Shown: one piece after another, positions 1-64,000 of the stretch
Numbering within the stretch: position 1 is the first letter of the stretch
Layout of the letters: each line of letters starts with the position of its first letter
DNA from: Pseudoclavibacter helvolus
GTDB taxonomy: Bacteria > Actinomycetota > Actinomycetes > Actinomycetales > Microbacteriaceae
NCBI RefSeq assembly: GCF_014191305.1
Contig: NZ_JACHWJ010000001.1
Coordinates: 930,001 to 994,000 of the forward strand
Length of the DNA: 64,000 nt
Reading direction: 5' to 3'
The notes under the pieces: generated by a model
What the model saw: the letters and a program-made list of their open reading frames with translations, nothing else
Databases searched by the model: none
What the model was told of the DNA's origin: nothing
Position numbers and translations under genes: made by a program

Positions 1-738
1 GAGTATCCCGGCGGCGACGGGGACCAGCGGATCGTGCCGGTCGGCCATCGCCGTGCTGCCGGCGTGATTGCCCTCGCCGCGAACGTCAATGCGCCAACGT
101 CCGTGCTCCAGGATGCTCGACGCCACCGCGATCGCCTGCCCGAGAGGTTCGAGTGCACGCCCCTGTTCCACGTGGAGCTCGATGAACAGGCCGATGCGCC
201 CCAGCGCCTCGCTGTCCTGGCCGATGTGCTGGACGTCGAGCCCGAAGGCTGCTGCAGCTTCCCCGAACGTCAGGCCATCACCGTCGCTCAGGGCGAGGGC
301 ACGCTCTGGCGAGAGCTGGCCCGTCATGAGGCGGGAGCCGAGGCACGCGACCCCGAAGCGGGCACCCTCCTCCTCCGCGAAGACGACGATCGCGAAGGGG
401 CGAGTGGGTCGGTAGCCCTCCGTCTGCAGCAGAGCCACCGCGTCCAGAGCCGTCGCGACGCCCAACGGTCCATCGAGCGCGCCACCGCCGGGAACCGAGT
501 CGAGGTGGCTTCCCGTCACAACCGCATCCGGCCCGGCTTTACCCCACCACGCCCAGATGTTGCCGTTCCTATCGACCTCGAGGTCGAGCCCCAGCCCCAG
601 CGCGCGCTCCGTGAACCAGTCGCGCAGCGCGCGCTCGGCGTCGTCGAACACGTGCCTCGAGAAGCCGCCCCGCTTTTCGTCGACGCCGACGTCGGAGATC
701 TCGTCGAGGAGCTGGAGCGTGGTGCGCCGCTCGGTCAC
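1..738 (-). CDS. M20-family amidohydrolase (allantoate amidohydrolase / N-carbamoyl amino acid hydrolase type), 3' end outside window
   Basis: Reading leftwards from a GTG that overlaps the hutU stop (GTGA), the frame stays open to the window edge. It shows M20 carbamoylase features: the metal-site stretch [18 protein letters not shown], then [10 protein letters not shown], and FIELHVEQG. These enzymes are cytoplasmic zinc or manganese hydrolases that cut carbamoyl or ureido groups. The overlap with hutU and the nearby IclR regulator suggest a role late in histidine breakdown, for example on an N-formyl or formimino-glutamate intermediate; that role is inferred, not seen. The C-terminal part is missing only because of the window boundary. 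Confidence 0.85.
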
Positions 739-2393
739 TCGCCCTCCCACATCGGGACGCGCAGCCCACGCTCCCTCGCGATGTCGGCTGCGTGCTCGTA
801 GCCGGCATCGACGTGGCGCATGACTCCCGTTCCCGGGTCGTTGGTGAGCACGCGCTCGATCTTCCGCGCCGCGAGCTCGGTGCCGTCGGCCACGATGACC
901 TGCCCGGAGTGGATGGACCTGCCGATTCCGACGCCGCCGCCGTGGTGCAAGGAGACCCAGGTTGCGCCGGAGGCGGTGTTGAGGAGTGCGTTCAGGAGAG
1001 GCCAGTCGGCGATCGCGTCCGAGCCGTCCTTCATCGACTCCGTCTCCCGGTAGGGGGAGGCAACGGACCCCGAGTCCAGGTGGTCTCGACCGATCACGAT
1101 GGGCGCGGAGAGCTCGCCCGAGGCCACCATCTCGTTGAACTTGAGACCCGCAAGATGGCGTTCCTTGTAGCCGAGCCAGCAGATACGCGCTGGTAGGCCC
1201 TCGAAGTGCACCTTCTCCCCCGCAGCCTTCACCCACCGGTGCAGTCGCTCGTCATCGGGGAACAGCTCGAGGATCGCTCGGTCGGTCGCGGCGATGTCGG
1301 CCGGATCGCCAGAGAGCGCCGCCCAGCGGAACGGGCCGCGCCCTTCCTCGAATTGGGGGCGGATGTGCGCTGGCACGAACCCCGGGAAATCGAAGGCACG
1401 CTCGTAGCCACCGAGCACCGCCTCAGCGCGAATCGAGTTGCCGTAGTCGAAGACCTCGGCACCAGCGTCCTGGAACTCGACCATCGCCTTCACCTGCTTC
1501 GCCATGGATGCGCGTGCGCGCTCGGTGAAGCCGACCGGGTCGCGCTCGGCCTCCGCCTTCCAGTCCTCGACGCTCACGCCCTCTGGCAGGTAGGCGAGCG
1601 GGTCGTGTGCGCTCGTCTGGTCCGTGACCATGTCGATGGGGACGCCACGCTCGAGGAGCAGCGGGAAGATCGTCGCGGCGTTGCCAACGACGCCAACCGA
1701 TCGGGGCTCGCGGGCCTCCTTCGCTGCGAGCACTCGCGCGATCGCATCGTCGAGGTCGTGCGTCATCTCGTCGAGGTACCCATGCTGAACGCGACGCTCG
1801 AGGCGGCTCGCGTCGACGTCGACGATCAGGACGACACCCTCGTTCATCGTGACGGCGAGCGGCTGGGCGCCGCCCATGCCGCCAGCTCCACCCGTGAGGG
1901 TGAGCGTTCCCTCGAGCGTTCCGCCGAAGCGCTTGTCAGCTGCGGCCGCAAACGTCTCGTAGGTGCCCTGAAGGATTCCCTGCGTTCCGATGTAGATCCA
2001 GGAGCCCGCCGTCATCTGGCCGTACATCGTGAGTCCGGCAGCCTCGAGGCGCCGGAACTCCGGCCAGTTGGCCCAGTCCCCGACGAGGTTCGAGTTGGCG
2101 ATCAGCACTCGGGGAGCCCACTCGTGCGTGCGGAAGACGCCCACCGGTTTCCCTGACTGGACAAGCAGCGTCTCGTCGTCTTCGAGCGTCGTCAAGGTGC
2201 GGACGATCGCGTCGTACGCCTCCCAGCTGCGGGCCGCTTTGCCTGTGCCGCCGTAAACGACGAGGCTCTCCGGGTGCTCGGCCACTTCAGGGTCGAGGTT
2301 GTTCATGAGCATTCGCAACGGCGCCTCGGTCTGCCAGCTCTTCGCCGTCAGCTTCGTCCCGCGTGCCGCCCTGATGTTCTCGTGCGTGTTCAT
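735..2393 (-). CDS. hutU: urocanate hydratase (urocanase)
   Basis: Converts urocanate to imidazolone propionate, the second step of histidine degradation, using tightly bound NAD+. The 552-residue length is typical. Visible motifs are [10 protein letters not shown] near residues 49-58, the NAD-binding [10 protein letters not shown] near 168-177, and the catalytic cysteine in PARICWLG at about residue 405, followed by the very conserved [10 protein letters not shown] and [10 protein letters not shown] stretches. ATG at 2393 is preferred over an in-frame TTG six bases upstream because an AAGGGA ribosome site lies just before it. It sits 51 bp after the IclR regulator gene and overlaps the M20 hydrolase by four bases, so the three probably form one operon. 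Confidence 0.97.
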
Positions 2394-2444
2394 CTGCAAT
2401 TCCCTTGCTGCTCTCGGATGAGGTGAAGTCTCGGTACTGCTTGC

Positions 2445-3122
2445 TCAGCTGGGTGTGGCGAACTCAACAGCTGGCTCTGCGCCCAGGCCGCTTTCGACAC
2501 TGGCTGTCGCTGCGACGAGGAGCCGCCCGTAGCGCGTGATCTCGGTCTTGTTGATGCGGTAGCTCGGGACGAGCAAGCTGAGCGAAGCGATGACACGTTG
2601 CTGCAGTGCGATCGGGGCGGCGATGGCGGTGACATCCTTCTCGATACCCCGTTCGATCGTCACGTAGCCTCCTGACGGGGTCCCCCCGCGAAGCACCTGT
2701 CCAGACGCCGAGCCTTCGAGCGGAATGGTCCGACCGACCCAGTTCGTGTGGCGAACAGATTGGCTCCCCTCGTGGATTGCGATGTAGAGCGCCTGGTCCG
2801 CGTGGCCTTCAACGCAGAGGTAGACCGACTCCCCCGTCGCTTCAGTGATCTCGCGCATGACAGGCGCACACATCAGCACGAGATTGTCCTTGGATAGCGC
2901 CTGCGCACCGAGCTGCACGATGCGACTGCCGGCATGGAAGTCGCCCGCCTCGTCGCGCCGCACAAATCCAGCGGATTCAAGCGTGCGGAGGAGTCGCAGG
3001 GAAGTGCTCGCGGAGAGATCAGCGAGGCGCGCGCTCTCGGCGAGACTCAGGCTGCCGCGTTCGCAGACGAACGCGAGCAGGGACAGCGCTCGCTCGACTG
3101 TGCGGGTCGATGATTCGGTCAA
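2445..3122 (-). CDS. IclR-family transcriptional regulator (probable hut regulator)
   Basis: A 225-residue IclR-type regulator. The N-terminal winged helix-turn-helix covers about residues 1-65 (TVERALSLLAFV, then SLAESARLADLSASTSLRLL) and the IclR effector domain follows (VMREITEATGESVYL, HTNWVGRTIPLEGSASGQV, AIAAPI). The start is a TTG at 3122 with a strong GGAGGT five bases upstream; an in-frame ATG at 3254 lies beyond the two palindromes and is unlikely. It is the first gene of the leftward hutU operon, with a candidate double operator at 3206-3236, so autoregulation and control by a histidine-pathway intermediate are likely (inferred). Confidence 0.9.
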   Translation of the reverse strand: MTESSTRTVERALSLLAFVCERGSLSLAESARLADLSASTSLRLLRTLESAGFVRRDEAGDFHAGSRIVQLGAQALSKDNLVLMCAPVMREITEATGESVYLCVEGHADQALYIAIHEGSQSVRHTNWVGRTIPLEGSASGQVLRGGTPSGGYVTIERGIEKDVTAIAAPIALQQRVIASLSLLVPSYRINKTEITRYGRLLVAATASVESGLGAEPAVEFATPS

Positions 3123-3205
3123 CTTACCTCCTTCGTTGCAGGCAAGCTCCGCGGGGAAGAGACGAGATAGAAGGCCGAGCCTACCTCCACACAGTAGAAC
3201 GCATT

Positions 3206-3236
3206 TGCCACTGAATGGCAAGCAGTGGCCACTGCG
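3206..3236. promoter_or_regulatory. two abutting palindromes, candidate IclR-type operators
   Basis: Positions 3206-3222 read ttgccactgaatggcaa, a perfect 6-bp inverted repeat around 5 bases. Immediately next, 3223-3236 read gcagtggccactgc, a perfect 14-bp palindrome. They lie about 85-115 bp upstream of the regulator start, between it and hutD. IclR-family proteins bind 14-17 bp palindromes, often in pairs, so these are the natural operator candidates. Binding is inferred. Confidence 0.6.
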
Positions 3237-3272
3237 TGGTCCTTTCGACTCCAAGCAATCGGATGGCCCCGG

Positions 3273-3800
3273 TCAGCCGACCTCGTGAACGACGGCGAGC
3301 AAGCCCATCCCGGTGAAACCTTGGACGTCTGCACCAGCCGGGAGAAGCACCGTGTCGAGAGGGCCGAGTATCGATCCGGCGGCATCCAGAGATCCGCTCA
3401 GGACTACGGCGGCCATGGTCGCCTTCGGTAGTTCCCCCGAGCTGCGGACGGCAGTCAGCTCGAGTTTCCGTGCCCCCACCGGGTAGATCAGGTTCAGGAC
3501 CCGTGACGACGCCGCAGTCGATGCGCCTTTCACACGCTGTTCACCCGAGAACCGCACCTGCTCCCCATGACCGAGACCAACCTCGTCGCCGTCGATCACA
3601 AGTTGCACTGGCTCGATAGCGAGCTGCACTCGCTGAGTGTCTGGAATGACAGAGAACTCGGCCTGCCGCTCGATCGTGGCAATGCTCAGCGCCCAGCCAG
3701 CTCCGTCTTGCACGGACTGGATGGTGCGCGTCATCCCCAAGCCGTTGCGCCAGGGCTTCGCCTCGAGGTCGGCGTAGCGGATGACTCTCGCGGTCGTCAT
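3273..3800 (-). CDS. hutD: HutD/Ves family protein
   Basis: A 175-residue cupin-like HutD-family protein, recognised by the N-terminal signature YADLEAKPWRNGLGMTRTI and the downstream GWALSIATI and FSVIPDTQRV segments. HutD proteins are found with histidine-use genes; a role as a modulator limiting hut expression has been proposed for Pseudomonas, with no settled biochemical function. ATG at 3800 is chosen because the family signature begins there. The longer upstream frame has no family similarity. It lies upstream of the regulator and on the same strand, separated from it by the double palindrome. Confidence 0.9.
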   Translation of the reverse strand: MTTARVIRYADLEAKPWRNGLGMTRTIQSVQDGAGWALSIATIERQAEFSVIPDTQRVQLAIEPVQLVIDGDEVGLGHGEQVRFSGEQRVKGASTAASSRVLNLIYPVGARKLELTAVRSSGELPKATMAAVVLSGSLDAAGSILGPLDTVLLPAGADVQGFTGMGLLAVVHEVG

Positions 3801-3838
3801 GCACCCATTTTCACGCACTGGACACCCGAGTAAGCCTC

Positions 3839-4444
3839 TCAACCACCCGTCGAGCTGCCGCCCCCACCGCTCTTGCCCTTGACGCTCGACCCAAAACCCG
3901 ACTTGCCGGTTGAGCCGAACCCGCTCTTGAGGGGTGCGCGCGAGCCGACCGTAGCGCCGGCCGGGGCCTTCTGCGCAACGTCCGAGTGAGCGGAAGAACC
4001 GGAGGCCGCGAAGCCGCCGGATGTGACGGGAGCCCACGAGCTCACCCGAGTGCTGTTCCAACGAGACGAGGCGAAGAGCACCGGTCCAAGCCAGAGCGCG
4101 GAGCTGTAGTGCGTGCCGTAGCTGCTCGACGACTCGCAGAGCGACTCCGCGTCGCCCTCGACCTGCTCACCCTGCTGCTCGAGGAGCTGGATCTGCTCAT
4201 TCACGTCCGCAAGGCAGTCCTCTTTGGACTTGTAGGTCGGGCGCTCGGCGCCTTCGGGGAGTACGTAGTTCTCGCCGTCTGCACCCTCGACGACGATCCC
4301 CTCGTCTGGGACAGTGCTACAGCCGGCGAGGAACATCATCGCGGCGGCGATTCCCATCGCGCCCACCGTCTTGGGCGCGGAGGGCCGTGTGATGCCGGTC
4401 AAGCTGATGCCGCTGCTGCGGCGAAGCTTCGGTTCGTAGGTCAT
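3839..4444 (-). CDS. YgiB-like (DUF1190) lipoprotein
   Basis: A 201-residue protein with a long basic N-terminus, a hydrophobic stretch and a lipobox ending FLAGC with the lipidated cysteine at about residue 42. The middle has an EDCLADVNEQIQLLEQQ segment, and the C-terminus is rich in Gly and Ser (KSGFGS repeats, GGGGSSTGG). This resembles E. coli YgiB, including the DC..V motif and the Gly/Ser-rich tail. It overlaps the upstream YgiC-like gene by four bases, the same pairing as ygiB-ygiC in enterobacteria. Cell-envelope function is unknown. Confidence 0.75.
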   Translation of the reverse strand: MTYEPKLRRSSGISLTGITRPSAPKTVGAMGIAAAMMFLAGCSTVPDEGIVVEGADGENYVLPEGAERPTYKSKEDCLADVNEQIQLLEQQGEQVEGDAESLCESSSSYGTHYSSALWLGPVLFASSRWNSTRVSSWAPVTSGGFAASGSSAHSDVAQKAPAGATVGSRAPLKSGFGSTGKSGFGSSVKGKSGGGGSSTGG

Positions 4445-5646
4445 GGCCGCTCCTCCCGGTCGGTGATGTAGTGCGGCACGAACTCGGCAAGGTCGCCCGT
4501 GATCGGACCGCTCGTCTCCCGGACATCGATCCCTGCCGGGGCCTCCCCCACGACCCAGGAGCCGACGATGACGGTCTTGCCATCGATATTGGCGAGCTGG
4601 GCGCGCTCCTGGTACACGAACCCTTCCTCACCATAGTCGCCGCCGTTCTCGGCAGTCTTGCGCCCGACGAGGTCGTAGATCGTGACGTTCGCGCCCTCCC
4701 GGCCCAGCTTCGGCTTCTCGACATAGGCCTTGCCGCGGAGACGCTCAGGGGTTGCGTAGGCGGCCAAGAGCAGCGGATGCTCGGGGAAGAGCTCCCACAG
4801 GACGACGAGGAGCTGCTTGTTCGAAAGCAACATCTTCCAGATCGGCTCGACCCAGGCCGTTGTCGCGCGCGTCGTAGGGAAGTACTGCGCGAACTCCTCG
4901 CGCACCATCCACTCCCATGGGTACAGCTTGAAGATGCGGTCGATCCGCTCGCCGTCAGCGTCGACGAAGCCGTGGGAAGCCTCATCGAACTGGACGTCCT
5001 CCATGAAGATCTGCTTCACTTCGAAGCCGGCGAGACGCGCCGTCTCCGCCATGTAGCTCACCGTGTCGGCGTCTTCGACGATGAGCTCGCCGTCGCCGTC
5101 GTCGTGGAGGGATGCCAGGTGCAGCCGTGCCCCCTGGGGCAGGAACCATCGCTGCACGCGGATGTGCACCCACTGCTCCACGAGCAGTTCGTGCAGCAGA
5201 TTGAACTGATCGGCAGCCTCGCCGCGTGTCTCTACAAGCCACTGCCACTGCGCCGCGGCAGACTCCACGAGCGACGTCGGGGTATCCGCGTTGAACTCGA
5301 GCAATTTGATGGTGCCCGCGCCGTCGTAGGCGAGGTCGAATCGACCGTAAACGGTCGGGTCGTCTTCATCCCAGGACTTCTCGACGAGGTCCCAGAGCTC
5401 CACGGGGATGCCAAACTCCGCGAAGCGGCGGTCGCGCACAACACGCTCGCACGCCTCCATGCAGAGCCTGAAGAGCTCGGCCGTCGCACGCTCGAAGTCG
5501 TCGATCTCGTGGCTCGAGAACCCGTAGGCGGCTTCCTCCTGCCAGTACGGGCGACCGCCCTCAGACTCCATGTCGTAGAACGTGAAGCCGATGGAGTCAA
5601 ACCTCGCGCGCCAGTCGGCCCGCGGAGCACTGTACGTGCGGATCAA
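4441..5646 (-). CDS. glutathionylspermidine synthase-like protein, YgiC family (ATP-grasp)
   Basis: About 401 residues matching the YgiC type of the glutathionylspermidine-synthase fold. Clear blocks are YGRFDLAYDG, LLEFNADTPTSLVES, IFKLYPWEWMVREEF, WVEPIWKMLLSNKQLL, KPKLGREGANVTIY, YGEEGFVYQ and VIVGSWVVGE..AGIDVRE. The fold carries an ATP-grasp ligase site; the substrate of YgiC is not established, and it lacks the amidase half of true glutathionylspermidine synthetase. A TTG at 5646 following a purine-rich AGGGATGGG fits the family N-terminus; a longer in-frame ATG at 5712 is possible. It is translationally coupled to the downstream YgiB-like lipoprotein gene. Confidence 0.85.
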   Translation of the reverse strand: MIRTYSAPRADWRARFDSIGFTFYDMESEGGRPYWQEEAAYGFSSHEIDDFERATAELFRLCMEACERVVRDRRFAEFGIPVELWDLVEKSWDEDDPTVYGRFDLAYDGAGTIKLLEFNADTPTSLVESAAAQWQWLVETRGEAADQFNLLHELLVEQWVHIRVQRWFLPQGARLHLASLHDDGDGELIVEDADTVSYMAETARLAGFEVKQIFMEDVQFDEASHGFVDADGERIDRIFKLYPWEWMVREEFAQYFPTTRATTAWVEPIWKMLLSNKQLLVVLWELFPEHPLLLAAYATPERLRGKAYVEKPKLGREGANVTIYDLVGRKTAENGGDYGEEGFVYQERAQLANIDGKTVIVGSWVVGEAPAGIDVRETSGPITGDLAEFVPHYITDREERP

Positions 5647-5758
5647 TTTTGGCCCATCCCTGCTTCTCTCGATTCGCTGCCGGGCGCCACCCGGCGGCTC
5701 CCCAGCAAACACTAGAGCCCCTGCACCGTGATTCCCCGGAGAACTTCCCCCGCGTCAC

Positions 5759-7630
5759 CTACCTGATCGTGAATTCCTGACAGCCGAGGTTCGTCATGTT
5801 CGACGCCGACTCGATTGCGACCGCGCAGGCCGAGTGCCTGCCGGGTGAGAGCGACGCCGCCGCCCAGAACCCGTGCTTGCCGGCGACACCGAGGCCGGGC
5901 GATGGCAGGTCAGCAGACACCGCATGATGCCAACTGCCGTCGATGAGAATGGCCACCGAGATGGATCTGCTCGGAGTGCTTGGGGCGAGCGCCCAACCGT
6001 AGAAAACCTTCACTCGACCGGACGCATCCGCGAGAGCCATCTGCCCAAGCGGTGCGGCCTGCTTTACGACGGTGACCGTCTGACACGGCGGAAGGCTGTT
6101 GTTACCTGCACCGAAACCAACCCCGACGGTGCAGATGAAGTGGTCGCCCAGGCTCAGCTCGAAGGTCATCGAGTACCCATGAGCACCAGGAATACCGTAC
6201 GCGTGCAGGTTCGAGGATGCCCGATCCGCGCTCGTCGCGTGCCATTTGCCGTCGACCGTGATGCCGACGGGGATCGTCGTGTACATGTCCGAAAGATCGA
6301 ACGCGTGGCCGGAGACCGTGACACTGGTGCCTGAGACCCTCACATTCGCAGTTGAGTTCACGTCGAAGCGCTTCACTGCCTCCGAGTACGTGTAGCCATC
6401 CTTGACCCACCTCGAGAGGTAGCGGCCGGCGGTCGTCATCCCAAGCGGGTTCATGTGGGTGGAGTCGTCCGGCGCCATCCAGAACGACTTCGGCATGAGC
6501 CCGACGCCCATGGAACCGTAGTCGGCGGCTGTGGGCACGCGTCCAGCATCGGTGAGCGCGCCGTTCAAGAGGTAGTCGGAGAGAGGGATGGCCCGCTCGC
6601 CATACGTCTGTCGAATCCAGGCGTTCACCTGGTTGCGGTTGTTGTTGAGCGGGTTCGAGTAGTCCCAGCGAGGCGGAAGCTGGATCACGTACGCCTTGGC
6701 GCCGACGGCGGTGTGCGCCTCGACCACCTTGGCGATGACCTCCTTGACTCGCGCAGTGTCTTCGATGCCGTTGGCACCGATCCAGAGCACACTCGACGAT
6801 CCGGGAAGCGGCGTCTCGAGCGAATTGATCCGCGTGCCGGCGGCCACCCACAAGGGACTGCCCGACCCGCTGCGGGTGAACTTCCAGTGCAGGCTCGCGT
6901 CCGCGAGGTCAGGGAAGTGCGTGATCTTCCCGCGGATTCCGCCGATCTCGACGTCGAACGTGATCCGCCCCAGGTACCTCGAGTCCATGGGCAGACCAAC
7001 AACATCCCCGAGGTTCACTGAACCGGAGCCCGGCACGAGGATCGTCTTCGAAAGGCTCGTCTGGTAGACGCCCGCGATCGTGCCGATGGCGACCGGACCG
7101 ATCGACCCAACCCCGTAGTTCCGGACGTTCCATCCGGGCAGGTACGTACCAAGATGGCCGCCGCCGCACAGGTAGTCGATCGACGAAGAGCCGTAGCACT
7201 GCACGGTCGTCGGACTGGACTGACGCGACTCAGGGGTCGCACTCGGCACAGGCGGTGCGGTGGCCGTCGGAGGCGTGCTCGGCGCGGTTGGAGAGGCGGG
7301 GCCCGCCGTCGTCGGCTGCTGCAGGTCCTCATTCGCACTCGGACCTGTCGACGCCGGCGGAACCTCCGCATCATCCGTTTCGGAGGGTTGGGGAGACGGC
7401 GAAGGCGCGACAGCTGTGGGGGCCGCGGTCGGGGCCGCCGTGCCCGTGGGCGGCGTCGTGGCCGTCTGCTGCGGGGATTGAACAGCACCGTCGGTCAGCT
7501 GACCATCGAGGGACGGGTCCGAGACTGGCGGAGTGGACGTCGGACTCGCCACAGCCGGTGTGAGAGGCGCAACCAAGAGGGCAAGGCTGAGCACAAGAAC
7601 CGTGAGTACTTGCTTCGCTGCGGACCGCAT
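5759..7630 (-). CDS. secreted SGNH/GDSL-type hydrolase with Pro/Thr-rich linker
   Basis: 623 residues. A Sec signal peptide covers about residues 1-29 (hydrophobic core VLTVLVLSLALLVAPL, cleavage near AVAS), followed by a low-complexity Pro/Thr/Ala/Ser linker to about residue 140. The catalytic part has a block-I-like YGSSSIDYL, VLWIGANGIED resembling the SGNH Asn/Gly block, and DDSTHMNPLGM, which supplies the Asp-x-x-His pair. Two repeated C-terminal segments (VSGHAFDLSD...VDGKWH and YGWALAPSTP...IDGSWH) look like a duplicated domain, possibly wall or sugar binding. It is probably an exported esterase or deacetylase on cell-surface polymers; the substrate is not visible. Confidence 0.75.
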   Translation of the reverse strand: MRSAAKQVLTVLVLSLALLVAPLTPAVASPTSTPPVSDPSLDGQLTDGAVQSPQQTATTPPTGTAAPTAAPTAVAPSPSPQPSETDDAEVPPASTGPSANEDLQQPTTAGPASPTAPSTPPTATAPPVPSATPESRQSSPTTVQCYGSSSIDYLCGGGHLGTYLPGWNVRNYGVGSIGPVAIGTIAGVYQTSLSKTILVPGSGSVNLGDVVGLPMDSRYLGRITFDVEIGGIRGKITHFPDLADASLHWKFTRSGSGSPLWVAAGTRINSLETPLPGSSSVLWIGANGIEDTARVKEVIAKVVEAHTAVGAKAYVIQLPPRWDYSNPLNNNRNQVNAWIRQTYGERAIPLSDYLLNGALTDAGRVPTAADYGSMGVGLMPKSFWMAPDDSTHMNPLGMTTAGRYLSRWVKDGYTYSEAVKRFDVNSTANVRVSGTSVTVSGHAFDLSDMYTTIPVGITVDGKWHATSADRASSNLHAYGIPGAHGYSMTFELSLGDHFICTVGVGFGAGNNSLPPCQTVTVVKQAAPLGQMALADASGRVKVFYGWALAPSTPSRSISVAILIDGSWHHAVSADLPSPGLGVAGKHGFWAAASLSPGRHSACAVAIESASNMTNLGCQEFTIR

Positions 7631-7946
7631 CCGGGATTCCTATCGTCGTGCTGGAAAGGCAGCAGGACGAAGCTCGGCGGCAATGCCGGCGCGGAAGATC
7701 GGGCGGACGGCACGCTTGTGAGCATGCGGTCACCAAATCAGAAGTGAGCCCTGCGATCCCCCTGATCGATCCCCCAGCGGCGCGAGAGTCTCTCAGAGCT
7801 GGACCGCGCCAGAGGAGAAGTTAGCAGGCAATCGCTCGCCTCGATTCCCCGGGGAGCTCACCGATCAGGGATTTGCGCGGCTGATCCGAGTATCAGGACT
7901 CGGGGGTCTCGCCCGGGGCGACCGAGCTTGAGGTGGCGGTTGACGC
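7631..7946. other. 316-bp intergenic stretch without a recognised feature
   Basis: Lies between the M23 gene stop and the start of the SGNH gene, both read leftwards. It should hold the promoter of the SGNH gene and any terminator of the M23 gene. No convincing -10/-35 pair, strong hairpin or small coding frame with a ribosome site was seen. Confidence 0.5.
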
Positions 7947-9011
7947 CTAAGGGGCGGGCTCGGCCGACTCCGACGGCACTGGCTTCGGGGACTCGGGTTC
8001 CGGCTCGGTGCTCCCTGGTGCCGACGGGGTCGGGTTGGGCGACGTGCTCGGCGAGGTCGAGGGCGCCGGGTTCGGCGTCGTCGTGTTCCCCGGAGGCGTC
8101 GAAGGCTGCGCGCTCGGAGACGGCGTGGCTGTGTCCGGCACTGCTGCCGCGGGCGGAACGTACACGTCCGCCGGAGGCACCCACCCGTCGTCCTTCTGCG
8201 GGTCGCCAGATGGCGGGCTCCAAGTCGGTGCCTCGCCGAAGATGTCGACTGCGACACCGTCTGCGTACTTGTTGAGGAACTTCTGCGGGTCGACATGAGT
8301 TCCGTCGACGATCGTCTCCAGGTGCAGGTGCGGCCCCGTGGATGCGCCGGTATTGCCGAGCAGGCCAACGAGCTGCCCCGTCTTCACCTCGTCCCCGACC
8401 TTGGCTGCGGGCGATCCGGCGATCAGGTGCCCGTAAACGGACCGAACCTGCAGGCCGTCGATCCGGTGCTCGACAACGACGTGAGCACCGAGCCCCCCGC
8501 CGTCGGTAGGATCGGACTCGATGACGATGCCGTTGGCGATGCTTCCGACTCGCGTGCCCTGCGGGCCGGCCATATCGAGACCACGATGGTTCGAAGAGCA
8601 GCCAGAGCAGGGAGCATTGCGCGGTCCGAAGCCGTCGGAGATGCGCACGAGGCTCATGTTGACGGGCCACTGGACACCTGGAGCTACGCTGCCGCCTGTG
8701 GCACCGGCGGCGACGTTCTGCACGACCGGTACGTCCCGGGCTCCGATGAGCTGTTCCGGCACCGTGCCCGAAACCGTGTAGGTGACGCCATCCGCTTCCT
8801 TGGAGCTCACGACAGGCACCGTCGACTGACCGTCGTCCACGGCCCCCGTCACCGCTGCGGCACCAATCGTCGCGGCAGCGATCAGTCCGAGCGTCGCGGC
8901 GACGACCGGCACGGCGAGAAGCCTGGCGCGGCGGCGCTCTTTCGCGCGGCGGGCACGGCGGCCAGGGAAATCGAGGTGGGTGACGGGCTGAGCGGTGGAT
9001 GACTTCGGCAA
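7947..9011 (-). CDS. M23-family (LytM-type) cell-wall peptidase with Pro-rich C-terminus
   Basis: About 354 residues. A basic cytoplasmic head (RRARRAKERRRAR) precedes one membrane segment (LLAVPVVAATLGLIAAATIGAA). The M23 metallopeptidase core has the zinc motif HRGLDMA, then YGHL and GPHLHLE with the second and third metal histidines and the catalytic histidine. A long Pro/Ser/Thr tail after residue 280 probably spans the wall. A TTG at 9011 is favoured because AGGAGA lies five bases upstream; the ATG 33 bases further up has no such site. It cleaves peptidoglycan cross-bridges or acts as a scaffold; all zinc ligands appear present. Confidence 0.88.
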   Translation of the reverse strand: MPKSSTAQPVTHLDFPGRRARRAKERRRARLLAVPVVAATLGLIAAATIGAAAVTGAVDDGQSTVPVVSSKEADGVTYTVSGTVPEQLIGARDVPVVQNVAAGATGGSVAPGVQWPVNMSLVRISDGFGPRNAPCSGCSSNHRGLDMAGPQGTRVGSIANGIVIESDPTDGGGLGAHVVVEHRIDGLQVRSVYGHLIAGSPAAKVGDEVKTGQLVGLLGNTGASTGPHLHLETIVDGTHVDPQKFLNKYADGVAVDIFGEAPTWSPPSGDPQKDDGWVPPADVYVPPAAAVPDTATPSPSAQPSTPPGNTTTPNPAPSTSPSTSPNPTPSAPGSTEPEPESPKPVPSESAEPAP

Positions 9012-9161
9012 AGGAGTCTCCTGCGGTTGGTGCTTCAAGGGCAACGTGTCCGAGTCTAAAGAGCACTTTGCGAATGCGGAAGAGTCGATTTTGAAAGGCA
9101 GGAGAGAAACGGCCTCGAGAACTGCGCGATCCGGGAGCGGCCAGCCTCGGTTCCGCTCACG

Positions 9162-9598
9162 TCAGATATCAAGCACACGCTCGCTGAACGGTGACGCAAA
9201 TTTTCGGTCGGGATCGAACTCCGTCACGAGACGGCAGAATTCCGGAAGGCGCGGATAGAGGTCGCTGATCGCGTCGCGATCAAGGGAGCTGAGTTTGCCC
9301 CAGTGCGGGCGGGCGCTGAACGTCGTGAGGCTCCTCTCGATATCGACGAGCAGTTCAGCTACGGCACCTGGGACCTTCTTCCAGGTGAAGGCGATGCAGA
9401 GCACGTCCTCGCCCTGCGTCGGGCTCAGCCAGAGACCATCGCCCGCTATTGTCCTGAGCTCGCTGACGTGTAGCAAAGTCAGGAGTCGCGGAGCGTGAGC
9501 GCGGACCGCCTCGAGGGTTGCTCCCGCGTGCCGGAGAGGCACGAAGTGTTCGCTCTGCAGTTCCGAGCCGACACTGGGCGTTGAGGCGATAGGAAAGT
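9162..9598 (-). pseudogene. aldO: 3' fragment of an alditol (xylitol) oxidase gene, cut by the composite transposon
   Basis: Encodes the C-terminal third of a VAO-type FAD oxidase: ELQSEHFVPLRHA, LRTIAGDGLWLSP, the family signature ARPHWGKL, then LYPRLPEF and FDPDRKF. It matches the arabinono-lactone/alditol oxidase C-terminal domain. The frame reads directly up to the transposon edge at 9598. The missing N-terminal part lies at 18710-19545. Removing the insert and one copy of the 8-bp duplication rejoins the frame exactly (DRLPHF-PIASTPS). It has no usable start of its own. Confidence 0.92.
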
Positions 9599-11051
9599 GG
9601 CTCTTGGGACATCCGGTGGGGTGAGGCTCGCCGGGTGAGGTGTGGCGGTCGGGGTCGAGGTCCCCGAGGATCAGAAGCGCTAACTCACTGATCTTCACGA
9701 GGACCTCAACGTGCTTCACCCTACTTCCGTGCGCCCTGACGTGCGCTCTTCCTGTCCGTGTTCCCGCTGTGATCTGTTGCTCGGCATCGATGGTGTGCAT
9801 GTCGAGCATGTCGACCGCCGTGATGACGTGTTGGTGGTGACGGTCTCGAGCCCCGCGACGCCGGCCGGGTGCCCGTCGTGCGGTGTCATCGCGACTGGAC
9901 GAGGGCGTCGACGACGAGTACTTCATGATGTGCCCGGCGCGACGCGAGTGCGCATCTGGTGGCGGCAGCGCGTGTGGCGCTGTGACGAGGAAGACTGCGC
10001 GCGGAAGACGTTCGTGGAGCAACTGCCGACCCTTGTCGCGCCGCGAGGATCGATCACGAAGCGCGGCATCGACTGGGCGCTCTGGCAGCTGCGCCGCGAA
10101 CACGCCACGATTTCGGGGCTTGCCCGGCAGCTGGGCACGTCGTGGAAAACGGTATGGCGGGCCATCGAACCCCGACTCATCACGCTCGCCGCCGATGAGT
10201 CCCGGTTCGAGAACGTCACCACCCTCGGTGTCGATGAGCATGTCTGGCACCACGTCGATGCCCGCAAGCGGGGCCCGAAAGAGCTGACCGGCATGGTCGA
10301 TCTGACCCGCGACGTGCACGGGAACACCAAGGCCAGACTCCTCGACCTCGTGCCCGGCCGATCGGGGAAGGTCTACGCAACCTGGCTGGGTGAGCGAGGC
10401 GACGCCTTCCGGAAAACCGTGGAAGTCGCGGCGTTGGATCCGTTCGCGGGCTACAAGACCGCGATCGATGACCAGCTCGACGATGCCGTCGCGGTGCTCG
10501 ACGCGTTCCACGTCGTGAAGCTCGGCACCGCGGCCGTGGACGAGGTCCGACGCCGCGTCCAGCAAGACACCCTCGGACACCGCGGCCGCAAGGGCGACCC
10601 GCTCTACGGCATCCAGACCATCCTCCGCGCCGGAGCGGAGAACCTCACCGACAAGCAACACACCCGCCTGACCGCGGCGATCGATGCCGACCCCGCCCAC
10701 GATGAAGTGTTCATCGCCTGGCAGTGCGCGCAGCAACTACGCTCCGCGTACCGCCAGAAGCATCTCACCGAGGGGCGCAGAATGGCCGAGCACGTCACCG
10801 ACCGGTTCCATACCTGCCCGATCCCCGAGATCGCCCGCCTCGGCCGGACCCTGCGCCGGTGGCGGTCAGCGTTCCTCGCGTACTTCACCACCAACCGCGC
10901 GAACAACGGCGGCACCGAAGCCGTGAACGGCATCATCGAGCTCCACCGACGCCCCGCCCGCGGCTACCGCAATCGACACAACTACCGACTCCGCATGCTC
11001 CTCGCCGCAGGAGGCCTCACTTCATGACCCCCACCCAATGTCCGAAGAGCC
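9599..11051 (+). mobile_element. ISL3-family insertion sequence, copy 1
   Basis: 1,453 bp. Imperfect terminal inverted repeats of about 26 bp: the left end begins ggctcttgggacatccgg and the right end, read from outside, begins ggctcttcggacattggg. One transposase gene fills most of it. No difference from copy 2 was noticed, which indicates very recent duplication. Confidence 0.93.
9711..11027 (+). CDS. ISL3-family transposase (copy 1)
   Basis: 438 residues, starting at a GTG behind GAGGA. An N-terminal zinc-finger segment (CPSCG at about residue 54) and a helix-turn-helix (ISGLARQLGTSWKTVWRAI) precede the DDE catalytic region. Candidate acidic residues are Asp in TLGVDEHVW, Asp in AVLDAFHVVK, and Glu in GTEAVNGIIE near the C-terminus, as in ISL3 transposases. 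Full length with no stop, so probably active. Its frame ends 24 bp before the element's right end. Confidence 0.95.
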   Translation: MLHPTSVRPDVRSSCPCSRCDLLLGIDGVHVEHVDRRDDVLVVTVSSPATPAGCPSCGVIATGRGRRRRVLHDVPGATRVRIWWRQRVWRCDEEDCARKTFVEQLPTLVAPRGSITKRGIDWALWQLRREHATISGLARQLGTSWKTVWRAIEPRLITLAADESRFENVTTLGVDEHVWHHVDARKRGPKELTGMVDLTRDVHGNTKARLLDLVPGRSGKVYATWLGERGDAFRKTVEVAALDPFAGYKTAIDDQLDDAVAVLDAFHVVKLGTAAVDEVRRRVQQDTLGHRGRKGDPLYGIQTILRAGAENLTDKQHTRLTAAIDADPAHDEVFIAWQCAQQLRSAYRQKHLTEGRRMAEHVTDRFHTCPIPEIARLGRTLRRWRSAFLAYFTTNRANNGGTEAVNGIIELHRRPARGYRNRHNYRLRMLLAAGGLTS

Positions 11052-11074
11052 TGATTGGTTGGCCCGGACGCCGG

Positions 11075-11380
11075 TCAGCGGGAGCCGCTGCTTCGGAGCA
11101 GTTCATCCACGCGCGCGCGGTCGATCTCGAGAATGAGGGCGATGTCGCTGCTGGCGTAGCCCTCACGGTGCATCGCTGCCACTGCAGTCGTGAGGCGTGT
11201 GTCGGCCACAAGCTGCGCATGCTCCGCTCCCTCAGACGCAGTCTTCGCCGCGGCAATCGTTTCGTTGAGAGCGCCGAAGTCGAACGAGACGGAGAGGCTG
11301 GTCGCACTGTGGTCGAGGCCAGGATGGCGCGTCTCGAGGTAGTCGAGGACCTGTCGCGCAGCGTCACCAAGCGTCGCCCC
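11075..11380 (-). pseudogene. 3' part of a HicB-like small regulator gene, interrupted by IS21
   Basis: Encodes the C-terminal about 101 residues of a small protein, with GDAARQVLDYLETRHPGLDH followed by a helix-rich ALNETIAAAKTASEGAEHAQ region and a terminal helix-turn-helix-like YASSDIALILEIDRARVDELL. Joined to 13721-13798 after removal of the IS21 element and one ttgg, it gives one frame of 127 codons plus stop with ...DDVTQ-GATLGD... across the junction. The layout (short beta N-terminus with W..HL, then a helical tail) resembles HicB-like antitoxins of actinobacteria; that family call is tentative. No toxin partner is seen beside it. Confidence 0.65.
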
Positions 11381-11519
11381 TTGGTGACGGCGCTCACTGA
11401 AATTCCTCGGTTCTGCTCATCGAAATTCCCCACTCTGGGTTGCTCCGCCGCATGAGGCGGGCCTTCCTCGATGCTGGTGGTCTCTGACCACACACCAGCC
11501 CGAGGAAGGCCCTGTTCTC

Positions 11520-12848
11520 ATGCTCTCAGAGAGGAGCAGCGTGGACATCCACGCTCTGAAACGGCAGGGGATGACGATCAGCGAGATCGCCCGCCGCACT
11601 AACCATGACCGCAAGACCATCCGCGCGTATCTGAACGGTGAACGCCAGCCCGGGATGCGTGAGCGCACCATCCCGGACTCGTTCGACGCGTTCGTCGACT
11701 ACGCCACCGCGAGACTGACCGAGGACCCGCACCTGTGGGCGGTGGCGCTGCTCGACGAGCTGCGACCGCTCGGTTACGAGGGGTCGTATCCGACGCTGAC
11801 GCGGCAGATTCGTGCCCGCGGGCTGCGTCCGGCGTGCACCGCGTGCGCGCACGTCACCAAGCGCGCATACGCGGTCATCGAGCACCCGCCCGGGGAGGAG
11901 ACCCAGTTCGACTGGGTCGAGATGCCCGACCCGCCCGCGCATTGGGGGTTCGGACGCAAGACCGCGTATGTCCTGGTCGGGTCGCTCGCGCACTCGGGTG
12001 TCTGGCGGGGCGTGATCTCCCCGTCGATGGACACCCCGCACCTGCTCGCCGCGATGACGACCCTGCTCGCCCTGCTGGGCGGGCTCACGAAGACCTGGCG
12101 GTTCGACCGGATGCGGACGGTCCTGGACCACCGCACCGGCGACCTGGTCCCGCAGTTCGCCGCGTTCGCGAAGCACCACGGCGTCACCGCGGTGGTCTGC
12201 CGGCCGAGGTCGGGGAACAGGAAGGGCGTGGTCGAGAAGAACAATCACACCGCCGCGCAACGCTGGTGGCGGACCTTGCCCGACGACCTCACCCTCGAGC
12301 AAGCGCAGGCCAGCCTGAACACGTTCGCCGCAGGGCAGGACGACCGGCGGCGTGAGGGCGAGCTCGGGACGACGACAGCGTCCGCCCTGTTCGTGAACGA
12401 GCGGCTCAGACCGCTACCTGCGGTTGTGTTCCCTGTGATCATCACAGAGGAGCGCACCGCGACCCGGCAAGCGCTGATCGACTGGCGCGGGAATCGCTAC
12501 TCCGTCCCGCCCGAACTCGCCGCCGCGAAAGTCGAGGTCCGGCAGCGGCTCGGCGCGGACATCATCGACATCGCCACCGCATCGGGGACGGTCGTCGCCC
12601 GCCACCAGGTCGCCGAACCCGGCCTCGGCGTCACGATCCGCGACAGCGGCCATGTCACCGCACTGGAGGCCATCGCGATGGCGTCAGCGACACCAGGACG
12701 CCCGCACCGCCGCAAAGAACGCATCCCACCCGGCAGGGCCGCGCTGCGCGCTGCCGCAGCCCTCACCAGCGCTGCAGCGCAGCCTTCGACCGTGATCAGC
12801 CTGGCCGTTTACGAGCAGGCCGCGAAGAACAGGAACACCCTCCGATGA
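11520..12848 (+). CDS. istA: IS21-family transposase IstA
   Basis: 442 residues. An N-terminal helix-turn-helix (GMTISEIARRTNHDRKTIRAYL, residues about 18-39) recognises the element ends. The DDE core has Asp in QFDWVEM, the second acidic region around FDRMRTVLD, and Glu in GNRKGVVEKNNH. A C-terminal beta-barrel-like segment begins near RQALIDWRGNRYSVP. Frame intact over the family's usual length. It ends in ATGA, overlapping istB, so translation of the two is coupled. Confidence 0.94.
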   Translation: MLSERSSVDIHALKRQGMTISEIARRTNHDRKTIRAYLNGERQPGMRERTIPDSFDAFVDYATARLTEDPHLWAVALLDELRPLGYEGSYPTLTRQIRARGLRPACTACAHVTKRAYAVIEHPPGEETQFDWVEMPDPPAHWGFGRKTAYVLVGSLAHSGVWRGVISPSMDTPHLLAAMTTLLALLGGLTKTWRFDRMRTVLDHRTGDLVPQFAAFAKHHGVTAVVCRPRSGNRKGVVEKNNHTAAQRWWRTLPDDLTLEQAQASLNTFAAGQDDRRREGELGTTTASALFVNERLRPLPAVVFPVIITEERTATRQALIDWRGNRYSVPPELAAAKVEVRQRLGADIIDIATASGTVVARHQVAEPGLGVTIRDSGHVTALEAIAMASATPGRPHRRKERIPPGRAALRAAAALTSAAAQPSTVISLAVYEQAAKNRNTLR

Positions 12849-13657
12849 CCACAACCACAGCCACCACGACGGCAGCGAGCGTCTATCAATAGCTGCGCGG
12901 CCACCTCACCGACCTGAAACTCGCCGACGCCGCGGACGCCCTCCCCGCCGTCCTCGACCAGGCGCAAGCCGAAGGATGGACCCTGACGCAGGCCCTCGAG
13001 CACCTACTGCGAGTCGAGGTCACCGCCACCGACGCCCGCCGCTTGGCTGGCCGGTTCCGTTTCGCGAACCTCCCCACCGGGCAGACCCTGGACGACTTCG
13101 ATCACGACGCCGCATCCGGCATCGACCGGTCGCTGCTGGCCGAGCTCGGCACCTGCCGGTTCATCGACACCGCCACCAACGTGCTCCTGATCGGCCCGCC
13201 CGGCGTCGGGAAGACCCACATCGCCACCGGCCTCGGCCACGCCGCCGTCACCGCCGGCTACCGCGTCTACTTCACCTCCGCCGCCGACCTCGCCGCCCGC
13301 TGCCACCGCGCCGCGATCGAAGGCAAGTGGTCGACGATGATGCGTTTCTTCGCCGGTCCGACCCTGCTCATCATCGACGAGCTTGGCTACCTGCCACTAC
13401 CCGGCGAGGCCGCCTCAGCCTTGTTCCAGGTCATCAACCAGCGCTACCTGAAGACCTCCATCGTGATCACCACGAACCGGCCGGTCGGAGCCTGGGGCGA
13501 GATCCTCGGCGACACCACCGTCGCCGCAGCCATGCTCGACCGGCTCTTGCACCGATCCGTCGTGATCACCCTCGATGGAGCCTCTTACCGGCTCCGCCAC
13601 CACGCCACCGCCGCAGACGAACTCCGCCGCGTCACGACCGGCACGAACCTGCGCTAA
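12845..13657 (+). pseudogene. istB: IS21-family helper ATPase IstB with an early amber codon
   Basis: In the istB frame, beginning at the ATG that overlaps the istA stop, codon 16 is TAG (12890-12892) in TASVYQ-stop-LRGHL, where related proteins normally have Gln. The rest of the frame is open and well conserved: Walker A GPPGVGKTH, Walker B LLIIDELGYL, and a sensor-like VITTNRP. IstB is the AAA+ partner that selects targets for IstA. The first in-frame ATG after the stop, at 13043, would lose about 66 residues of the N-terminal domain, so this copy is probably not self-mobile unless the stop is suppressed or a non-ATG start is used. Confidence 0.85.
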
Positions 13658-13720
13658 CCTGACCACGCGACCTGAGGAATTCCGATGAGCAACTCTGGGG
13701 AATTTCGATGAGCGCCATCA

Positions 13721-13798
13721 TTGGGTCACGTCGTCTGGCCCAAGGTGGAACTCCCATCCGCCTTGCCACCGCTTTGCAAGTACTGCGACTTCTGACAT
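13721..13798 (-). pseudogene. 5' part of the HicB-like gene interrupted by IS21
   Basis: Encodes the first 26 residues (MSEVAVLAKRWQGGWEFHLG and PDDVTQ) of the protein whose remainder is at 11075-11380. The frame meets a stop TGA at once inside the IS21 end. The beta-strand pattern with conserved Trp and the GPDDVTQ turn is what suggests a HicB-like fold. Too short to function alone. Confidence 0.65.
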
Positions 13799-14121
13799 GA
13801 CGTGCCCCCTGTCTGTGCGAGGCGTCTCCGCCTGCCACTGTTTCTGGAAGCCCAGTCTGTCGCTTACTCACTCCAGGAAGTGGGGTCTCCTGTCGACTGT
13901 GGATAAGTCGCGCTGCTGCCTGGTGAGCGTGGGGCGGGCCGTGGCAGAGCACCACCGTCTCCGGTCCTTGGGGTGCTACCTTGACCTCATCATGATCGGC
14001 CCGCTCGCCTCACGGCTCGGGCTGATTTTCTTTTCCGGCGGGCGTGGCGCGGCCGATGTGGTCTTGCGCGGCGACGGTGATGACTGGCATGGCCCCTGCC
14101 TTTCCGGCTTGATGGAGCTGG
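13799..14121. other. 323-bp stretch upstream of the broken HicB-like gene
   Basis: Between the HicB-like start and the DUF2130 stop, both read leftwards. Short open frames occur but none has a ribosome site or family resemblance. One perfect DnaA-box nonamer (13898-13906, minus strand ttatccaca) is present without partners. No terminator or promoter could be argued convincingly. Confidence 0.4.
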
Positions 14122-15582
14122 TTACTCCGAGGCGGAGCTGTCGTTCGATTCGATTCCGGGTGCCGAAGCGGATGTTGTGGGCGGCTCCAGCTCGCCACTC
14201 GCGAGCTCCGCGAACTTACGTGTCATCGTGGGGTTGCCGCGAGTGAGCTTCTTGATGGTCACGTCTTGCGCTTTGTCGTTGGCGATGCGGAGGTTGCGGT
14301 CCGAGCTGATGAGAGCTTCTTTCACCTTGTTGAGTCGGACTATTGCCTTGTCGATCTCGTCGATGGCTTCCTGCGATTTGCGGGTGTGCAGTTCCCAGTT
14401 CCTCGCGAACGACTGCTGGAACGTGGTGAGGTGCTCCTCGAAATGCGTGACGTCGACGTTCTGCGCTTTCACCGACGCAAGTTCCGCCTTGTACTGCAGC
14501 GCCCCACTCGCGGCGGTGCGAAGCAGGCTGATGAGGGGGATGAAGAACTGTGGTCGAACGACGTACATCTTCGGGTAGCGGTGGGACACGTCGACGATGC
14601 CCGTGTTGTACAGCTCGCTGTCTGGTTCGAGGAGGGACACGAGGACGGCGTATTCGCATCCCTTTTCCGTGCGGTCTTTGTCGAGCTCCTTGAGGAAGTC
14701 CTCGTTGCGCTTCTTCGTGGCGGTGCCGTCAGCCTCGTTTTTCATTTCGAACATGATCGACACGATTTCGGTGCCGTTGTTGTCGGAGTCCCGGAAAATG
14801 TAGTCGCCCTTGCTGCCGCTTCGCGCGTCGTTGTCCTTCTCGAAGTAGGCGTTCGGGAAGGCGGTAGCGCGGATCTGGTTGAAGAGCGTCTCGCAGTGAA
14901 TCTCGAGGGTTTCACCGAGCATCTTCGTGGAGAGGCGCGCCTTCATGTCCTTGAGGCGCTCGATAGCGTCGTCGCGATCTTTGAGCTGCGTCTCGTACTT
15001 GTCCTTCAGTGAACTCTCGACAAGCTTCTTCTCGAGGGCGGCCCGCTCGAGCCCGCTCTTCAGTTCGTCGCGTTCCTTCTCGACGGCACCCACGGCTTCG
15101 TTGACGGCGAGCTTCTTTGCCGTTTCCAGCGACTCAAGTTTGGCTTTGAGGCTCTGAATTTCGGCTTCCTTAGCGGATGCGGCCTGCTGCAGTTCGCTTG
15201 TCCGCTTTGCTTCGGCGAGTGCTTCGGCCGCTTTGCGCTCCTGCTTCGTGGTCGCGAGCTCGCTCGTCAGGGAGTCGCGTTCCTTCTCGACCTTCTGCAG
15301 CGCCTCGGCGATCGCGAGCTTCTGCGTGACGTCACCCGCGTCGAGTCTCGCCTTCAGTTCCTGGAGTTCCGCGTTCTTTTTCGCCGCGGCGGCCTCAAAC
15401 TCCTGCGAGACCTTCGCCTGCGCCAGTTCGATCTCGGCGCGTTTCGTGGCCTCGGCAAGCTCGAGCCGCTCGTGGAGATCCTTCTCGAACTCACCGTCGC
15501 GGACCTGCTTCACGATGTCGGCGTATCCGGCCTCGTCGATCGTGAACGCCTTGTGGCAGTGGGGGCAGGTGATCTCGTGCAT
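14122..15582 (-). CDS. DUF2130 protein: zinc-ribbon, long coiled coil and PD-(D/E)XK-like domain
   Basis: 486 residues. The N-terminus has a CPHCH knuckle ([10 protein letters not shown]), then about 200 residues of heptad-rich coiled coil (repeated [21 protein letters not shown] patterns). The C-terminal half carries the DUF2130 core, where GDYIF, the later EMKN (an ExK pair) and YAVLVSLLE make a plausible restriction-like nuclease fold. Start at 15582 has AAGGAGA upstream; the longer frame to 15627 has none. Function is unknown; nucleic-acid processing or defence would fit the domains but is not shown. It is passenger cargo of the composite transposon. Confidence 0.85.
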
Positions 15583-15794
15583 GGAACGGTCTCCTTCAAG
15601 TCGAGGCTCTGGACAAAATGGTCGCACGGTCGAGGGAACTCTTCGCAGTTGCCCACAGCCCCGCCGTGTTTCGGGCCCGAGGTGGGCCCCGCGCGATCAC
15701 TCTGGAACGGTTCACCTAACTTGCATCCGGTCTTCCACGAAGAGTAGAACAGTGGCGTGTGCGCCGAGGCACACGCTCAAAGTTTGGAGACGCT

Positions 15795-16979
15795 GTGCTG
15801 TCAGAGAAGTCCCGCCCCGTGATCGAAGCGACGCTGCCCCTCGTGGCTGAGCGCATCTCGCACATCACCCCCGTCTTCTACCAGCGCATGTTCGCGGCCC
15901 ACCCCGAGCTGCTCGACGGTGTCTTCAACCGCGCCAACCAGAGCAGCGGAGAACAGCCGCAGGCCCTCGCCGGCAGCATCGGTGTGTTCGCGACGTACCT
16001 CATCCAGAACCCAGATGCGCTGCCAGAGCGCATGCTCGCCCGCATCGCCCACCGTCACACGTCGCTCGGCATCACCGCCGACCAGTACCAGATCGTCTAC
16101 GACAACCTGTTCTCCGCCATCGCCGACGACCTCGCCGAAGTCATCACCCCGGAGATCGCGGAAGCTTGGACGGAGGTGTACTGGCTCATGGCCGACGCCC
16201 TCATCTCTATCGAACGTGACCTCTACGCATCCCAAGCGAACGACAAAATGTGGATGCCGTGGCGAGTCGCCGAGAAGCGGCCCGCAGGGGCCGACGCAAT
16301 CACGTTTGTGCTCGAACCAGCCGATGAGACCCCCGTCACGCCCGCACTGCCGGGCCAGTACGTCAGCGTGAAAGTTGAACTCGAAGACGGCCTCCACCAG
16401 GCCCGCCAGTACTCGCTCATGGGCGACGCCGGCCTCTCGCGCGTCTTTACGAGCAAACTCGATGAGCTCGGTGAGGTGTCTCCCGTGCTCCACAACCGCA
16501 TCCAGGTTGGCGACGTGCTCGAAATCTCGAACCCCTACGGCGAGGTGGTGCTCGATGACAGCGAAGGGCCTGTGATCCTCGCGTCGGCGGGCATTGGATG
16601 TACCCCTTCGGCTTCCATGCTCCGCGCGTTAGTCAACGCGGGGTCAGAGCGCGAGGTCCTCCTCCTCCACGCCGACCGCAGCCACGACGCGTGGGCGCTC
16701 TCCGAGCAGATGCGCGCCGACCTCTCCCGCCTCGGCACCGCCAACGCCCACGTCTGGCTCGAGGACGCATCCACCGGCCACGAACTGGCTGGGGTCCATA
16801 AGGTGCGAGAAGGGTTCATGAACCTCGACGACGTGGAACTGCCAGCACAAGCCACCATGTACTTGTGCGGGCCGATGCCCTTCATGAAGGCGATCCGCAA
16901 CCAAGCGATCAACGCAGGAGTGCCCGCTGGGAGCATCCACTACGAGATCTTCGGCCCAGACTCCTGGCTCGCCGACTGA
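15795..16979 (+). CDS. hmp: flavohaemoglobin (nitric oxide dioxygenase)
   Basis: 394 residues, GTG start with TTGGAG six bases upstream. The globin domain (about 1-140) has distal Tyr29 in VFYQRMF, Gln54 in NQSSGEQPQAL, and proximal His88 in RIAHRHTSLGI. The ferredoxin-reductase half shows the FAD-binding RQYSLMG, NAD(P)-binding IGCTPSASML and the C-terminal YLCGPMPFM and HYEIFGP, all as in Hmp. It oxidises NO to nitrate with O2 and NADH, protecting from nitrosative stress. It diverges from the DUF2130 gene across a 212-bp gap and is carried inside the composite transposon, so NO resistance is potentially mobile. Confidence 0.96.
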   Translation: MLSEKSRPVIEATLPLVAERISHITPVFYQRMFAAHPELLDGVFNRANQSSGEQPQALAGSIGVFATYLIQNPDALPERMLARIAHRHTSLGITADQYQIVYDNLFSAIADDLAEVITPEIAEAWTEVYWLMADALISIERDLYASQANDKMWMPWRVAEKRPAGADAITFVLEPADETPVTPALPGQYVSVKVELEDGLHQARQYSLMGDAGLSRVFTSKLDELGEVSPVLHNRIQVGDVLEISNPYGEVVLDDSEGPVILASAGIGCTPSASMLRALVNAGSEREVLLLHADRSHDAWALSEQMRADLSRLGTANAHVWLEDASTGHELAGVHKVREGFMNLDDVELPAQATMYLCGPMPFMKAIRNQAINAGVPAGSIHYEIFGPDSWLAD

Positions 16980-16996
16980 CCGAACGCTGGCGGGCG

Positions 16997-17076
16997 GTGA
17001 CCAACTTCCGGGACGAGACACTGCACGGGCTGCGCTTCCTGCGCGTCCCGTTGATCTCGTCCCGGAAGTTGGTCAC
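16997..17076. repeat. 22-bp perfect inverted repeat around a 36-base centre
   Basis: Arms 16997-17018 and 17055-17076 (gtgaccaacttccgggacga and two more bases) are exact reverse complements. They lie 17 bp after the hmp stop, so the structure could end its transcript, but there is no T-tract. The length and perfection look more like a small palindromic repeat element than a standard terminator. Confidence 0.75.
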
Positions 17077-17160
17077 GCCGACACTCCTCCGGCGCCGCTC
17101 TGCGAAATGTGGGCGATAGGGACGAAGGGGCCGCCCAGGGGCTCTGCGTAGCGTGGTCAA

Positions 17161-17256
17161 ATGGCTGAATCCGAAGGCACCACAAGCGCAGAAGGCTCGG
17201 GCAAGAACTCCGTCAACGCGGTGGGTATTGGCATTGCGTTGGGTCTGCCCTTTGGG
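17161..17256 (+). pseudogene. 5' fragment of a small glycine-rich membrane-protein gene, cut by ISL3 copy 2
   Basis: Encodes MAESEGTTSAEGSGKNSVNA followed by VGIGIALGLPFG, 32 codons ending exactly at the left end of ISL3 copy 2 (17257). The Ser/Gly-rich start and the glycine-zipper VGIGIALGLPFG are typical of short actinobacterial membrane proteins. The remaining part is not on the far side of the insertion sequence, where aldO resumes. So this gene was cut at the element's previous location and carried along. Confidence 0.7.
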
Positions 17257-18709
17257 GGCTCTTGGGACATCCGGTGGGGTGAGGCTCGCCGGGTGAGGTG
17301 TGGCGGTCGGGGTCGAGGTCCCCGAGGATCAGAAGCGCTAACTCACTGATCTTCACGAGGACCTCAACGTGCTTCACCCTACTTCCGTGCGCCCTGACGT
17401 GCGCTCTTCCTGTCCGTGTTCCCGCTGTGATCTGTTGCTCGGCATCGATGGTGTGCATGTCGAGCATGTCGACCGCCGTGATGACGTGTTGGTGGTGACG
17501 GTCTCGAGCCCCGCGACGCCGGCCGGGTGCCCGTCGTGCGGTGTCATCGCGACTGGACGAGGGCGTCGACGACGAGTACTTCATGATGTGCCCGGCGCGA
17601 CGCGAGTGCGCATCTGGTGGCGGCAGCGCGTGTGGCGCTGTGACGAGGAAGACTGCGCGCGGAAGACGTTCGTGGAGCAACTGCCGACCCTTGTCGCGCC
17701 GCGAGGATCGATCACGAAGCGCGGCATCGACTGGGCGCTCTGGCAGCTGCGCCGCGAACACGCCACGATTTCGGGGCTTGCCCGGCAGCTGGGCACGTCG
17801 TGGAAAACGGTATGGCGGGCCATCGAACCCCGACTCATCACGCTCGCCGCCGATGAGTCCCGGTTCGAGAACGTCACCACCCTCGGTGTCGATGAGCATG
17901 TCTGGCACCACGTCGATGCCCGCAAGCGGGGCCCGAAAGAGCTGACCGGCATGGTCGATCTGACCCGCGACGTGCACGGGAACACCAAGGCCAGACTCCT
18001 CGACCTCGTGCCCGGCCGATCGGGGAAGGTCTACGCAACCTGGCTGGGTGAGCGAGGCGACGCCTTCCGGAAAACCGTGGAAGTCGCGGCGTTGGATCCG
18101 TTCGCGGGCTACAAGACCGCGATCGATGACCAGCTCGACGATGCCGTCGCGGTGCTCGACGCGTTCCACGTCGTGAAGCTCGGCACCGCGGCCGTGGACG
18201 AGGTCCGACGCCGCGTCCAGCAAGACACCCTCGGACACCGCGGCCGCAAGGGCGACCCGCTCTACGGCATCCAGACCATCCTCCGCGCCGGAGCGGAGAA
18301 CCTCACCGACAAGCAACACACCCGCCTGACCGCGGCGATCGATGCCGACCCCGCCCACGATGAAGTGTTCATCGCCTGGCAGTGCGCGCAGCAACTACGC
18401 TCCGCGTACCGCCAGAAGCATCTCACCGAGGGGCGCAGAATGGCCGAGCACGTCACCGACCGGTTCCATACCTGCCCGATCCCCGAGATCGCCCGCCTCG
18501 GCCGGACCCTGCGCCGGTGGCGGTCAGCGTTCCTCGCGTACTTCACCACCAACCGCGCGAACAACGGCGGCACCGAAGCCGTGAACGGCATCATCGAGCT
18601 CCACCGACGCCCCGCCCGCGGCTACCGCAATCGACACAACTACCGACTCCGCATGCTCCTCGCCGCAGGAGGCCTCACTTCATGACCCCCACCCAATGTC
18701 CGAAGAGCC
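17257..18709 (+). mobile_element. ISL3-family insertion sequence, copy 2
   Basis: 1,453 bp, same orientation as copy 1 and apparently identical to it, with the same terminal inverted repeats. Its right flank aggaaagt duplicates the left flank of copy 1; its left flank interrupts the small gene at 17161. Confidence 0.93.
17369..18685 (+). CDS. ISL3-family transposase (copy 2)
   Basis: 438 residues, the same product as at 9711-11027: zinc finger, helix-turn-helix, then a DDE domain with Asp in TLGVDEHVW, Asp in AVLDAFHVVK and Glu in GTEAVNGIIE. GTG start behind GAGGA. Intact, so either copy could mobilise the pair or an individual element. Confidence 0.95.
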   Translation: MLHPTSVRPDVRSSCPCSRCDLLLGIDGVHVEHVDRRDDVLVVTVSSPATPAGCPSCGVIATGRGRRRRVLHDVPGATRVRIWWRQRVWRCDEEDCARKTFVEQLPTLVAPRGSITKRGIDWALWQLRREHATISGLARQLGTSWKTVWRAIEPRLITLAADESRFENVTTLGVDEHVWHHVDARKRGPKELTGMVDLTRDVHGNTKARLLDLVPGRSGKVYATWLGERGDAFRKTVEVAALDPFAGYKTAIDDQLDDAVAVLDAFHVVKLGTAAVDEVRRRVQQDTLGHRGRKGDPLYGIQTILRAGAENLTDKQHTRLTAAIDADPAHDEVFIAWQCAQQLRSAYRQKHLTEGRRMAEHVTDRFHTCPIPEIARLGRTLRRWRSAFLAYFTTNRANNGGTEAVNGIIELHRRPARGYRNRHNYRLRMLLAAGGLTS

Positions 18710-19545
18710 AGGAAAGTGCGGGAGGCGATCCCACCAGGGCCCGACAGATCCGTCTCGCTCGGTGACCGAGGCTCCACCCGGATCGCCCGGAAGCCGTGGC
18801 GCGCCCGACAGGTCCTTCACGATGTCGATGTCCCGGGCGCCGTCAGGAATTCGTGATTTCACGAGGATCTCGTGCACGGTTTCTCCAAATCTCGTGAAAG
18901 CGCTCACCGAGTAGCCGGCGGCGTGGATTTCTTCGAGATTGTCGACATAAGTATTCCATGGCATCGGGCCGTAAACATCCTGGCGCATTCTGTAGCTCGG
19001 CTCGAGTTCCAGCGTGACCCGAGTTACGACCCCAAGCAGTCCCAGGTGGATAACAGCGCCGGGAAACTCCACGGAATGATGGTTGAGCGTGCGGACCGCT
19101 CCGTCGGAACCGAGAATCTCCAATGCCCGCACAACCGTGCACAGGGACCCGAGCCCCGACCCAGACCCGTGCGTCCCCGTGGCGGTGGCCCCCGCGACGG
19201 AGATATGCGGCAACGAACCCTCGTTGTGGAGGGCGAAGCCCGCCAGGTCGAGCTCTGGGCGCAACTTTGCCATACGTGGCCGCAGCGTTGACCGCCACGG
19301 TTCCTGATGACTCATCGATGTCAATCTCGGACGGAAGCCCGCTGATGTCCACGAGCACGCCGGCCGTGTCCGCGACGTCGCTGAAGGAGTGTCGTGTGCC
19401 GAGTGCCGAGTGCGTGCACCAGGTCGGAGCTTGCCACGATGCTCGACAGCTCGTCGATAGAGCGCGGCCTGGCCTGTTCTCGTGCGGAGTACGTCAGCGA
19501 ATGCGCCCAGTTCGTCCGACGCTCATCGGAATCATTCATCGTCAT
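18710..19545 (-). pseudogene. aldO: 5' part of the alditol oxidase gene, with two frameshifts, cut by the composite transposon
   Basis: Starts MTMNDSDERRTNWAHSLTY at 19545 and follows known alditol oxidases: LVHALGTRHSFSDVADTAG, VDISGLPSEIDIDESSG, ALHNEGSLPHISVAGATATG, then THGSG in the FAD-binding domain. Two lesions break the frame before the transposon does. A tandem 7-bp duplication (tgccgag twice, 19397-19410) sits in the LGTRHS codons, and an extra base lies near 19253-19260 in the KVAP-ELDL codons. So the gene is dead three times over. Known relatives oxidise xylitol or sorbitol with O2, giving aldose and H2O2. Confidence 0.9.
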
Positions 19546-19669
19546 CGACTGCACGCCCTTGTGTGTCCTCGGAGTTAGCCTCTCAAGAGGACCACGTCCG
19601 GCGCTCAGTCGGCAACCCGGGCCGAGAACCCCGGTGCCCCTGACACGACTCGCAGTATCCTCGGTGCTT

Positions 19670-19909
19670 ATGACGGATTCCGAGCGCGTACGGTCATTCC
19701 CGTGGTTGCTGGCGTTCTCGCTGGCGATTCCGGTCCTCATCTTCGCGACGGTTGGCGTCGGTTTCACGGTCTACACCATGAACGTCGGAGCGGACGCACT
19801 TGTCCGAATGCCAGGCCGAGGCGGCGGGAACAGCGACGGCCTCGTGACAGCAGCAGACGCGGCCAGATACTGGCTGCGATCACGACTGCCGTGGGCGCGT
19901 GGCTCTTGA
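19670..19909 (+). CDS. small membrane protein, possibly frameshifted
   Basis: 79 residues beginning MTDSERVRSFPWLLAFSLAI, with one strong membrane helix (WLLAFSLAIPVLIFATVGVGF). The other forward frame, overlapping and ending at 19962, encodes AAITTAVGAWLLTSVARKRR, a second good membrane helix with a basic tail. A two-helix protein with a frameshift near 19800-19870 is therefore as likely as the 79-residue form. No family recognised. It diverges from the aldO remnant and is the last chromosomal gene before the prophage. Confidence 0.45.
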   Translation: MTDSERVRSFPWLLAFSLAIPVLIFATVGVGFTVYTMNVGADALVRMPGRGGGNSDGLVTAADAARYWLRSRLPWARGS

Positions 19910-20010
19910 CGAGCGTGGCCCGAAAGCGCCGCCGTCTCGCCAAAGGAACACCGCCGCGCTGATCCGTCCCCGTTACTGTCGCGATCCTTGGGACGGTCGC
20001 CGGAACGAAA

Positions 20011-20038
20011 GAACCCCAGCGCCGAAGCGCTGGGGTTC
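20011..20038 (-). terminator. intrinsic terminator with UUCG loop, probably the original tRNA-Asn terminator
   Basis: A perfect 12-bp stem (gaaccccagcgc / gcgctggggttc) around cgaa. On the minus strand the loop is cUUCGg, followed by the T-rich ttcgttcc run. It lies six bases outside the left attachment core, on the side where the tRNA transcript would have ended before the phage integrated. It is now 38.9 kb from the intact tRNA gene. Confidence 0.8.
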
Positions 20039-20043
20039 CGATT

Positions 20044-20078
20044 GCTCCCTGAGATGGACTCGAACCATCAACCTGCCG
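20044..20078. repeat. attL core (35 bp)
   Basis: Runs from gctccctgagatgg to caacctgccg and is identical to 58901-58935. It is the displaced chromosomal copy of the tRNA-Asn 3' part (T-arm and acceptor stem, antisense on this strand). Sequence identity stops immediately on both sides. Confidence 0.95.
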
Positions 20079-20197
20079 ATAGTGAGAGTGCCGCAGAAGC
20101 GCGCGAGCTCGCATCCGTCACCGAGCTACACCCGCGCCGCGACGACGTCGAGGAGATCCACGAGGCCGTCATCTCGAGTCTGGTAGTGAACCGTTGA
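20079..20197 (+). other. detached 3' coding end of the viral form of the immunity repressor
   Basis: Read in the same frame as the repressor at the other end of the prophage, this stretch continues directly from the core as DSESAAEARELASVTELHPR and then 19 more residues ending SSLVVNR before TGA. In the prophage it has no legitimate start. A 69-codon frame from 19988 crosses it only because chromosomal sequence is fused in front. In the excised circular genome it would form residues 98-136 of the repressor. The tail is acidic, with two glutamate-rich segments, and has no canonical ssrA-type end. Confidence 0.85.
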
Positions 20198-20220
20198 TTC
20201 CCCTCGGCGATTCGGGGAAT
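20197..20220. terminator. short hairpin between viral repressor end and int
   Basis: attcccc (20197-20203) and ggggaat (20214-20220) form a 7-bp stem right at the stop codon of the viral repressor tail. No T-tract follows, so it may be a weak terminator or an arm-type integrase site. No other structure is clear up to the int ribosome site. Confidence 0.3.
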
Positions 20221-20307
20221 GCCTCGCGGGAGCCGCGCCAAATCCCTATTCACTTTGGCAACACTGGTAACAGGATCGAGAGCACACCAGACACCAAGGA
20301 GTGCCTC

Positions 20308-21096
20308 ATGATCCGCGACTACCGTCACCACCTCCACGCCATGAACCGCCGCGAGCGGACGATCGAGCTGTACATGTACTGGCTCGACCGCATCCGGCGA
20401 GCCTGCGGACCGCTCGAGGCCGTCACTGCCCAGTCGCTCGAGGTGTTCATCTCCGCGCAGACGGGTGCGCAGACCAAGAAGAGCGTCCGCACGGCGGCTC
20501 GCAGCTTCTACGCGTGGGCCCACAAGCGAGGCCACCTACCTACCAACCCAGCTGCCGACCTCGACCCCGTCAGCATCCCCTACTCGATCGCCCGCGTCGC
20601 GAAAGACTACGAGCTCGCCCGCGTACTCAACCGGCCAATGTCGATGGAAGCTCGCGCCGCCGTCACACTCGCCCGCCTCGGCTGCCTTCGCCTCGCCGAG
20701 ATCACCACGCTGCGCACCGACCACCGCGACGGCGACTCGATCCGCTTCGAGGGCAAGGGTGGACGCGAGCGCATCGTGTACCTGCACCCCGACCTCGACG
20801 GCGCGCTCCGCGGTTTGCAGGCCATGCAAGGGCGCGGCTACTTCTTCCCGGGCCGTTACGGCGGACACGCGAGCACCTCGTTCGTGTACAAGCTGATCCG
20901 CGAGACCACCGGCTACAACCCGCACGCACTCCGCCACGCCGGGGCGACCGCCGCCTACCAAGCCACGGGCGACCTGCGTGCCGTGCAAGAGATGCTCGGT
21001 CACTCGTCAATCGCCACCACACAGCGGTACCTCCACCTCAACGACCGAGCTCGCCGCGCCGTCGCGCACGGCACGTCGCTCCGCCTCGTCGCGTAG
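20308..21096 (+). CDS. int: tyrosine-type phage integrase
   Basis: 262 residues, ATG with CAAGGAG eight bases upstream. An N-terminal SAM-like core-binding domain (about 1-95) is followed by the catalytic domain with all key residues: Arg128 in GCLRLAEI, Lys150 in FEGKGGR, His206 and Arg209 in HALRH, His232 in LGHSS, and nucleophile Tyr241 in TTQRYLH. It lacks a large arm-binding domain, so it is a short integrase. It ends SLRLVA, like an ssrA-type degradation tag. It catalyses integration at tRNA-Asn. In the circular phage it lies just downstream of the repressor on the same strand and could be co-transcribed with it. Confidence 0.96.
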   Translation: MIRDYRHHLHAMNRRERTIELYMYWLDRIRRACGPLEAVTAQSLEVFISAQTGAQTKKSVRTAARSFYAWAHKRGHLPTNPAADLDPVSIPYSIARVAKDYELARVLNRPMSMEARAAVTLARLGCLRLAEITTLRTDHRDGDSIRFEGKGGRERIVYLHPDLDGALRGLQAMQGRGYFFPGRYGGHASTSFVYKLIRETTGYNPHALRHAGATAAYQATGDLRAVQEMLGHSSIATTQRYLHLNDRARRAVAHGTSLRLVA

Positions 21097-21108
21097 ATCG
21101 GACACCTC

Positions 21109-21327
21109 ATGCCCCGACTCAACGCTGCCGCCCGCACCACGCTCCGTAACGCAGGCCTCGGCCCGACCGCCTGGTCGAAGCTCCACGGCGGCACCACCGC
21201 CACCGACTGGCGCGGCGATGCCTGCGGATGCCCCGACGACCGATGCGCCGGCCACCACCACGACACCACCGAAACGTGCGGGTGCCTCGAGGTGCTGATC
21301 CGCCACGCGCTGCCCGTCAGCACCTGA
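21109..21327 (+). CDS. small Cys/His-rich phage protein
   Basis: 72 residues, 12 bp after int on the same strand. Its core CGCPDDRCAGHHHDTTETCGC contains four cysteines and three histidines in metal-knuckle spacing, and the N-terminus is a basic helix (RLNAAARTTLRNAG). It probably binds zinc; function is unrecognised. The protein at 25858 in the accessory region has a comparable Cys pattern. Confidence 0.65.
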   Translation: MPRLNAAARTTLRNAGLGPTAWSKLHGGTTATDWRGDACGCPDDRCAGHHHDTTETCGCLEVLIRHALPVST

Positions 21328-21344
21328 CCAGAGACGCACGAAAC

Positions 21345-21403
21345 CGCCCCCTCCCGCGAAGCGTCGTCCCGGGTGTCCGGGATCGCTTCAGCGAGAGGGG
21401 GCG
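21345..21403. terminator. long imperfect hairpin between convergent int and lysis transcripts
   Basis: cgccccctc (21345-21353) pairs with gagggggcg (21395-21403), the stem extends inwards with mismatches (cgcgaagcg / cgcttcagcg), and the loop holds a smaller cccggg hairpin. It separates rightward int genes from leftward lysis genes, so it probably terminates both. No T-tract. Confidence 0.55.
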
Positions 21404-21412
21404 AAGTCGTAC

Positions 21413-21583
21413 TCAGCGGGGTGGCCAGGGTTTACCGAGTCTGCGCGCTGTTCGGCGGCGTTCTTCGTCGCGCACGAGCTGCTCAAGCTCACGTCGACGC
21501 TCGGCTCGTTCGGCAACTACGCGAGGTTCATCGCGGTCGCGGTCGTGACGGACCGAGTCGGGGATCACGAGCCGTTCTCGCAT
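21413..21583 (-). CDS. small basic phage protein, end of lysis operon
   Basis: 56 residues: MRERLVIPDSVRHDRDRDEP, then a charged helix (ERAERRRELEQLVRDEERRR) and the end GKPWPPR. It starts six bases after the r1t-type holin stop. The mixed-charge helix suggests a coiled coil. No family recognised; placement as the last gene of the rightmost-to-left operon implies a role in lysis timing or none at all. Confidence 0.6.
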   Translation of the reverse strand: MRERLVIPDSVRHDRDRDEPRVVAERAERRRELEQLVRDEERRRTARRLGKPWPPR

Positions 21584-21589
21584 CTTTGG

Positions 21590-21895
21590 TCAGCGACCGG
21601 CGGTGAAGTCGGCGTTGCCAATCGACGTGACAACGGAGAGGACCGTCGCGACTCCCGTGACAGAGGCGACGGCGAGCCAGTCGATGCCTTCCACGCCCAC
21701 AGCGGGGATGAGGTCAGCACCGGTCGACACTGCGATCGCGGCGACGAACACCTGAGCGGCGGTCTTCACAGCGCGCTCGGCAGCTCCGCGCCAGAAGGGG
21801 GCCGTCCAGATCGTCGAGCCGGACTGCTCGGCTGCCAGCTTCGTGGTGCGCTCGACGTGCTCGCCGTGCGTCTCGGGTTCAGAGATGAGGGACAT
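21590..21895 (-). CDS. holin, r1t type
   Basis: 101 residues. After a soluble head (residues 1-30) comes WTAPFWRGAAERAVKTAAQV, two membrane helices (VFVAAIAVSTGADLI and WLAVASVTGVATVLSVVTSI), and the end GNADFTAG. The pattern matches r1t-type holins of actinobacteriophages. It forms membrane holes that let the endolysin reach the wall. It belongs to a four-gene lysis block with two other membrane proteins and the amidase. Confidence 0.88.
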   Translation of the reverse strand: MSLISEPETHGEHVERTTKLAAEQSGSTIWTAPFWRGAAERAVKTAAQVFVAAIAVSTGADLIPAVGVEGIDWLAVASVTGVATVLSVVTSIGNADFTAGR

Positions 21896-21899
21896 ACGG

Positions 21900-22199
21900 T
21901 TACTCCTTCTGGGTCGGGATTTGGCCGGTGTCGCCTCGGTAGGCGGGCCAGGGTGGGATGCTCTCGGTCGGCACGCAGGGCGCTTCGATCGCGATGCGGC
22001 GCACCGCGGAGGCGTGCTCCTCGATCACGCGACGCTTGGACGCCTCGCGGTCGCGTTCCCGATACGCCTCATCGACCTCGTCACGCTTCCGGCGGGACCG
22101 TCCTGTGAAGATGCCGACGAGCTGCTTTCCGAACGCGAGGAGTGCGGTGAAGCCTCCTGCGCCGAGGATCGCGGTGACCCACGCTGCGGGGTTGTCCAT
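21900..22199 (-). CDS. membrane protein of the lysis cassette (possible second holin or spanin-like)
   Basis: 99 residues. One N-terminal membrane helix (AAWVTAILGAGGFTALLAFG), then a strongly charged helix (SRRKRDEVDEAYRERDREAS) and a loose C-terminus with Pro and Trp (PPWPAYRG). One helix plus a charged coil fits accessory holins or antiholins. It lies between the holin and another membrane gene with gaps of a few bases. Confidence 0.7.
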   Translation of the reverse strand: MDNPAAWVTAILGAGGFTALLAFGKQLVGIFTGRSRRKRDEVDEAYRERDREASKRRVIEEHASAVRRIAIEAPCVPTESIPPWPAYRGDTGQIPTQKE

Positions 22200-22202
22200 A
22201 GG

Positions 22203-22643
22203 TCACCGCTCTCGGGATAGGGGCTGGTACGAGTAGACGCGGATCAGATGCCAGCGCAGCACGAGGAGGCAGACGGCGAGGCCGATGATGCCGACCTGTG
22301 TGAGCCTCGACGATCCGGGCGGCGCGAGGAGGTGCAGGTTCAGCACCACGAACGCGTACACGGCGACGCCCGTGCCCGCGAATATCAGCGCAGTGCGTTC
22401 GGCCCACCACCACGGCGTGAAGACCGTGGCGAGGCCCAGCACGCCGCCAGCGATGAACGACCACGCCCACACGGCGGCCAGCACCGGTCCCACCTCGCCC
22501 GCGATGGACTGCGGCGGGTTCGTAAGCGTCGCGAGCCCCGTGAGGGTCGCGATGACGTAGGCGAGCGCCATGACGCCCTTGATGTGCGGAGGGGCGGTGA
22601 TTTCACCCCACAGCCACCGCACCGCACGCACAGCAGCGCTCAT
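22203..22643 (-). CDS. four-helix membrane protein of the lysis cassette
   Basis: 146 residues, ATG overlapping the endolysin stop (TGATG). Four hydrophobic helices can be placed: GVMALAYVIATLTGLAT, AAVWAWSFIAGGVLGLAT, ALIFAGTGVAVYAFVVLN and VGIIGLAVCLLVLRWHL. No conserved family recognised. Its position directly after the endolysin suggests a holin-like role. Confidence 0.72.
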   Translation of the reverse strand: MSAAVRAVRWLWGEITAPPHIKGVMALAYVIATLTGLATLTNPPQSIAGEVGPVLAAVWAWSFIAGGVLGLATVFTPWWWAERTALIFAGTGVAVYAFVVLNLHLLAPPGSSRLTQVGIIGLAVCLLVLRWHLIRVYSYQPLSRER

Positions 22644-23482
22644 CAGGCGCCGAGCTTCGCGGCAATCCTGTGGAGGATGCCGCCCTTCTTCTCGTCGCTC
22701 AGGTCGTTGATCACACCGCGCACGATGTACGAGCCATTCGCCTCGCGGGCGAGCTCCGACACAGCGGAGATGTCGGCGTCGTTCATGCGGACGGGCTTGA
22801 CCTCGAGGCCGAGCTGCGCGCGCATCGTCTGGATGGACGCGACGCGAGCCATCGAGGCGACGTGCGCGACGCCGCCTTCGTAGACGTAGAGCGCACCGTT
22901 CTGGGCGCTCTGGATGAGGACGGGAACGGACATGATTTCCTCCAGCTGCTGGTTGGGTGATGGTGTGCCGGCAACAAGCGCCTGACGCTTCCGCTCGGCC
23001 TCGTTCCCGATGTAGTCGAGCGGCATCCCGCCCGGGCAAGCGGTCGAGTAGGAGACTCCCCAGCGGCCGAGCATCTCGCGGTGGCCGTAGAGGTTGGAGC
23101 GGCTGATCGTGAAGCCGTTGCGGAAGGCGACGTCCGCGGCGAGAGAGGCGATCCCCTCGACGTTCTCGGGCGACTGCGGCCACCCGGATGCGTCGCCGAG
23201 GGCGGAGTTGACGCACTCCATCGTGAAGGCCTGAGAATCACGCGACGCGGACCCGGAGGTCCAGGCGCGCGACTCTTCCTCGACGACCTCGTACAGCTGG
23301 CCGCGGGGGCCGACGACGGCGTTTGCGGACACCTGGCGGGATCCGCTCGTCATCATGTTGATGGTCTGCGAGGCGGAACCGTTCGCGGTGTGGTGGAGCT
23401 GGATCTCAATGATGCGCGACCCGAAGCGCGAGGACTTCTGGTGCGTGGGGTGCGTGCTGGTGTAGAGCATCGATCTAGACAA
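22643..23482 (-). CDS. endolysin, N-acetylmuramoyl-L-alanine amidase (amidase_2 type)
   Basis: About 279 residues. The amidase domain has the zinc histidine in IIEIQLHHTANG, then VGPRGQLYEVVEE, GHREMLGRW and the last ligand region in YSTACPGG. The C-terminal half after residue 180 is a separate domain (VPVLIQSAQNGALYVYEGGV...) likely to bind the wall. TTG at 23482 is preferred: AGGAGG lies six bases upstream, whereas the ATG four codons later is too far from it. Cleaves the peptidoglycan amide bond at lysis. Confidence 0.9.
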   Translation of the reverse strand: MSRSMLYTSTHPTHQKSSRFGSRIIEIQLHHTANGSASQTINMMTSGSRQVSANAVVGPRGQLYEVVEEESRAWTSGSASRDSQAFTMECVNSALGDASGWPQSPENVEGIASLAADVAFRNGFTISRSNLYGHREMLGRWGVSYSTACPGGMPLDYIGNEAERKRQALVAGTPSPNQQLEEIMSVPVLIQSAQNGALYVYEGGVAHVASMARVASIQTMRAQLGLEVKPVRMNDADISAVSELAREANGSYIVRGVINDLSDEKKGGILHRIAAKLGA

Positions 23483-23864
23483 GGCGGTCCTCCTCGGGGA
23501 TCTCGACGTACGGGAGCGCCTCGATGGGCTTGCCCTCGAAGCGGGGCCCTTCCCAGCGGATGACGAACACCCACGCGACTTCGCAGGAGTCCTCCGGATC
23601 GAGGTCGCCGATTCGAGCGGCGCCGGGCACATCGTGCGCGACAGTGATGCCCGGGTGCTCCGACTCGGGGTGCCGGTCGAAGTACGCAGCGAGCTCCTGA
23701 TTCGCCTCGCGTGCGAGGTCGTTGTGGTCGAAGGGGATGCGGATGCGGCCGTCTTCGGTGGTGATGGTGACGGCGGTGAACTGACCGTCGGCGTCCTGCT
23801 CGAGGACGTCGAGCAGGCCGCTGAGGTGCTGTCCCTCGGGGAGCAGCGCGAGAGCTTCAGACAT
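23475..23864 (-). CDS. phage protein of unknown function upstream of endolysin
   Basis: 129 residues, ATG with AGGAGG seven bases upstream. Acidic throughout; segments include LLPEGQHLSGLLDVLEQDAD, FTAVTITTEDGRIRIPFDHN and VAWVFVIRWEGPRF. It overlaps the endolysin TTG by a few bases. No signal peptide or membrane helix. Not recognised. Confidence 0.7.
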   Translation of the reverse strand: MSEALALLPEGQHLSGLLDVLEQDADGQFTAVTITTEDGRIRIPFDHNDLAREANQELAAYFDRHPESEHPGITVAHDVPGAARIGDLDPEDSCEVAWVFVIRWEGPRFEGKPIEALPYVEIPEEDRLV

Positions 23865-23888
23865 GTGTTGCCTCCTGGGTTGCATTAG

Positions 23889-23914
23889 AAAAGCCCCGCC
23901 GAGAGACGAGGCTT
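23889..23914 (-). terminator. intrinsic terminator in front of the lysis operon
   Basis: On the minus strand AAGCCTCG pairs with CGGGGCTT around an 8-base loop, followed by TTTTCT. It separates leftward accessory transcripts from the lysis operon, whose first gene starts at 23864. Confidence 0.6.
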
Positions 23915-23934
23915 GGCGACAGTAGAGTTGCGCC

Positions 23935-24384
23935 GTGGATCTGATCGCAATCTTCGACGAGTGGGCAGCACGTGCCGCCCTAGTACTAGGACTCTTCGCG
24001 ACCGTCGTAGCCCTTCGAGCACGTCGAGACGCAGGGTTCCGGAAGGCATGGCTCGTGGACTGGGAGATGCGACCAGTCGGGCCACCCCAGGCCGGCGCGA
24101 CCCAACCCCACCTCACGATCACAAACGTCACGCGTGACTCCGCCACCCTTGTCGGCGTGACAACACCCGACGGAACAGCGAAGCTCTGGGGCACACCGAC
24201 CGTGGCGCCGGACGACACCCACGAGATCGAGAACTTCTCCGCGATCGAAGGGCTCCGCATTCAGTGGAGGCGACCCGGCTCGCTGCGTACCTACAGCTAC
24301 ACGTACCGATCCGGACGGACCGAGTGGCGCATCCGGTGGCGGCGCGTTTGGTACGCCATCACCGACTCACACAAGCGCGCCTAG
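23935..24384 (+). CDS. single-pass membrane protein, plus-strand accessory (moron) gene
   Basis: 149 residues on the strand opposite to its neighbours. GTG start; a TAGAGT box ends six bases before it, so a leaderless transcript is possible. One membrane helix near the N-terminus (RAALVLGLFATVVALRARR), then a soluble beta-rich part (PHLTITNVTRDSATLVGV..). No family recognised. Opposite strand, own promoter and a terminator alongside are typical of genes expressed from the prophage; superinfection exclusion is a possible but unproven role. Confidence 0.65.
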   Translation: MDLIAIFDEWAARAALVLGLFATVVALRARRDAGFRKAWLVDWEMRPVGPPQAGATQPHLTITNVTRDSATLVGVTTPDGTAKLWGTPTVAPDDTHEIENFSAIEGLRIQWRRPGSLRTYSYTYRSGRTEWRIRWRRVWYAITDSHKRA

Positions 24385-24666
24385 CTCGTCGAGCCCACTG
24401 GAAGCGTCTCGATGAGCGCGGCCCGGATCTCCTCCGGGTCGCCGCCATCCTCTACGAACCGCTTCGCGGATGCGGCGATGTCGAGGGGCACCTGACGCAT
24501 GCGCGCGCTTCTCATGCTTCGTCCCCGCCTTCCACCAGCACCGCCAGCCGGTCCACTCCGAGAGGTCTACCGCGGTGCCCTCGCTGGTTGTCACGGGGAT
24601 GCTGATCGGGTCGACACGGTCACCAGCGAGGAGCGTGACGGTTTCGGAAACGATTGCGCGAGCCAT
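24381..24666 (-). pseudogene. small phage gene with probable frameshift (or two overlapping frames)
   Basis: ATG at 24666 with AGGAG upstream encodes MARAIVSETVTLLAGDRVDP and SISIPVTTSEGTAVDLSEWTG-like coding sequence to about 24510; after that the frame becomes Arg-rich and unconvincing. The neighbouring frame, with an ATG at 24515, encodes MRSARMRQVPLDIAASAKRF and VEDGGDPEEIRAALIETLP. It looks genuinely coding and ends at 24381, overlapping the stop of the plus-strand gene. A single frameshift near 24510 would join them. Alternatively the second is a separate 44-residue gene. Function unknown. Confidence 0.4.
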
Positions 24667-24711
24667 GGCAACTCCTGACGAAGACATGTCCCAAGAGGGA
24701 GCAGGAAAGAC

Positions 24712-24736
24712 GAAACCCCCGCACAGGGCGGGGGTT
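24712..24736 (-). terminator. intrinsic terminator after the acyltransferase gene
   Basis: A perfect 9-bp stem aacccccgc / gcgggggtt around five bases. On the minus strand it is followed by TTTCGTCTTTC. It lies 22 bp after the acyltransferase stop, fitting termination of that leftward transcript. Confidence 0.8.
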
Positions 24737-24757
24737 CGAGTGATTGATGACATCTGG

Positions 24758-25720
24758 TCAGCGTGCGCCGACGAACCATCTCGACAGAGGAGACCGTTGG
24801 ATGAGGAGCGCTGCAGTCCAAGGCAGAACAACAGCGAGAACGAATACCCACCAAGGTGCGCCTATGGGTGGCGCGTCGAACACCCACAGCACCACCGGAT
24901 GCAGAAGCACAGGGACAAGAGCGACGCTCGTCATTGAGCTGATCCAAGACGTCACACGTCGAGACAGGTTCACCTTCTCGAACAGCCAGTCCAAGACCAC
25001 GATCGAGGACCAAGCCAACGCGATCGCGACTAAGCCACTCAGCACCGGCGTGCCGAGAATCCCGTACTTCATATCGATGAAGCCAAGCGGCCAGGACGCG
25101 ACCACGAGAACAGGGATGAGGGACGCCGCGACTGCGACCGCCCAGCCCGAATCGCGAGGGATGGCGCGCAGTAAGCGAGCCGCCAGAGCGAACCCCAGTG
25201 CGGGCACGGCAATGCCCGCCCCCAACGGCACGAGAGCAAGCACGTTCCCGAAGACTCCACCCAGGAGAAGACATCCGACCGAGACCACGGCCAACATCAC
25301 CGTCGGCAAGCCATCCAGCACCCGCATCCCGACTGCGACGAAGAACAACGTCGAGATGAACCAGAACGTGGTGAACGGGCGCTGCGCCCATTCCCCACCC
25401 AACACCGGCCCTGCCAGCGCGCCGAAGCTGAGCCTCTGAGTCAGCACGTACCACGGAGCCCAAACCGCGTAGAGAACCGTGAACCAAGCCACGTAGGGGA
25501 TGCCGAGTGACCGCCACCGAGACGCCACTTCGCCAGCAAGCGTGCGCCGGCCCGGTCTCCACAGCCACCCAGTGAGGAAGAAGAAGAACGGCACGGACAC
25601 CGTGGCGATCAGCGCCTGCTCTTCCCCAGCTGGATAAGAGTGCCGGAACACGACGAGCACTACGACAAGGACGCGCAGCAAGTCAATGGAAGGGGAACGA
25701 TTCGTGGCGGGGTAAGTCAC
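24758..25720 (-). CDS. acyltransferase-3 family membrane O-acyltransferase
   Basis: About 320 residues from GTG 25720, with around ten membrane helices. The family signature is at the start: SIDLLRVLVVVLVVFRHSYP, where Arg and His of the RHS motif match the catalytic region of OafA-type enzymes, and then VPFFFFLTGWLW. An in-frame ATG at 25813 would add a non-conserved leader. Such enzymes transfer acetyl groups to surface glycans. In a prophage, beside a flippase and a tailspike gene, a role in changing the host surface is likely (inferred). Confidence 0.88.
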   Translation of the reverse strand: MTYPATNRSPSIDLLRVLVVVLVVFRHSYPAGEEQALIATVSVPFFFFLTGWLWRPGRRTLAGEVASRWRSLGIPYVAWFTVLYAVWAPWYVLTQRLSFGALAGPVLGGEWAQRPFTTFWFISTLFFVAVGMRVLDGLPTVMLAVVSVGCLLLGGVFGNVLALVPLGAGIAVPALGFALAARLLRAIPRDSGWAVAVAASLIPVLVVASWPLGFIDMKYGILGTPVLSGLVAIALAWSSIVVLDWLFEKVNLSRRVTSWISSMTSVALVPVLLHPVVLWVFDAPPIGAPWWVFVLAVVLPWTAALLIQRSPLSRWFVGAR

Positions 25721-25857
25721 CCTGCATCCTAGGCAGAGGGCACCAATCTCTAGATTCCCCGGGTAGGGCAGAACTCCCCGCCCCCAGTTAGAGTGCTCGG
25801 ATACTCGCCGCACAGCAAGCGAACACCGACCGGCGAGAACGACGAAAGCGACACATC

Positions 25858-26085
25858 ATGCACGCCCCAGCGTTCGATTCAGAGACCGACCGGCAACGCT
25901 GCCGGGAATGTGGACACACGAACGCTCCGATGGAGCAGCTACCGGAAGCGCCTGAGCGGGCGCCGTTCTGGGCGTGGTTGCTTCTCGCCTTCTCCCGGGA
26001 TCGTGGCTGCCGCGCGCACAACACCAGCGTGTCGGGGTGGAACGAAGGCACCTGCGGATGCCGCAACAGAATGCACCTGCGCTGA
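25858..26085 (+). CDS. small Cys-rich protein upstream of the flippase
   Basis: 75 residues with paired cysteine motifs (RCRECGHTN and GCRAHNTSVSG...TCGCRNR), probably a zinc-binding fold. Weak GAAAGCGA upstream. Its end overlaps the flippase start region by 28 bp on the same strand, so the two are likely co-transcribed from the divergent promoter region 25721-25857. Function not recognised. Confidence 0.6.
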   Translation: MHAPAFDSETDRQRCRECGHTNAPMEQLPEAPERAPFWAWLLLAFSRDRGCRAHNTSVSGWNEGTCGCRNRMHLR

Positions 26086-27416
26086 CCGTGGGAGCGAAGC
26101 AGAACACCCCCGTGAAGCGCGACTTCACGCCGTACGCGACCCGCATCAAGTCAGCTGTCTTCGGGAACGCGTTCCCTCCCCTCGCCGCGCTCGCCTCCCA
26201 GCCGATCCTCGCTCAGGCTCTCGGCGCGGACGGTCGAGGACTCGCAGCGGCAGCAGTCGCACCCCTACTCCTCGCGACGTCCGCAGCGACTCTCGGGCTA
26301 CCCGAAGCTGTCACGCACGCGGTAGCTCGCAACCGCAGCAGCATGAACTCAGCCATGCTCCGCGCGTCGATCGCCACGCTCCTTTCAGCCATCGTCGCGA
26401 TCGGAGTGATCGTCGCGTCCAGCGAATGGCTAAGCGCCGGCAACGGTGACCTGTCGCAGCTCATCGTCCTCGTCGCGTTCGCGCTCATCCCTACAGTGCT
26501 TGTGGGCGTCGCACGCGGGGCCGCTTCGGGCCTGCACGAATGGCGGATGGTCGCGACCGAACGTGCCGTGAACTCCGGGGCTCGCCTTGCAGCGCTCCTC
26601 GTGCTGATGCTCACCGGTCACCTGACCGTGACCACGGCGGCGTTGACGCTCGCGCTCACCCCAGTCGTCGGTGGTCTCACCTACCTCGTGATCTGGAAGC
26701 GTGCGAAGCAACTCCCGGAACCTCCCGCGCGCGTGAAAGCGACCCTGCCTGAGCTCCTCAGCTTCGGTCTGCGCGTGTGGATCGGGGCCATCAGCGGCAT
26801 CCTGCTCATGCGCCTCGACCAGACCCTGATGAACCCCCTCGCGGGAGCCATCGAGCTCGGCTTCTACGTGGTGGCCGTCGCCGTCAGCGAAGTACCGCTC
26901 ATCGTCAACGGCGCGATCCGCGACGTCACGTTCGCCTCCGAATCAGCAGGCTTCGATCGGCGACGCGTCGAACGCGCATCGCGCGTCTCGACCATCGCCG
27001 CGTTCTTCATCGCACTGACAATTGCGGCCAGCATGTGGCTCTGGCTGCCCATCCTCTTCGGAGAAGAGTTCAGCCCCGCCATCCCCGTGGCCCTCATCCT
27101 GCTCGCAGCAGTCGTACTCGGCAATCCGGGATCGGTTGCCGGCGCAGGGCTGAGCGCGCTCGGCCGACCAGGCCTGCGAAGCATCTCACTGCTCATCGCC
27201 TGCCTGGTCAACCTCGCGATCATGATCGCCCTCGTCCCGACACTCGGCGCCATGGGGGCCGCGATTGCGACCCTCGTCGGCAACCTCATCTCCTCGAACC
27301 TCAACATCATCTTCCTGCGGAAGATCGGCGGAACCGGACTCCTGGACTTCTACAAGTTCGCCCCGCGGGACGTCAAGGACATGGTGCGAGCCTTCGCCAA
27401 GCGAGGCCGCAAGTAG
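26058..27416 (+). CDS. Wzx-like polysaccharide flippase (MOP superfamily)
   Basis: About 452 residues with 12-14 predicted membrane helices and the loop pattern of lipid-linked oligosaccharide flippases (FPPLAALASQPILAQALGAD at the first helix, DQTLMNPLAGAIELGFYVVA near the middle, GLSALGRPGLRSISLL in the second half). ATG at 26058 is used; a GTG at 26088 directly after the stop of the upstream small gene is an alternative. Flippases move lipid-linked glycan units across the membrane. Finding one inside a siphovirus prophage is uncommon; it should alter export of a surface polymer in the lysogen. Confidence 0.85.
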   Translation: MPQQNAPALTVGAKQNTPVKRDFTPYATRIKSAVFGNAFPPLAALASQPILAQALGADGRGLAAAAVAPLLLATSAATLGLPEAVTHAVARNRSSMNSAMLRASIATLLSAIVAIGVIVASSEWLSAGNGDLSQLIVLVAFALIPTVLVGVARGAASGLHEWRMVATERAVNSGARLAALLVLMLTGHLTVTTAALTLALTPVVGGLTYLVIWKRAKQLPEPPARVKATLPELLSFGLRVWIGAISGILLMRLDQTLMNPLAGAIELGFYVVAVAVSEVPLIVNGAIRDVTFASESAGFDRRRVERASRVSTIAAFFIALTIAASMWLWLPILFGEEFSPAIPVALILLAAVVLGNPGSVAGAGLSALGRPGLRSISLLIACLVNLAIMIALVPTLGAMGAAIATLVGNLISSNLNIIFLRKIGGTGLLDFYKFAPRDVKDMVRAFAKRGRK

Positions 27417-27422
27417 CAGCCG

Positions 27423-29480
27423 CTACGAGGGGACTCGATACGCAACCCGCGCCGTGGTCGTTGACGACGACACCAGCGTCCCGAAAGTCGCTGGGAGCGC
27501 GCCGCTCACACCCGTCACGACCACGGTCGCGCCGTTAAGAGCACCAGTTGCCGTCTGAGCAGGAACTCCCATGGACATGCCTGGTGCGCCAACGAGAGCG
27601 ACGTTTGCCGCCCCTTGGACGACGTAGCAGAGCCAGTAGTCACCGGCCACGAGGCGCAGCGGCGCAGCGAGAGCGACGGTCTTCTCTCCCTCGGACGTGA
27701 CCGCAACAGACCCGGCATCCACGAGTCTCGCGCCCGGGGCCCCGGCATCGTCAGCGTAGACGCCGAGCCGAACAGAACCGCCGGGCTGGGCAGTGATGAC
27801 CGACACGGCCAAGTCTGAAATGACAGTGAGAGCTTCGAACGATACGGGGATAGCGTGCAGATTGTTGAGATTCGTGCGCGCAGGCTCGGTCGCAGATGCG
27901 TTCGGGACGGAGTACCAGCGATTGCGGCGCCGCGGGTTACGCATTCCTCGCACCACAACGTCCCGAGACGCAAGCATGACGACAGGCACGTCAACACTCC
28001 GTGTCGACGTGATTAGCGCCTCGTCGACGTTGAACACACCGGATGCGCCTGTCTCAACAGTGACTCCGTTAGTCACCCCCGACATGACAGGCGCAGAACC
28101 GAGGACGTGACCCTTCGTGTTCGTCGCGTAGCGAATGCCACGGACGCCTCCCGTGCCGCGGTTTGTGACCTGCAGCACGCCGATGTTGGAGGCGTTGCCA
28201 TAGACCTCGATAAGACGCACGAACGAGGAGTACTCGTTGGTGCCGTAAGTGACTGATGCTGTCCCGATTGTCCATCCCGCCGAGAGCGACATGGCTCTGA
28301 GCTCGCCCATCGGAATAGTGTCGGCCAAATCGATGATCACACGCGTAGCTGTCGGCGCACTTCGATCAACCCCGCCCGGGTCCTCGGACGCAACCTCAGT
28401 GCGCACCGCATCTGTGTAGTACCAAGACTCATCTGGACGTTGGTAGCCACCTGTCAGCGCAGTGCCGATCACGTCGCCAAGGTTCGCCGGCGAACGGCTA
28501 CTGCTGAGCGCTAGAACACCTGCGCATCGTGTCGCTTCCATACGATTGCTCTTTAGGCCGGAGCTGCCTTTATGGAGAAACGCAATCCCTCCGATCCCAT
28601 CGAAGGCCTTTCCGTCGACGGTGCAGTCCGTGGAACTGACCGCGTGCCATGTGCCGTATACGAGGTGAGCGGGTTCCTCTGATCCGGAGGTCGTTTCGTA
28701 GCTGCCCTCGACGTTGGCGACCATGCCCGACTGTCCGAAGTAGACGAGCCCGAAGTCGACCTTGGCGACTTTCAGGTCGAAGCGGTTGCCGGAAGCTCTT
28801 GTTGCTCCGAGGATGCCTGCTCTGGCGCCGTTCCGGAACCCCGAGTACTCGCCTGTGAAGTGGCCGTTACTCGCGTACGTCAGGACTCCTGAATACGCGG
28901 CGCGCGCGGGGGCGCCGTAGACATTTCCTGCCGGGTACTCAGCTGCAGTGGGGCGTGCTGGTCCGCCAGGGACGCCGGCGGGCGTGTACGCGTGGCGGAC
29001 GTGCACCGTGACGCTGTTGGAGGCTTCCGGTACGTACCAAAGCGGCCGGTTAGGTTGCGCTGGCGCATGACGGAAGTCCGCGTCGGACGCGTCCACGGTC
29101 ATGCCTGCTGGAAGCGTGATTGACTCTTCGCACCGCCATGGCAGGGAAGGGTCCGATGCCAGTAGGGGCGGAACCCGCAGCCGCTTGATTCCTCGCGCGT
29201 GCGCGTCGTTGACCGCCGCCTGCAGATGCGCGTGGTGAGGCCCGAAGGTGTCCGCCGGCTCTGACACAGTGAGAGACGCGGTCGCGTTCTCGACGGCCGT
29301 GCGCGTGGGCAGAACGTTCGCGCCGTCCTCGCCCTTTCGACCGCGAGCAGGTCCTAGGGCTTTCTTCGTGACAACGCCAAGGCGGACCTCTTCGATGACC
29401 CAGTGGTCGCCTTCGATGTCGGGATTCTGAACCCCGTTGCCCATGAGGCCCTTGTCGTTCCAGAGCAGTCGCTTGCCCAT
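27423..29480 (-). CDS. tailspike / receptor-binding protein, likely beta-helix
   Basis: 685 residues. The N-terminus (GKRLLWNDKGLMGNGVQNPD) resembles virion-attachment heads of actinophage tail proteins. The middle (residues about 70-450) has Gly/Asn-rich strand-turn repeats like a right-handed beta-helix (VDFGLVYFGQSGMVANVEGS, GIGGIAFLHKGSSG). The C-terminus is a beta-sandwich-like domain (VSVITAQPGGSVRLGVYADD). It probably binds and perhaps cleaves a host surface polymer. It converges with the flippase gene, with six bases between their stops. Confidence 0.75.
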   Translation of the reverse strand: MGKRLLWNDKGLMGNGVQNPDIEGDHWVIEEVRLGVVTKKALGPARGRKGEDGANVLPTRTAVENATASLTVSEPADTFGPHHAHLQAAVNDAHARGIKRLRVPPLLASDPSLPWRCEESITLPAGMTVDASDADFRHAPAQPNRPLWYVPEASNSVTVHVRHAYTPAGVPGGPARPTAAEYPAGNVYGAPARAAYSGVLTYASNGHFTGEYSGFRNGARAGILGATRASGNRFDLKVAKVDFGLVYFGQSGMVANVEGSYETTSGSEEPAHLVYGTWHAVSSTDCTVDGKAFDGIGGIAFLHKGSSGLKSNRMEATRCAGVLALSSSRSPANLGDVIGTALTGGYQRPDESWYYTDAVRTEVASEDPGGVDRSAPTATRVIIDLADTIPMGELRAMSLSAGWTIGTASVTYGTNEYSSFVRLIEVYGNASNIGVLQVTNRGTGGVRGIRYATNTKGHVLGSAPVMSGVTNGVTVETGASGVFNVDEALITSTRSVDVPVVMLASRDVVVRGMRNPRRRNRWYSVPNASATEPARTNLNNLHAIPVSFEALTVISDLAVSVITAQPGGSVRLGVYADDAGAPGARLVDAGSVAVTSEGEKTVALAAPLRLVAGDYWLCYVVQGAANVALVGAPGMSMGVPAQTATGALNGATVVVTGVSGALPATFGTLVSSSTTTARVAYRVPS

Positions 29481-29489
29481 GCTTCTCTC

Positions 29490-29954
29490 CTAGTAGATGA
29501 GGAACACGTCGCCCGTGCCCGTTCGAGTACCGTCGTCGGGATCGCCGGGAGCGGCGTGCCGCCAGTAGCCCTTGTAGCCGGACGGCTCAGGGTCTTCGAG
29601 CTGCGTGAGGATCGTCCACGGGCCGAGCTCGACGTCCGGGAATGTCGAGATGTCGCCGCCGCCGAACGGGACGGGGAACTCGAAGTCGACGAAATACTGG
29701 GCGGCGAACTTCCCGTCCTCGCGGAAGTGCTTCACAAGGGGCCGGTACTTGCGAGGGGGGACCACGCCTGCGGTGACTTCGAGTTGCGCGCTCCACGCTG
29801 CTCCAGTAAGCGCTGCTCGCACATGTTCCGCCGTGAGCAGCTGACCTCCTCGACGGCCGGTGCCGGTGGGGACGAACCACAACTCCGGCCTGAGCCCCGC
29901 AGGGATCGCAACGCCACCGAAGCTGGTGAGCGTGCCGGTGACTGTTACTGCCAA
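29490..29954 (-). CDS. minor tail / baseplate-associated protein
   Basis: 154 residues. The N-terminus has a beta-rich segment (VTVTGTLTSFGGVAIPAGLR), followed by VPPRKYRPLVKHF and WTILTQLEDPEPSGYKGYW. Location between tailspike and coiled-coil fibre genes makes a tail-tip role likely; no family can be named with confidence. Confidence 0.65.
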   Translation of the reverse strand: MAVTVTGTLTSFGGVAIPAGLRPELWFVPTGTGRRGGQLLTAEHVRAALTGAAWSAQLEVTAGVVPPRKYRPLVKHFREDGKFAAQYFVDFEFPVPFGGGDISTFPDVELGPWTILTQLEDPEPSGYKGYWRHAAPGDPDDGTRTGTGDVFLIY

Positions 29955-29963
29955 AGTGGCCTC

Positions 29964-30587
29964 CTATGATCCTGGGTTGAACGGGCCCGTACCGCCACCG
30001 CTCAAGTAGTTCTCGATGTGCTGGACCTTGCCTTCAAGGAAGGACACCTTGCCGACGAGCGTGCTGATGATCGACCCGTAGTCGGGCATGCCACCGACGG
30101 TGGACTGCAACGCACCGAGTGCGCCCTGCAAGCTGCTGACTCCCGACTGAACGCCGGACATCTGCGATTGCAACGTGCTGATTTGGCCGGAATGCCCCGT
30201 CGCGATGCCGGCAAGGTATCCAATGGACCCGGCCTGCGACGAGAGTTCCGAGCCGTGCGCAGCGAGGGTCGCCGCGTGCAGGTTCTTCTGCTCGTTCAGG
30301 TAATTGATGCTGCCGAGTTGCGACGCGAGATCGGTGGTGTGCCCCTCGAGGGTGGCCTTGTGGATCGCGGCGACGGCAGCAGCTGAGGTGACGGCCCCGT
30401 CGTACTGGTAGCCGAGGCCCACCGTTTCGCCGATCATCCCGACGGTGCCGACGAGGGCGCCGCCGTTCATGATCTTGATGCCGCCCTCTTTGATGACGAC
30501 GTTGCGCAGGTCGCGGTTCCAGAGGACCCACAGCATTTCCTGCACTTCGTCCCACGCGTTCGAGGAGATGTACGCCTCAGCGGGCAT
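29964..30587 (-). CDS. tail fibre-like protein with trimeric coiled-coil repeats
   Basis: 207 residues. The N-terminus (EAYISSNAWDEVQEMLWVLW) looks like an attachment domain. Residues 80-190 hold degenerate repeats of HxAxLxxxGSEL/TDLASQLGSI type (e.g. QSQMSGVQSGVSSLQGALGA), typical of coiled-coil stalks, and the end is Gly-rich. Probably a short tail fibre. Confidence 0.7.
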   Translation of the reverse strand: MPAEAYISSNAWDEVQEMLWVLWNRDLRNVVIKEGGIKIMNGGALVGTVGMIGETVGLGYQYDGAVTSAAAVAAIHKATLEGHTTDLASQLGSINYLNEQKNLHAATLAAHGSELSSQAGSIGYLAGIATGHSGQISTLQSQMSGVQSGVSSLQGALGALQSTVGGMPDYGSIISTLVGKVSFLEGKVQHIENYLSGGGTGPFNPGS

Positions 30588-30599
30588 CAGGCCTCCTCG

Positions 30600-31712
30600 T
30601 CACGCCGGTAGGGGGATCGAGTCGACGTCCACGAAGTCGGAGCCGACGCGGTACTTCACGCCCGTCACGTACCAAGTGGACGTCGGCGGCAACCCTCGGG
30701 ATGTCGCGGTGCGCAGCGTGAGCCGCGCGCCCGGGTCGAGGACAGGGTCCGTGCCGTCACGCCGCAACCGAACCCTGATGGGCAGGGACGCGGCCGGTCG
30801 TTGGTGCGCGGTCAGGTAGGCGAGGCCACGTTCGAACGCGAGCTCGTCCGTGAGCGCATCGTCGCGGAGCGCGTCGTCGAGGAAGAACCCGTCGTACCCG
30901 CCGCCGTCGTCGGCGAGGTCACCCTCGACGACCTGCGCGATGATCTTGCCCTCACCGATGCCGTCGGCCTGGACCATGAGGCCCGTGCTCTGCTCCTCGC
31001 CGTCCTCCTCATAGTCTCCGACGATGACGGGACAGTCGGGGGCGTCGAGGTCGAAATCGAACGTGCCCCGGTCGAGGCGGGGAGCGCCGATGCGGCGGTC
31101 GAAGAGGATCAGCCCCGGCTCTTCCCACGTCGGCTTCAAATGCCAGTTGGGGCCGTCGGGCATGCGCTCGTACCTGGTGAGGGCATGCTCGAGTTTCGTC
31201 ATCTTCGCGCGCTCGAGCACATCCGAGAACGACCCGGCCTGGTTGATACCAGGTGTGAGTCGCAGGTCCCAGCGTTCGCGGCCACGGTTCGCGCCGAGGT
31301 CGATGAGCTGCGACACGGCATGCCGGAGTGACTTGTTCGTGATCGTCACCGTCGACATGGGCGTGCCGTACTCGCCCACATAGTGCGGGAAGCGCTGCGA
31401 GAACAGGCTTCGCACCTCCTTGCACTGCACAACCCACGCCTCGAGGTCCTCACTCCACCGGCGTTTCTTGATGAGGCCCGTGTATTCGATGCGGGACTCG
31501 GTGCCTTGTGTCACGAACCGCGAGTTGGGAGTCGTGAGGTCCCGGCCCTGCTCGTACGTGAAGTCCATGGCCGTGCGGCCGATCGGGAACGTGAACGTGC
31601 CCGCGCCGACTTTCGAGAACGACTCCTCAGCGGTGCCCCCGTCGAGGGGGAACACTTCCTGCATGACGCGGTGAGTGGACGCGCGAGCGATCCAATGGCG
31701 TTCGTGGCCCAC
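30600..31712 (-). CDS. minor tail protein (possibly ReqiPepy6 Gp37-like / tail-associated hub)
   Basis: About 370 residues from GTG 31712, which follows GAGGGG; an ATG at 31664 is an alternative. Conserved-looking parts are FPIGRTAMDFTYEQGRDL, TGLIKKRRWSEDLEAWVVQC and TSTWYVTGVKYRVGSDFVD. Directly after the Dit-like gene is where the tail hub or Tal-like protein of siphoviruses is encoded. Family name is a suggestion only. Confidence 0.7.
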   Translation of the reverse strand: MGHERHWIARASTHRVMQEVFPLDGGTAEESFSKVGAGTFTFPIGRTAMDFTYEQGRDLTTPNSRFVTQGTESRIEYTGLIKKRRWSEDLEAWVVQCKEVRSLFSQRFPHYVGEYGTPMSTVTITNKSLRHAVSQLIDLGANRGRERWDLRLTPGINQAGSFSDVLERAKMTKLEHALTRYERMPDGPNWHLKPTWEEPGLILFDRRIGAPRLDRGTFDFDLDAPDCPVIVGDYEEDGEEQSTGLMVQADGIGEGKIIAQVVEGDLADDGGGYDGFFLDDALRDDALTDELAFERGLAYLTAHQRPAASLPIRVRLRRDGTDPVLDPGARLTLRTATSRGLPPTSTWYVTGVKYRVGSDFVDVDSIPLPA

Positions 31713-31729
31713 CCGTCCCCCCCCTCTGG

Positions 31730-32545
31730 TTAGTACGAGTCGGCGTAGGTGATCGTCGCGGACGCCGACCCCACGCCGGGGTACTCGAGGCGCAGCTTCG
31801 ACACCCCACTGCGGGGAATCTGGAACGGCGTGCCCGAGTGGACGGCACCCCACCGCACAACCCCACCCCAACGCACCTGGGCGCGCTTGAAGTCGAGCGT
31901 GTGCGGGGACGTGAGGGCGGCACCGATGCGCCAATACCCGAGGGTTTCGTCGGTCGCGCTGAGCAACCGCAACGCGTACCCGTTGGGCGTGGATGACGCG
32001 GCAGTGACGACCATGGACGGCCACGCGGGGAGGCTCCCCCAGTTGTCCAACTCCACCGTCGCGCCGACCGGCACGGGCACGTTGCGGTGCTCCTTGCCGT
32101 AGCGGACAGCGTCGGGAGCGATGAACGACATGAGGACGTTCGCGCGCGGCTGGTAGTGCAGCTGGTCGAAGTCGACCTCGTCGAGGACCGCATCGACCCA
32201 GCGTTGCTCGCCGGGTTTGTCGACGATCAGCCGGCACTCCTCGCCCTCGGTGAGGAAGCCGGTGACTTCCTCATCGAGGGCGTCCATCTCGAACTGCGTG
32301 GCCGTCGACGCGATCGCCTCGAGGGTGATCTTCTGCCCATCCCGGTGGCGCTTCCCGAGGATGTCGCCGTGCTGGAACGGGCGGGACGTGGCGTTGCCGC
32401 GCATCTTGCGGCGACTCCACCCGGTGAAGCCGCCGGCGCGGATGCCGAGCCCGTGCTTGGAGCCGCCGTACGTGGCGCCCGTGAAGAGCGTCAGCCTGGC
32501 ACCGTCGGCGCGTTCGATGTGCACGGCGAAGTCGTTCATCTCCAA
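31730..32545 (-). CDS. distal tail protein (Dit-like)
   Basis: 271 residues following the tape measure gene. The N-terminal beta domain has ATYGGSKHGLGIRAGGFTGW and REGQKI-like residues (HRDGQKITLEAIA), typical of siphovirus Dit proteins. The C-terminal galectin-like half has VPVGATVELDNWGSLPAWPS and ends in a beta segment. It forms the ring joining the tail tube to the tip. Confidence 0.82.
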   Translation of the reverse strand: MEMNDFAVHIERADGARLTLFTGATYGGSKHGLGIRAGGFTGWSRRKMRGNATSRPFQHGDILGKRHRDGQKITLEAIASTATQFEMDALDEEVTGFLTEGEECRLIVDKPGEQRWVDAVLDEVDFDQLHYQPRANVLMSFIAPDAVRYGKEHRNVPVPVGATVELDNWGSLPAWPSMVVTAASSTPNGYALRLLSATDETLGYWRIGAALTSPHTLDFKRAQVRWGGVVRWGAVHSGTPFQIPRSGVSKLRLEYPGVGSASATITYADSY

Positions 32546-35517
32546 GATGAGGCCTCCGCTTCTTCCCGCAGGAATCGCTTGAACTCGTCGAACATGTCGC
32601 GCACGTCGAACAGTTGGTTGCCGTCCTGGACGTTCATGGATGCGTGCATCTGCCGAGCGTCCGTGTACGCGGATTGCGCGTACGACGGTGACGAGTAGGA
32701 CACGTTCGACTGCGACGCGACCTGCGACCAGTCCCCGTATGGGTCGCCGCCGTTCGCGAGGCCACGGAACGCGCCCTGGCGTGCAAGCTCACGCATCCGG
32801 TACATGGCCGGCTGACCGCCAACCATGTCGACCTCGTTGGCCGTCCACACGTGCTCGCCGTGGGCGAGCATGAACGGCTTCGAGTCGACACCCTTCGGGC
32901 CGGGCGCGATGATCTCGCCACCACCCGCCTTGCCCGTCATGCCGTTCGAGGAGCGAATCTCCTGCGTCCCGGACTCCGAGTTCGTGTAGATCGTGATCGT
33001 GCGGCCGTTGTTCGCGTTGATGAACGTGTCGATCGTGGCCTGCGCGCCCACCGTGTCGGACGAGATGCGCGTCATGACGCTGTCGGGGATCTGCCCGAGC
33101 AAGTGGTTGTAGCCGTCGACACCAGCCGCGGCTTCCGCTGCGGTGTTGTAGATCTGCGTCGCAACTTCGTCGGGAACGCCGACGAGCTGGTCGGCGTAGG
33201 CCTTCGCCTGCTCTTCCGACAGCCCCATCTGCACGCCGAGGTTGTAGACCTCGTTCCACCCGTTCTGCAGGGCGGTTTGCATCTCCTCCGCGCTGCCCGT
33301 GGTCTCCCACAGGTCGGCGGCGTAGTCACGCGTGGACTGGCCCACGTCCATGAGCGACTGCATGGCCTCCCGGCCAGCCTCCGACTGCAGGTTCAGCTCA
33401 CCCGTCATGCCATCGACGAGCGTCTGCCCCTCCTCGAGCTTCTCGTTCAGCCCCTCGAGGCCTTCCTTCGCTTGCTCGACGGACGCGTAGTAGTCCATCT
33501 CCGCGTTGAGGGAGTCGTAGAGGATGCTGTTGTAGTTCGACAGTTCCTCGGCGAGTCCAGCGATGGCGCCTGCCGCGTCCTCTGCGTTGGTCGCCTGCCC
33601 CGTCAGCGCTTCCGAATAGTCGGCGACGACTTCCGCGCCGTCCTGCATCGCGAAGTCGACCAGGTTCAACTTCTCCTGATGCGTGTCGAGCGCTCCGTCG
33701 ACGAGGCCGAGGCCAGCCGACTGCTCGAGCAGCGCGTCCCGGTATGCGGGCATCGTGTCGAGGAGCGTCACTAGCTGATCCCGCGACAGGCCAGCCTCTT
33801 CGGCCATACCTTGGAACATCTCGGCACCCGCTTCGGGGTCGAGGTTCGCGAACTCGGCGCCGAGGTCCTTGAGAACCATCGACGCGCCGCGCATCTCCGC
33901 CGTTCCCCAGTCCACGTTCCCCTGTGCAGCGGAGATCGCGTCGAGCGTGCCCGGGAGGTCCTTGAGCTGCTCGACACCCTTGCCCATGTCGACGTCCGCG
34001 CCGGAGATGAACTCGAGGAGGTCACCGAACACGCCCTTGGAGCGCTTGGAGGCGGCCTCGAAGAGGTCCATGTTGCCGGTGGAGTTCTTCATCGCGGCCG
34101 ACATTTCGTCGGCGCTGAGTTGCGCGTCGGAGAGGTTCGTCGCGAAGATCGCCACGGCGGACGCGGCGGCGAGGATGCCCCACGTGACGGGGTTCGTGAA
34201 CACGGCCGCGACCGCAGCCTTGACGGTGGTCGCCGTGACCCCGAGGGACACGAGCGCGGCCTGCGTGGCGGCGATCTGCGGGATGATGAGGAGCCCCGCG
34301 CCACCCACGAGCAGGATGCCACCCGCGAGGGCCGCAGAAGTGAAGATGAGGCCCTGCATGACCGGGTCAGCGTCACCAACAGCGTTCACCACTTCGGTGA
34401 TGGCCTGCACAACCTCACGGAGCGGCCCCTGCGCGCCAGACCCGATACGGATCATCGCGGTTTCCCACGCCCCACCGAGCTCCTCAACGTCGCCACCGAG
34501 GTTGTCGAGTCGAGCGGCCGCGACCTCCGCCGCGTACCCGGAGTCGTCGACCTTCGTGATCCAGTCGTTGATGCCGTCTTCGCCTTCGGCGTAGAGGACG
34601 TTCGCGGCGCGGATCGCGTCCTGGCCGAAGATGATCGCCATGGCGGCGTCACGGGCGGCCGGGGTGAGGCCTTCCATGCTGCCCTGCAGCTGACCGGCGA
34701 GGCCGGCCATGCCGATGAACTCGCCCTGCGAGTCGCGCGTCTTGATGCCGAGCTCTTCGAGCTTCGCCGCCGCTTCCCCTGTCGGGTTCGTGAGCCGCAT
34801 GAGCATCGTGCGGAACGAGGTGCCGGCGTCTGAACCGAGGAGGCCAGCGCCAGCGAACGCGGTCAGCGAGCCGACCGTCTCCTCCACGGAGAGGCCCATC
34901 TGGGAGGCGACAAGACCGGACTGGTTGAGCGCCTGGCCGAGGTCAGCGACCCCGCCCTGCGCCTTCCCAGCACCAGCGGCGAGGAGGTCAGCGACGTGAG
35001 TGGCTTCGTCTCCCGCGAGCTTGAACTGCGACAGGGTCGTCGCGGTCTGCTCAGCCGCGTCCGCGACGGACAGCTGACCGGCAGCCGCGAGATCCAGCGC
35101 ACCGGACAGGCCGCCGCCGAGGATGTCGGCGGTCGCGAGTCCAGCCTTGCCGAGCTCCTCGATGCCGCCGGCCGCTTCGGTCGCGGTGAACGACGTCGCC
35201 TGGCCCGCTTCGAGGGCAGCGTCACGGAGGACGCCCATCTGCTCGACGGGCGCCATCGTCGCGGACTGCACGGACGACATGGCCGTCTCGAACTGGGAGG
35301 CCGCAACAACTGAGGCGGTCACGAACCCGGTGAACACGGCACCGAACCCGGTGAGGACGCCGCCGAGCTGGTTCATGGCCTGCTCTTGCGTCATCAGCCG
35401 GTCGCCGAGCGCCGCCTGGGCCGACTCGAGGTCGAGGGTCGCCTGATGCGCGGACTTCGCGCCGGCCAGGTAGCCGGCGTTGTTCATCCCGAGGGTGACG
35501 AGCACACTCTTGCCCAT
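32536..35517 (-). CDS. tape measure protein
   Basis: 993 residues, which by the usual ratio of about 1.5 angstrom per residue predicts a tail near 150 nm. The PhageMin_Tail domain is clear (SQFETAMSSVQSATMAPVEQ, FTATEAAGGIEELGKAGL, MSVEET-like LSVEETVGSLTAFA). Several hydrophobic segments lie around residues 385-460 (GLIFTSAALAGGILLVGGAG). The C-terminus is low complexity. It sets tail length and helps DNA entry. Confidence 0.96.
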   Translation of the reverse strand: MGKSVLVTLGMNNAGYLAGAKSAHQATLDLESAQAALGDRLMTQEQAMNQLGGVLTGFGAVFTGFVTASVVAASQFETAMSSVQSATMAPVEQMGVLRDAALEAGQATSFTATEAAGGIEELGKAGLATADILGGGLSGALDLAAAGQLSVADAAEQTATTLSQFKLAGDEATHVADLLAAGAGKAQGGVADLGQALNQSGLVASQMGLSVEETVGSLTAFAGAGLLGSDAGTSFRTMLMRLTNPTGEAAAKLEELGIKTRDSQGEFIGMAGLAGQLQGSMEGLTPAARDAAMAIIFGQDAIRAANVLYAEGEDGINDWITKVDDSGYAAEVAAARLDNLGGDVEELGGAWETAMIRIGSGAQGPLREVVQAITEVVNAVGDADPVMQGLIFTSAALAGGILLVGGAGLLIIPQIAATQAALVSLGVTATTVKAAVAAVFTNPVTWGILAAASAVAIFATNLSDAQLSADEMSAAMKNSTGNMDLFEAASKRSKGVFGDLLEFISGADVDMGKGVEQLKDLPGTLDAISAAQGNVDWGTAEMRGASMVLKDLGAEFANLDPEAGAEMFQGMAEEAGLSRDQLVTLLDTMPAYRDALLEQSAGLGLVDGALDTHQEKLNLVDFAMQDGAEVVADYSEALTGQATNAEDAAGAIAGLAEELSNYNSILYDSLNAEMDYYASVEQAKEGLEGLNEKLEEGQTLVDGMTGELNLQSEAGREAMQSLMDVGQSTRDYAADLWETTGSAEEMQTALQNGWNEVYNLGVQMGLSEEQAKAYADQLVGVPDEVATQIYNTAAEAAAGVDGYNHLLGQIPDSVMTRISSDTVGAQATIDTFINANNGRTITIYTNSESGTQEIRSSNGMTGKAGGGEIIAPGPKGVDSKPFMLAHGEHVWTANEVDMVGGQPAMYRMRELARQGAFRGLANGGDPYGDWSQVASQSNVSYSSPSYAQSAYTDARQMHASMNVQDGNQLFDVRDMFDEFKRFLREEAEASSWR

Positions 35518-35537
35518 GAGGCCCCCTCGCTATGCAG

Positions 35538-36511
35538 TTATCTGGGGACTTTCGCCACCGTGAAGATGAGGCCCGCCCGCGCTTTGCGCTTCGTCTCTTC
35601 GGGCAGGTCCTTGTACTCGCCCTTGGTGAAGGCCTCGTCGACGTCAGCGCGCGCCGACTCGAGCGCCTTCATGGCGTAGTTGGTGCTGGTCGACACCTGC
35701 CACTCGAACGAGCCGTAGCCGTTCTCGGGGTCGCCTTCGGGGTCCATCTCGTCGGCAAACTTGTAGCCGCGGGGTGAGTAGCTGGCCTGGAGCTCGCGGG
35801 CCGCGTGCATCAGCTGCAGGTCCTCGCGGGAGAACTCCGACTCGCCGTCCTCGGGTACCCAACCCCAGAGGACGCGGGGCGAGCGTCCGAGGTCGATGGC
35901 GAGGAGCACGTCGCGGCGCAGGAGCGGGTCGGCCTCTAGCCTTTTTTTGCCGCTGCGTACCCGCCGACGTAGACCGTCTCGTTGAGTTCGATCTGAGCAA
36001 GCACGAGCGATGTGAGATCGCCGGAAGAGAGGTTCTGGAACACCTCGGCCCAAACCTCCGCTGAGGGCTTCTCTGTGGTCTCGTGGCCGTCCTCGTCGCG
36101 TTCCACCTCGAGGGCGGTGAGCTCGAGCGCGGCTTTGGTGCTCGCGATCGCGTTGAGGCCGTACTGGCGATCGAGCGTGTTCCAGGAGTCCTTGTCCTCG
36201 GGGAGCGGGTTGCGGGCCTTGACCGCTCGCCACTCGTGGTCGGGGACCTCGACGACGCGGATCACGACGAACTCGTCGCGAATCGTCGCGAGGAACTCCT
36301 CGAGGCGTGTGCTGGCTTCCTGGTAGGCGTGCAGCGCGAACCGGGGGTCGCCGTCGAAGCCTTCCTCCGTGCTCGCCTGGTAGGCCTTCTGTGCCGTGAG
36401 GGCGGCGTGCGCGAGCCGCTTCTGCTCGCCGAGGAGCTCTCGGTCGAAGAGGACATCGACGTCCTTGTGTTCGCGGGTCGCGGCCTTGGCTTTCTCGCTG
36501 AGCTTGCTCAT
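35538..36511 (-). CDS. tail assembly chaperone, long form made by -1 frameshift
   Basis: The second frame (35538-35941) has no convincing start of its own and continues from the shorter chaperone frame through a slippery run. After slippage the protein reads KKRLEADPLLRRDVLLAIDL, ELQASYSPRGYKF, and ends IFTVAKVPR. This is the G/GT arrangement conserved between major tail and tape measure genes in tailed phages. The long form bridges tail tube subunits to the tape measure during assembly. Confidence 0.85.
35936..36511 (-). CDS. tail assembly chaperone, short form
   Basis: 191 residues from MSKLSEKAKAATREH, with GGGAGA seven bases upstream; an ATG fifteen bases earlier is possible. Helical, charged, ending GGYAAAKKG then TAG. 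The terminal AAAAAAA run at 35942-35948 is the slippage site for the long form. Located directly after the major tail gene, as the family requires. Confidence 0.85.
   Translation of the reverse strand: MSKLSEKAKAATREHKDVDVLFDRELLGEQKRLAHAALTAQKAYQASTEEGFDGDPRFALHAYQEASTRLEEFLATIRDEFVVIRVVEVPDHEWRAVKARNPLPEDKDSWNTLDRQYGLNAIASTKAALELTALEVERDEDGHETTEKPSAEVWAEVFQNLSSGDLTSLVLAQIELNETVYVGGYAAAKKG
35942..35948 (-). other. -1 programmed frameshift site (seven A residues)
   Basis: On the minus strand the zero-frame codons are GCA AAA AAA GGC TAG. The A-AAA-AAA run lets both tRNAs re-pair one base back, after which the long chaperone frame is entered, skipping the TAG two codons later. Confidence 0.8.
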
Positions 36512-36547
36512 GTCTGTGTCTCCCATCGGTTCCCATCGGGGGTGGTG

Positions 36548-36582
36548 CTCGGGGCGGGCGGATGGGAGACGCCCGCCCCGAG
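36548..36582 (-). terminator. strong hairpin after the major tail gene
   Basis: A perfect 13-bp stem (ctcggggcgggcg / cgcccgccccgag) around nine bases between the major tail and chaperone genes. No T-tract. It probably lowers transcription beyond the abundant major tail gene. Confidence 0.65.
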
Positions 36583-36593
36583 GTTCTGTGTGG

Positions 36594-37103
36594 CTAGGCC
36601 GTCGCGGTGATGTCCTTAAGGACTTCGGAGCGGTAGCCGTAGGTGACGACCTTGGATCGGATCGCGTTGGTGTGAGGGGACTTGACCTTCGTCTTGACCT
36701 CGACTGGGTGGATATCCCACTCGTCGGTCGCGGCGATTTCCTGGTTGTGCGGGACCGCGTCGCGGACTGCGAGGAATCCCTCGGCGCCCTCGAGGAGGAG
36801 TGGATCCGCGACGGGTTCGGGGCCTCCGTAGACGATCGTGGACACGGCCGTGTCGGTCGCGAGGCCCTTCTCTTCGCGCCGCTGCGGGAACGTGAGTCGG
36901 TCGTCGGGGATCATCTCGAAGCCCGGTGTCGCGACGAATCCATCGGGGACGTGGCTGTAGGTGATGTCGACGGAAGTCTCGTCCTCGAGTTCAGCCTTGG
37001 TGGGCTTCATGTCTGCGGACGCGATCCCGTCGGCAGGAATCCAGAGGATGAGGAGGTTCCCGAGGCCCCTGACGGCCTTCTCGGGAGGGGTCTTCGTGAT
37101 CAT
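36594..37103 (-). CDS. major tail protein
   Basis: 169 residues, beta-rich with little coil: LGNLLILWIPADGIASADM, FVATPGFEMIPDDRLTFPQR and a C-terminal HTNAIRSKVVTYGYRS. Position between the head-tail joining genes and the tail chaperone, and the strong hairpin right after it, fit the tail tube subunit. Family similarity is weaker than for the neighbouring genes. Confidence 0.8.
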   Translation of the reverse strand: MITKTPPEKAVRGLGNLLILWIPADGIASADMKPTKAELEDETSVDITYSHVPDGFVATPGFEMIPDDRLTFPQRREEKGLATDTAVSTIVYGGPEPVADPLLLEGAEGFLAVRDAVPHNQEIAATDEWDIHPVEVKTKVKSPHTNAIRSKVVTYGYRSEVLKDITATA

Positions 37104-37108
37104 GCGGC

Positions 37109-37378
37109 TTACCTTTCGGTGTCGGGCCGCACGGGCGGCTCGTCTTCGGGCTCGACGGGTGTCGAGTCCACGGATGCGTTCGGCTCAGCTGCTGACAGCG
37201 CGTGGCGGCCGGCGTCGAGCACGGTGTCTGTGGCGTCAAGCGCGTCAGCGTTGCGCTGATGCTCCGCCGGTTCGCCCTCGAAGGGCTTGAAGAACTGCGG
37301 AAGGTCCGTCAGGTACGAGGCCGGGACCTCGATCGGGCGCCCTTCCGGGCCTTCGGCGATTGCGGTGTCCTGGCTCAT
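37109..37378 (-). CDS. small acidic protein between tail genes
   Basis: 89 residues: MSQDTAIAEGPEGRPIEVPA, an ALDATDTVLDAGRHAL helix, and a disordered acidic end (PVEPEDEPPVRPDTER). It starts 12 bp after the tail terminator-like gene. Function not recognised; it may assist tail tube assembly. Confidence 0.6.
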   Translation of the reverse strand: MSQDTAIAEGPEGRPIEVPASYLTDLPQFFKPFEGEPAEHQRNADALDATDTVLDAGRHALSAAEPNASVDSTPVEPEDEPPVRPDTER

Positions 37379-37389
37379 GGGAGCGGCTC

Positions 37390-37791
37390 CTAGCTGGGTT
37401 CTGAGGTGAATCGGTAGAGGGTGAGCACGACCCACACCGTGGGGCGCGTGTCGTCGTCGGGGAAGGTCTCGGTCGGACCTCGTTCGATCTGCGAGCAGAC
37501 GCGGCCTTCGACGTCGAGTTCGATGCCGAACTTCATCGGCGCGGGCCGCAGCCGCTCGTCGACTTCCTCGGCGTGCCACATGGCCTGCGCGAGGTCGGTC
37601 CCGGTGCACCGCACGGCAAACAGCAGCTGCTCTGCCGAGTAGGGTCCGGTCATGCGTGTCTGCTCGTCCTCCGGGATGGCGGGACTGATCAGCACGTGCG
37701 GGGCGGGTTTCTTGGTGCGTCCGATGTCGACTCGGTCCGCGAGCGCGTCGGTGGCGATGGCGGCCTTGAAGGCGTCGAGTTCGCGCTTCAT
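37390..37791 (-). CDS. tail terminator-like protein
   Basis: 133 residues, overlapping the HK97 gp10-like gene by four bases. MKRELDAFKAAIATDALADR followed by a beta-rich core (LLFAVRCTGTDLAQAMWHAE) and WVVLTLYRFTSEPS has the size, order and alpha/beta outline of siphovirus tail terminator proteins, which cap the tube. Assigned mainly by position. Confidence 0.65.
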   Translation of the reverse strand: MKRELDAFKAAIATDALADRVDIGRTKKPAPHVLISPAIPEDEQTRMTGPYSAEQLLFAVRCTGTDLAQAMWHAEEVDERLRPAPMKFGIELDVEGRVCSQIERGPTETFPDDDTRPTVWVVLTLYRFTSEPS

Positions 37792-38192
37792 CGGAGCAGG
37801 TCTTCGAGCGTTTGCGCGGCCGCGATCTCGATGCCGCGGACGAAGTCGTCTTCGTTCGCTTCGAGTGCGGTCTCGAGGTGCGCGAAGGGTGGGTTGTTGC
37901 GTGAGCCGTACTCGAAGAGGTTGCCGAGTGGGCCCTGCCGGCGTTCCTTGTCGGGGCCGATCTCCCATGCGATGTCATTGACCCGGTCAATAGTTTCGTA
38001 CCCGATCGCGTGCGGGTACGCGCTTGCAGAGCCACTGGTGAAGTCGCTCTGCGCTAGCGCCTTCGACTCGTCCTTGACGCGGCGAGCCGTGACTGTGCCG
38101 GCCTTCTTGAGGTTCACGCGGGACACGGCGTCGAAGTTCTCGAAGCTCGCGGCGAGGCGTTGCACCTGCGAGTTGTCGAAGGTGGACGTCAC
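37788..38192 (-). CDS. HK97 gp10-like head-tail component
   Basis: 134 residues. KKAGTVTARRVKDESKALAQ near the N-terminus, and YPHAIGYETI and LFEYGSRNNPPFAHLETAL in the second half are characteristic of the HK97 gp10 family, which helps complete the head-tail connection. Overlaps both neighbours by four bases. Confidence 0.85.
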   Translation of the reverse strand: MTSTFDNSQVQRLAASFENFDAVSRVNLKKAGTVTARRVKDESKALAQSDFTSGSASAYPHAIGYETIDRVNDIAWEIGPDKERRQGPLGNLFEYGSRNNPPFAHLETALEANEDDFVRGIEIAAAQTLEDLLR

Positions 38193-38584
38193 ACGATCAC
38201 CTCCGTGGTGCGGAACTTGCGGGCTGTGATCTGTGAGCCGCCATACGGCTCGTTGATGCGGAACTTCCGACCGACGAGGCTGCCGTCGTAGACGGACGTC
38301 TCGACCGTGAACTCGTCACCCGGACGCACATCGAGGACACTCGGCGGGAGGTGCAGCACGGGGTCCGTGATGACCACGAGACGGCCCTGGCTGTCGCGAG
38401 CGTCAGCCTCAGCCGTCGGCGCCTTCACGCGAGCCGAACCGGTGTAGACCGTGACCAGGGCCTCCTCGTACAGGCCCGTCGCCTCGTTCCACACCTTCTC
38501 GCCCTCGCGAGCGAGCGTCCCCGTCTCCGTACGAAGCCGCGCCGCGTGCTTGCGTCCACGACTCAACAGACCTCGAACCGACAT
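38189..38584 (-). CDS. head closure / DUF6093-like protein
   Basis: 131 residues. MSVRGLLSRGRKHAARLRTE is followed by a beta-barrel-like part (YTGSARVKAPTAEAD, VITDPVLHLPPSVLDVRPGD, GRKFRINEPYGG). This layout and its place between connector and gp10-like genes match actinophage head closure proteins. Confidence 0.7.
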   Translation of the reverse strand: MSVRGLLSRGRKHAARLRTETGTLAREGEKVWNEATGLYEEALVTVYTGSARVKAPTAEADARDSQGRLVVITDPVLHLPPSVLDVRPGDEFTVETSVYDGSLVGRKFRINEPYGGSQITARKFRTTEVIV

Positions 38585-38593
38585 CGCCGCCCC

Positions 38594-39058
38594 CTACCCG
38601 CCCGGATACCACGGGATCGGCTGACCATCCGGCGTCGGCACCAAGCCCGACACCGTCGGAGCAGGACGACGCGTCGTCGCCACCACGCCCAGGCCACCGT
38701 GCTTACGCGTCGCGGTCAGCGCCTCGAGCGTGCGAATCTCCGTCGCCGTGAGATACGCGCCGGCCTCCTGGACCTTGAACGACTCCGAGTGATCGTCGAG
38801 CGACCCCTGAGTCAGCGCCTCACGGTTGTCGTAGATCCGCGATGCACAGTAGACCGTGACCATCTCGACATCGTCCGGACGGTTCGCGAGGAGCCCTCCG
38901 GCCTCATCGAGCCAGGTCTTGCCCGTCACGTTGCGGACGAGGACGGACGCCGCACGAAGACACCGAAGTGCCCGCTTGGCGTCCGCCTCCTCCGAGATGT
39001 CCTCCCCGATCCATTCGGCGAGGTCGGTGACCGTTGCGAGTGGAGTCGGGGAGGCCAT
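38594..39058 (-). CDS. head-tail connector (adaptor) protein
   Basis: 154 residues, starting where the coat gene ends (one-base overlap). Helical N-terminus (LATVTDLAEWIGEDISEEAD, AKRALRCLRAASVLVRNVTG) with a later FKVQEAGAYLTATEIRTLEAL resembles HK97 gp6/SPP1 gp15-type adaptors. C-terminal tail is Pro-rich. Confidence 0.78.
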   Translation of the reverse strand: MASPTPLATVTDLAEWIGEDISEEADAKRALRCLRAASVLVRNVTGKTWLDEAGGLLANRPDDVEMVTVYCASRIYDNREALTQGSLDDHSESFKVQEAGAYLTATEIRTLEALTATRKHGGLGVVATTRRPAPTVSGLVPTPDGQPIPWYPGG

Positions 39059-39960
39059 TACTCCTCCACGCCGACGGAGACCGCGAACTTCGCCTCGAGC
39101 GTCGTGGCACCGTAGAAGGTGTCGACGATCGACTGGTCCTCGAGCTGCAGTGGGTTGTAGTGCTGGATCCAGCGCAGCGCGAACCCACCCTCAGACGCCG
39201 TACCCGAGAATGCGGCACCCTTCGGAGGCGCTGAGGGGCGCGTCACGAACGCGAACGCGTCCTTGTGGTAGGCGATGCCGAACGTCTCCGGGAGCGCCGG
39301 GTCAGCGACGATGTCGAAGCCGAACAGGCGACCGATGGTCGCGTTGCGCAGCGTCTCGGTCGTGCCCGACTCGTTCGCCTTCTGGAGGAGCTCGTCGCTC
39401 AGCGCGGCGGCCTCACCCGCCGAGCCGACGGCGAACGTACGGCCCGTGGTCGGGACCTTGCGGTCGTTGAGGACGCGACGGGTCTGGATGAGCACCTGAC
39501 GGAAGTTGGAACCGTCCGGGAGGATGTCCGGGATGACTGCCTCGGTAGCCCCCGCGCGCTGGATTGCCTGCATGCGAGTCACCAGGGGCAGCGCGAGGCC
39601 ATCCACGACCGACTCAGCCTGAGGCCTGAGGACCTGCTTCGTCATGTCCGTGAGACGGAACGTGGCGAAGTCGTCGGGAAGTCGAACGGCGTTGTAGATC
39701 TGATCCTCGAGCGTGACCGGGACCCACTTCTGGTTCAGCTCGTTGAACTGGATGGCCTCGCGCGCATCGCGCTTGGCCTTGGTGTAGACCTTCGCCTCAC
39801 CCGCAGTGATGGGGGCGAGGACGTTGACGGTCTGGCCGCGACCGGCGACGAACTCCGTGGAGAAGTCCTGACGCACCGTGCGGGGCAGGTTGCTGAGGTG
39901 GCGGAGAGCGGCAATGGTCCCCTTCGCCGCCTCCTCAGGCTTGAACAGCAGATGTGCCAT
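39058..39960 (-). CDS. major capsid protein, P22 coat / Gp5 type
   Basis: 300 residues, ATG at 39960 preceded by GGAGG. Typical features: N-terminal GTIAALRHLSNLPRTVRQDF, EFVAGRGQTVNVLAPITAG, LEDQIYNAVRLPDDFATFRL, and the beta-rich C-terminus KDAFAFVTRPSAPPKGAAF. It matches the P22-coat-like family with the HK97 fold. A scaffold gene lies immediately upstream. It forms the capsid shell. Confidence 0.92.
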   Translation of the reverse strand: MAHLLFKPEEAAKGTIAALRHLSNLPRTVRQDFSTEFVAGRGQTVNVLAPITAGEAKVYTKAKRDAREAIQFNELNQKWVPVTLEDQIYNAVRLPDDFATFRLTDMTKQVLRPQAESVVDGLALPLVTRMQAIQRAGATEAVIPDILPDGSNFRQVLIQTRRVLNDRKVPTTGRTFAVGSAGEAAALSDELLQKANESGTTETLRNATIGRLFGFDIVADPALPETFGIAYHKDAFAFVTRPSAPPKGAAFSGTASEGGFALRWIQHYNPLQLEDQSIVDTFYGATTLEAKFAVSVGVEE

Positions 39961-39991
39961 GCGGCACCTCCAATGGATATAAAGACGAAAC

Positions 39992-40011
39992 GCGCCACCC
40001 GTTGGTGACGC
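39992..40011 (-). terminator. hairpin between scaffold and coat genes
   Basis: On the minus strand GCGTCACC and GGTGGCGC form an 8-bp stem with one mismatch around AACG, followed by GTTTCGTCTTTA. It may act as a partial terminator or processing site before the coat gene. Confidence 0.5.
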
Positions 40012-40033
40012 GGTCGAGCAGAGTTGGAAACGC

Positions 40034-40555
40034 CTACTTGAAGATGTCGGCCGCGAACTTGTCGAGGTCGCCGACGACCGAGTCGTCGGCGGCATCGTTA
40101 CCGCCACCGCCGCGGAGCTTCACCTTGGGCTGGTTCGTCGGGGGCGTGCGGCCCTGAGTGAGCTCGAGCAGCTGCTCGGCATCCTCCAGGAGCGCTTCCT
40201 TCGTGTCGCCGACGAGGCGCTTGGCGAGGTTCGCGGGGAGTCCGGTGTCCAGAGCGACCTGCAGTCGAAGGTTCTCCGCCTCCAGGGCGGTGACCTTCTC
40301 GCTGCTGCCCTCGGAGTCCTTGGCCTTCGCCTCGGCTTCCTTGGCGCGCTTGCGGAGCGTGGCGGCTTCGGAGTTGAGCTTGCGGATCTTCTCCTGGACC
40401 TTGGACAGGTCGGTCGCTTCCGCGCCGTCCTGCTTGTCGCCCTTGGCGTCGTCGCTCTCGGTGCCCTCGGCCTGCTCCTGGCTGGCGTCCTGCTCCTCGA
40501 TGTCGGCGTCGTCGTTGCCGGTGCTGTCGTTCTGGTTCTCGTTGCCTGTTTCCAT
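40034..40555 (-). CDS. scaffolding protein
   Basis: 173 residues, very acidic at the N-terminus (NENQNDSTGNDDADIEEQDA), then a long coiled coil (IRKLNSEAATLRKRAKEAEA) and a basic end (KVKLRGGGG). Composition and place just before the coat gene are typical of scaffolds that organise procapsid assembly and are then removed. Confidence 0.9.
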   Translation of the reverse strand: METGNENQNDSTGNDDADIEEQDASQEQAEGTESDDAKGDKQDGAEATDLSKVQEKIRKLNSEAATLRKRAKEAEAKAKDSEGSSEKVTALEAENLRLQVALDTGLPANLAKRLVGDTKEALLEDAEQLLELTQGRTPPTNQPKVKLRGGGGNDAADDSVVGDLDKFAADIFK

Positions 40556-40601
40556 GATGTGTTGCCCTCCCGGGGCGGTTCAGGGCGCCGCCAGGGCGCC
40601 G

Positions 40602-41438
40602 TTAGACCTCACCGTCGGTGAGGAAGTCGAGGTTCTTGTTGCGCACGACTGGGGAGTCCTTGAAGACACCGTTCGCGCGCATCAGCGGCAGGATGTTCTT
40701 CTCCGTGCGCGGCAGTCCCAGCGCATCCACCTGAGCGGCGGCCCGCTGGTACTCGTCGATCGCGTACAGCTCGGACTCGTTCGGGATCCAAGCCCCGTAG
40801 ACGATCTCGGCGGTGCATCCGCAGTGCCCGTGGTAGCGCAGGCCCTCGCCTCCGCCACGAGTCGGACGCATCACGTCCCCAGCGGTCGAGGCTTGCGTCC
40901 CGTAGATCGGGCCCCGGGAGGCGAGCATCGCGCAGAACGTGCACGGGTTGCCGTCGGTGACTCGACGCCAGCCGACCGCGCGCTGATCGGAGCGGGCGGT
41001 CTCATCGACTGTGCGGCGTCCCCCGGCCATCGTGGCGCGGCGGACGATGCCGCCGTACTTCGTGACGGCAGCCGCGTGCGCCTCCGGCCCGGTGACGCCC
41101 TTATTGATGAGTGCCTTCACCCGGTTCGGCCCGTTGATGAGGAGCATCGCGCGGACTTCCTCGGCGTCGAAGTCGGCGCCGGCCGGAATCACCGGCCTTC
41201 CGACCTCGGCGCGCTGGTACTCCTCGAGGTACGCCGCGGCCAGCGACACCGAGGCATCGTGCTGACGCTCGGCGACGACGAGATTCGCAGCCATCCACAT
41301 CGGGACGGATGCGTCGATATCGTCGACGTCGAGGCGCGGCCAGAGCGCCCGAGCCGCGACTTCTGCTCGGGCCCCGACTCGAATCTGCGCGAGGCGGTGC
41401 GCATCGGTGAGTGCCCGCCCGTCAGCCGTTCGTGCCAT
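40602..41438 (-). CDS. MuF-like minor capsid protein
   Basis: 278 residues overlapping the portal gene by 17 bp. It has a helical N-terminal half and a compact C-terminal domain with RVTDGNPCTFCAMLASRGPI and YHGHCGCTAEIVY, the cysteine/histidine pattern of actinophage MuF-type capsid proteins. It is likely packaged near the portal. Confidence 0.85.
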   Translation of the reverse strand: MARTADGRALTDAHRLAQIRVGARAEVAARALWPRLDVDDIDASVPMWMAANLVVAERQHDASVSLAAAYLEEYQRAEVGRPVIPAGADFDAEEVRAMLLINGPNRVKALINKGVTGPEAHAAAVTKYGGIVRRATMAGGRRTVDETARSDQRAVGWRRVTDGNPCTFCAMLASRGPIYGTQASTAGDVMRPTRGGGEGLRYHGHCGCTAEIVYGAWIPNESELYAIDEYQRAAAQVDALGLPRTEKNILPLMRANGVFKDSPVVRNKNLDFLTDGEV

Positions 41439-42744
41439 TGGACTGCTCGATGAGCGTCCGCGCGAGCTGCTCGTCCGCGCTCGGGTGCTTCTCCCGGTAC
41501 TCCATCCAGGACTTCGCTTCCTCCGCGGTGACGGAGGGGATGCGGTCCCAGAGCAGCTCGGGCGGGATCTTGAGCATCGTCGCGAGCTTGCCGAGCGCGT
41601 CCCCGGCCTGAGCCATGGACCGCGATTCGAGATCCGCCCAGGAGACCACGAGCGAGAAGTCGTTCGCGTCCCGCGAGCGCCCCTCGATGTGCGCGGCGAG
41701 GCGAAGAACCTGAGCGTGGGAGTCCCCGAAGCCAACCTTCCGTTCGCCCGCCTTGAGGTCCAGCATCGAGCGGGCCTCGGCCAGTGTGTCTGCCCCCAGG
41801 TTCGCGAGGTTCCCGGTGAGGGCATGCGCGGGGGTTTGGCTGATCGCGGCGAGGTCCATGATGTCGGACTCGTGGGCGGCGTTGAATCCCTCCATCGAGG
41901 TCTCGTCGAGGGTGTCGAACTGGACGCCATCGCCGCCGGTGAGGATGTCCTCGTTGCTCAGCTTGAGCTTCTCCGCGGCGCGCTCGTCGTCGGTCATGTC
42001 ATCGAGATCGAGTCCGGTGGCAGTGCGGACCTTCCACGAGTTGAAGTGCTGCACGGCCAGTCGGTCGTACACCGTCTTGTTGATGCGGCGAGCGTTCTTG
42101 ATGAACGGTTCCACCTCGCCGACCGTGCGGGCCTCGAGGTCGATCGAGTTCGAGTAGCGGATGAGCGGGGCAACGCCGGCGCCGTGCTCCTCGCGCGTCA
42201 CGTAGACGAGGCTCCCGTTCTGCTCTCGCACGAGGGTGTGCACGTATACGTCGTCGGTGAGCGTGTACCCGTTGCTGCTGGTCTTCTTGAGGTAGTAGGC
42301 CGGGTAGTCGTCGACGATGGGGTCCGCGTACACGGCGTAGACGTTGCGCGGCGAGTGGTTGCGGATGACCGCGCCAGTGTCGCCGGGGAGCACTTCGGAG
42401 TACGCGTACCCGAAGGTGAGCGCGGCGCGGTGCAGCGCGCGCTGCCGCGAGTGGCAGCGGTTGCGCTGCCACGGCAGCCAGATCTTCGAGATGTCCTCGA
42501 CCTCGCTGGAACGGACGAGCTCCGCGACCAGCTGCTGCGCCACCGTTGTCACGACGAGACCTAGCCATGGCGAGTCCGCGATGTCCTTCAGCTCCCGGTG
42601 CTCCTTCGACGAGCGGACCGCGATGTCGTTCTCCGGCTTCCACCGCGACCACTCGTCGATCACGTCGAGACGGATCTTCTCCGTCTCGAAAGCCGGAAGC
42701 AGCACGTCCTGAGCGAGCTCCAACGTGCCGGAACCAGTCACCAC
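41422..42744 (-). CDS. portal protein, SPP1 type
   Basis: 440 residues. Recognisable portal blocks are WRPW-like WLPWQRNRCHSRQRALHRAA, FGYAYSEVLPG, LIRYSNSIDLEARTVGEVEP, FIKNARRINKTVYDRLAVQ and ISQTPAHALTGNLANLGADT. Forms the twelve-subunit ring for DNA entry and the connector to the tail. Overlaps the terminase gene by 7 bp. Confidence 0.93.
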   Translation of the reverse strand: MVTGSGTLELAQDVLLPAFETEKIRLDVIDEWSRWKPENDIAVRSSKEHRELKDIADSPWLGLVVTTVAQQLVAELVRSSEVEDISKIWLPWQRNRCHSRQRALHRAALTFGYAYSEVLPGDTGAVIRNHSPRNVYAVYADPIVDDYPAYYLKKTSSNGYTLTDDVYVHTLVREQNGSLVYVTREEHGAGVAPLIRYSNSIDLEARTVGEVEPFIKNARRINKTVYDRLAVQHFNSWKVRTATGLDLDDMTDDERAAEKLKLSNEDILTGGDGVQFDTLDETSMEGFNAAHESDIMDLAAISQTPAHALTGNLANLGADTLAEARSMLDLKAGERKVGFGDSHAQVLRLAAHIEGRSRDANDFSLVVSWADLESRSMAQAGDALGKLATMLKIPPELLWDRIPSVTAEEAKSWMEYREKHPSADEQLARTLIEQSNGTNG

Positions 42745-44507
42745 AGCTGACCACCTCGCTTCTTTTTCGTGTTGAGGATGCGGCGACGCACCATGCGGGC
42801 GCCGACCATGCAGACAGCGAGGTCGATCTTGCGTTTCGATTCGCGGTGCTCTTTGCCGATGGACACGTACCCGGCGACCGGGTAGCGGCGAGCGTTGAGG
42901 ATGTGCCGGCGCAAGCGCGCGTCACCGTCGAAGGTGAACGCGCCGTCCTTCATCTCCTGCAGCGTCACGCCGACGGCCTCCGCGAACGCGACCGTGTTGG
43001 ACCTGTCAGCCATGTCGAACATGACCGCGTGCCCCGTGCCGGTCTTGCGAGACCCGGACGCCCAGATGCGCAGCCTCGTCTTGTAGAGACGGTGCCACTT
43101 GTCGAACAGAGGCATCCAGTAGGACGACGCCGACTCGTCCTCAAGCGAGTGCGACGGGTCCCCGAAGAACCCGACGACCCGGTAGGTCGAGAACGTGGCT
43201 TCCACCGCCTCGTCGACCCGCTCGCGCGGCACGACCCAGCCGTCGCCGCGCTTCCCGGGAGGGCGCTGCCACATGTCGATCGTGAAGACGTGTCCGTCCG
43301 ACATGCGCACGCCCACGAGGCCGGTCGCGTCGTCCGACTTCGAGCAATCGAGGAACATGACGATCTCTTCGCCGGGCTCCACGACCTTGTCGGGCGCCTT
43401 CAGCGGGTCGAGCTCGTCCGTGTCCGTCCACGCATCCTCGGCCGCGCGCACCTGGTTGTACCACTTGCGGCGCGACTCGGATGGCGTGTTCAGGGGGTTG
43501 GCGATCGACTTCGCGATTCGGCCGGCAGCGTCGAGCCAGATGGCGTCGCCGCGGACTGCCTTGACGACGTCGACGACGGCATCGACCGTGAGCGGAGCTT
43601 TCGGCGGGGCCTCGAGGGAGTCGTACATGAGGCCGTAGTCCACGAACTCGGGACTCGAGCCCTGCGTGGATTCCCACGCCTCACGCGTGCGCTGACCGAC
43701 GGAATCCTCGCCCGGCCGGTACGCGTTGCAGAGATCCAGCATGCGAGCAGGAGAGTCGACCTCGGCCTTCGCCGCGTTGCCCTCGATCGCGCCGGCCATG
43801 TCGTGCCCGGAGTTCGACGAGTTCCAGTTCTGCGTCTCGTTGCGCACGATCAGCGTCGGGCGGCCGCCCTCGATCGCCATCGGCGAGGAGGTGACCGCTT
43901 CGATCTGTCTGGTGTCGTTGAGACCCCACACGTTTCGCTTGCCGATCTGGATCCCGTAGTGCGCCTGAGCTTCGCGCGACACGAGCGACGGGAACAGCTT
44001 CATCGTGTTCTGCGTCTGCGTGATCGACACCGCAACGATCTGCACCCACGCGGTCGGCTGCTCGCGCCCTACAGCGCGGTCACCGTCGAAGTGGTCGAAG
44101 ACGACCTCGCCGAACATGGCCGCGATGGATAGGCACGCGGCGACGGGGTCCTTGCCCCAGCCCTTCAGCCGCTGCAGCACGGCCGAGTGGTAGAGGAAGG
44201 TGCCCGTCTCGTCGACGGCGAAGTACCAGAGGATGAACCGGGTCTGCTCCGGGGTGAACTGCCACGGGTGACCCTTGCGGTCGCGGAGCCAGTGCCCACA
44301 CCACGCGAGGATGCGCCAGCCCAGAGAGTGCTGCGGCAACACCCATCCGTTCGACCACTGCCATGTCGGCCCGAGCTTGATGGGCTCCCACTGAAGATCG
44401 GCCGGCGGGAATGCCCGCTCGAGCTGGCCCTCGTACCAAGTGATGATCTGCTGGAACTCGTCCTCGGCAGTCGTGAGCAGCGTCAGGCTGCTACGACGCC
44501 TGGCCAT
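42738..44507 (-). CDS. terL: terminase large subunit
   Basis: 589 residues. The ATPase half shows a variant Walker A region (LQRLKGWGKDPVAACL) and the nuclease half has EEIVMFLDCSKSDDATGLVG (first acidic residue), YRVVGFFGDPSH and a conserved Asp in KRKIDLAVCM. Length and pattern match actinophage terminases. ATG at 44507 has GGAG five bases upstream; a GTG two codons earlier is possible. Cuts and pumps DNA into capsids. Confidence 0.95.
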   Translation of the reverse strand: MARRRSSLTLLTTAEDEFQQIITWYEGQLERAFPPADLQWEPIKLGPTWQWSNGWVLPQHSLGWRILAWCGHWLRDRKGHPWQFTPEQTRFILWYFAVDETGTFLYHSAVLQRLKGWGKDPVAACLSIAAMFGEVVFDHFDGDRAVGREQPTAWVQIVAVSITQTQNTMKLFPSLVSREAQAHYGIQIGKRNVWGLNDTRQIEAVTSSPMAIEGGRPTLIVRNETQNWNSSNSGHDMAGAIEGNAAKAEVDSPARMLDLCNAYRPGEDSVGQRTREAWESTQGSSPEFVDYGLMYDSLEAPPKAPLTVDAVVDVVKAVRGDAIWLDAAGRIAKSIANPLNTPSESRRKWYNQVRAAEDAWTDTDELDPLKAPDKVVEPGEEIVMFLDCSKSDDATGLVGVRMSDGHVFTIDMWQRPPGKRGDGWVVPRERVDEAVEATFSTYRVVGFFGDPSHSLEDESASSYWMPLFDKWHRLYKTRLRIWASGSRKTGTGHAVMFDMADRSNTVAFAEAVGVTLQEMKDGAFTFDGDARLRRHILNARRYPVAGYVSIGKEHRESKRKIDLAVCMVGARMVRRRILNTKKKRGGQLW

Positions 44508-44850
44508 GTGCACTCCAGCGGTTCTGCGCGGCGCTGCGCTGCTGGTTCGCGGGCGAGGCGTCTGTGTCCGGGAGCTTCAGCCCGCGCAAGATGGTCGCGA
44601 GCGTCGCGCGGTGCTGGCGCAGCTCGCTGACGAGCGGGTGCGGGACGAGCTGGCCCATCGAGCCCCTGACGGTGAGCGTCTCCGTCTTGAGTTCTTTCTC
44701 CATGCGGTCGATGAGGTCGACCTCGAAGCACGCGGCCTTGAGCACGACGAGCTCGTCCTGACGAAGCTCGTACGCCTCGAGGGTCTCGGTCCACAGTCGC
44801 TTGCCGCCGACCTTGAGGCCGACAGGCTTGGGCGCGGTCGTTCCCGCCAT
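44491..44850 (-). CDS. terS: terminase small subunit
   Basis: 119 residues, overlapping terL. Helical, with LWTETLEAYELRQDELVVLK and the family-typical end of small terminases of P27 type (ELRQHRATLATILRGLKLPD, NQQRSAAQNRWSAHG). It recognises the phage DNA for packaging. Confidence 0.88.
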   Translation of the reverse strand: MAGTTAPKPVGLKVGGKRLWTETLEAYELRQDELVVLKAACFEVDLIDRMEKELKTETLTVRGSMGQLVPHPLVSELRQHRATLATILRGLKLPDTDASPANQQRSAAQNRWSAHGQAS

Positions 44851-44890
44851 GGTGTGCCTCCTGGGCGCTCGAAGCGCCACCGGGGCGCGC

Positions 44891-45472
44891 CTACTTGCTC
44901 GGCACCACCAGAGGAGCCAGAGTCCGAGGCGCTGAACCATGCCGTTGCCCGGTCACCACGATGTAGCGACCGCGCGAGTACACCTCGACGTTGCGTCCGT
45001 CCCGGATCTTGCGGCCCGGTGCCTCCTCGAGGAGGCCGAAGACGTGCAGGCCCGTACCGGAGACGCTGACCTCGACGTAGGTGCTTGGGTTCGCGTCGAG
45101 GATGCGCTGAGCCCAGGGGGCGACGACGTCGCCGTCGAGGCAGTGGTCGAGGTCGATGCAACCGATGCCGAGGCCGAGGACGAACCCAACACCAGATCCG
45201 GTCGTCGCGCCGGCCGCATCAGCGTGCGATGACCACGTCGATGCGTCGGTGGAGGACGCCGCGGAGCCATCGAGACGCAGCGGCACCTTCGTCACCTTGC
45301 CGCGTCGCAGCACCGGCTTCCACCGCACCCAGCGGGGCTGCTCGGTGAGCTCGGCGGGGAGTTTTGCACGGTTTCTGTGGTGGTAGACGCGGCATTTCGT
45401 GGTGCAGAACTTGGCGTCGGCGCGGACGGTGACCATCGTGGTCCCGCATTCGGCGCAGCGCTTCGTCTCCAT
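44891..45472 (-). CDS. short prim-pol (bifunctional primase/polymerase N-terminal) domain protein
   Basis: 193 residues. An N-terminal zinc knuckle (CAECG...CTTKCRVYHH) is followed by an archaeo-eukaryotic primase core: WVRWKPVLRRGKVTKVPLRL, LGLGIGCIDLDHCLDG with the metal aspartates, and VEVSVSGTGLHVFGLL with the catalytic histidine. The helicase part seen in longer relatives is absent. It probably makes primers in phage replication; position beside terminase rather than early genes is unusual. Confidence 0.85.
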   Translation of the reverse strand: METKRCAECGTTMVTVRADAKFCTTKCRVYHHRNRAKLPAELTEQPRWVRWKPVLRRGKVTKVPLRLDGSAASSTDASTWSSHADAAGATTGSGVGFVLGLGIGCIDLDHCLDGDVVAPWAQRILDANPSTYVEVSVSGTGLHVFGLLEEAPGRKIRDGRNVEVYSRGRYIVVTGQRHGSAPRTLAPLVVPSK

Positions 45473-45491
45473 GCCCCGATTCTAGCACCTG

Positions 45492-45788
45492 TTACGGATA
45501 ATCCCCGTGATCATGCGGAAGTAGCGCACTCGTCGGAAACGCGCCCGCAGATGCGAGCACAGGATCTGCCAGCGACTTCGAGACCCGCGAGAGGGGCGAA
45601 ACCGCCTCAGAATCGATCCTCGAGGCCCTTAGAAGGGGCCTGAAAAACGCAGAGAAAGCGCATGCAGTTCGAGAATTGCTATCCGACGGTTTCGCGATCC
45701 GCCGCCGAGGGGGTACCCCCCCTGGGTCCGGCGGTGCGAGCTCGGAGCGGCCCTCGATCGGGTCGACGTCGACGAGCTCGAGCATCAT
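45492..45788 (-). CDS. possible small phage gene, doubtful
   Basis: 98 codons from an ATG that overlaps the HNH stop (ATGA), suggesting translational coupling: MMLELVDVDPIEGRSELAPP. The middle is Arg/Ser/Pro-rich without clear folding elements. The opposite strand is also open here but has no start. Retained mainly because of the overlap and because otherwise a 300-bp gap would exist in a tightly packed phage. Confidence 0.35.
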   Translation of the reverse strand: MMLELVDVDPIEGRSELAPPDPGGVPPRRRIAKPSDSNSRTACAFSAFFRPLLRASRIDSEAVSPLSRVSKSLADPVLASAGAFPTSALLPHDHGDYP

Positions 45789-46087
45789 CTTAGCCTGCCT
45801 GGATGCCCCTCAGCAGGCCTGCGACGTAGTGCCGCAGCCTCACGGTTGCGGGCCGCAGTCTCGCGCGCTGTCTTCGCCTTGTGGCAGGGCTCCGACAACC
45901 ACTGCAGGTTCGCGAGTGAGTGGTCGTCGCCTGCCCTGATGTGATCCGCGTCCGACCCGCGGCCGTTGCATTCCGGCTCGTGCTGCTTGGCTTGACATCT
46001 GCCTCGCGCTCGAGCTTTGACCTGGGCGCGGATGGTGGTCCAGTTGGCGGGCAGTCGCTGGCGTCTGGTGCTGCCTGCCCATGCCAT
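45785..46087 (-). CDS. HNH endonuclease near terminase
   Basis: 100 residues. The HNH core is complete: CQAKQHEPECNGRGSDADHI (first His), HSLANLQWLSEPCHKAKTA (Asn and last His). N-terminal basic helix (SRRRQRLP-like STRRQRLPANWTTIRAQV). HNH proteins next to terminase genes assist genome cutting in cos-type siphoviruses, which suggests cos packaging here. Confidence 0.9.
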   Translation of the reverse strand: MAWAGSTRRQRLPANWTTIRAQVKARARGRCQAKQHEPECNGRGSDADHIRAGDDHSLANLQWLSEPCHKAKTARETAARNREAAALRRRPAEGHPGRLR

Positions 46088-46089
46088 AG

Positions 46090-46296
46090 CTACTCGATGC
46101 CGAGGTGCTTGTTGAGTTCGGCTGCCTGCTCGTCGGTGAGTGGCGGGGTGACGGTGAAGCTGAGGTGCTTGGTGAACGTGTTGGTGTAGGCGAGGCCTTG
46201 AAGGGTGACGTCGGGGTTGAGGCCGGCGACTTCGCGGGCGTAGGCCTCGAGGGTCTTGGCGGTATCGCCGTTGGCCTCGGTCTGGATGGTCGCCAT
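46090..46296 (-). CDS. small phage protein of unknown function
   Basis: 68 residues with AGAAGG upstream: MATIQTEANGDTAKTLEAYA, then a beta-like TLQGLAYTNTFTKHLSFTVT and LTDEQAAELNKHLGIE. Two bases separate its stop from the HNH start. No family recognised. Confidence 0.6.
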   Translation of the reverse strand: MATIQTEANGDTAKTLEAYAREVAGLNPDVTLQGLAYTNTFTKHLSFTVTPPLTDEQAAELNKHLGIE

Positions 46297-46485
46297 GGTT
46301 GCACCTTCTCGGTATCAGGATTCTGGGATGCCTGCATGCCATCTGGATTCTCAGATGGTGCGGCGGAAGTTGTCGCGCTCTTCTCGTGCCCGGGGCGCGT
46401 GACCGGATACACACCCCATAGCTGGGGCTGCACGTGTTGTTCCCGATGCCTGGGCCGGGACAGCTGGCTGGCGATCGGTGTAGCG

Positions 46486-47084
46486 CTATGCCGCCCGGTC
46501 TACTCGGATCGTGCGGCCGGACACGACGCTCAGCCATGCGGCGTCGATGATGGCCTGCGAGATCGGGAGCCGGTGCTGCCGGGCATACCGACGCGCTTTC
46601 ACGCATGCCCGGCACGTGCGCATGACGCCTTGGGTGGTGTCGGTCAACTGCGAGTTGATGTCCACCAGCGGATGCCCTCGCTTGCAGTTGCCCGTGACGC
46701 GCTTACGGATGGCTTCGAGCCACACGCCGTGTTCGAGGCGGTCCGCGCAGTTGGCGGCCTGTGTGTCCCAGCGGAGGTTCGACAAGCTGTTGTGAGTGCG
46801 ATCGCCGTCCGAGTGGCAGGTCACGGCCGCGTCTGGCGCTGGCCCCACGAAGGCGAGCAAGACCAGGCGATGGACCGCGAACGTCTTCGACCGCCCGTCT
46901 CGGCTCAGGCTCACTTGCAAGTAGCCCGTCTGCGAGTTCTGGACCCCACGGGATACCTTCCCCGGAGCGTTTTCCCGTGGGGTGTGGTCCGTGGCAGTGA
47001 TCTGACTCGACCTTCGTCGCTGACGTCGTATGACCCCTCGTATTCGACGACCGGTCTCCAAGTTTCGCGATTACCCTTGTCCAT
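46486..47084 (-). pseudogene. NUMOD4-HNH endonuclease gene with a frameshift
   Basis: Starts MDKGNRETWRPVVEYEGSYD-VSDEGRVRSLPRTTPHGKTL, the NUMOD4 DNA-binding module. At about 46956-46965 the frame shifts by one base, and the HNH part continues in the next frame as GVQNSQTGYLQVSLSRDGRS, VHRLVLLAFVG and CHSDGDRTHNSLSNLRWDT. One missing base explains the break. NUMOD4-HNH proteins are homing endonucleases, free-riding in phage genomes. Without frameshifting it is inactive. The second half alone has a poor start. Confidence 0.8.
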
Positions 47085-47110
47085 GTCGAACTCCTCAACG
47101 GTTCGTCCAT

Positions 47111-47141
47111 AGCCCCGGCGGATGACAGTCCGCGCGGGGCT
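47111..47141. terminator. hairpin upstream of the NUMOD4-HNH gene
   Basis: agccccg (47111-47117) pairs with cggggct (47135-47141) and the stem continues gcgga / tccgc with one bulge. The T-run ttt follows on the plus strand. Role unclear, as no plus-strand gene precedes it. Confidence 0.4.
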
Positions 47142-47181
47142 TTCTCCTGAGCACCACGTCGACATTGACGCAGGACGCAAA

Positions 47182-47209
47182 GAAGCCCTGGCCGATTGGC
47201 CAGGGCTTC
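47182..47209 (-). terminator. intrinsic terminator at the end of the early operon
   Basis: A perfect 12-bp stem gaagccctggcc / ggccagggcttc around gatt; on the minus strand TTTGC follows. It lies 39 bp after the stop of the gene at 47248, so it probably ends the long early transcript before the homing endonuclease and packaging genes. Confidence 0.8.
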
Positions 47210-47247
47210 AATGGGTACAGAACTATCCTGCGGACAGCATACCGTTT

Positions 47248-48084
47248 TTAGGCGGGCAAGGGTGCGTTTCCGATGCCGAGTTTCATGCGAGCCTCGGCGA
47301 GGCGTTGAACCTCCCTGGCCGCGCCGAGCTCCACCTGCTTGCCCCTGCCAAGCGGGCGGGCCGTGAGCTGCTCGGACGCGACCCATCGACGCACCGTCGT
47401 CACGTCCACGCCGAGCACCTTGGCCGCCTCAGCCAGCGACACCCACCGTTCCACGACGACCGTCTTCCGGCACGACTTGCACAGAGCCGTGACCGAGTCG
47501 AGATCCGCCCACACATCACGCTCCCCGCACGTCGGGCACTCCCGAGGTTTCGCCGGCACCGGGGCGCGCTCGTCGAGGGGCCACATCGCCAACGGCCGCA
47601 ACAGGTGCGCGTCGGCGGACTCCACGAACTCCCGAGCCTCGTACTGCCCCCAGGCCTTCGGGTCGCCCATGCTGACCTCGAGGATGCTCCACTGTGCCTC
47701 GATGCGATGCACCAGGGTCTGCGCCCACACCAGCAGCACGTCCCCGCCATCCGGGGTGCCCTTCACCCCGCGAGGGCCCAGCACCTTCCCCGAATCAGCA
47801 CGACGCACCATGTGCTCCACCGACGTCAACCCCGGGCGCTGCCACTTCTCGGCCAGCACCCACAGCCACGCGAACGTCGCATCGATCTGGTCCATCGGAG
47901 CGATCCGGCCAGGCGTCGACTGCACATCACGAGCCACCGGCTGACCGTCCTCGAAGCGACCCTTGATCACCAGATGCGCGAGGTGCTGCAACAGGTCAGG
48001 AGCCTGCGACAGAGCGTGACGCACCGGCGCCAGATCGATACGCTCCGGAGCACCAAACGCCCCACCCACTTCGACTTCAGCCAC
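47248..48084 (-). CDS. phage protein with zinc ribbon and MerR-like C-terminal HTH
   Basis: 278 residues from GTG 48084, which has AGGAGG upstream. The N-terminal 180 residues are helical with conserved-looking IDATFAWLWVLAEKWQRPG. Then comes a zinc ribbon (CPTCGERDVW...CKSC) and a helix-turn-helix WVSLAEAAKVLGVDVTTVRRWV of excisionase/MerR type. As the last gene before the early terminator it may be a late-gene activator; that is inferred. Confidence 0.75.
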   Translation of the reverse strand: MAEVEVGGAFGAPERIDLAPVRHALSQAPDLLQHLAHLVIKGRFEDGQPVARDVQSTPGRIAPMDQIDATFAWLWVLAEKWQRPGLTSVEHMVRRADSGKVLGPRGVKGTPDGGDVLLVWAQTLVHRIEAQWSILEVSMGDPKAWGQYEAREFVESADAHLLRPLAMWPLDERAPVPAKPRECPTCGERDVWADLDSVTALCKSCRKTVVVERWVSLAEAAKVLGVDVTTVRRWVASEQLTARPLGRGKQVELGAAREVQRLAEARMKLGIGNAPLPA

Positions 48085-48280
48085 GCCGAGCCCTCCTCGC
48101 TTCTCGTTCCCGCTTGCGCCGCGTGGCGCGATTCGGTCGATACGGGGCCGACGGAGCCTCGTAGTGCCACGGCTCCGCAGCCACCTCGAAGCCACCGTCG
48201 ACGACCGGCATCTCGGCCCACTCCGTCGAAGCAGTGAGCGGAGTCCCCGCCGGCGCGGCCATCACCTTGACGTCATCCAC
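48077..48280 (-). CDS. small phage protein
   Basis: 67 residues from a GTG with GGTGT upstream: VDDVKVMAAPAGTPLTASTE, then a strongly basic end (RATRRKREREARRARRG). Its end overlaps the next gene start by 8 bp and its start overlaps the stop of the upstream gene. Function not recognised. Confidence 0.6.
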   Translation of the reverse strand: MDDVKVMAAPAGTPLTASTEWAEMPVVDGGFEVAAEPWHYEAPSAPYRPNRATRRKREREARRARRG

Positions 48281-49259
48281 GGGACACCTCCCGAGCGGCT
48301 TCGAGAGCAGCGCGAGCCGCGCCCAGCCAGTAGTTGTGCCACTCAAACGGCGCATCCGGCGTGTGAGGGTTCGGCCTCGACCAGCGCCAGTCATTCATGT
48401 CCGGCTCTTCGCGGGCGAACAGGACACGTGCCGCCGCCTCGACCTCCACGTCGGTGACCTCGCGGGCCTCGGGAGCGGGAAGTCGCCGCTCTGGCAGTTC
48501 CTCTTCCCCGACGCAATCGACGCGCCTGAACGCGACCCAGCACCCTTCCACAGGATCGGCCCAGTAGATGTGCGCTCCATCGTCGTCAATGCGCAACGCT
48601 GGCCCAGCCTCCTCGCGGGCCTCGGGTTCGAGAGCGAGCACGGCGTCGATCCACTCGACGTGTCGAGGCGTGACCGGAAAGGCCACTGTAAGCTTCCGGT
48701 CCTCGATACACTCCTCGGCCTCGCACCATGCGATGCGGGCCAGGGTCGGGGTGTCCGGGACGCTAAGGAGCACCATGCCCCGGTGGGTGACTGCCCCGCC
48801 TCCACAGGCGATGCAGTGGCCCCAGCCCCACGACTCGGAGTCAATGATCGGTACGGCGTCCCGGTCGGGTCGCTTCGCGCGCTCGTCGGCAAGGGCTTGC
48901 TCGGCAGACTCAGCATGAGGCCGAAGCCCCGCGAGCAGCTCAAACACCAACTCCCAGTCACCTTCACCATCGCCGTTGAGTAGGTCTGGCCTGTTGACTG
49001 CCTCCTGTATCGCCCGCCCTGAGCGTTCGAGATGGGTCCCCAGTGTCTTCGCGGATCGGCGCAACATCGCGACTTCCGCGTCAAACTTCGCGCGCTCGTC
49101 GGCCCTGACCCGGTTGTCACGTTCTGCGAGCGCCTGGTCAATCCACTCGTCCATTGCGGCTTCGCCGTCGATCCCGAACTCGTGCGCATAAGCTTCGAGC
49201 GACCCCTTGACGCGCTCCCTCAGTCGCGTCTCGGTCGGCGTGTACTCCTGCTCAGGCAT
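48273..49259 (-). CDS. phage protein of unknown function with Cys pairs
   Basis: 328 residues. The N-terminus (MPEQEYTPTETRLRERVKGS) precedes helical repeats; a CIACGGG and AWCEAEECIED pair suggests a metal site; and the end has two similar segments (VEVEAAARVLFAREEPD and WHNYWLGAARAALEAAREV). The C-terminal motif is common in actinophage early proteins whose role is unknown. Confidence 0.65.
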   Translation of the reverse strand: MPEQEYTPTETRLRERVKGSLEAYAHEFGIDGEAAMDEWIDQALAERDNRVRADERAKFDAEVAMLRRSAKTLGTHLERSGRAIQEAVNRPDLLNGDGEGDWELVFELLAGLRPHAESAEQALADERAKRPDRDAVPIIDSESWGWGHCIACGGGAVTHRGMVLLSVPDTPTLARIAWCEAEECIEDRKLTVAFPVTPRHVEWIDAVLALEPEAREEAGPALRIDDDGAHIYWADPVEGCWVAFRRVDCVGEEELPERRLPAPEAREVTDVEVEAAARVLFAREEPDMNDWRWSRPNPHTPDAPFEWHNYWLGAARAALEAAREVSRG

Positions 49260-49632
49260 TGGCGTCTCCTTCGTGTGTGCCGTCCGGGCCTGTGCAGGCC
49301 TCGGCGATGTACCCGTGCGGGCAGGTGTTCCACAGGGCGTCGTTCCGCAACGGCATCGGCGGGGCCACCATCGGAGCATGCGAGGCGGGAACGAGCGCGT
49401 AGTCGTCGCGCTTCTGCGAGGCGAAGGCCCCAGCGATGACCTCGACGAAGCTCTCGAAGACAGCGAACGCCGTGTCGACCAGCTGCCCGAGGAGCGTGCA
49501 GAACCCGACAAACGGATCACCGTTGCCCTCACGAGCGAGGAGCCGCCACGCCCGGCGCTTGCGGCGGCGGCCCGCCCGATCGTTCATCAGCGGGAAGTTC
49601 TCGGGCGTCCGCGCCTTCTGTCCTCTGCTCAT
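49252..49632 (-). CDS. phage protein of unknown function
   Basis: 126 residues with a basic N-terminus (RAGRRRKRRAWRLLAREG), a hydrophobic amphipathic helix (FVGFCTLLGQLVDTAFAVFE) and a CPHGYIAEAC motif near the end, possibly metal-binding. Overlaps both neighbours. Not recognised. Confidence 0.6.
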   Translation of the reverse strand: MSRGQKARTPENFPLMNDRAGRRRKRRAWRLLAREGNGDPFVGFCTLLGQLVDTAFAVFESFVEVIAGAFASQKRDDYALVPASHAPMVAPPMPLRNDALWNTCPHGYIAEACTGPDGTHEGDANA

Positions 49633-49844
49633 GCCCTCTGCTCCTGTAGTTGCGTCGCTTCCGCCATGAGGGCAGAAAGGTTCTCTCTCGCGGTCGGTTC
49701 CGGCGGTGCCGCATGGCACCTGCACTGGGCCGGGTCGACGGGCTGACACGAGCCGTGCGGGCCTCGCCAGCAGCAGCGGCGACCACACGCGCCCTGCTTC
49801 GTCTCGCGCGCCTGCGGTTCAGGCGCCCACATCGGGGCGCCCAT
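49629..49844 (-). CDS. small Cys-rich phage protein
   Basis: 71 residues with six cysteines in the first 45 positions (GACGRRCCWRGPHGSC, CRCHAAP), then a helical end (NLSALMAEATQLQEQRA). ATG directly overlaps the ssb stop (TGATG). Probably a zinc-binding early protein. Confidence 0.6.
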   Translation of the reverse strand: MGAPMWAPEPQARETKQGACGRRCCWRGPHGSCQPVDPAQCRCHAAPPEPTARENLSALMAEATQLQEQRA

Positions 49845-50356
49845 CAGAACGGGGGCTCGTCGAAGTCGTTGAACGTGGGCTGCTCCGAAGTCGTGGATGC
49901 GGCCGGCGGCTGCTGGTCCGGCTGATACCAGCCCCGCTGCTGCTCGCCCTGCCCGCTCGACGCCGTGCCCGAGGTCTGCCCCTTGCCCTGGCCGCTCGTC
50001 CTCGTGAGCTGTGCTGTGGCGTACCGAAGCGATGGCCCGATCTCCTCGATCTCGAGCTCCGTCGACGTGCGCTTCTCACCCGACTCGGTCTCGTAGCGGC
50101 GCATCTTCAGACGGCCCTGCACGATGACCCGAGACCCCTTCGAGAGCGACGAGGCGACGTGCTCCGCGAACTCCCTCCACACCGAGCAGCGCAGGAACAG
50201 CGGGTCGCCGTCCTTCCACTCGTTCGCCTGCCGGTCGAAGACGCGAGGCGTCGACGCGACCGTGAAGTTCGCCACCGCCAGACCGTTCTGCGTGTAGCGC
50301 AGCTCCGGGTCGGCGGTCAGATTCCCGACGACAGTGATAACCGTGTCCCCAGCCAT
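49844..50356 (-). CDS. ssb: single-stranded DNA-binding protein
   Basis: 170 residues. The OB-fold shows [59 protein letters not shown] and [17 protein letters not shown] Gln/Ser-rich linker leads to the end DFDEPPF, the conserved acidic tip that recruits partner proteins. It coats single-stranded DNA during phage replication. Part of the overlapping early operon. Confidence 0.96.
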
Positions 50357-50658
50357 CAGCTGACCGCCTCAACGGTGGGAATCTCTACGGCCACCCAGCC
50401 ACCGCGAGCGCGGGGCGAGCCTCCAACGGTGTCTGCGAGGGATGCCAGGAAGTCTCGGGCGGCCAAGTACTGCACCGCCGGCGGCGGCGTCACCTGCAGG
50501 GCCAACTCCACGACCGCCGCAAACTCCCCCTCAGGCAACTCCGGATAGTCCTCCCACAACACAGCACCCACCTGCTGAGCGCTCGCGGTGAGATCCGCGA
50601 GCATCTGCGCTGCTACCACCTGACGGGCGTACTTCACCCTCTCCGGCTCAGGCATCAT
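50356..50658 (-). CDS. phage protein of unknown function
   Basis: 100 residues: helical N-terminus ([20 protein letters not shown]), an acidic middle ([13 protein letters not shown]) and a beta-like end ([15 protein letters not shown]). Its stop overlaps the ssb start by one base and its start overlaps the upstream gene. No family recognised. Confidence 0.6.
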
Positions 50659-50911
50659 CGCCTCCGAGCTCGAGCACGACGAGAAGACCCGTCTCCCGAC
50701 TCCGGTGAGCTGCGGCGACGTGGCGCGGCACGGTCGGGTCGTACGGCTCCCACAGCCCTTCGCGGTCGCTTGGCCCGCACAGCCCGCCCGCGTCGTCCTC
50801 GCCTATGAGCGAGGTGTCAGGACCCGTCTCGATTTCCCATTCCTCGCGGCCGTTCAAGATGAACTCCGCCAGATCGTCCACGCTCGGCGCGATCGCCTCC
50901 TGCTCAGGCAT
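50648..50911 (-). CDS. small acidic phage protein
   Basis: 87 residues: MPEQEAIAPSVDDLAEFILN, then GPSDREGLWEPYDPTVPRHV and a hydrophobic end ([13 protein letters not shown]). The MPEQE start recalls the protein at 48273, hinting at a shared origin of their 5' ends. Function unknown. Confidence 0.6.
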   Translation of the reverse strand: MPEQEAIAPSVDDLAEFILNGREEWEIETGPDTSLIGEDDAGGLCGPSDREGLWEPYDPTVPRHVAAAHRSRETGLLVVLELGGDDA

Positions 50912-51320
50912 TAAGCACCTCCTCCTCGTGCGCGCGGAACAGCGCCATAGCTTCGACCTTCGTGGGTGCCGCGAACGTCAGCGGGCACCACTCGCACTGC
51001 ACGACATACAAGCGGCCAGGCAGCGTGTGCGACGTCCCGCTGTCCCCGATCGCGTACTGGTGCCACTGCGCGTCGGTGAACTCGTCTCCGTCAGGGCGAG
51101 ACCTCGACCCCGTGTTGCGCGCACCCCCGGCGAACACCACCGAACGATCCTGACCCCGCGACGCCTCGACCGCCTCGACCGCCGACGACAGGAACTGCGC
51201 CATGATCGCCACCGCTTCCTCGACACCCCAACCCGCCTTCGACACCAGCGCATCGAGGATGAACTCGCGAGGCGTCTCCGCGTAGTCGCCGAACGCCGCC
51301 TCAGCCACGGTCATCACCAC
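50904..51320 (-). CDS. phage protein of unknown function
   Basis: 138 residues. GDYAETPREFILDALVSKAG with a later YVVQCEWCPLTFAAPTKVEA and an end FRAHEEEVLNA. A single CEWC pair could bind metal. Overlaps both neighbours. No family recognised. Confidence 0.62.
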   Translation of the reverse strand: MVMTVAEAAFGDYAETPREFILDALVSKAGWGVEEAVAIMAQFLSSAVEAVEASRGQDRSVVFAGGARNTGSRSRPDGDEFTDAQWHQYAIGDSGTSHTLPGRLYVVQCEWCPLTFAAPTKVEAMALFRAHEEEVLNA

Positions 51321-52155
51321 CCGCGAGCGCGAGAGGCTCTGTGCAGGCTTCGCACTCTTCCTCTGGCCCCTTGATCATCGTGACGATGCCGTTGCCGGCG
51401 GAGTAGCCCGACGAGCTCACGTGCTTGTGGTCCTGCGGAGTCGGGCCGCACGGGTACGGCTTGATGTGTTCGGGCTCGACGCCGTAAAGCACGGCACGGT
51501 CGTAGAGGAGCTCGCCGGACGGCTCTTCGTTCATCTGCGACGCCCACGCCCACGCCTCATCGCCCGACATGCCCTGCAGCAGAGCATCAGCCACGAACGC
51601 GAGCATGCGAGCCTCAATGAGCTGATGCACCCGATCGTTGTACTCCGCCATCGTCGCCAGCTTCCAGCCCGTGTCCCACGTATCCAAGCCGACCGCCCTC
51701 GACAGCAGGTACGGCGCCTCAACGGACAGCGGACGCACCTCGTGCTCGCCGCCATGCGGGTACAGCTCGTGAGCGAAACGACGACGAGTGCGGCGAGCCG
51801 CCGGCAGCAGGTCCGGGCGGCCCTCGTGCTTGATGCGAGGAACCCCGAAAGCGACACCCACCGACACCGCCGTCGAGGACTCCGCCTCCCGCTCCGCGTG
51901 ACGCACGATGCCATCACCGCTCGGAGACGTCTCGAAGTACCAGCCCCAGCCAGGCTGCGTCGTCACCTCGAGGACCTCACGCACGACGTCAGCGATCATC
52001 ACGTCATCCACACCGAGATCCAGAGCCCACCTGATCACAGCCTCACGAGCCAGCCGCACATCCATCGTGCCCAGCACCAGCCACGCGCCGCCGTCCTCCC
52101 CCAGTTCGTGCACCGTGATGCCCAGCTGAGCGTTCGTCACCTGCTTCTTCGTCAT
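51301..52155 (-). CDS. phage protein of unknown function
   Basis: 284 residues from MTKKQVTNAQLGITVHELGE. Helical parts such as MDVRLAREAVIRWALDLGVD and YNDRVHQLIEARMLAFVADA; the C-terminal segment carries two Cys (EEECEACTEP). No enzymatic motif stands out. Starts four bases into the end of the upstream gene (ATGA). Confidence 0.65.
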   Translation of the reverse strand: MTKKQVTNAQLGITVHELGEDGGAWLVLGTMDVRLAREAVIRWALDLGVDDVMIADVVREVLEVTTQPGWGWYFETSPSGDGIVRHAEREAESSTAVSVGVAFGVPRIKHEGRPDLLPAARRTRRRFAHELYPHGGEHEVRPLSVEAPYLLSRAVGLDTWDTGWKLATMAEYNDRVHQLIEARMLAFVADALLQGMSGDEAWAWASQMNEEPSGELLYDRAVLYGVEPEHIKPYPCGPTPQDHKHVSSSGYSAGNGIVTMIKGPEEECEACTEPLALAGGDDRG

Positions 52156-52781
52156 CGTCCCTCTCCCGTCTCCAACAGCTCGGCACCAAACCGGCGACCG
52201 AGCGCCACACGAACCGGCAACAACCACCACCGCGAGCGCAGCAGAGACCTGACCTGGATGAGCGCGAACCGGCGCCCGTCTGCGCGAGCCGGCGCGATCG
52301 AGGCGCGAGCCTCCGCCAAATCGCCCTGCAGCAACGCGATCTCGACGTTCGCGTCCATCACGGAGGTGCGGAACTCCCACCGCTCAGCCCGGACCTCCTC
52401 CAAGAGCGACGCCCGCACGTAGTGCACGAGCTCCCCCATCTCGCGCACCTCAGCGTTCGACAGGGACGTCCCCACCGTGTCGATCGCCCGCCACCCCGTC
52501 GACGTACGCTCGACCACCTCGTGATCCGGGTCCTCAGTCGTGTAGTAGCCCAGCGCCGCCGGCAGCGGAGCGTGCACCCGATAGATCCACGAGTCAGCGA
52601 GAGCCGAGAGCGGCACCGGAAATCGATCCGGACCGATACTCACGACGAGCTCACCCTGATGACGGGCAACCTCACCGCGATCCGCGCGCGGACCCGGCTT
52701 CATCCCCCGCATCACGACGGCGACAGTCCACCCCTCGAACAATGTGTCGAGGTCGACGCGCTCGAACTCCTCCCCGTTCAC
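52152..52781 (-). CDS. phage protein of unknown function
   Basis: 209 residues. Acidic start MNGEEFERVDLDTLFEGWTV, a beta-rich middle (ELVVSIGPDRFPVPLSALAD), and a basic helical end (FALIQVRSLLRSRWWLLPVR). Overlaps its neighbours by four bases each. Not recognised. Confidence 0.62.
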   Translation of the reverse strand: MNGEEFERVDLDTLFEGWTVAVVMRGMKPGPRADRGEVARHQGELVVSIGPDRFPVPLSALADSWIYRVHAPLPAALGYYTTEDPDHEVVERTSTGWRAIDTVGTSLSNAEVREMGELVHYVRASLLEEVRAERWEFRTSVMDANVEIALLQGDLAEARASIAPARADGRRFALIQVRSLLRSRWWLLPVRVALGRRFGAELLETGEGR

Positions 52782-52975
52782 CGCTTCACCGCCCTACGGC
52801 CAGCACGAGCCGCGTGCAACGTGTCCAGAGCGCCACGCGACACCTTGTCAATCGCCGCACCCAACACCCCAGGTGCACCACTGCCGTCGAGCGCAGCCGC
52901 CAGCGCCAGCAACTCGTCCTCAGTGAGCACCACCGCCGCCGAACCCTCCGGCACCTCCACCAGCGAATCACTCAC
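52778..52975 (-). CDS. small phage protein
   Basis: 65 residues from a GTG that overlaps the upstream stop (GTGA): VSDSLVEVPEGSAAVVLTED, then helical ELLALAAALDGSG and RGALDTLHAARAGRRAVKR. Longer in-frame starts lie inside the upstream gene and are unlikely. Function unknown. Confidence 0.6.
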   Translation of the reverse strand: MSDSLVEVPEGSAAVVLTEDELLALAAALDGSGAPGVLGAAIDKVSRGALDTLHAARAGRRAVKR

Positions 52976-53496
52976 GCCGACACCCCCAACACAGGCCACC
53001 CATTGCGCTCGTTCAACGCCGACGCACGAGCCAACGACGCATTCGCAGCCGCGACATCCTTCGCCGCCATCGGCACCCACCCATCCGGGAACACCAGCTC
53101 CACACGACGCACCTCATGCGCCCGGAACCAATCCCCCGACTCCGGCGTCACCAACGCACACACCACATCCGCGTTCCTCAAGCCATGAGCATCACGGAAC
53201 GCAGCCGCGTGGAAACGAGTACCCAGGACCAGGAACACCGGGAGCACCGGACGAAACAGATAGCCGAGATTCGCTGGCCGCGGGTGATGCGCCAACGTCG
53301 ACTGCGACAACGCCACAAAGCGCTCCCCTGCTTCGCGCACCTCCGCGAGCGCCTCGAACTCCGCATCGTTGCTGTCACCCTCAGCGGCGCGCTCAGACCT
53401 CGCTATAGCGCTCTGGAAGTCCGCGAGCGCGGAAGCCAGATCAGTCGACACCACCGCGACATCGGGGGTGCGCGTTGGATAGACGTTCTCAGTCAT
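52972..53496 (-). CDS. phage protein of unknown function
   Basis: 174 residues: MTENVYPTRTPDVAVVSTDL, a long helix (ADFQSAIARSERAAEGDSND), then YLFRPVLPVFLVLGTRFHAA and VRRVELVFPDGWVPM. No catalytic motif seen. Overlaps the small gene upstream by eight bases. Confidence 0.62.
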   Translation of the reverse strand: MTENVYPTRTPDVAVVSTDLASALADFQSAIARSERAAEGDSNDAEFEALAEVREAGERFVALSQSTLAHHPRPANLGYLFRPVLPVFLVLGTRFHAAAFRDAHGLRNADVVCALVTPESGDWFRAHEVRRVELVFPDGWVPMAAKDVAAANASLARASALNERNGWPVLGVSA

Positions 53497-53698
53497 CGAT
53501 CTCTCCTCGGGTGATGGTCTTGGCCAGGTGCATGAGCCGCGGCTTAGGCGCGCGACCGTTCGTGAGCTCGTGCTCGCCCTGGCGAAGCTCCGCGAGCGTG
53601 AAGTCGCGAGCAGCCTTCAAGACAGGGTTGATGGGATGGGTCGCCGTGACGACGTTGGAAGCCGCTTGGACCAGTTGCAGGTGCGTCGGCGATGTCAT
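53489..53698 (-). CDS. small phage protein
   Basis: 69 residues: helical LVQAASNVVTATHPINPVLK followed by DFTLAELRQGEHELTNG and MHLAKTITRGEIDD. Starts four bases before the ParB-like stop. Helical and basic enough to be a nucleic-acid-binding accessory protein, but nothing specific is recognised. Confidence 0.58.
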   Translation of the reverse strand: MTSPTHLQLVQAASNVVTATHPINPVLKAARDFTLAELRQGEHELTNGRAPKPRLMHLAKTITRGEIDD

Positions 53699-55155
53699 GC
53701 CGACTGCTCCTCTGGCTCGTCGTCGGCAACCTCTGCGGCTTCGAGAGCAGCAAGTTCAGCCGCACGCTCAGCCGCCGCGACGGCTGCAGCTGCCGCGCGT
53801 TCGACACGAGCTGTCTCCACCTCCGACAGCGAGTAACCCCACGCCTGCAGCAGCTGCAAGTACTCCGCCCCCTCCGACGTCGCGCCATGCTGAGCCTGGT
53901 GCGCCTGCCCCATGTACTCCTCAGCGGCAGCGAGGACCACCGCGAGCGCTACCTGCAGCGCCGACGCCGGCCGGGTGGTGATCAGCTTCGACAGGTGATC
54001 GTCGTCGTCCGGGTCGCGCATGTCCGGCACGGGAAGCTGCATGAGCACATGCGCGAGCTCGTTGTCGTACAGGGTCTGCTCGAGCGCGGAACGCGAGGCC
54101 GTGAGCCCCCGCGCGACAACCGTGACGGCATCCGTCGGAAGCTTCTTGCGCTGCAGGAACTCCGTCAGCCAAGCGCGACGGACCGTCGTCGCGGACTTCC
54201 AAGCCTCGAGCGCAGCCTCACGCTCCGCCTTCTCGGCTTCCTCCGCTGCCTTCCGCTCCGCCTTCTCTTCGGCGGACACTTCCGGGGCGCCCCAACGCTT
54301 GCGGAACCCCGCCGGGAGTGGCACGGGAAGGTAGAGCTCAGGGTGCGGGGCGGAGTTGTAACGACGTTGCATGTACACAGTGCGCTCTGGAACCTCCGCG
54401 AGGTTCGACTCGGTGACCGACTCCCCATCAGATGTGAGGACCGACCCGACCTGGATGAACTTGTCGTCGCGCCACCCTGGGTGCTCCTGCAGCACGTTCC
54501 AGCCGCGGGAAAGGTAGTCGGCGCGCAGCGACTCCACCGCCTCCTCGCGGGCACGCTGATCACGGAGCTCCTGCGCGACGTGGTCGAGACGAGCGGGGTT
54601 CGACTGCGCAGTCTCCACAAGACGCGCGAACGCCGCCGCGTCCGCCTCAAACTCCACCAGCGCGTCGGCCTGCTCGAGCGTTAGCTGGTGCTCGCGCGCC
54701 GCCGACGACGCCGCCGACGACTTACCCACCGCGAGCGCGGACTTCACGACAGCTGGCTTCTCGCCCGTGCGCTTCGTGATCTCCCGGAGGTTCATGCCCT
54801 CGAACGACAGCTGCTTGAAGGCCTCGACGCGCTCCGATGTCGTGAGCTCTTCCCGCTGGTCGTTCTCCACCAGCTGCTGCACGATGCGCTGCGTCGTAGC
54901 CTCGTCGGCAGTGACGATGTAGACCGGCATCGAGGTCAGTTCGGCCTCACGGGCAGCAAGGGTGCGGCGCTGACCGGCACGAACAACCACCGATCCGTCC
55001 TCCATGCGGTGCGCGAGCACCGGAGTGAGCACGCCGTTCTCCTTGACGCTTCGGATGAAGTCCGGAGTGAGCGGCGCCGATGGTCGGACGTTCTCCTCGA
55101 GGATCAGGGCGGTCGGTGCGACGTGCTCGAGCACGCCCTCAGGTGTTCCGGTCAT
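53695..55155 (-). CDS. ParB/Srx-fold nuclease-like protein with coiled-coil tail
   Basis: 486 residues. The ParB domain is at the start: LEENVRPSAPLTPDFIRSVK, ENGVLTPVLAHRM, then RAGQRRTLAAREAEL and VENDQREELTTSERVEAFKQ; a helix-turn-helix follows (MNLREITKRTGEKPAVVKSA). The C-terminal half is charged coil (AEEKAERKAAEEAEKAEREA). Phage ParB-like proteins of this size are often called nucleases or plasmid-like regulators. No ParA partner is present, so segregation is unlikely; control of replication or transcription is more probable. Confidence 0.85.
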   Translation of the reverse strand: MTGTPEGVLEHVAPTALILEENVRPSAPLTPDFIRSVKENGVLTPVLAHRMEDGSVVVRAGQRRTLAAREAELTSMPVYIVTADEATTQRIVQQLVENDQREELTTSERVEAFKQLSFEGMNLREITKRTGEKPAVVKSALAVGKSSAASSAAREHQLTLEQADALVEFEADAAAFARLVETAQSNPARLDHVAQELRDQRAREEAVESLRADYLSRGWNVLQEHPGWRDDKFIQVGSVLTSDGESVTESNLAEVPERTVYMQRRYNSAPHPELYLPVPLPAGFRKRWGAPEVSAEEKAERKAAEEAEKAEREAALEAWKSATTVRRAWLTEFLQRKKLPTDAVTVVARGLTASRSALEQTLYDNELAHVLMQLPVPDMRDPDDDDHLSKLITTRPASALQVALAVVLAAAEEYMGQAHQAQHGATSEGAEYLQLLQAWGYSLSEVETARVERAAAAAVAAAERAAELAALEAAEVADDEPEEQSA

Positions 55156-55730
55156 GATCGTTTCCCTTCGTTGTGCCGGCGCTCCGCCGGCGTGGTCTTG
55201 TTTGCTGTCTTGTTCAAGTCGGTGCGGATGCGGACGACCGTGCGAGACGCGCACCCCAGGTGTTCCGCGATCTGTTCGGCGCTCCAGTCGCGCTCGGTGA
55301 GGAGGCGGACGCATTCACGGCGCTCGGCAGGCATGAGACGAACCGGGTCACCAGCGAGCGCCAATGCGATGGCGGCATGGTCAAGAGGCTTCGAGGTAGC
55401 GACCTCGGCGCGGAAGTGCGCGACAACGGCCGGCTCGACATGCACCCACTCAGAGATCTCTACGTCCGTGATCTTCGGCACTCGAAGCAGGTGACGGATG
55501 TTGGACTCCTGCAGCGGCGACACCGTGAGCACAACAATTCGTTCAGCCACCGCATCCGGATCGACACCAGCCAACGCGGCACGAGCACCCTGGACGATGA
55601 CCTGAGGCACCGAGAGGCCACGACCAGCACCGAGAGCAGCGAGCTTCGCCCAGGTGTCACCAGAGAACTTCACGTGGTGGTCAGCGGAGCTAGAACGCGG
55701 GGACATCTGAGAAGTCGTCATCGAAGGCAT
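55152..55730 (-). CDS. phage DNA-binding protein with C-terminal HTH
   Basis: 192 residues. A short ribbon-helix-helix-like start (HHVKFSGDTWAKLAALGAGR) is followed by a helical middle and a helix-turn-helix at the end (RDWSAEQIAEHLGCASRTVVRI). It overlaps the ParB-like gene by four bases. Probably a regulator acting with it. Confidence 0.68.
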   Translation of the reverse strand: MPSMTTSQMSPRSSSADHHVKFSGDTWAKLAALGAGRGLSVPQVIVQGARAALAGVDPDAVAERIVVLTVSPLQESNIRHLLRVPKITDVEISEWVHVEPAVVAHFRAEVATSKPLDHAAIALALAGDPVRLMPAERRECVRLLTERDWSAEQIAEHLGCASRTVVRIRTDLNKTANKTTPAERRHNEGKRS

Positions 55731-56334
55731 CAGCTGGCCCCTCCAGGTGCGAGTTGTCTTTCCCTGCGCGGCGGAGCAACTCCCATTGGCGGTTCTTCGA
55801 GCGAGCAGTGCCGCAATGCCTGCAGTCGTACTCGGCCCCAGCGGGGTGACGATGACAGAAGGGCTCTGGTGGGAGCCTCACGCTCTCGCGCTCCCGCCCG
55901 CTCGCGCTCCCGAACTCGACCCGCGCGCTCTCCCTCTCCCCTAAGCCACGATTCGCGACACGATTCGCGAATGAATTCGCGAACGAATTCGCGAACGGGG
56001 GCTCCGGGTACGTCGACGGATTGCGGCGATCCACCGTGCCCAACAGATCCGGGGCGATCTGGAACAACGAACGACCGTCCTCGTCCGCCCACAACAGCAG
56101 GAACCCGGACTCGGCGAGGTACAACATGACCTCCTCGATCCGCTCCGGCGACACGACGTCGTCGTCCGACAACATCTCCCGCTGCATCCGACGAGGCAGC
56201 ACCTCCCCCCGCCCGTGATCGTCCGCCCACGCCATCAACGCGGTCGCGAAGAACCGCATCCCCATCGGCACCGCCGTCACCCGCGGATCGCGGAAGAATG
56301 ACGGCTTCACCGTCCTCTGCCTCCGCATCTGCAT
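55690..56334 (-). CDS. phage replication protein candidate (initiator-like) with internal iterons
   Basis: 214 residues. The N-terminal region (SFFRDPRVTAVPMGMRFFAT, ALMAWADDHGRGEVLPRRM) has the winged-helix look of phage replication proteins. The middle contains the repeat FANSFANSFANRVANR, encoded by four 12-bp DNA repeats (55948-55995). The C-terminus has CHRHPAGAEYDCRHCGTA, a zinc-binding pattern. Initiator genes of lambdoid phages carry the origin inside them in the same way, so this is the best candidate initiator. It overlaps the neighbouring frame from 56662. Confidence 0.7.
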   Translation of the reverse strand: MQMRRQRTVKPSFFRDPRVTAVPMGMRFFATALMAWADDHGRGEVLPRRMQREMLSDDDVVSPERIEEVMLYLAESGFLLLWADEDGRSLFQIAPDLLGTVDRRNPSTYPEPPFANSFANSFANRVANRGLGERESARVEFGSASGRERESVRLPPEPFCHRHPAGAEYDCRHCGTARSKNRQWELLRRAGKDNSHLEGPADAFDDDFSDVPAF

Positions 56335-56662
56335 ATGCCTGCGTTCCCTTCAAGATCAAGTCGATAGCGCGATCAATCTGCCGAGCGGACACGCGAACGC
56401 ACTCCGACCAGCCATGACCGCGAGGCATGTGCTCCCACGCGTCGAGGTTGTCGCGGAACGCCGGCTCGAAGACACGACGCAGCTCGGCAAGAGCAGCGGC
56501 CTCCCACGACGCCGGCGTGCGCCGGAACGCGAAGAGGATGCGCGCGCCGTGCTCCACGAGCTCACGGATGCGCGACCCGCTCGGCACCGCGCGGCCCACC
56601 TTCAGCACGCCCGACTCCGGCCACCACGCCACGTACGTCGTCCGAAGATCAGGCGCCGACAT
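55730..56662 (-). CDS. GIY-YIG-like (T5orf172-type) domain protein, 3' part doubtful
   Basis: From ATG 56662 the first about 105 residues look like a T5orf172/GIY-YIG-type domain: TYVAWWPESGVLKVGRAVPS, ELVEHGARILFAFRR, WEAAALAELRRVFEP and SARQIDRAIDLILKG. After about 56340 the frame stays open for 200 more codons, but these are Arg/Gly-rich and overlap the well-coding frame of the replication gene. The natural stop therefore seems to have been lost, and the useful protein probably ends near 56340. Confidence 0.5.
   Translation of the reverse strand: MSAPDLRTTYVAWWPESGVLKVGRAVPSGSRIRELVEHGARILFAFRRTPASWEAAALAELRRVFEPAFRDNLDAWEHMPRGHGWSECVRVSARQIDRAIDLILKGTQAYADAEAEDGEAVILPRSAGDGGADGDAVLRDRVDGVGGRSRAGGGAASSDAAGDVVGRRRRVAGADRGGHVVPRRVRVPAVVGGRGRSFVVPDRPGSVGHGGSPQSVDVPGAPVREFVREFIRESCRESWLRGEGERAGRVRERERAGAREREAPTRALLSSSPRWGRVRLQALRHCSLEEPPMGVAPPRRERQLAPGGAS
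55948..55995. repeat. four 12-bp direct repeats, candidate replication origin iterons
   Basis: Units acgattcgcgac, acgattcgcgaa, tgaattcgcgaa and cgaattcgcgaa follow each other without gaps. Each contains the near-palindrome TTCGCGA. They lie inside the initiator-like gene. A pyrimidine-rich tract (ctctccctctcccc) lies just beside them at 55928-55941. This matches the layout of iteron origins. Confidence 0.6.
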
Positions 56663-57002
56663 GACGCACCCGACCCGCCGCCGACAAAGCAGCGATCGCC
56701 AGCTGCTCATAGGCCTCTCGCACGGGGCCCGTCCAAGCGGCATCATGCTGGTCACGGTTCAAGTACGTCGAGCGGTTCGCGTCGTACATCGCCCGAGCCG
56801 CGCGGGTGATCTGCTCAGCAGAAGCCGGCAAGGCCTCCACGCCATCCTCAGCGAAGTCACCCGTCGCCCGGATCGCACTCGCCTGACCGTTCAACCAGGC
56901 GACGGCCTCCCACACCGTGTCGAGCTCCGTGTCCCCGAGACGCCAAGCGGCAAGCTCCAACGCCTCCGCCGCGGCCTCATGGTCAGTCTTCTGGTCGCTC
57001 AT
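56649..57002 (-). CDS. phage protein of unknown function
   Basis: 117 residues, almost wholly helical: MSDQKTDHEAAAEALELAAW, VEALPASAEQITRAARAMYD and YEQLAIAALSAAGRVRHVG. ATGA overlap with the HNH stop. No family recognised. Confidence 0.62.
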   Translation of the reverse strand: MSDQKTDHEAAAEALELAAWRLGDTELDTVWEAVAWLNGQASAIRATGDFAEDGVEALPASAEQITRAARAMYDANRSTYLNRDQHDAAWTGPVREAYEQLAIAALSAAGRVRHVGA

Positions 57003-57409
57003 GCGGCGAGCCCCCACTTCTCGTACTCGACGCGGCCATAGACCGCATGCATCATGGCGAGCGCATCCTCCTCAGTGATTCGGATGCGCTCGAGGTCATC
57101 GAGGCGGAACCAGATGCCGACGTGCTCGTAGAACACCGGCACGTCCTGGCACCGACCCTGTTGCTGAACCCAGCGGCGAACCTTCCACCCATAGAGCAGT
57201 GCCTTCGTCTGCAGGTCGCGCTCGGTGCGGTCGTTGCACTCGAGGCAAAGCGTCAGCCCCTCATCCACGAGCGGCATGATCTTTGATCCGCCCATGCCCA
57301 CCGCACCCCGATGCTGGAACGTCAGCAGCGTGTGCGTGCCGCACGAGGCGCACTGGTTGCCGTCACGGAAGTAGACCTCCGTGCGAACATCCGACGTCGG
57401 CGCGATCAC
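56999..57409 (-). CDS. HNH endonuclease (early region)
   Basis: 136 residues from a GTG overlapping the upstream stop (GTGA). The HNH core is VYFRDGNQCASCGTHTLLTF, with QHRGAVGMGG (His) and LTLCLECNDRTERD (Cys pair and Asn). The C-terminus is EEDALAMMHAVYGRVEYEKW. It is a nuclease of unknown target, different from the terminase-side HNH. Confidence 0.85.
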   Translation of the reverse strand: MIAPTSDVRTEVYFRDGNQCASCGTHTLLTFQHRGAVGMGGSKIMPLVDEGLTLCLECNDRTERDLQTKALLYGWKVRRWVQQQGRCQDVPVFYEHVGIWFRLDDLERIRITEEDALAMMHAVYGRVEYEKWGLAA

Positions 57410-57615
57410 TTGCCCGCCACCTTGGCCTGCGCGTTGCGGTCGACCGACTCGGCCTTGAGGATGCGCTTCCACGCGTCCTGCTGCAGGGCCAGCTCCTCCG
57501 CGGACGGAAACCCGTCACGAGGGCGACCCTGCTTCGCGAGCGCCTGGATCTCATCCCGCGTGAAGAACACCGCTACCTGATCTGCGGCCGCGCGCGGCTC
57601 GGCTGCCTTCGTCAT
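57406..57615 (-). CDS. small phage protein
   Basis: 69 residues: MTKAAEPRAAADQVAVFFTR, then DEIQALAKQGRPRDGFPSAE and a helical end (KRILKAESVDRNAQAKVAGK). Four-base overlaps on both sides. Function unknown. Confidence 0.6.
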   Translation of the reverse strand: MTKAAEPRAAADQVAVFFTRDEIQALAKQGRPRDGFPSAEELALQQDAWKRILKAESVDRNAQAKVAGK

Positions 57616-57893
57616 GCCGTCACCCCCGCACCCATGCGAGCGAACGCCTCGCGGAGCACGTCCTCACGCGACGTGCCGAAGACGACCATGTCGGGAGCGA
57701 CGCGAACCATCCAGATACCGGACGGCTCCTGTCTCGGCTCACCGAGCTCGAAGGTGGACCAGTCAACCAGGCGCACAGCCCGACGGCGCGCTGCTCGAGC
57801 ACGCAAGAGCTGCACGGCGCGACGAGTGACGAGCACGAGCAGAGCCAGGAGACTCAGCTGCAGGAGCGCGTGCAGGATGCCGACGACGATCAT
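57612..57893 (-). CDS. small membrane protein of the early region
   Basis: 93 residues. One membrane helix at the start (VVGILHALLQLSLLALLVLV), an Arg-rich stop-transfer (RARAARRRAVR), then a soluble beta part (GIWMVRVAPDMVVFGTSRED). Overlaps neighbours by four bases. Early phage membrane proteins can block superinfection or division; no specific evidence here. Confidence 0.62.
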   Translation of the reverse strand: MIVVGILHALLQLSLLALLVLVTRRAVQLLRARAARRRAVRLVDWSTFELGEPRQEPSGIWMVRVAPDMVVFGTSREDVLREAFARMGAGVTA

Positions 57894-57982
57894 GCGAGGC
57901 ACCCCCGCACGAGATCCGAGGCGCGACGAACCAGCGTCCACGCAACGGCGTGCCGCTTCCGGCGACGGTCGAGCTCGATCAC
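57890..57982 (-). CDS. 30-residue small open frame, coupled at both ends
   Basis: VIELDRRRKRHAVAWTLVRR followed by ASDLVRGCLA. Its GTG overlaps the upstream stop (GTGA) and its TGA overlaps the downstream ATG (ATGA), the same coupling used by every neighbour, and it exactly fills the space between them. Basic amphipathic helix. Function unknown. Confidence 0.5.
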   Translation of the reverse strand: MIELDRRRKRHAVAWTLVRRASDLVRGCLA

Positions 57983-58269
57983 GAGGACACCTCCTCGTGA
58001 GCTTCAATCCACGCCGCGCGCGAAACGGCAGCCGCGTAGCAGGGGAGGCACGGCACGGCCGTCCCCGACGGATGCTCCGAGCAGAACCCCGGCGGGGGCG
58101 AGAGTCGGACCTGACCACCGACGAGCGGGCCCGCCGGCGCATCGCGGCGCACCGCGTCGAGCACCCAGACGAGCGGGATCAACACCGCGAGCGCGAGAGC
58201 ACCTCCCGCGATGTTGCCGAGAACCGCCAGAACGGCGACACCTCGGCTATTCTGCTTCGAGAGAGACAT
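57979..58269 (-). CDS. small membrane protein with C-terminal Cys cluster
   Basis: 96 residues. One membrane helix (VAVLAVLGNIAGGALALAVLIPLVWVL region) and then a zinc-ribbon-like C-terminus (FCSEHPSGTAVPCLPCYAAA). First gene after the HTH gene in the leftward early operon. Unknown function. Confidence 0.65.
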   Translation of the reverse strand: MSLSKQNSRGVAVLAVLGNIAGGALALAVLIPLVWVLDAVRRDAPAGPLVGGQVRLSPPPGFCSEHPSGTAVPCLPCYAAAVSRAAWIEAHEEVSS

Positions 58270-58289
58270 TTTGCCTTGCCTTTCGTTCA

Positions 58290-58320
58290 GAGCCCTCGCG
58301 AGTACCAGTCGCGGGGGCTC
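58290..58320 (-). terminator. hairpin after the HTH gene
   Basis: gagccc and gggctc form the outer stem and tcgcga / tcgcg the inner one, with a small bulge, 13 bp after the HTH stop on the minus strand. There is no T-tract, so partial termination or attenuation of the early operon is more likely than a full stop. Confidence 0.45.
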
Positions 58321-58333
58321 ACTTCTTTGTGAG

Positions 58334-58552
58334 CTAGACCCGCTGGGCCTCTACTGGGGATGCGTCGCTTGGCGTCAGGAGCGCCGCGACGTCGCGGCGC
58401 TTGAAGCGGCGGTGGCCAGTTGGGAGCTTGGATGCCTCGAGACGGCCGTCCTCGACGTAGCGGTCGAGCGTGCGGCGACTGATGTTGAGCACATCCATCG
58501 CTTCGGCGGCGGTCAGGTTTTCATCCGCCTCAACCTGTTGAGCTTTCGTCAT
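58334..58552 (-). CDS. excisionase/Cro-like HTH protein (MerR-type HTH_17)
   Basis: 72 residues from MTKAQQVEADENLTAAEAMD. The helix-turn-helix NLTAAEAMDVLNISRRTLDR and the wing GHRRFKRRDVAAL are of the excisionase/MerR type. It is the first gene of the leftward early operon and diverges from the immunity repressor across 91 bp, the place of cro or xis in temperate phages. A codon earlier ATG at 58570 lacks family similarity. Confidence 0.8.
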   Translation of the reverse strand: MTKAQQVEADENLTAAEAMDVLNISRRTLDRYVEDGRLEASKLPTGHRRFKRRDVAALLTPSDASPVEAQRV

Positions 58553-58606
58553 ACCGCAGGACGCTAACACACATCCACGTCATGCTGTGCCATTTTTCTC
58601 ATACGC

Positions 58607-58640
58607 TTGCGCGGTTGTCATCGTTTGGCATACGATGGCA
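58607..58640 (+). promoter_or_regulatory. repressor promoter with overlapping dyad operator
   Basis: TTGCGC (58607-58612), 18 bases, then TACGAT (58631-58636) form a promoter whose start point falls at about 58644, the A of the repressor ATG, giving a leaderless message. The dyad CATCGT-N7-ACGATG (core 58619-58637, extended by TG/CA at 58616-58617 and 58639-58640) covers the -10 box, so the repressor or the HTH protein probably binds here. Confidence 0.55.
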
Positions 58641-58643
58641 CAC

Positions 58644-58940
58644 ATGTCGAACGTCGCCAGCATCTTCCCGGAACCTCAACCAGTTGACGAGAGTTCTAAG
58701 CCCGTCAACCGTCGAGTAGGTATGAACGCAAGCATCATCATGCGGATGCGGCGGATCACGCAGAAGCAGATGGCTGCTGCGCTCGGCGTGACTCAGGGCG
58801 CAATGAGCCGTCGCATCAACGGCACGACCGACTGGTCACCGGACGACATGGAAAAAGCCGCCCACCTTCTGAATGTGAAGGTGGCACGGCTTTTCGAAGA
58901 GCTCCCTGAGATGGACTCGAACCATCAACCTGCCGGTTAA
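58644..58940 (+). CDS. immunity repressor (XRE-type HTH), prophage form truncated at attR
   Basis: 98 residues. The HTH is at about residues 37-60 (RITQKQMAAALGVTQGAMSR). An upstream in-frame ATG at 58635 lies inside the -10 box, so 58644 is preferred. Residues 87-97 (LPEMDSNHQPA) are encoded by the 35-bp attachment core, and the last codon and TAA lie in host tRNA sequence. In the circular phage the frame would continue through 20079-20197 and reach 136 residues. The neighbour int lies directly downstream in that form. This is the architecture of integration-dependent immunity, where the short form is the stable, active repressor. Confidence 0.88.
   Translation: MSNVASIFPEPQPVDESSKPVNRRVGMNASIIMRMRRITQKQMAAALGVTQGAMSRRINGTTDWSPDDMEKAAHLLNVKVARLFEELPEMDSNHQPAG
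58901..58935. repeat. attR core (35 bp)
   Basis: Identical to 20044-20078. Here the core is part of the intact tRNA-Asn gene, so integration keeps the tRNA functional. It also lies inside the repressor coding sequence on the opposite strand. Confidence 0.95.
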
Positions 58941-58974
58941 CAGCCGGCTGCTCTGCCAATTGAGCTATCAGGGA
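58902..58974 (-). tRNA. tRNA-Asn (anticodon GTT)
   Basis: 73 bases. Acceptor stem TCCCTGA pairs with TCAGGGA, discriminator G, no encoded CCA. The anticodon arm ccggc-TGTTAAC-cgg carries GTT, and the T-arm has GGTTCGAGTCC. The 35 bases at the 3' side come from the phage attachment site but restore the same sequence. Confidence 0.97.
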
Positions 58975-58988
58975 TTGGCAACTCGAAG

Positions 58989-58994
58989 AGAATA
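58989..58994 (-). promoter_or_regulatory. -10 box of the tRNA-Asn promoter
   Basis: On the minus strand TATTCT lies 14 bases before the mature tRNA 5' end, placing the start about seven bases upstream of the tRNA. The -35 region (TCGCAT at 17-base spacing) is weak. Confidence 0.5.
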
Positions 58995-59071
58995 GCAACA
59001 CCTTCGCCCGAATGCGAAATCGAGTGGCTGGCGTGTCGCGCGACCTCCGAGATCGCCTCCCGGATGGGGGC

Positions 59072-60079
59072 TCAGTAACCCTTGATCGGGTCCGCAACGC
59101 CGACGAACCGGCCCGTTGAGACGAACGCCTCAACGTTGCGTCGCACGCGCTCCTGGAGCAGTGGCTGCACCATCTCAGGAGTGTCAGCCGTGTGCGGCGT
59201 GACGATGAGTCGGGGTGTAGTCCACAGTGGGTGCCCGTCTGGGAGGGGCTCGGGCGACGTGACGTCGATACCCGCCCCGGCAATCCAGGACTGCTCAAGA
59301 GCGACCTGCAGCGCCTCAGGGTCGACCAGCGGCCCCCTGGCGATATTCACGAGCACGGCAGACTCCTTCATGGCACGCAAGCGTGTCTCGTTGATGAGCC
59401 CCCGCGTTTTGTCCGTCGCCGCTGCAGCCAGCACGACGACGTCGGCTCCCGGGAGCACCTCGTCGAACTTGTCGGCCGTGACGGTTCGATCTGCTCCGTC
59501 TACAGGCTGATTGCTGGCCCGAACCACAGTCGTCGTCACGCGGAAGGGACGCAGCAGGTCGAGCAGTTCAAGAGCGATACCGCCCGCCCCGACGATCACG
59601 ACGTGCCTGCCGTAGAGCGAGGTGCCGGAGCTCTTTTCCCAAGTGCGGGCGGCAAGGCGCCGCGGGAACTCGCGGAGCAGCGCGAGCGTCAGGGCCAACG
59701 CGTGTTCGGCAACTGGCTCGGCGTAAGCACCCTTGGCCGAGGTGAAGACCACTCCTCGTGCGGCGTACGGCCTGAGTTTGGCGGCGAAGTTGTCGATCCC
59801 AGCGAAAGGAAGTTGAACCCAGGTGACCTGCGGGTTCGCCTCAAGCGCGTCGATGAGACCTTGCACCTTGGATGCGGAGAGGTAGACGATACCGCGCGTC
59901 TGCGGCCCGAGGTCGACAATCTGACCGCCGCTCGACCGCACCGCGTCCTCGAAGGGCTGGGCATGGCTCGCCGGCAACAGGGTCACGCCGCCGGCTTCAG
60001 GCCGCGCCTCCCCCTGGAGCAGCGTCGATTCCTCCGCCAGTCTCGCCTGGTGCTGAACCTGCCCGCTACTCGCGCTCAT
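59072..60079 (-). CDS. D-isomer-specific 2-hydroxyacid dehydrogenase
   Basis: 335 residues. The NAD-binding fold has VVIVGAGGIALELLDLL at about residue 160, and the catalytic residues are Arg in NIARGPLVDPEA, Glu in TSPEPLPDGHPLW and His in VTPHTADTPEM. Oxidises or reduces small 2-hydroxy acids such as glycerate or phosphoglycerate; the exact substrate cannot be read. The N-terminal 30 residues are non-conserved, so the true start may be later. It lies just downstream of an ABC ATPase gene. Confidence 0.9.
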   Translation of the reverse strand: MSASSGQVQHQARLAEESTLLQGEARPEAGGVTLLPASHAQPFEDAVRSSGGQIVDLGPQTRGIVYLSASKVQGLIDALEANPQVTWVQLPFAGIDNFAAKLRPYAARGVVFTSAKGAYAEPVAEHALALTLALLREFPRRLAARTWEKSSGTSLYGRHVVIVGAGGIALELLDLLRPFRVTTTVVRASNQPVDGADRTVTADKFDEVLPGADVVVLAAAATDKTRGLINETRLRAMKESAVLVNIARGPLVDPEALQVALEQSWIAGAGIDVTSPEPLPDGHPLWTTPRLIVTPHTADTPEMVQPLLQERVRRNVEAFVSTGRFVGVADPIKGY

Positions 60080-60085
60080 CCGCTG

Positions 60086-61093
60086 CTACTCCTTCTCGCT
60101 GCCATCTTCGTCGGTGTGGAAGCGCGCGAACTCGGCGCGCTGGGAAACGAGCTGCTCGCGCGCCGAGCGTTCGGCGTCGGCGTCGAGCCGGTCAGGGTCG
60201 GGGTCGCCGAATAGCCCGTCGGCCACAAGATCCATGGCCGCGAGCGTCTCGCGCTCCACAAGGCCAGGCAGCGGCGTGAGCGCGTACTCGCGGGCCTCGC
60301 GCATCCGCTTCAGGTAGGCGTGGTGCGGATCTGCGAGCACCTCGTCGATCGTGCCGCGCGCGAGCACGAAACCGCGGTCGAGCACCAGCACGTTCTTCGT
60401 GAGGCGCTCGATGGCGCGAAGGTCGTGGCTCAACAGGATCATGGTGCAGTTGCGCGCGACGTTGATGCGCTCGAGCAGGCTGAACAGAGCGGGTCTCGCG
60501 ATGATGTCGACGCCTTGGGCAGGCTCGTCGACAACGAGGACGCTCGGTTCGACGATGAGCGCCTGGGCGAAGGCGACGCGCTGGCGCTGACCGCGGGAGA
60601 GCTCGAACGGGAACTTCCCGAGCATGCCGAGCTCCAAGTCGACGGCGTCGATGAGCATCGCGGCGGCCCGCCCGAGTCGCTTCCTGTCGAACGTGCGGTC
60701 ACGCGACAGGATCGGCTCAGCGATGTTCTCTGCGACCGTCAGGTCGTTGCGGAGCTGGTCGCCCGAATCCTGAGCGAGGTAGCCGATGTCCAGGTCGATG
60801 CGACGGCGGTCGAGACGAGACGGGTGGCGCAGGTCCATGCCGACCACTTCGAGCGTGCCGCCCGTGATGAACGGCCACTCCCCTTTGCCTGGCCTGCGGC
60901 GACCGGAGAGGATGCGCCCGAGCGCAGACTTGCCCGACCCAGCGGTGCCGACAACCCCGAGGATCTCACCAGGCTCCAGCTCGAACGAGATGCCGCTCAC
61001 TGCCTCGTGCTTGCGATTCGACCCGTGCTCGATGTAGGAGATCGACAGGTCGTCGGCGACGACGGCCCGCTGATGATCTGCACTGGTTGCCAT
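60086..61093 (-). CDS. ABC transporter ATP-binding protein (oligopeptide-type)
   Basis: 335 residues. Walker A GTAGSGKSA at about 49-57, signature ELSRGQRQRVAFAQAL, Walker B VLVVDEPAQGVD, and switch His in ILLSHDLRAIERL. The region after Walker A is like Dpp/Opp ATPases, but the C-terminus (YGALTPLPGL-like EYALTPLPGLVERETLAAMD) ends in a charged tail rather than the usual oligopeptide cysteine motif. No permease gene is adjacent, so it may work with subunits elsewhere. Confidence 0.87.
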   Translation of the reverse strand: MATSADHQRAVVADDLSISYIEHGSNRKHEAVSGISFELEPGEILGVVGTAGSGKSALGRILSGRRRPGKGEWPFITGGTLEVVGMDLRHPSRLDRRRIDLDIGYLAQDSGDQLRNDLTVAENIAEPILSRDRTFDRKRLGRAAAMLIDAVDLELGMLGKFPFELSRGQRQRVAFAQALIVEPSVLVVDEPAQGVDIIARPALFSLLERINVARNCTMILLSHDLRAIERLTKNVLVLDRGFVLARGTIDEVLADPHHAYLKRMREAREYALTPLPGLVERETLAAMDLVADGLFGDPDPDRLDADAERSAREQLVSQRAEFARFHTDEDGSEKE

Positions 61094-61176
61094 GCCTGGT
61101 CTCCCCTTTTGTTCTTCGAGCCCACCGAATTGCTCGCGAAGTTCATCCTCCGCAGTTCCGAGCCCACCGTGCGAGC

Positions 61177-63159
61177 CTAGCCTTCGCGCAGCTCGCGCTT
61201 CTGATTCTCGATGGACATGAGCTGCTCGTTGAGCGAGCGGAACCGGTCGGGCTCCGTCCTCCCGTCAGTGCGCTGCAGCGCTCCGAGCAGCTCAGCCTTC
61301 CTGCGCAGCAGGTCACGCTCGACCAGCGAGGCGCTCAGCGAGCGCACGTAGAGATCGATCTGCTCGTCCTTGTTGCCCGCGGGAATCGACGCCATCGCCA
61401 GCTCAGTGACGAGCGTCGTGAACGCCTGCGGGACCTCCTCACCGATGCGGGTGAGCCACTCCATCGAGCCAAGAGAGTCGCGGGTCGCGACGATCCCGTC
61501 ACGCACCGTCGAAAGGGAGGCGTTCGTGAAGCCGGCTGCCATGACCTGTTGGAAGCGCTCATCCGAGAGGCGACGAGGATGCTGCAGGACGGCCATGAGC
61601 GTGTCTCGTTCGAGCCGTGTGACCGGGTCGTTCGGCAAATCGCTCATGCGAACCGCGCGCACGGCCCCACCGCCGAAATCGCTGGTGTCTGGCGGGAAGT
61701 CGTAGCCCTCGCCGTCCGGGAACGGCGGCTCCTCCTCGAAGTGTCCGCGCGCGGGCGCCTGTCCCGCGGGCACACGGGAACGCTGATCAAGGACTCGTGC
61801 CTGAGGACGCCTCTCCGACTGACGCCGAGGCGCGTTCTTGCTCGTTCCACGAGCCGCACGCACGGCCTGCTCAACCTGCACAAGGTCGATGCCGAGCATC
61901 CCGGCGAGACGTCTCGAGTAGCCGGGTCGCATGGCTGGGTCGCGAATGCCGGCGACGACAGGCGCTGCCTGGCGGAGCGCCGCGACCCGCCCCTCGACCG
62001 TGTCAAGGTCGTGCCCGAGGAGCTGCTGGGAGATGACGAACTCGTACATCGGCGTGGGGTGGTCGATGAGGTCGCGCACCGCCGCGTCGCCGCGCGCAAG
62101 GCGCAGATCGCAGGGGTCGAGCCCGTCGCGGGCAACTGCAACGAAGGTCTGCGCAACGAAGCGCTGCTCTTCGGCGAACGCGCGCATCGCGGCCTTCTTG
62201 CCTGCCTCGTCAGGGTCGAAGGTGAAGATGACCTGCCCGCCAGCCGACTCGTCGTCCATGATGCGGCGCAGCACCTTGATGTGATCGACGCCGAACGAGG
62301 TGCCGCACGTCGCGACAGCAGTCTGCACCCCAGCCAAGTGGGCGGCCATGACATCCGTATAGCCCTCAACGACGACGACCTTGCGCTGCTTGGCGATCTC
62401 GCGCTTCGCGACGTCCAGCCCGTAGAGCACCTGGGCCTTGTGGTAGATCGGCGACTCGGGTGTGTTCAGGTACTTCGGCCCCTTGTCGTCGTCGTAGAGC
62501 TTCCTGGCACCGAACCCGATCGTCTGACCAGAAGTGTCGCGGATGGGCCACATCACGCGACCGCGGAACCGGTCGTAGCTCGACCCGCGCTCGTTCGTCG
62601 AGAGGAGACCGGACTCCTTGAGCTCCGGCATAGTGAAGCCCAACCCGGTGAGGTGCTTCGAAAGCGAGTCCCACCCTTGCGGGGCGTAGCCGACGCCGAA
62701 CATCGCCGCGGCGTTCGGGTCGAAGCCCCGTCCACCGAGGAACTCCCGAGCTGCCTCCGCTCCTGGAGCCTGCAGCTGTTCGCGATAGTAGGTCTCCGCG
62801 GCGGTGTGCGCCTGGAGGAGCCTGAGGCGCTTCGAATGATCAGGGGCGTGCCCGCCGTCCTCGTACGTGAGCGCGAACCCGAGGCGACCGGCCAGCCGCT
62901 CGACGGCTTCCGAGAACGTGACGTGGTCGATCTTCTGCAGGAACGTGAACACGTCGCCCGATTCGCCGCAGCCGAAGCAGTGGTAGTAGCCCAGCTGCGG
63001 ACGCACGTGGAAGCTCGGCGTGCGCTCGTCGTGGAACGGGCACAGCCCCTTCTTCGACCCGATCCCCGCGTTCTTGAGCGTGACGTGGTCGCTCACGATC
63101 TCAGAGATATCCGTGCGAGAGCGAACCTCTTCGATATCGCTCTTGCGGATCAGTGCCAT
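61177..63159 (-). CDS. dnaG: DNA primase
   Basis: 660 residues. The N-terminal CHC2 zinc domain has Cys40, His43, Cys61 and Cys64 (GLCPFHDERTPSF, YYHCFGCGESGDVF). The catalytic TOPRIM core shows VVVVEGYTDVMAAHLAG with the acidic Glu, and VIFTFDPDEAGKKAA with the Asp pair. The C-terminal helicase-binding part follows. Synthesises RNA primers for replication. Overlaps dgt by ten bases, the usual actinobacterial order dgt-dnaG. Confidence 0.97.
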   Translation of the reverse strand: MALIRKSDIEEVRSRTDISEIVSDHVTLKNAGIGSKKGLCPFHDERTPSFHVRPQLGYYHCFGCGESGDVFTFLQKIDHVTFSEAVERLAGRLGFALTYEDGGHAPDHSKRLRLLQAHTAAETYYREQLQAPGAEAAREFLGGRGFDPNAAAMFGVGYAPQGWDSLSKHLTGLGFTMPELKESGLLSTNERGSSYDRFRGRVMWPIRDTSGQTIGFGARKLYDDDKGPKYLNTPESPIYHKAQVLYGLDVAKREIAKQRKVVVVEGYTDVMAAHLAGVQTAVATCGTSFGVDHIKVLRRIMDDESAGGQVIFTFDPDEAGKKAAMRAFAEEQRFVAQTFVAVARDGLDPCDLRLARGDAAVRDLIDHPTPMYEFVISQQLLGHDLDTVEGRVAALRQAAPVVAGIRDPAMRPGYSRRLAGMLGIDLVQVEQAVRAARGTSKNAPRRQSERRPQARVLDQRSRVPAGQAPARGHFEEEPPFPDGEGYDFPPDTSDFGGGAVRAVRMSDLPNDPVTRLERDTLMAVLQHPRRLSDERFQQVMAAGFTNASLSTVRDGIVATRDSLGSMEWLTRIGEEVPQAFTTLVTELAMASIPAGNKDEQIDLYVRSLSASLVERDLLRRKAELLGALQRTDGRTEPDRFRSLNEQLMSIENQKRELREG

Positions 63160-64000
63160 GAAGCCACCCTAGACGGCACCTCCGACGCTGCAGCGAGCCG
63201 GTCGTGCCAGACGAGCGCCCCCTTGTCGGTGAGGTTGGCAACCTGGTCGACGACAACACGCTTGCGAGCGGTGTCGTCGTCCGCGGCACGGAAGTCTGCC
63301 GCGAATGCGGCGTCGAGGTGCTGGTCGCCTGTCTGCCAGAACATCTCGGAGAGCTCGACCAGGATCTTGCGCTGGTGCTCGTAGATGGGGCGTCTCGCGT
63401 CAAGCGACATAACGAAACCGGCAACGATGCCCTTCAGCAGGGCGATCTCGGCGCGAATCTCGCGCGGCACAACAAGAGAGGCGCGATAGCGGATAAGCGA
63501 CTCACCCGGCTGCGCGGCCCAGGTCGCGGCCGTCGCGGCCTTGGCGAACCGTCCGATGAGCTGCGACGTGAGGTTCTTGAGGCCCGCCTGCGCGACCCGC
63601 GATCCGTCGTACTCCCGCATCCAGTAGGGCTGCAGCTGCAACCTGCTGAATGCCTCGTCGAGCTCGTCCTCCGAGAACTTCGAGCCCGACCAGTCGGCGG
63701 CGGCGTACAGGATAGCCGGCCTGTTTGCGAGGTCGTCGAGTTCAGGGAGCGACACGAAGGACTCCACGATGGCGTCCTCCAGGTCGTGCACGGAGTAGGC
63801 GATGTCGTCGCTCAGGTCCATGACCTGGGCTTCGATGCTCGTCTGTCCCTCTGGCGCCCCCTGCCGTACCCAGTCGAAGACCGGGCGGTCGTCGGCGTAG
63901 ACGCCGAACTTGCCGGTGCCGCGCTCGGCGCCCACCTCGCGGGTCCACGGGTACTTGCAGCTCGCGTCGAGGCTCGCGCGGGTCAGATTGAGGCCGTAGT
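63150..64000 (-). CDS. dgt: dGTP triphosphohydrolase, 5' end outside window
   Basis: The visible 283 residues are the C-terminal part of a dGTPase-family HD hydrolase: YYGLNLTRASLDASCKYPWT, KFGVYADDRPVFDWV, then SIEAQVMDLSDDIAYSVHDL with the conserved Asp pair of the HD site, and a helical end. Cleaves dGTP to deoxyguanosine and triphosphate. The N-terminus with the first HD histidine lies beyond the right edge. Confidence 0.93.
   Translation of the reverse strand, partial: YGLNLTRASLDASCKYPWTREVGAERGTGKFGVYADDRPVFDWVRQGAPEGQTSIEAQVMDLSDDIAYSVHDLEDAIVESFVSLPELDDLANRPAILYAAADWSGSKFSEDELDEAFSRLQLQPYWMREYDGSRVAQAGLKNLTSQLIGRFAKAATAATWAAQPGESLIRYRASLVVPREIRAEIALLKGIVAGFVMSLDARRPIYEHQRKILVELSEMFWQTGDQHLDAAFAADFRAADDDTARKRVVVDQVANLTDKGALVWHDRLAAASEVPSRVASWH

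Follow-up and report, generated by a model that had tools for sequence, protein, structure and literature searches.

The siphovirus-like prophage in the tRNA-Asn gene of Pseudoclavibacter helvolus probably runs an integration-dependent immunity switch (probability about 0.66), in which a long repressor encoded by the circular phage genome would be short-lived or impaired and a shorter form created by integration would keep the lytic genes off. The layout is of a known kind, that of mycobacteriophage BPs, found here in Microbacteriaceae with some unusual details. Coordinates are collected in the table and refer to the window, the whole 64,000-nucleotide stretch of DNA analysed.

Table. Features of the prophage and its attachment sites, in window coordinates.
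Feature	Position	Strand	Details
12-bp perfect inverted repeat, 4-nt loop	20011-20038		repeat search; int-side flank
att core, int-side copy	20044-20078	+	35 bp, exact repeat
3' extension of repressor frame in joined form	20079-20197	+	joined frame; matching tails in relatives
prophage, siphovirus-like	20079-58935		38,857 bp as circle; att copies
tyrosine integrase	20308-21096	+	262 aa, ends LRLVA; PF00589 4.4e-19
divergent HTH_17 gene, excisionase/Cro-like	58334-58570	-	PF12728 3.6e-11; phrog_66 2.4e-8
imperfect inverted repeat, 12-bp arms, 83%	58616-58640		repeat search; lies between divergent genes
repressor, prophage form	58644-58940	+	98 aa; HTH_3, 4.3e-7
att core, repressor-side copy	58901-58935	+	35 bp, exact repeat
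host tRNA-Asn(GTT)	58901-58974	-	intact after integration
TAA stop of prophage repressor	58938-58940	+	antisense of tRNA-Asn nucleotides 35-37

A repeat search finds exactly two copies of the 35-bp attachment core in the window, and scanning all 3.84 Mb of the assembly, at up to three mismatches, adds no further copy. The two flank a prophage of ~38.9 kb; a second or nested integration as the origin of the two cores is not favoured, since the assembly holds these two copies only. Proteins encoded between the cores match terminase, portal, head maturation protease, major head, tape measure, minor tail, endolysin, ParB-like and replication-initiator proteins, and 6 of the 19 prophage proteins tried were without a match. 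A decayed prophage is not favoured either, as packaging, head, tail and lysis genes are all matched. Outside the prophage, an exact 1453-bp repeat (9599-11051 and 17257-18709) carries a 438-aa ORF in each copy, the first of which matches ISL3 transposase (PF01610, 1.3e-50); the two copies are an insertion sequence pair.

The repressor-side core is the 3' part of the tRNA-Asn(GTT) gene, the target that an earlier note on this DNA had named. It is the single tRNA-Asn gene among 45 tRNAs found in the genome, and, as in BPs-type phages, attB overlaps a host tRNA gene that integration leaves intact. The hairpin at the int-side end is likely the host terminator of the tRNA-Asn gene, pushed aside by the insertion. 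In the lysogen the repressor gene heads antisense into this tRNA-Asn gene, the only one found; judged by orientation, repressor transcription may enter it, and interference with the tRNA is possible.

The repressor ORF enters the core in frame, so that the core sits within the repressor coding sequence as in BPs, a reading of the earlier note that the joined frame and the uninterrupted genes of nine viral contigs support. In the prophage the ORF ends one codon past the core, GGT at 58935-58937, which shares the core's last base and is followed directly by TAA; the three codons claimed earlier were an overcount. Joining 58935 to 20079 lengthens the protein from 98 to 136 residues, as had been proposed: codon 98 is assembled from 58935 and 20079-20080, codons 99-136 occupy 20081-20194 and a TGA follows at 20195-20197. 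An in-frame ATG at 58635 could lengthen both forms by three residues. TACGAT stands 7 nt before the repressor ATG (58631-58646), and the repressor mRNA may be leaderless because no ribosome-binding site is visible; the promoter scan gave none on the repressor strand and one on the opposite strand only, with TACGAT not reported.

The remaining gene order also agrees with the earlier note. In the phage form, int is the next gene after the repressor, on the same strand, which is the BPs-type order, with 110 nt from the joined stop to the int ATG. The HTH_17 gene diverges on the other side and matches excisionase PHROGs; the imperfect inverted repeat between the divergent genes is a candidate operator. 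An 8-mer arm of an outer inverted repeat was rejected as a dispersed operator, its three matches in the window being equalled by 9 of 100 shuffles. The integrase contains a Phage_integrase domain (residues 107-246) and a weak core-binding domain match (0.0019, under the Pfam cut-off) starting at residue 5 of 262. No arm-domain match was detected, in keeping with the BPs-type integrase, which is without an arm-type domain. A further BPs-type feature is the ssrA-like integrase end, LVA, a variant of the ssrA tag that may mark Int for degradation. Among related integrases an AA end is found at 11 of the 14 genome loci and 30 of the 33 viral loci examined.

A search with six aligned integrases yielded 80 genome loci (the best 80 of 96) and 63 viral loci. 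Of these, 14 from genomes (L050-L062, L075) and 33 from viral contigs (L130-L162) were examined; the remaining 66 and 30 carry more distant integrases. The window's own prophage is among them as L130, and L054 and L142 appear to be one and the same prophage. An antisense tRNA T-loop lies no more than 900 nt upstream of int at 12 of the 14 genome loci and 14 of the 33 viral loci. Less than 250 nt of upstream sequence is present at 18 viral loci, and the T-loop occurs in 12 of the other 15. Among the examined loci, no such core was found upstream of int in L054/L142, L056, L132 and L144; the frame of L154 ends after DSNQ.

In nine viral loci (L131, L133, L134, L135, L138, L139, L143, L148 and L157) a single ORF runs through head, core and tail and ends before int; all nine read the core as DSNxxP. 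A Pfam HTH match at E<=0.001 is present in six of these nine uninterrupted genes, reaching the Pfam cut-off in two only; the match is weak in L134 and L143 and none was found in L157. The L138 protein is 61% identical to the window repressor over 80 aa spanning the core. L139, the same contig as L009, comprises 48,999 bases with one core copy, flanked on both sides by anti-repressor, RecE-like, holin and endolysin matches.

Pairing of int-side and tRNA-side ends in the window and 13 other genomes gave matching cores in 13 of 14 pairs, the failing pair being L056. L054 was left out of the pairing because its genome gave no tRNA-Asn pattern match, and the pairing of L057 is assumed because its two ends sit on different contigs. 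In all 13 reconstructed prophages the same TAA closes the prophage form, which gains 11 to 41 residues on joining. A head ORF is present in 12 of them, missing in a Clavibacter remnant, and 7 of ten prophage heads scanned have a Pfam HTH match (E<=0.001). With the window's own included, these prophages and the nine uninterrupted genes bear out the earlier claim of a BPs-like layout with attP inside the repressor gene. The claim of a different actinobacterial lineage holds as well, as the relatives include Humibacter, Leucobacter and Frigoribacterium, all Microbacteriaceae, along with Clavibacter, Microbacterium, Naasia and MAGs labelled Actinomycetales and Mycobacterium.

Full-length relatives had also been expected from a protein search with the 136-residue form. 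In 50,697 phage records this search matched 15, from Gordonia, Arthrobacter and Mycobacterium phages, all partial and in the head part only; the full-length genes lie in the viral contigs reached through their integrases. The integrase matched 161 phage records, every one below 60% identity; closer relatives came from unannotated contigs.

Several loci depart from the large prophages in size or layout. Five small prophages (L055, L058, L060, L062 and L075) span ~17-18 kb from int to tRNA-Asn and, like several viral contigs of 16-18 kb, carry the core, frame and integrase type of the large ones. The Agrococcus loci L008 (about 3000-3260) and L054/L142 combine a related integrase with a repressor gene that stops inside the core and a reversed tRNA-Asn sequence, and seemingly have no tail to remove. 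L144 contains a repressor-like ORF upstream of int (5444-5830) that ends in VAAA and is without an antisense T-loop, thus a tag-like end without a tRNA-Asn-type core. L148 has the same layout at 5779 with a core unlike tRNA-Asn (GCGCCCC...).

The stop that shortens the repressor is supplied by host sequence, another BPs-type feature. It is complementary to U35 and U36 of the GUU anticodon and to A37, and a pattern ending GGTTAACAG is present in the genomes of 13 of 14 relatives. An antisense stop triplet occurs at nucleotides 35-37 in 9 of the 45 tRNAs of the host genome. The core is open in all three frames, and the other two run on for 7 to 28 residues in three prophages, so it is the shared frame that stops immediately. 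In cluster G phages the core is of tRNA-Arg type, is read in a different frame and runs to TGA; the published stop is placed in a Cys codon adjoining the core in the available text of the descriptions (among PMC5559632, PMC9934374, PMC6109161 and PMC9262239). The DSN frame of Gordonia phage Twister6, followed by hand into matching tRNA-Arg genes of actinobacteria, would meet a TAG stop in the anticodon loop, so such a stop may not be confined to the tRNA-Asn group, and we do not claim it as unique to that group. A search among open-licence PMC papers found none describing an anticodon-loop stop and none on integration-dependent immunity in Microbacteriaceae.

The 136-residue repressor ends in ...SSLVVNR, and the ssrA-like end on the long repressor, a defining feature of the described systems according to the available text among the same four papers, is absent. 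In a set of 25 tails, from which L154 was dropped, the end is A, AS or AG in 17 (shuffled mean 4.0), with AA in 6 of these, and 9, the window's included, contain AV[VI]xx[LFI] (shuffled mean 0.15); neither count was reached in 5000 shuffles, and both statistics are inflated by treating related rows as independent. The motif sits near the C-terminus, and the last residues vary among the tails that carry it. The window tail shows weak similarity to those of L135 and L139, with scores reached by 57 and 71 of 5000 shuffles. These two tails differ by 11 changes over 23.0 synonymous sites and 7 over 70.0 nonsynonymous sites, and the paucity of nonsynonymous relative to synonymous changes argues that the tail is kept as protein. 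Constraint is not clear between L131 and L133 (11.5/20.0 synonymous, 20.5/64.0 nonsynonymous), and the L133/L134 pair, with one synonymous and two nonsynonymous changes, is uninformative. The A135E change stabilises the BPs repressor, according to the available text of PMC4557955. By kinship it is plausible that integration removes a destabilising tail in the window phage too, with the recognised signal absent; the missing ssrA-like end lowers the claim of full membership in the BPs type, not the claim of working like it.

On the circular genome, the 136-residue repressor gene would contain attP, with int downstream on the same strand and probably co-transcribed. Recombination by Int between attP and the 3' part of the tRNA-Asn gene would strip the last 38 complete codons, leaving a 98-residue repressor whose stop would be read from the antisense strand of the tRNA anticodon loop. 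The same recombination would put int 38 kb from the repressor promoter, beside the terminator-like hairpin, where it is presumably silent in the lysogen. The 98-residue repressor would then hold the lytic genes off; the 136-residue form is probably too short-lived or impaired to repress, with proteolysis as the presumed means, and Int, ending in LVA, is probably short-lived too. With the tail removed and int disconnected from the repressor promoter, only lysogens would most likely keep a lasting repressor, judged from kinship and anatomy. The core, shared frame, gene order, uninterrupted genes elsewhere, tRNA-encoded stop and constraint on one pair of tails are read directly from the DNA, and it is kinship that suggests the tail may destabilise or inactivate the long repressor.

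The core might merely happen to fall near the end of the repressor gene, with a meaningless joined frame. Openness of the joined frame says little by itself, because 57% of 20,000 random position and strand picks in the window (66% G+C) are open for at least 39 codons. The frame is more than chance because independent phages share it: the nine uninterrupted contig genes and all 13 reconstructed prophages use the same one, though all three core frames are open. One tail pair is under constraint, tail ends and motif are non-random, and L138 and L139 already contradict coincidence, barring misassembly of those contigs. A chance open frame is thus ruled out by the relatives and not by the uninformative openness, and coincidence is highly improbable.

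Two further readings accept the layout and differ over the tail. The window phage may have inherited the layout after its tail lost a destabilising end, so that the two forms both act as repressors and lysogeny is decided by a short-lived integrase together with the separation of int from the repressor promoter. This would suit an end in VVNR without terminal Ala, set against A, AS or AG in most family tails, as well as the LVA end of the integrase; the window tail nevertheless keeps AV[VI]xx[LFI], and, as seven other tails also end otherwise than in A, AS or AG, an end of this type may be dispensable. We consider this reading unlikely. Less likely still is a tail that disables the long form by means other than proteolysis, perhaps by preventing oligomerisation or DNA binding via AV[VI]xx[LFI], as a conserved segment near a C-terminus with varied last residues could suggest; the Ala-type ends on most family tails speak against it, as does BPs, whose two forms bind DNA alike, with proteolysis the reported cause in the available text of PMC4557955. 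The integration-dependent switch, with a long form that is short-lived or impaired, is the reading we prefer.

The core may also serve as a site of exchange. Rightward from GACTCG in the core, L133 and L134 are 95% identical over 200 bases and 87 to 98% identical in each of eight 200-base segments, to 1.6 kb. Leftward, the match extends only as far as the first base of the core; identity drops to ~50% (background) and rises to 72-83% again beyond 600 bp, with no direct BLAST match between the two heads. The converse is seen in L131 and L133, which are identical over the 120 bases before GACTCG and the core, differ in the early tail and are alike again in int. L135 and L139 have tail and int in common (68-76%) and different heads, with similarity extending ~40 bases left of GACTCG, beyond the core. 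These three comparisons, too few for proof, would be consistent with repressor heads having been exchanged at the core or close to it. To call the heads unrelated families would be too strong: in this small set they form one cluster via intermediates at E<=1e-4, the Clavibacter remnant excepted, although within the L133/L134 and L135/L139 pairs the heads give no direct match to each other.

We tentatively propose, at somewhat under even odds, that in tRNA-Asn phages of Microbacteriaceae the attP core acts as an interchangeable protein-coding joint, with heads swapped onto a core-tail-integrase module in one frame and with the same stop for every lysogen. The stop would be the same because it is the antisense of U35-U36-A37 of tRNA-Asn, which is hard for the host to change. 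If this is true, immunity type is a plug-in part, and truncation is guaranteed by the anticodon itself.

With about two dozen examples, the findings extend integration-dependent immunity to a further actinobacterial family, and the natural series of tails with and without an Ala-type end allows the tag's role to be dissected. They suggest why tRNA-Asn and the DSN frame are used, since the anticodon loop provides a stop that the host could not readily lose, and through the conserved core phages may be able to trade repressor heads.

In BPs, the gp33 repressor has forms of 136 and 103 residues, with attP inside the gene, a 35-bp core in a tRNA gene and a host-supplied stop (available text of PMC4557955, and among PMC5559632, PMC9934374, PMC6109161 and PMC9262239). 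The window phage resembles BPs and cluster G in carrying attP in the repressor gene, int directly downstream and a divergent gene upstream, and it shares with the cluster G phages Kasen3 and Angel the order int-repressor-divergent gene and a repressor of 136 residues. It differs from cluster G in using tRNA-Asn and TAA instead of a tRNA-Arg-type core read in another frame to TGA, and from Kasen3 and Angel in a long form that ends VVNR, where theirs ends KAS. At the divergent position Kasen3 has a gene annotated 'excise' and Angel one annotated 'RDF protein'; comparison of the window's divergent gene with both found no similarity, and kinship with Angel's 'RDF protein' was rejected accordingly. 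The described systems are said to be without an evident excision factor in the available text among the same four papers, whereas the window's divergent gene resembles excisionase families.

The M. abscessus prophages and Bifidobacterium Bb423phi2 and 689b-1 likewise have a repressor tail removed at att, although their tails are reportedly ssrA-tagged and their tRNA targets differ, as far as the available text among these papers goes. Arthrobacter phage Galaxy has a similar int/repressor organisation and no recognisable degradation tag, but its attP lies outside the repressor gene, unlike that of the window phage (available text of PMC5513430). Twister6, which together with Wizard and others represents the integration-dependent systems of Gordonia, differs in its tRNA-Arg-type core and in a long form that ends PAAA instead of VVNR, yet its integrase is 37% identical to that of the window phage and its core is read in the same DSN frame.
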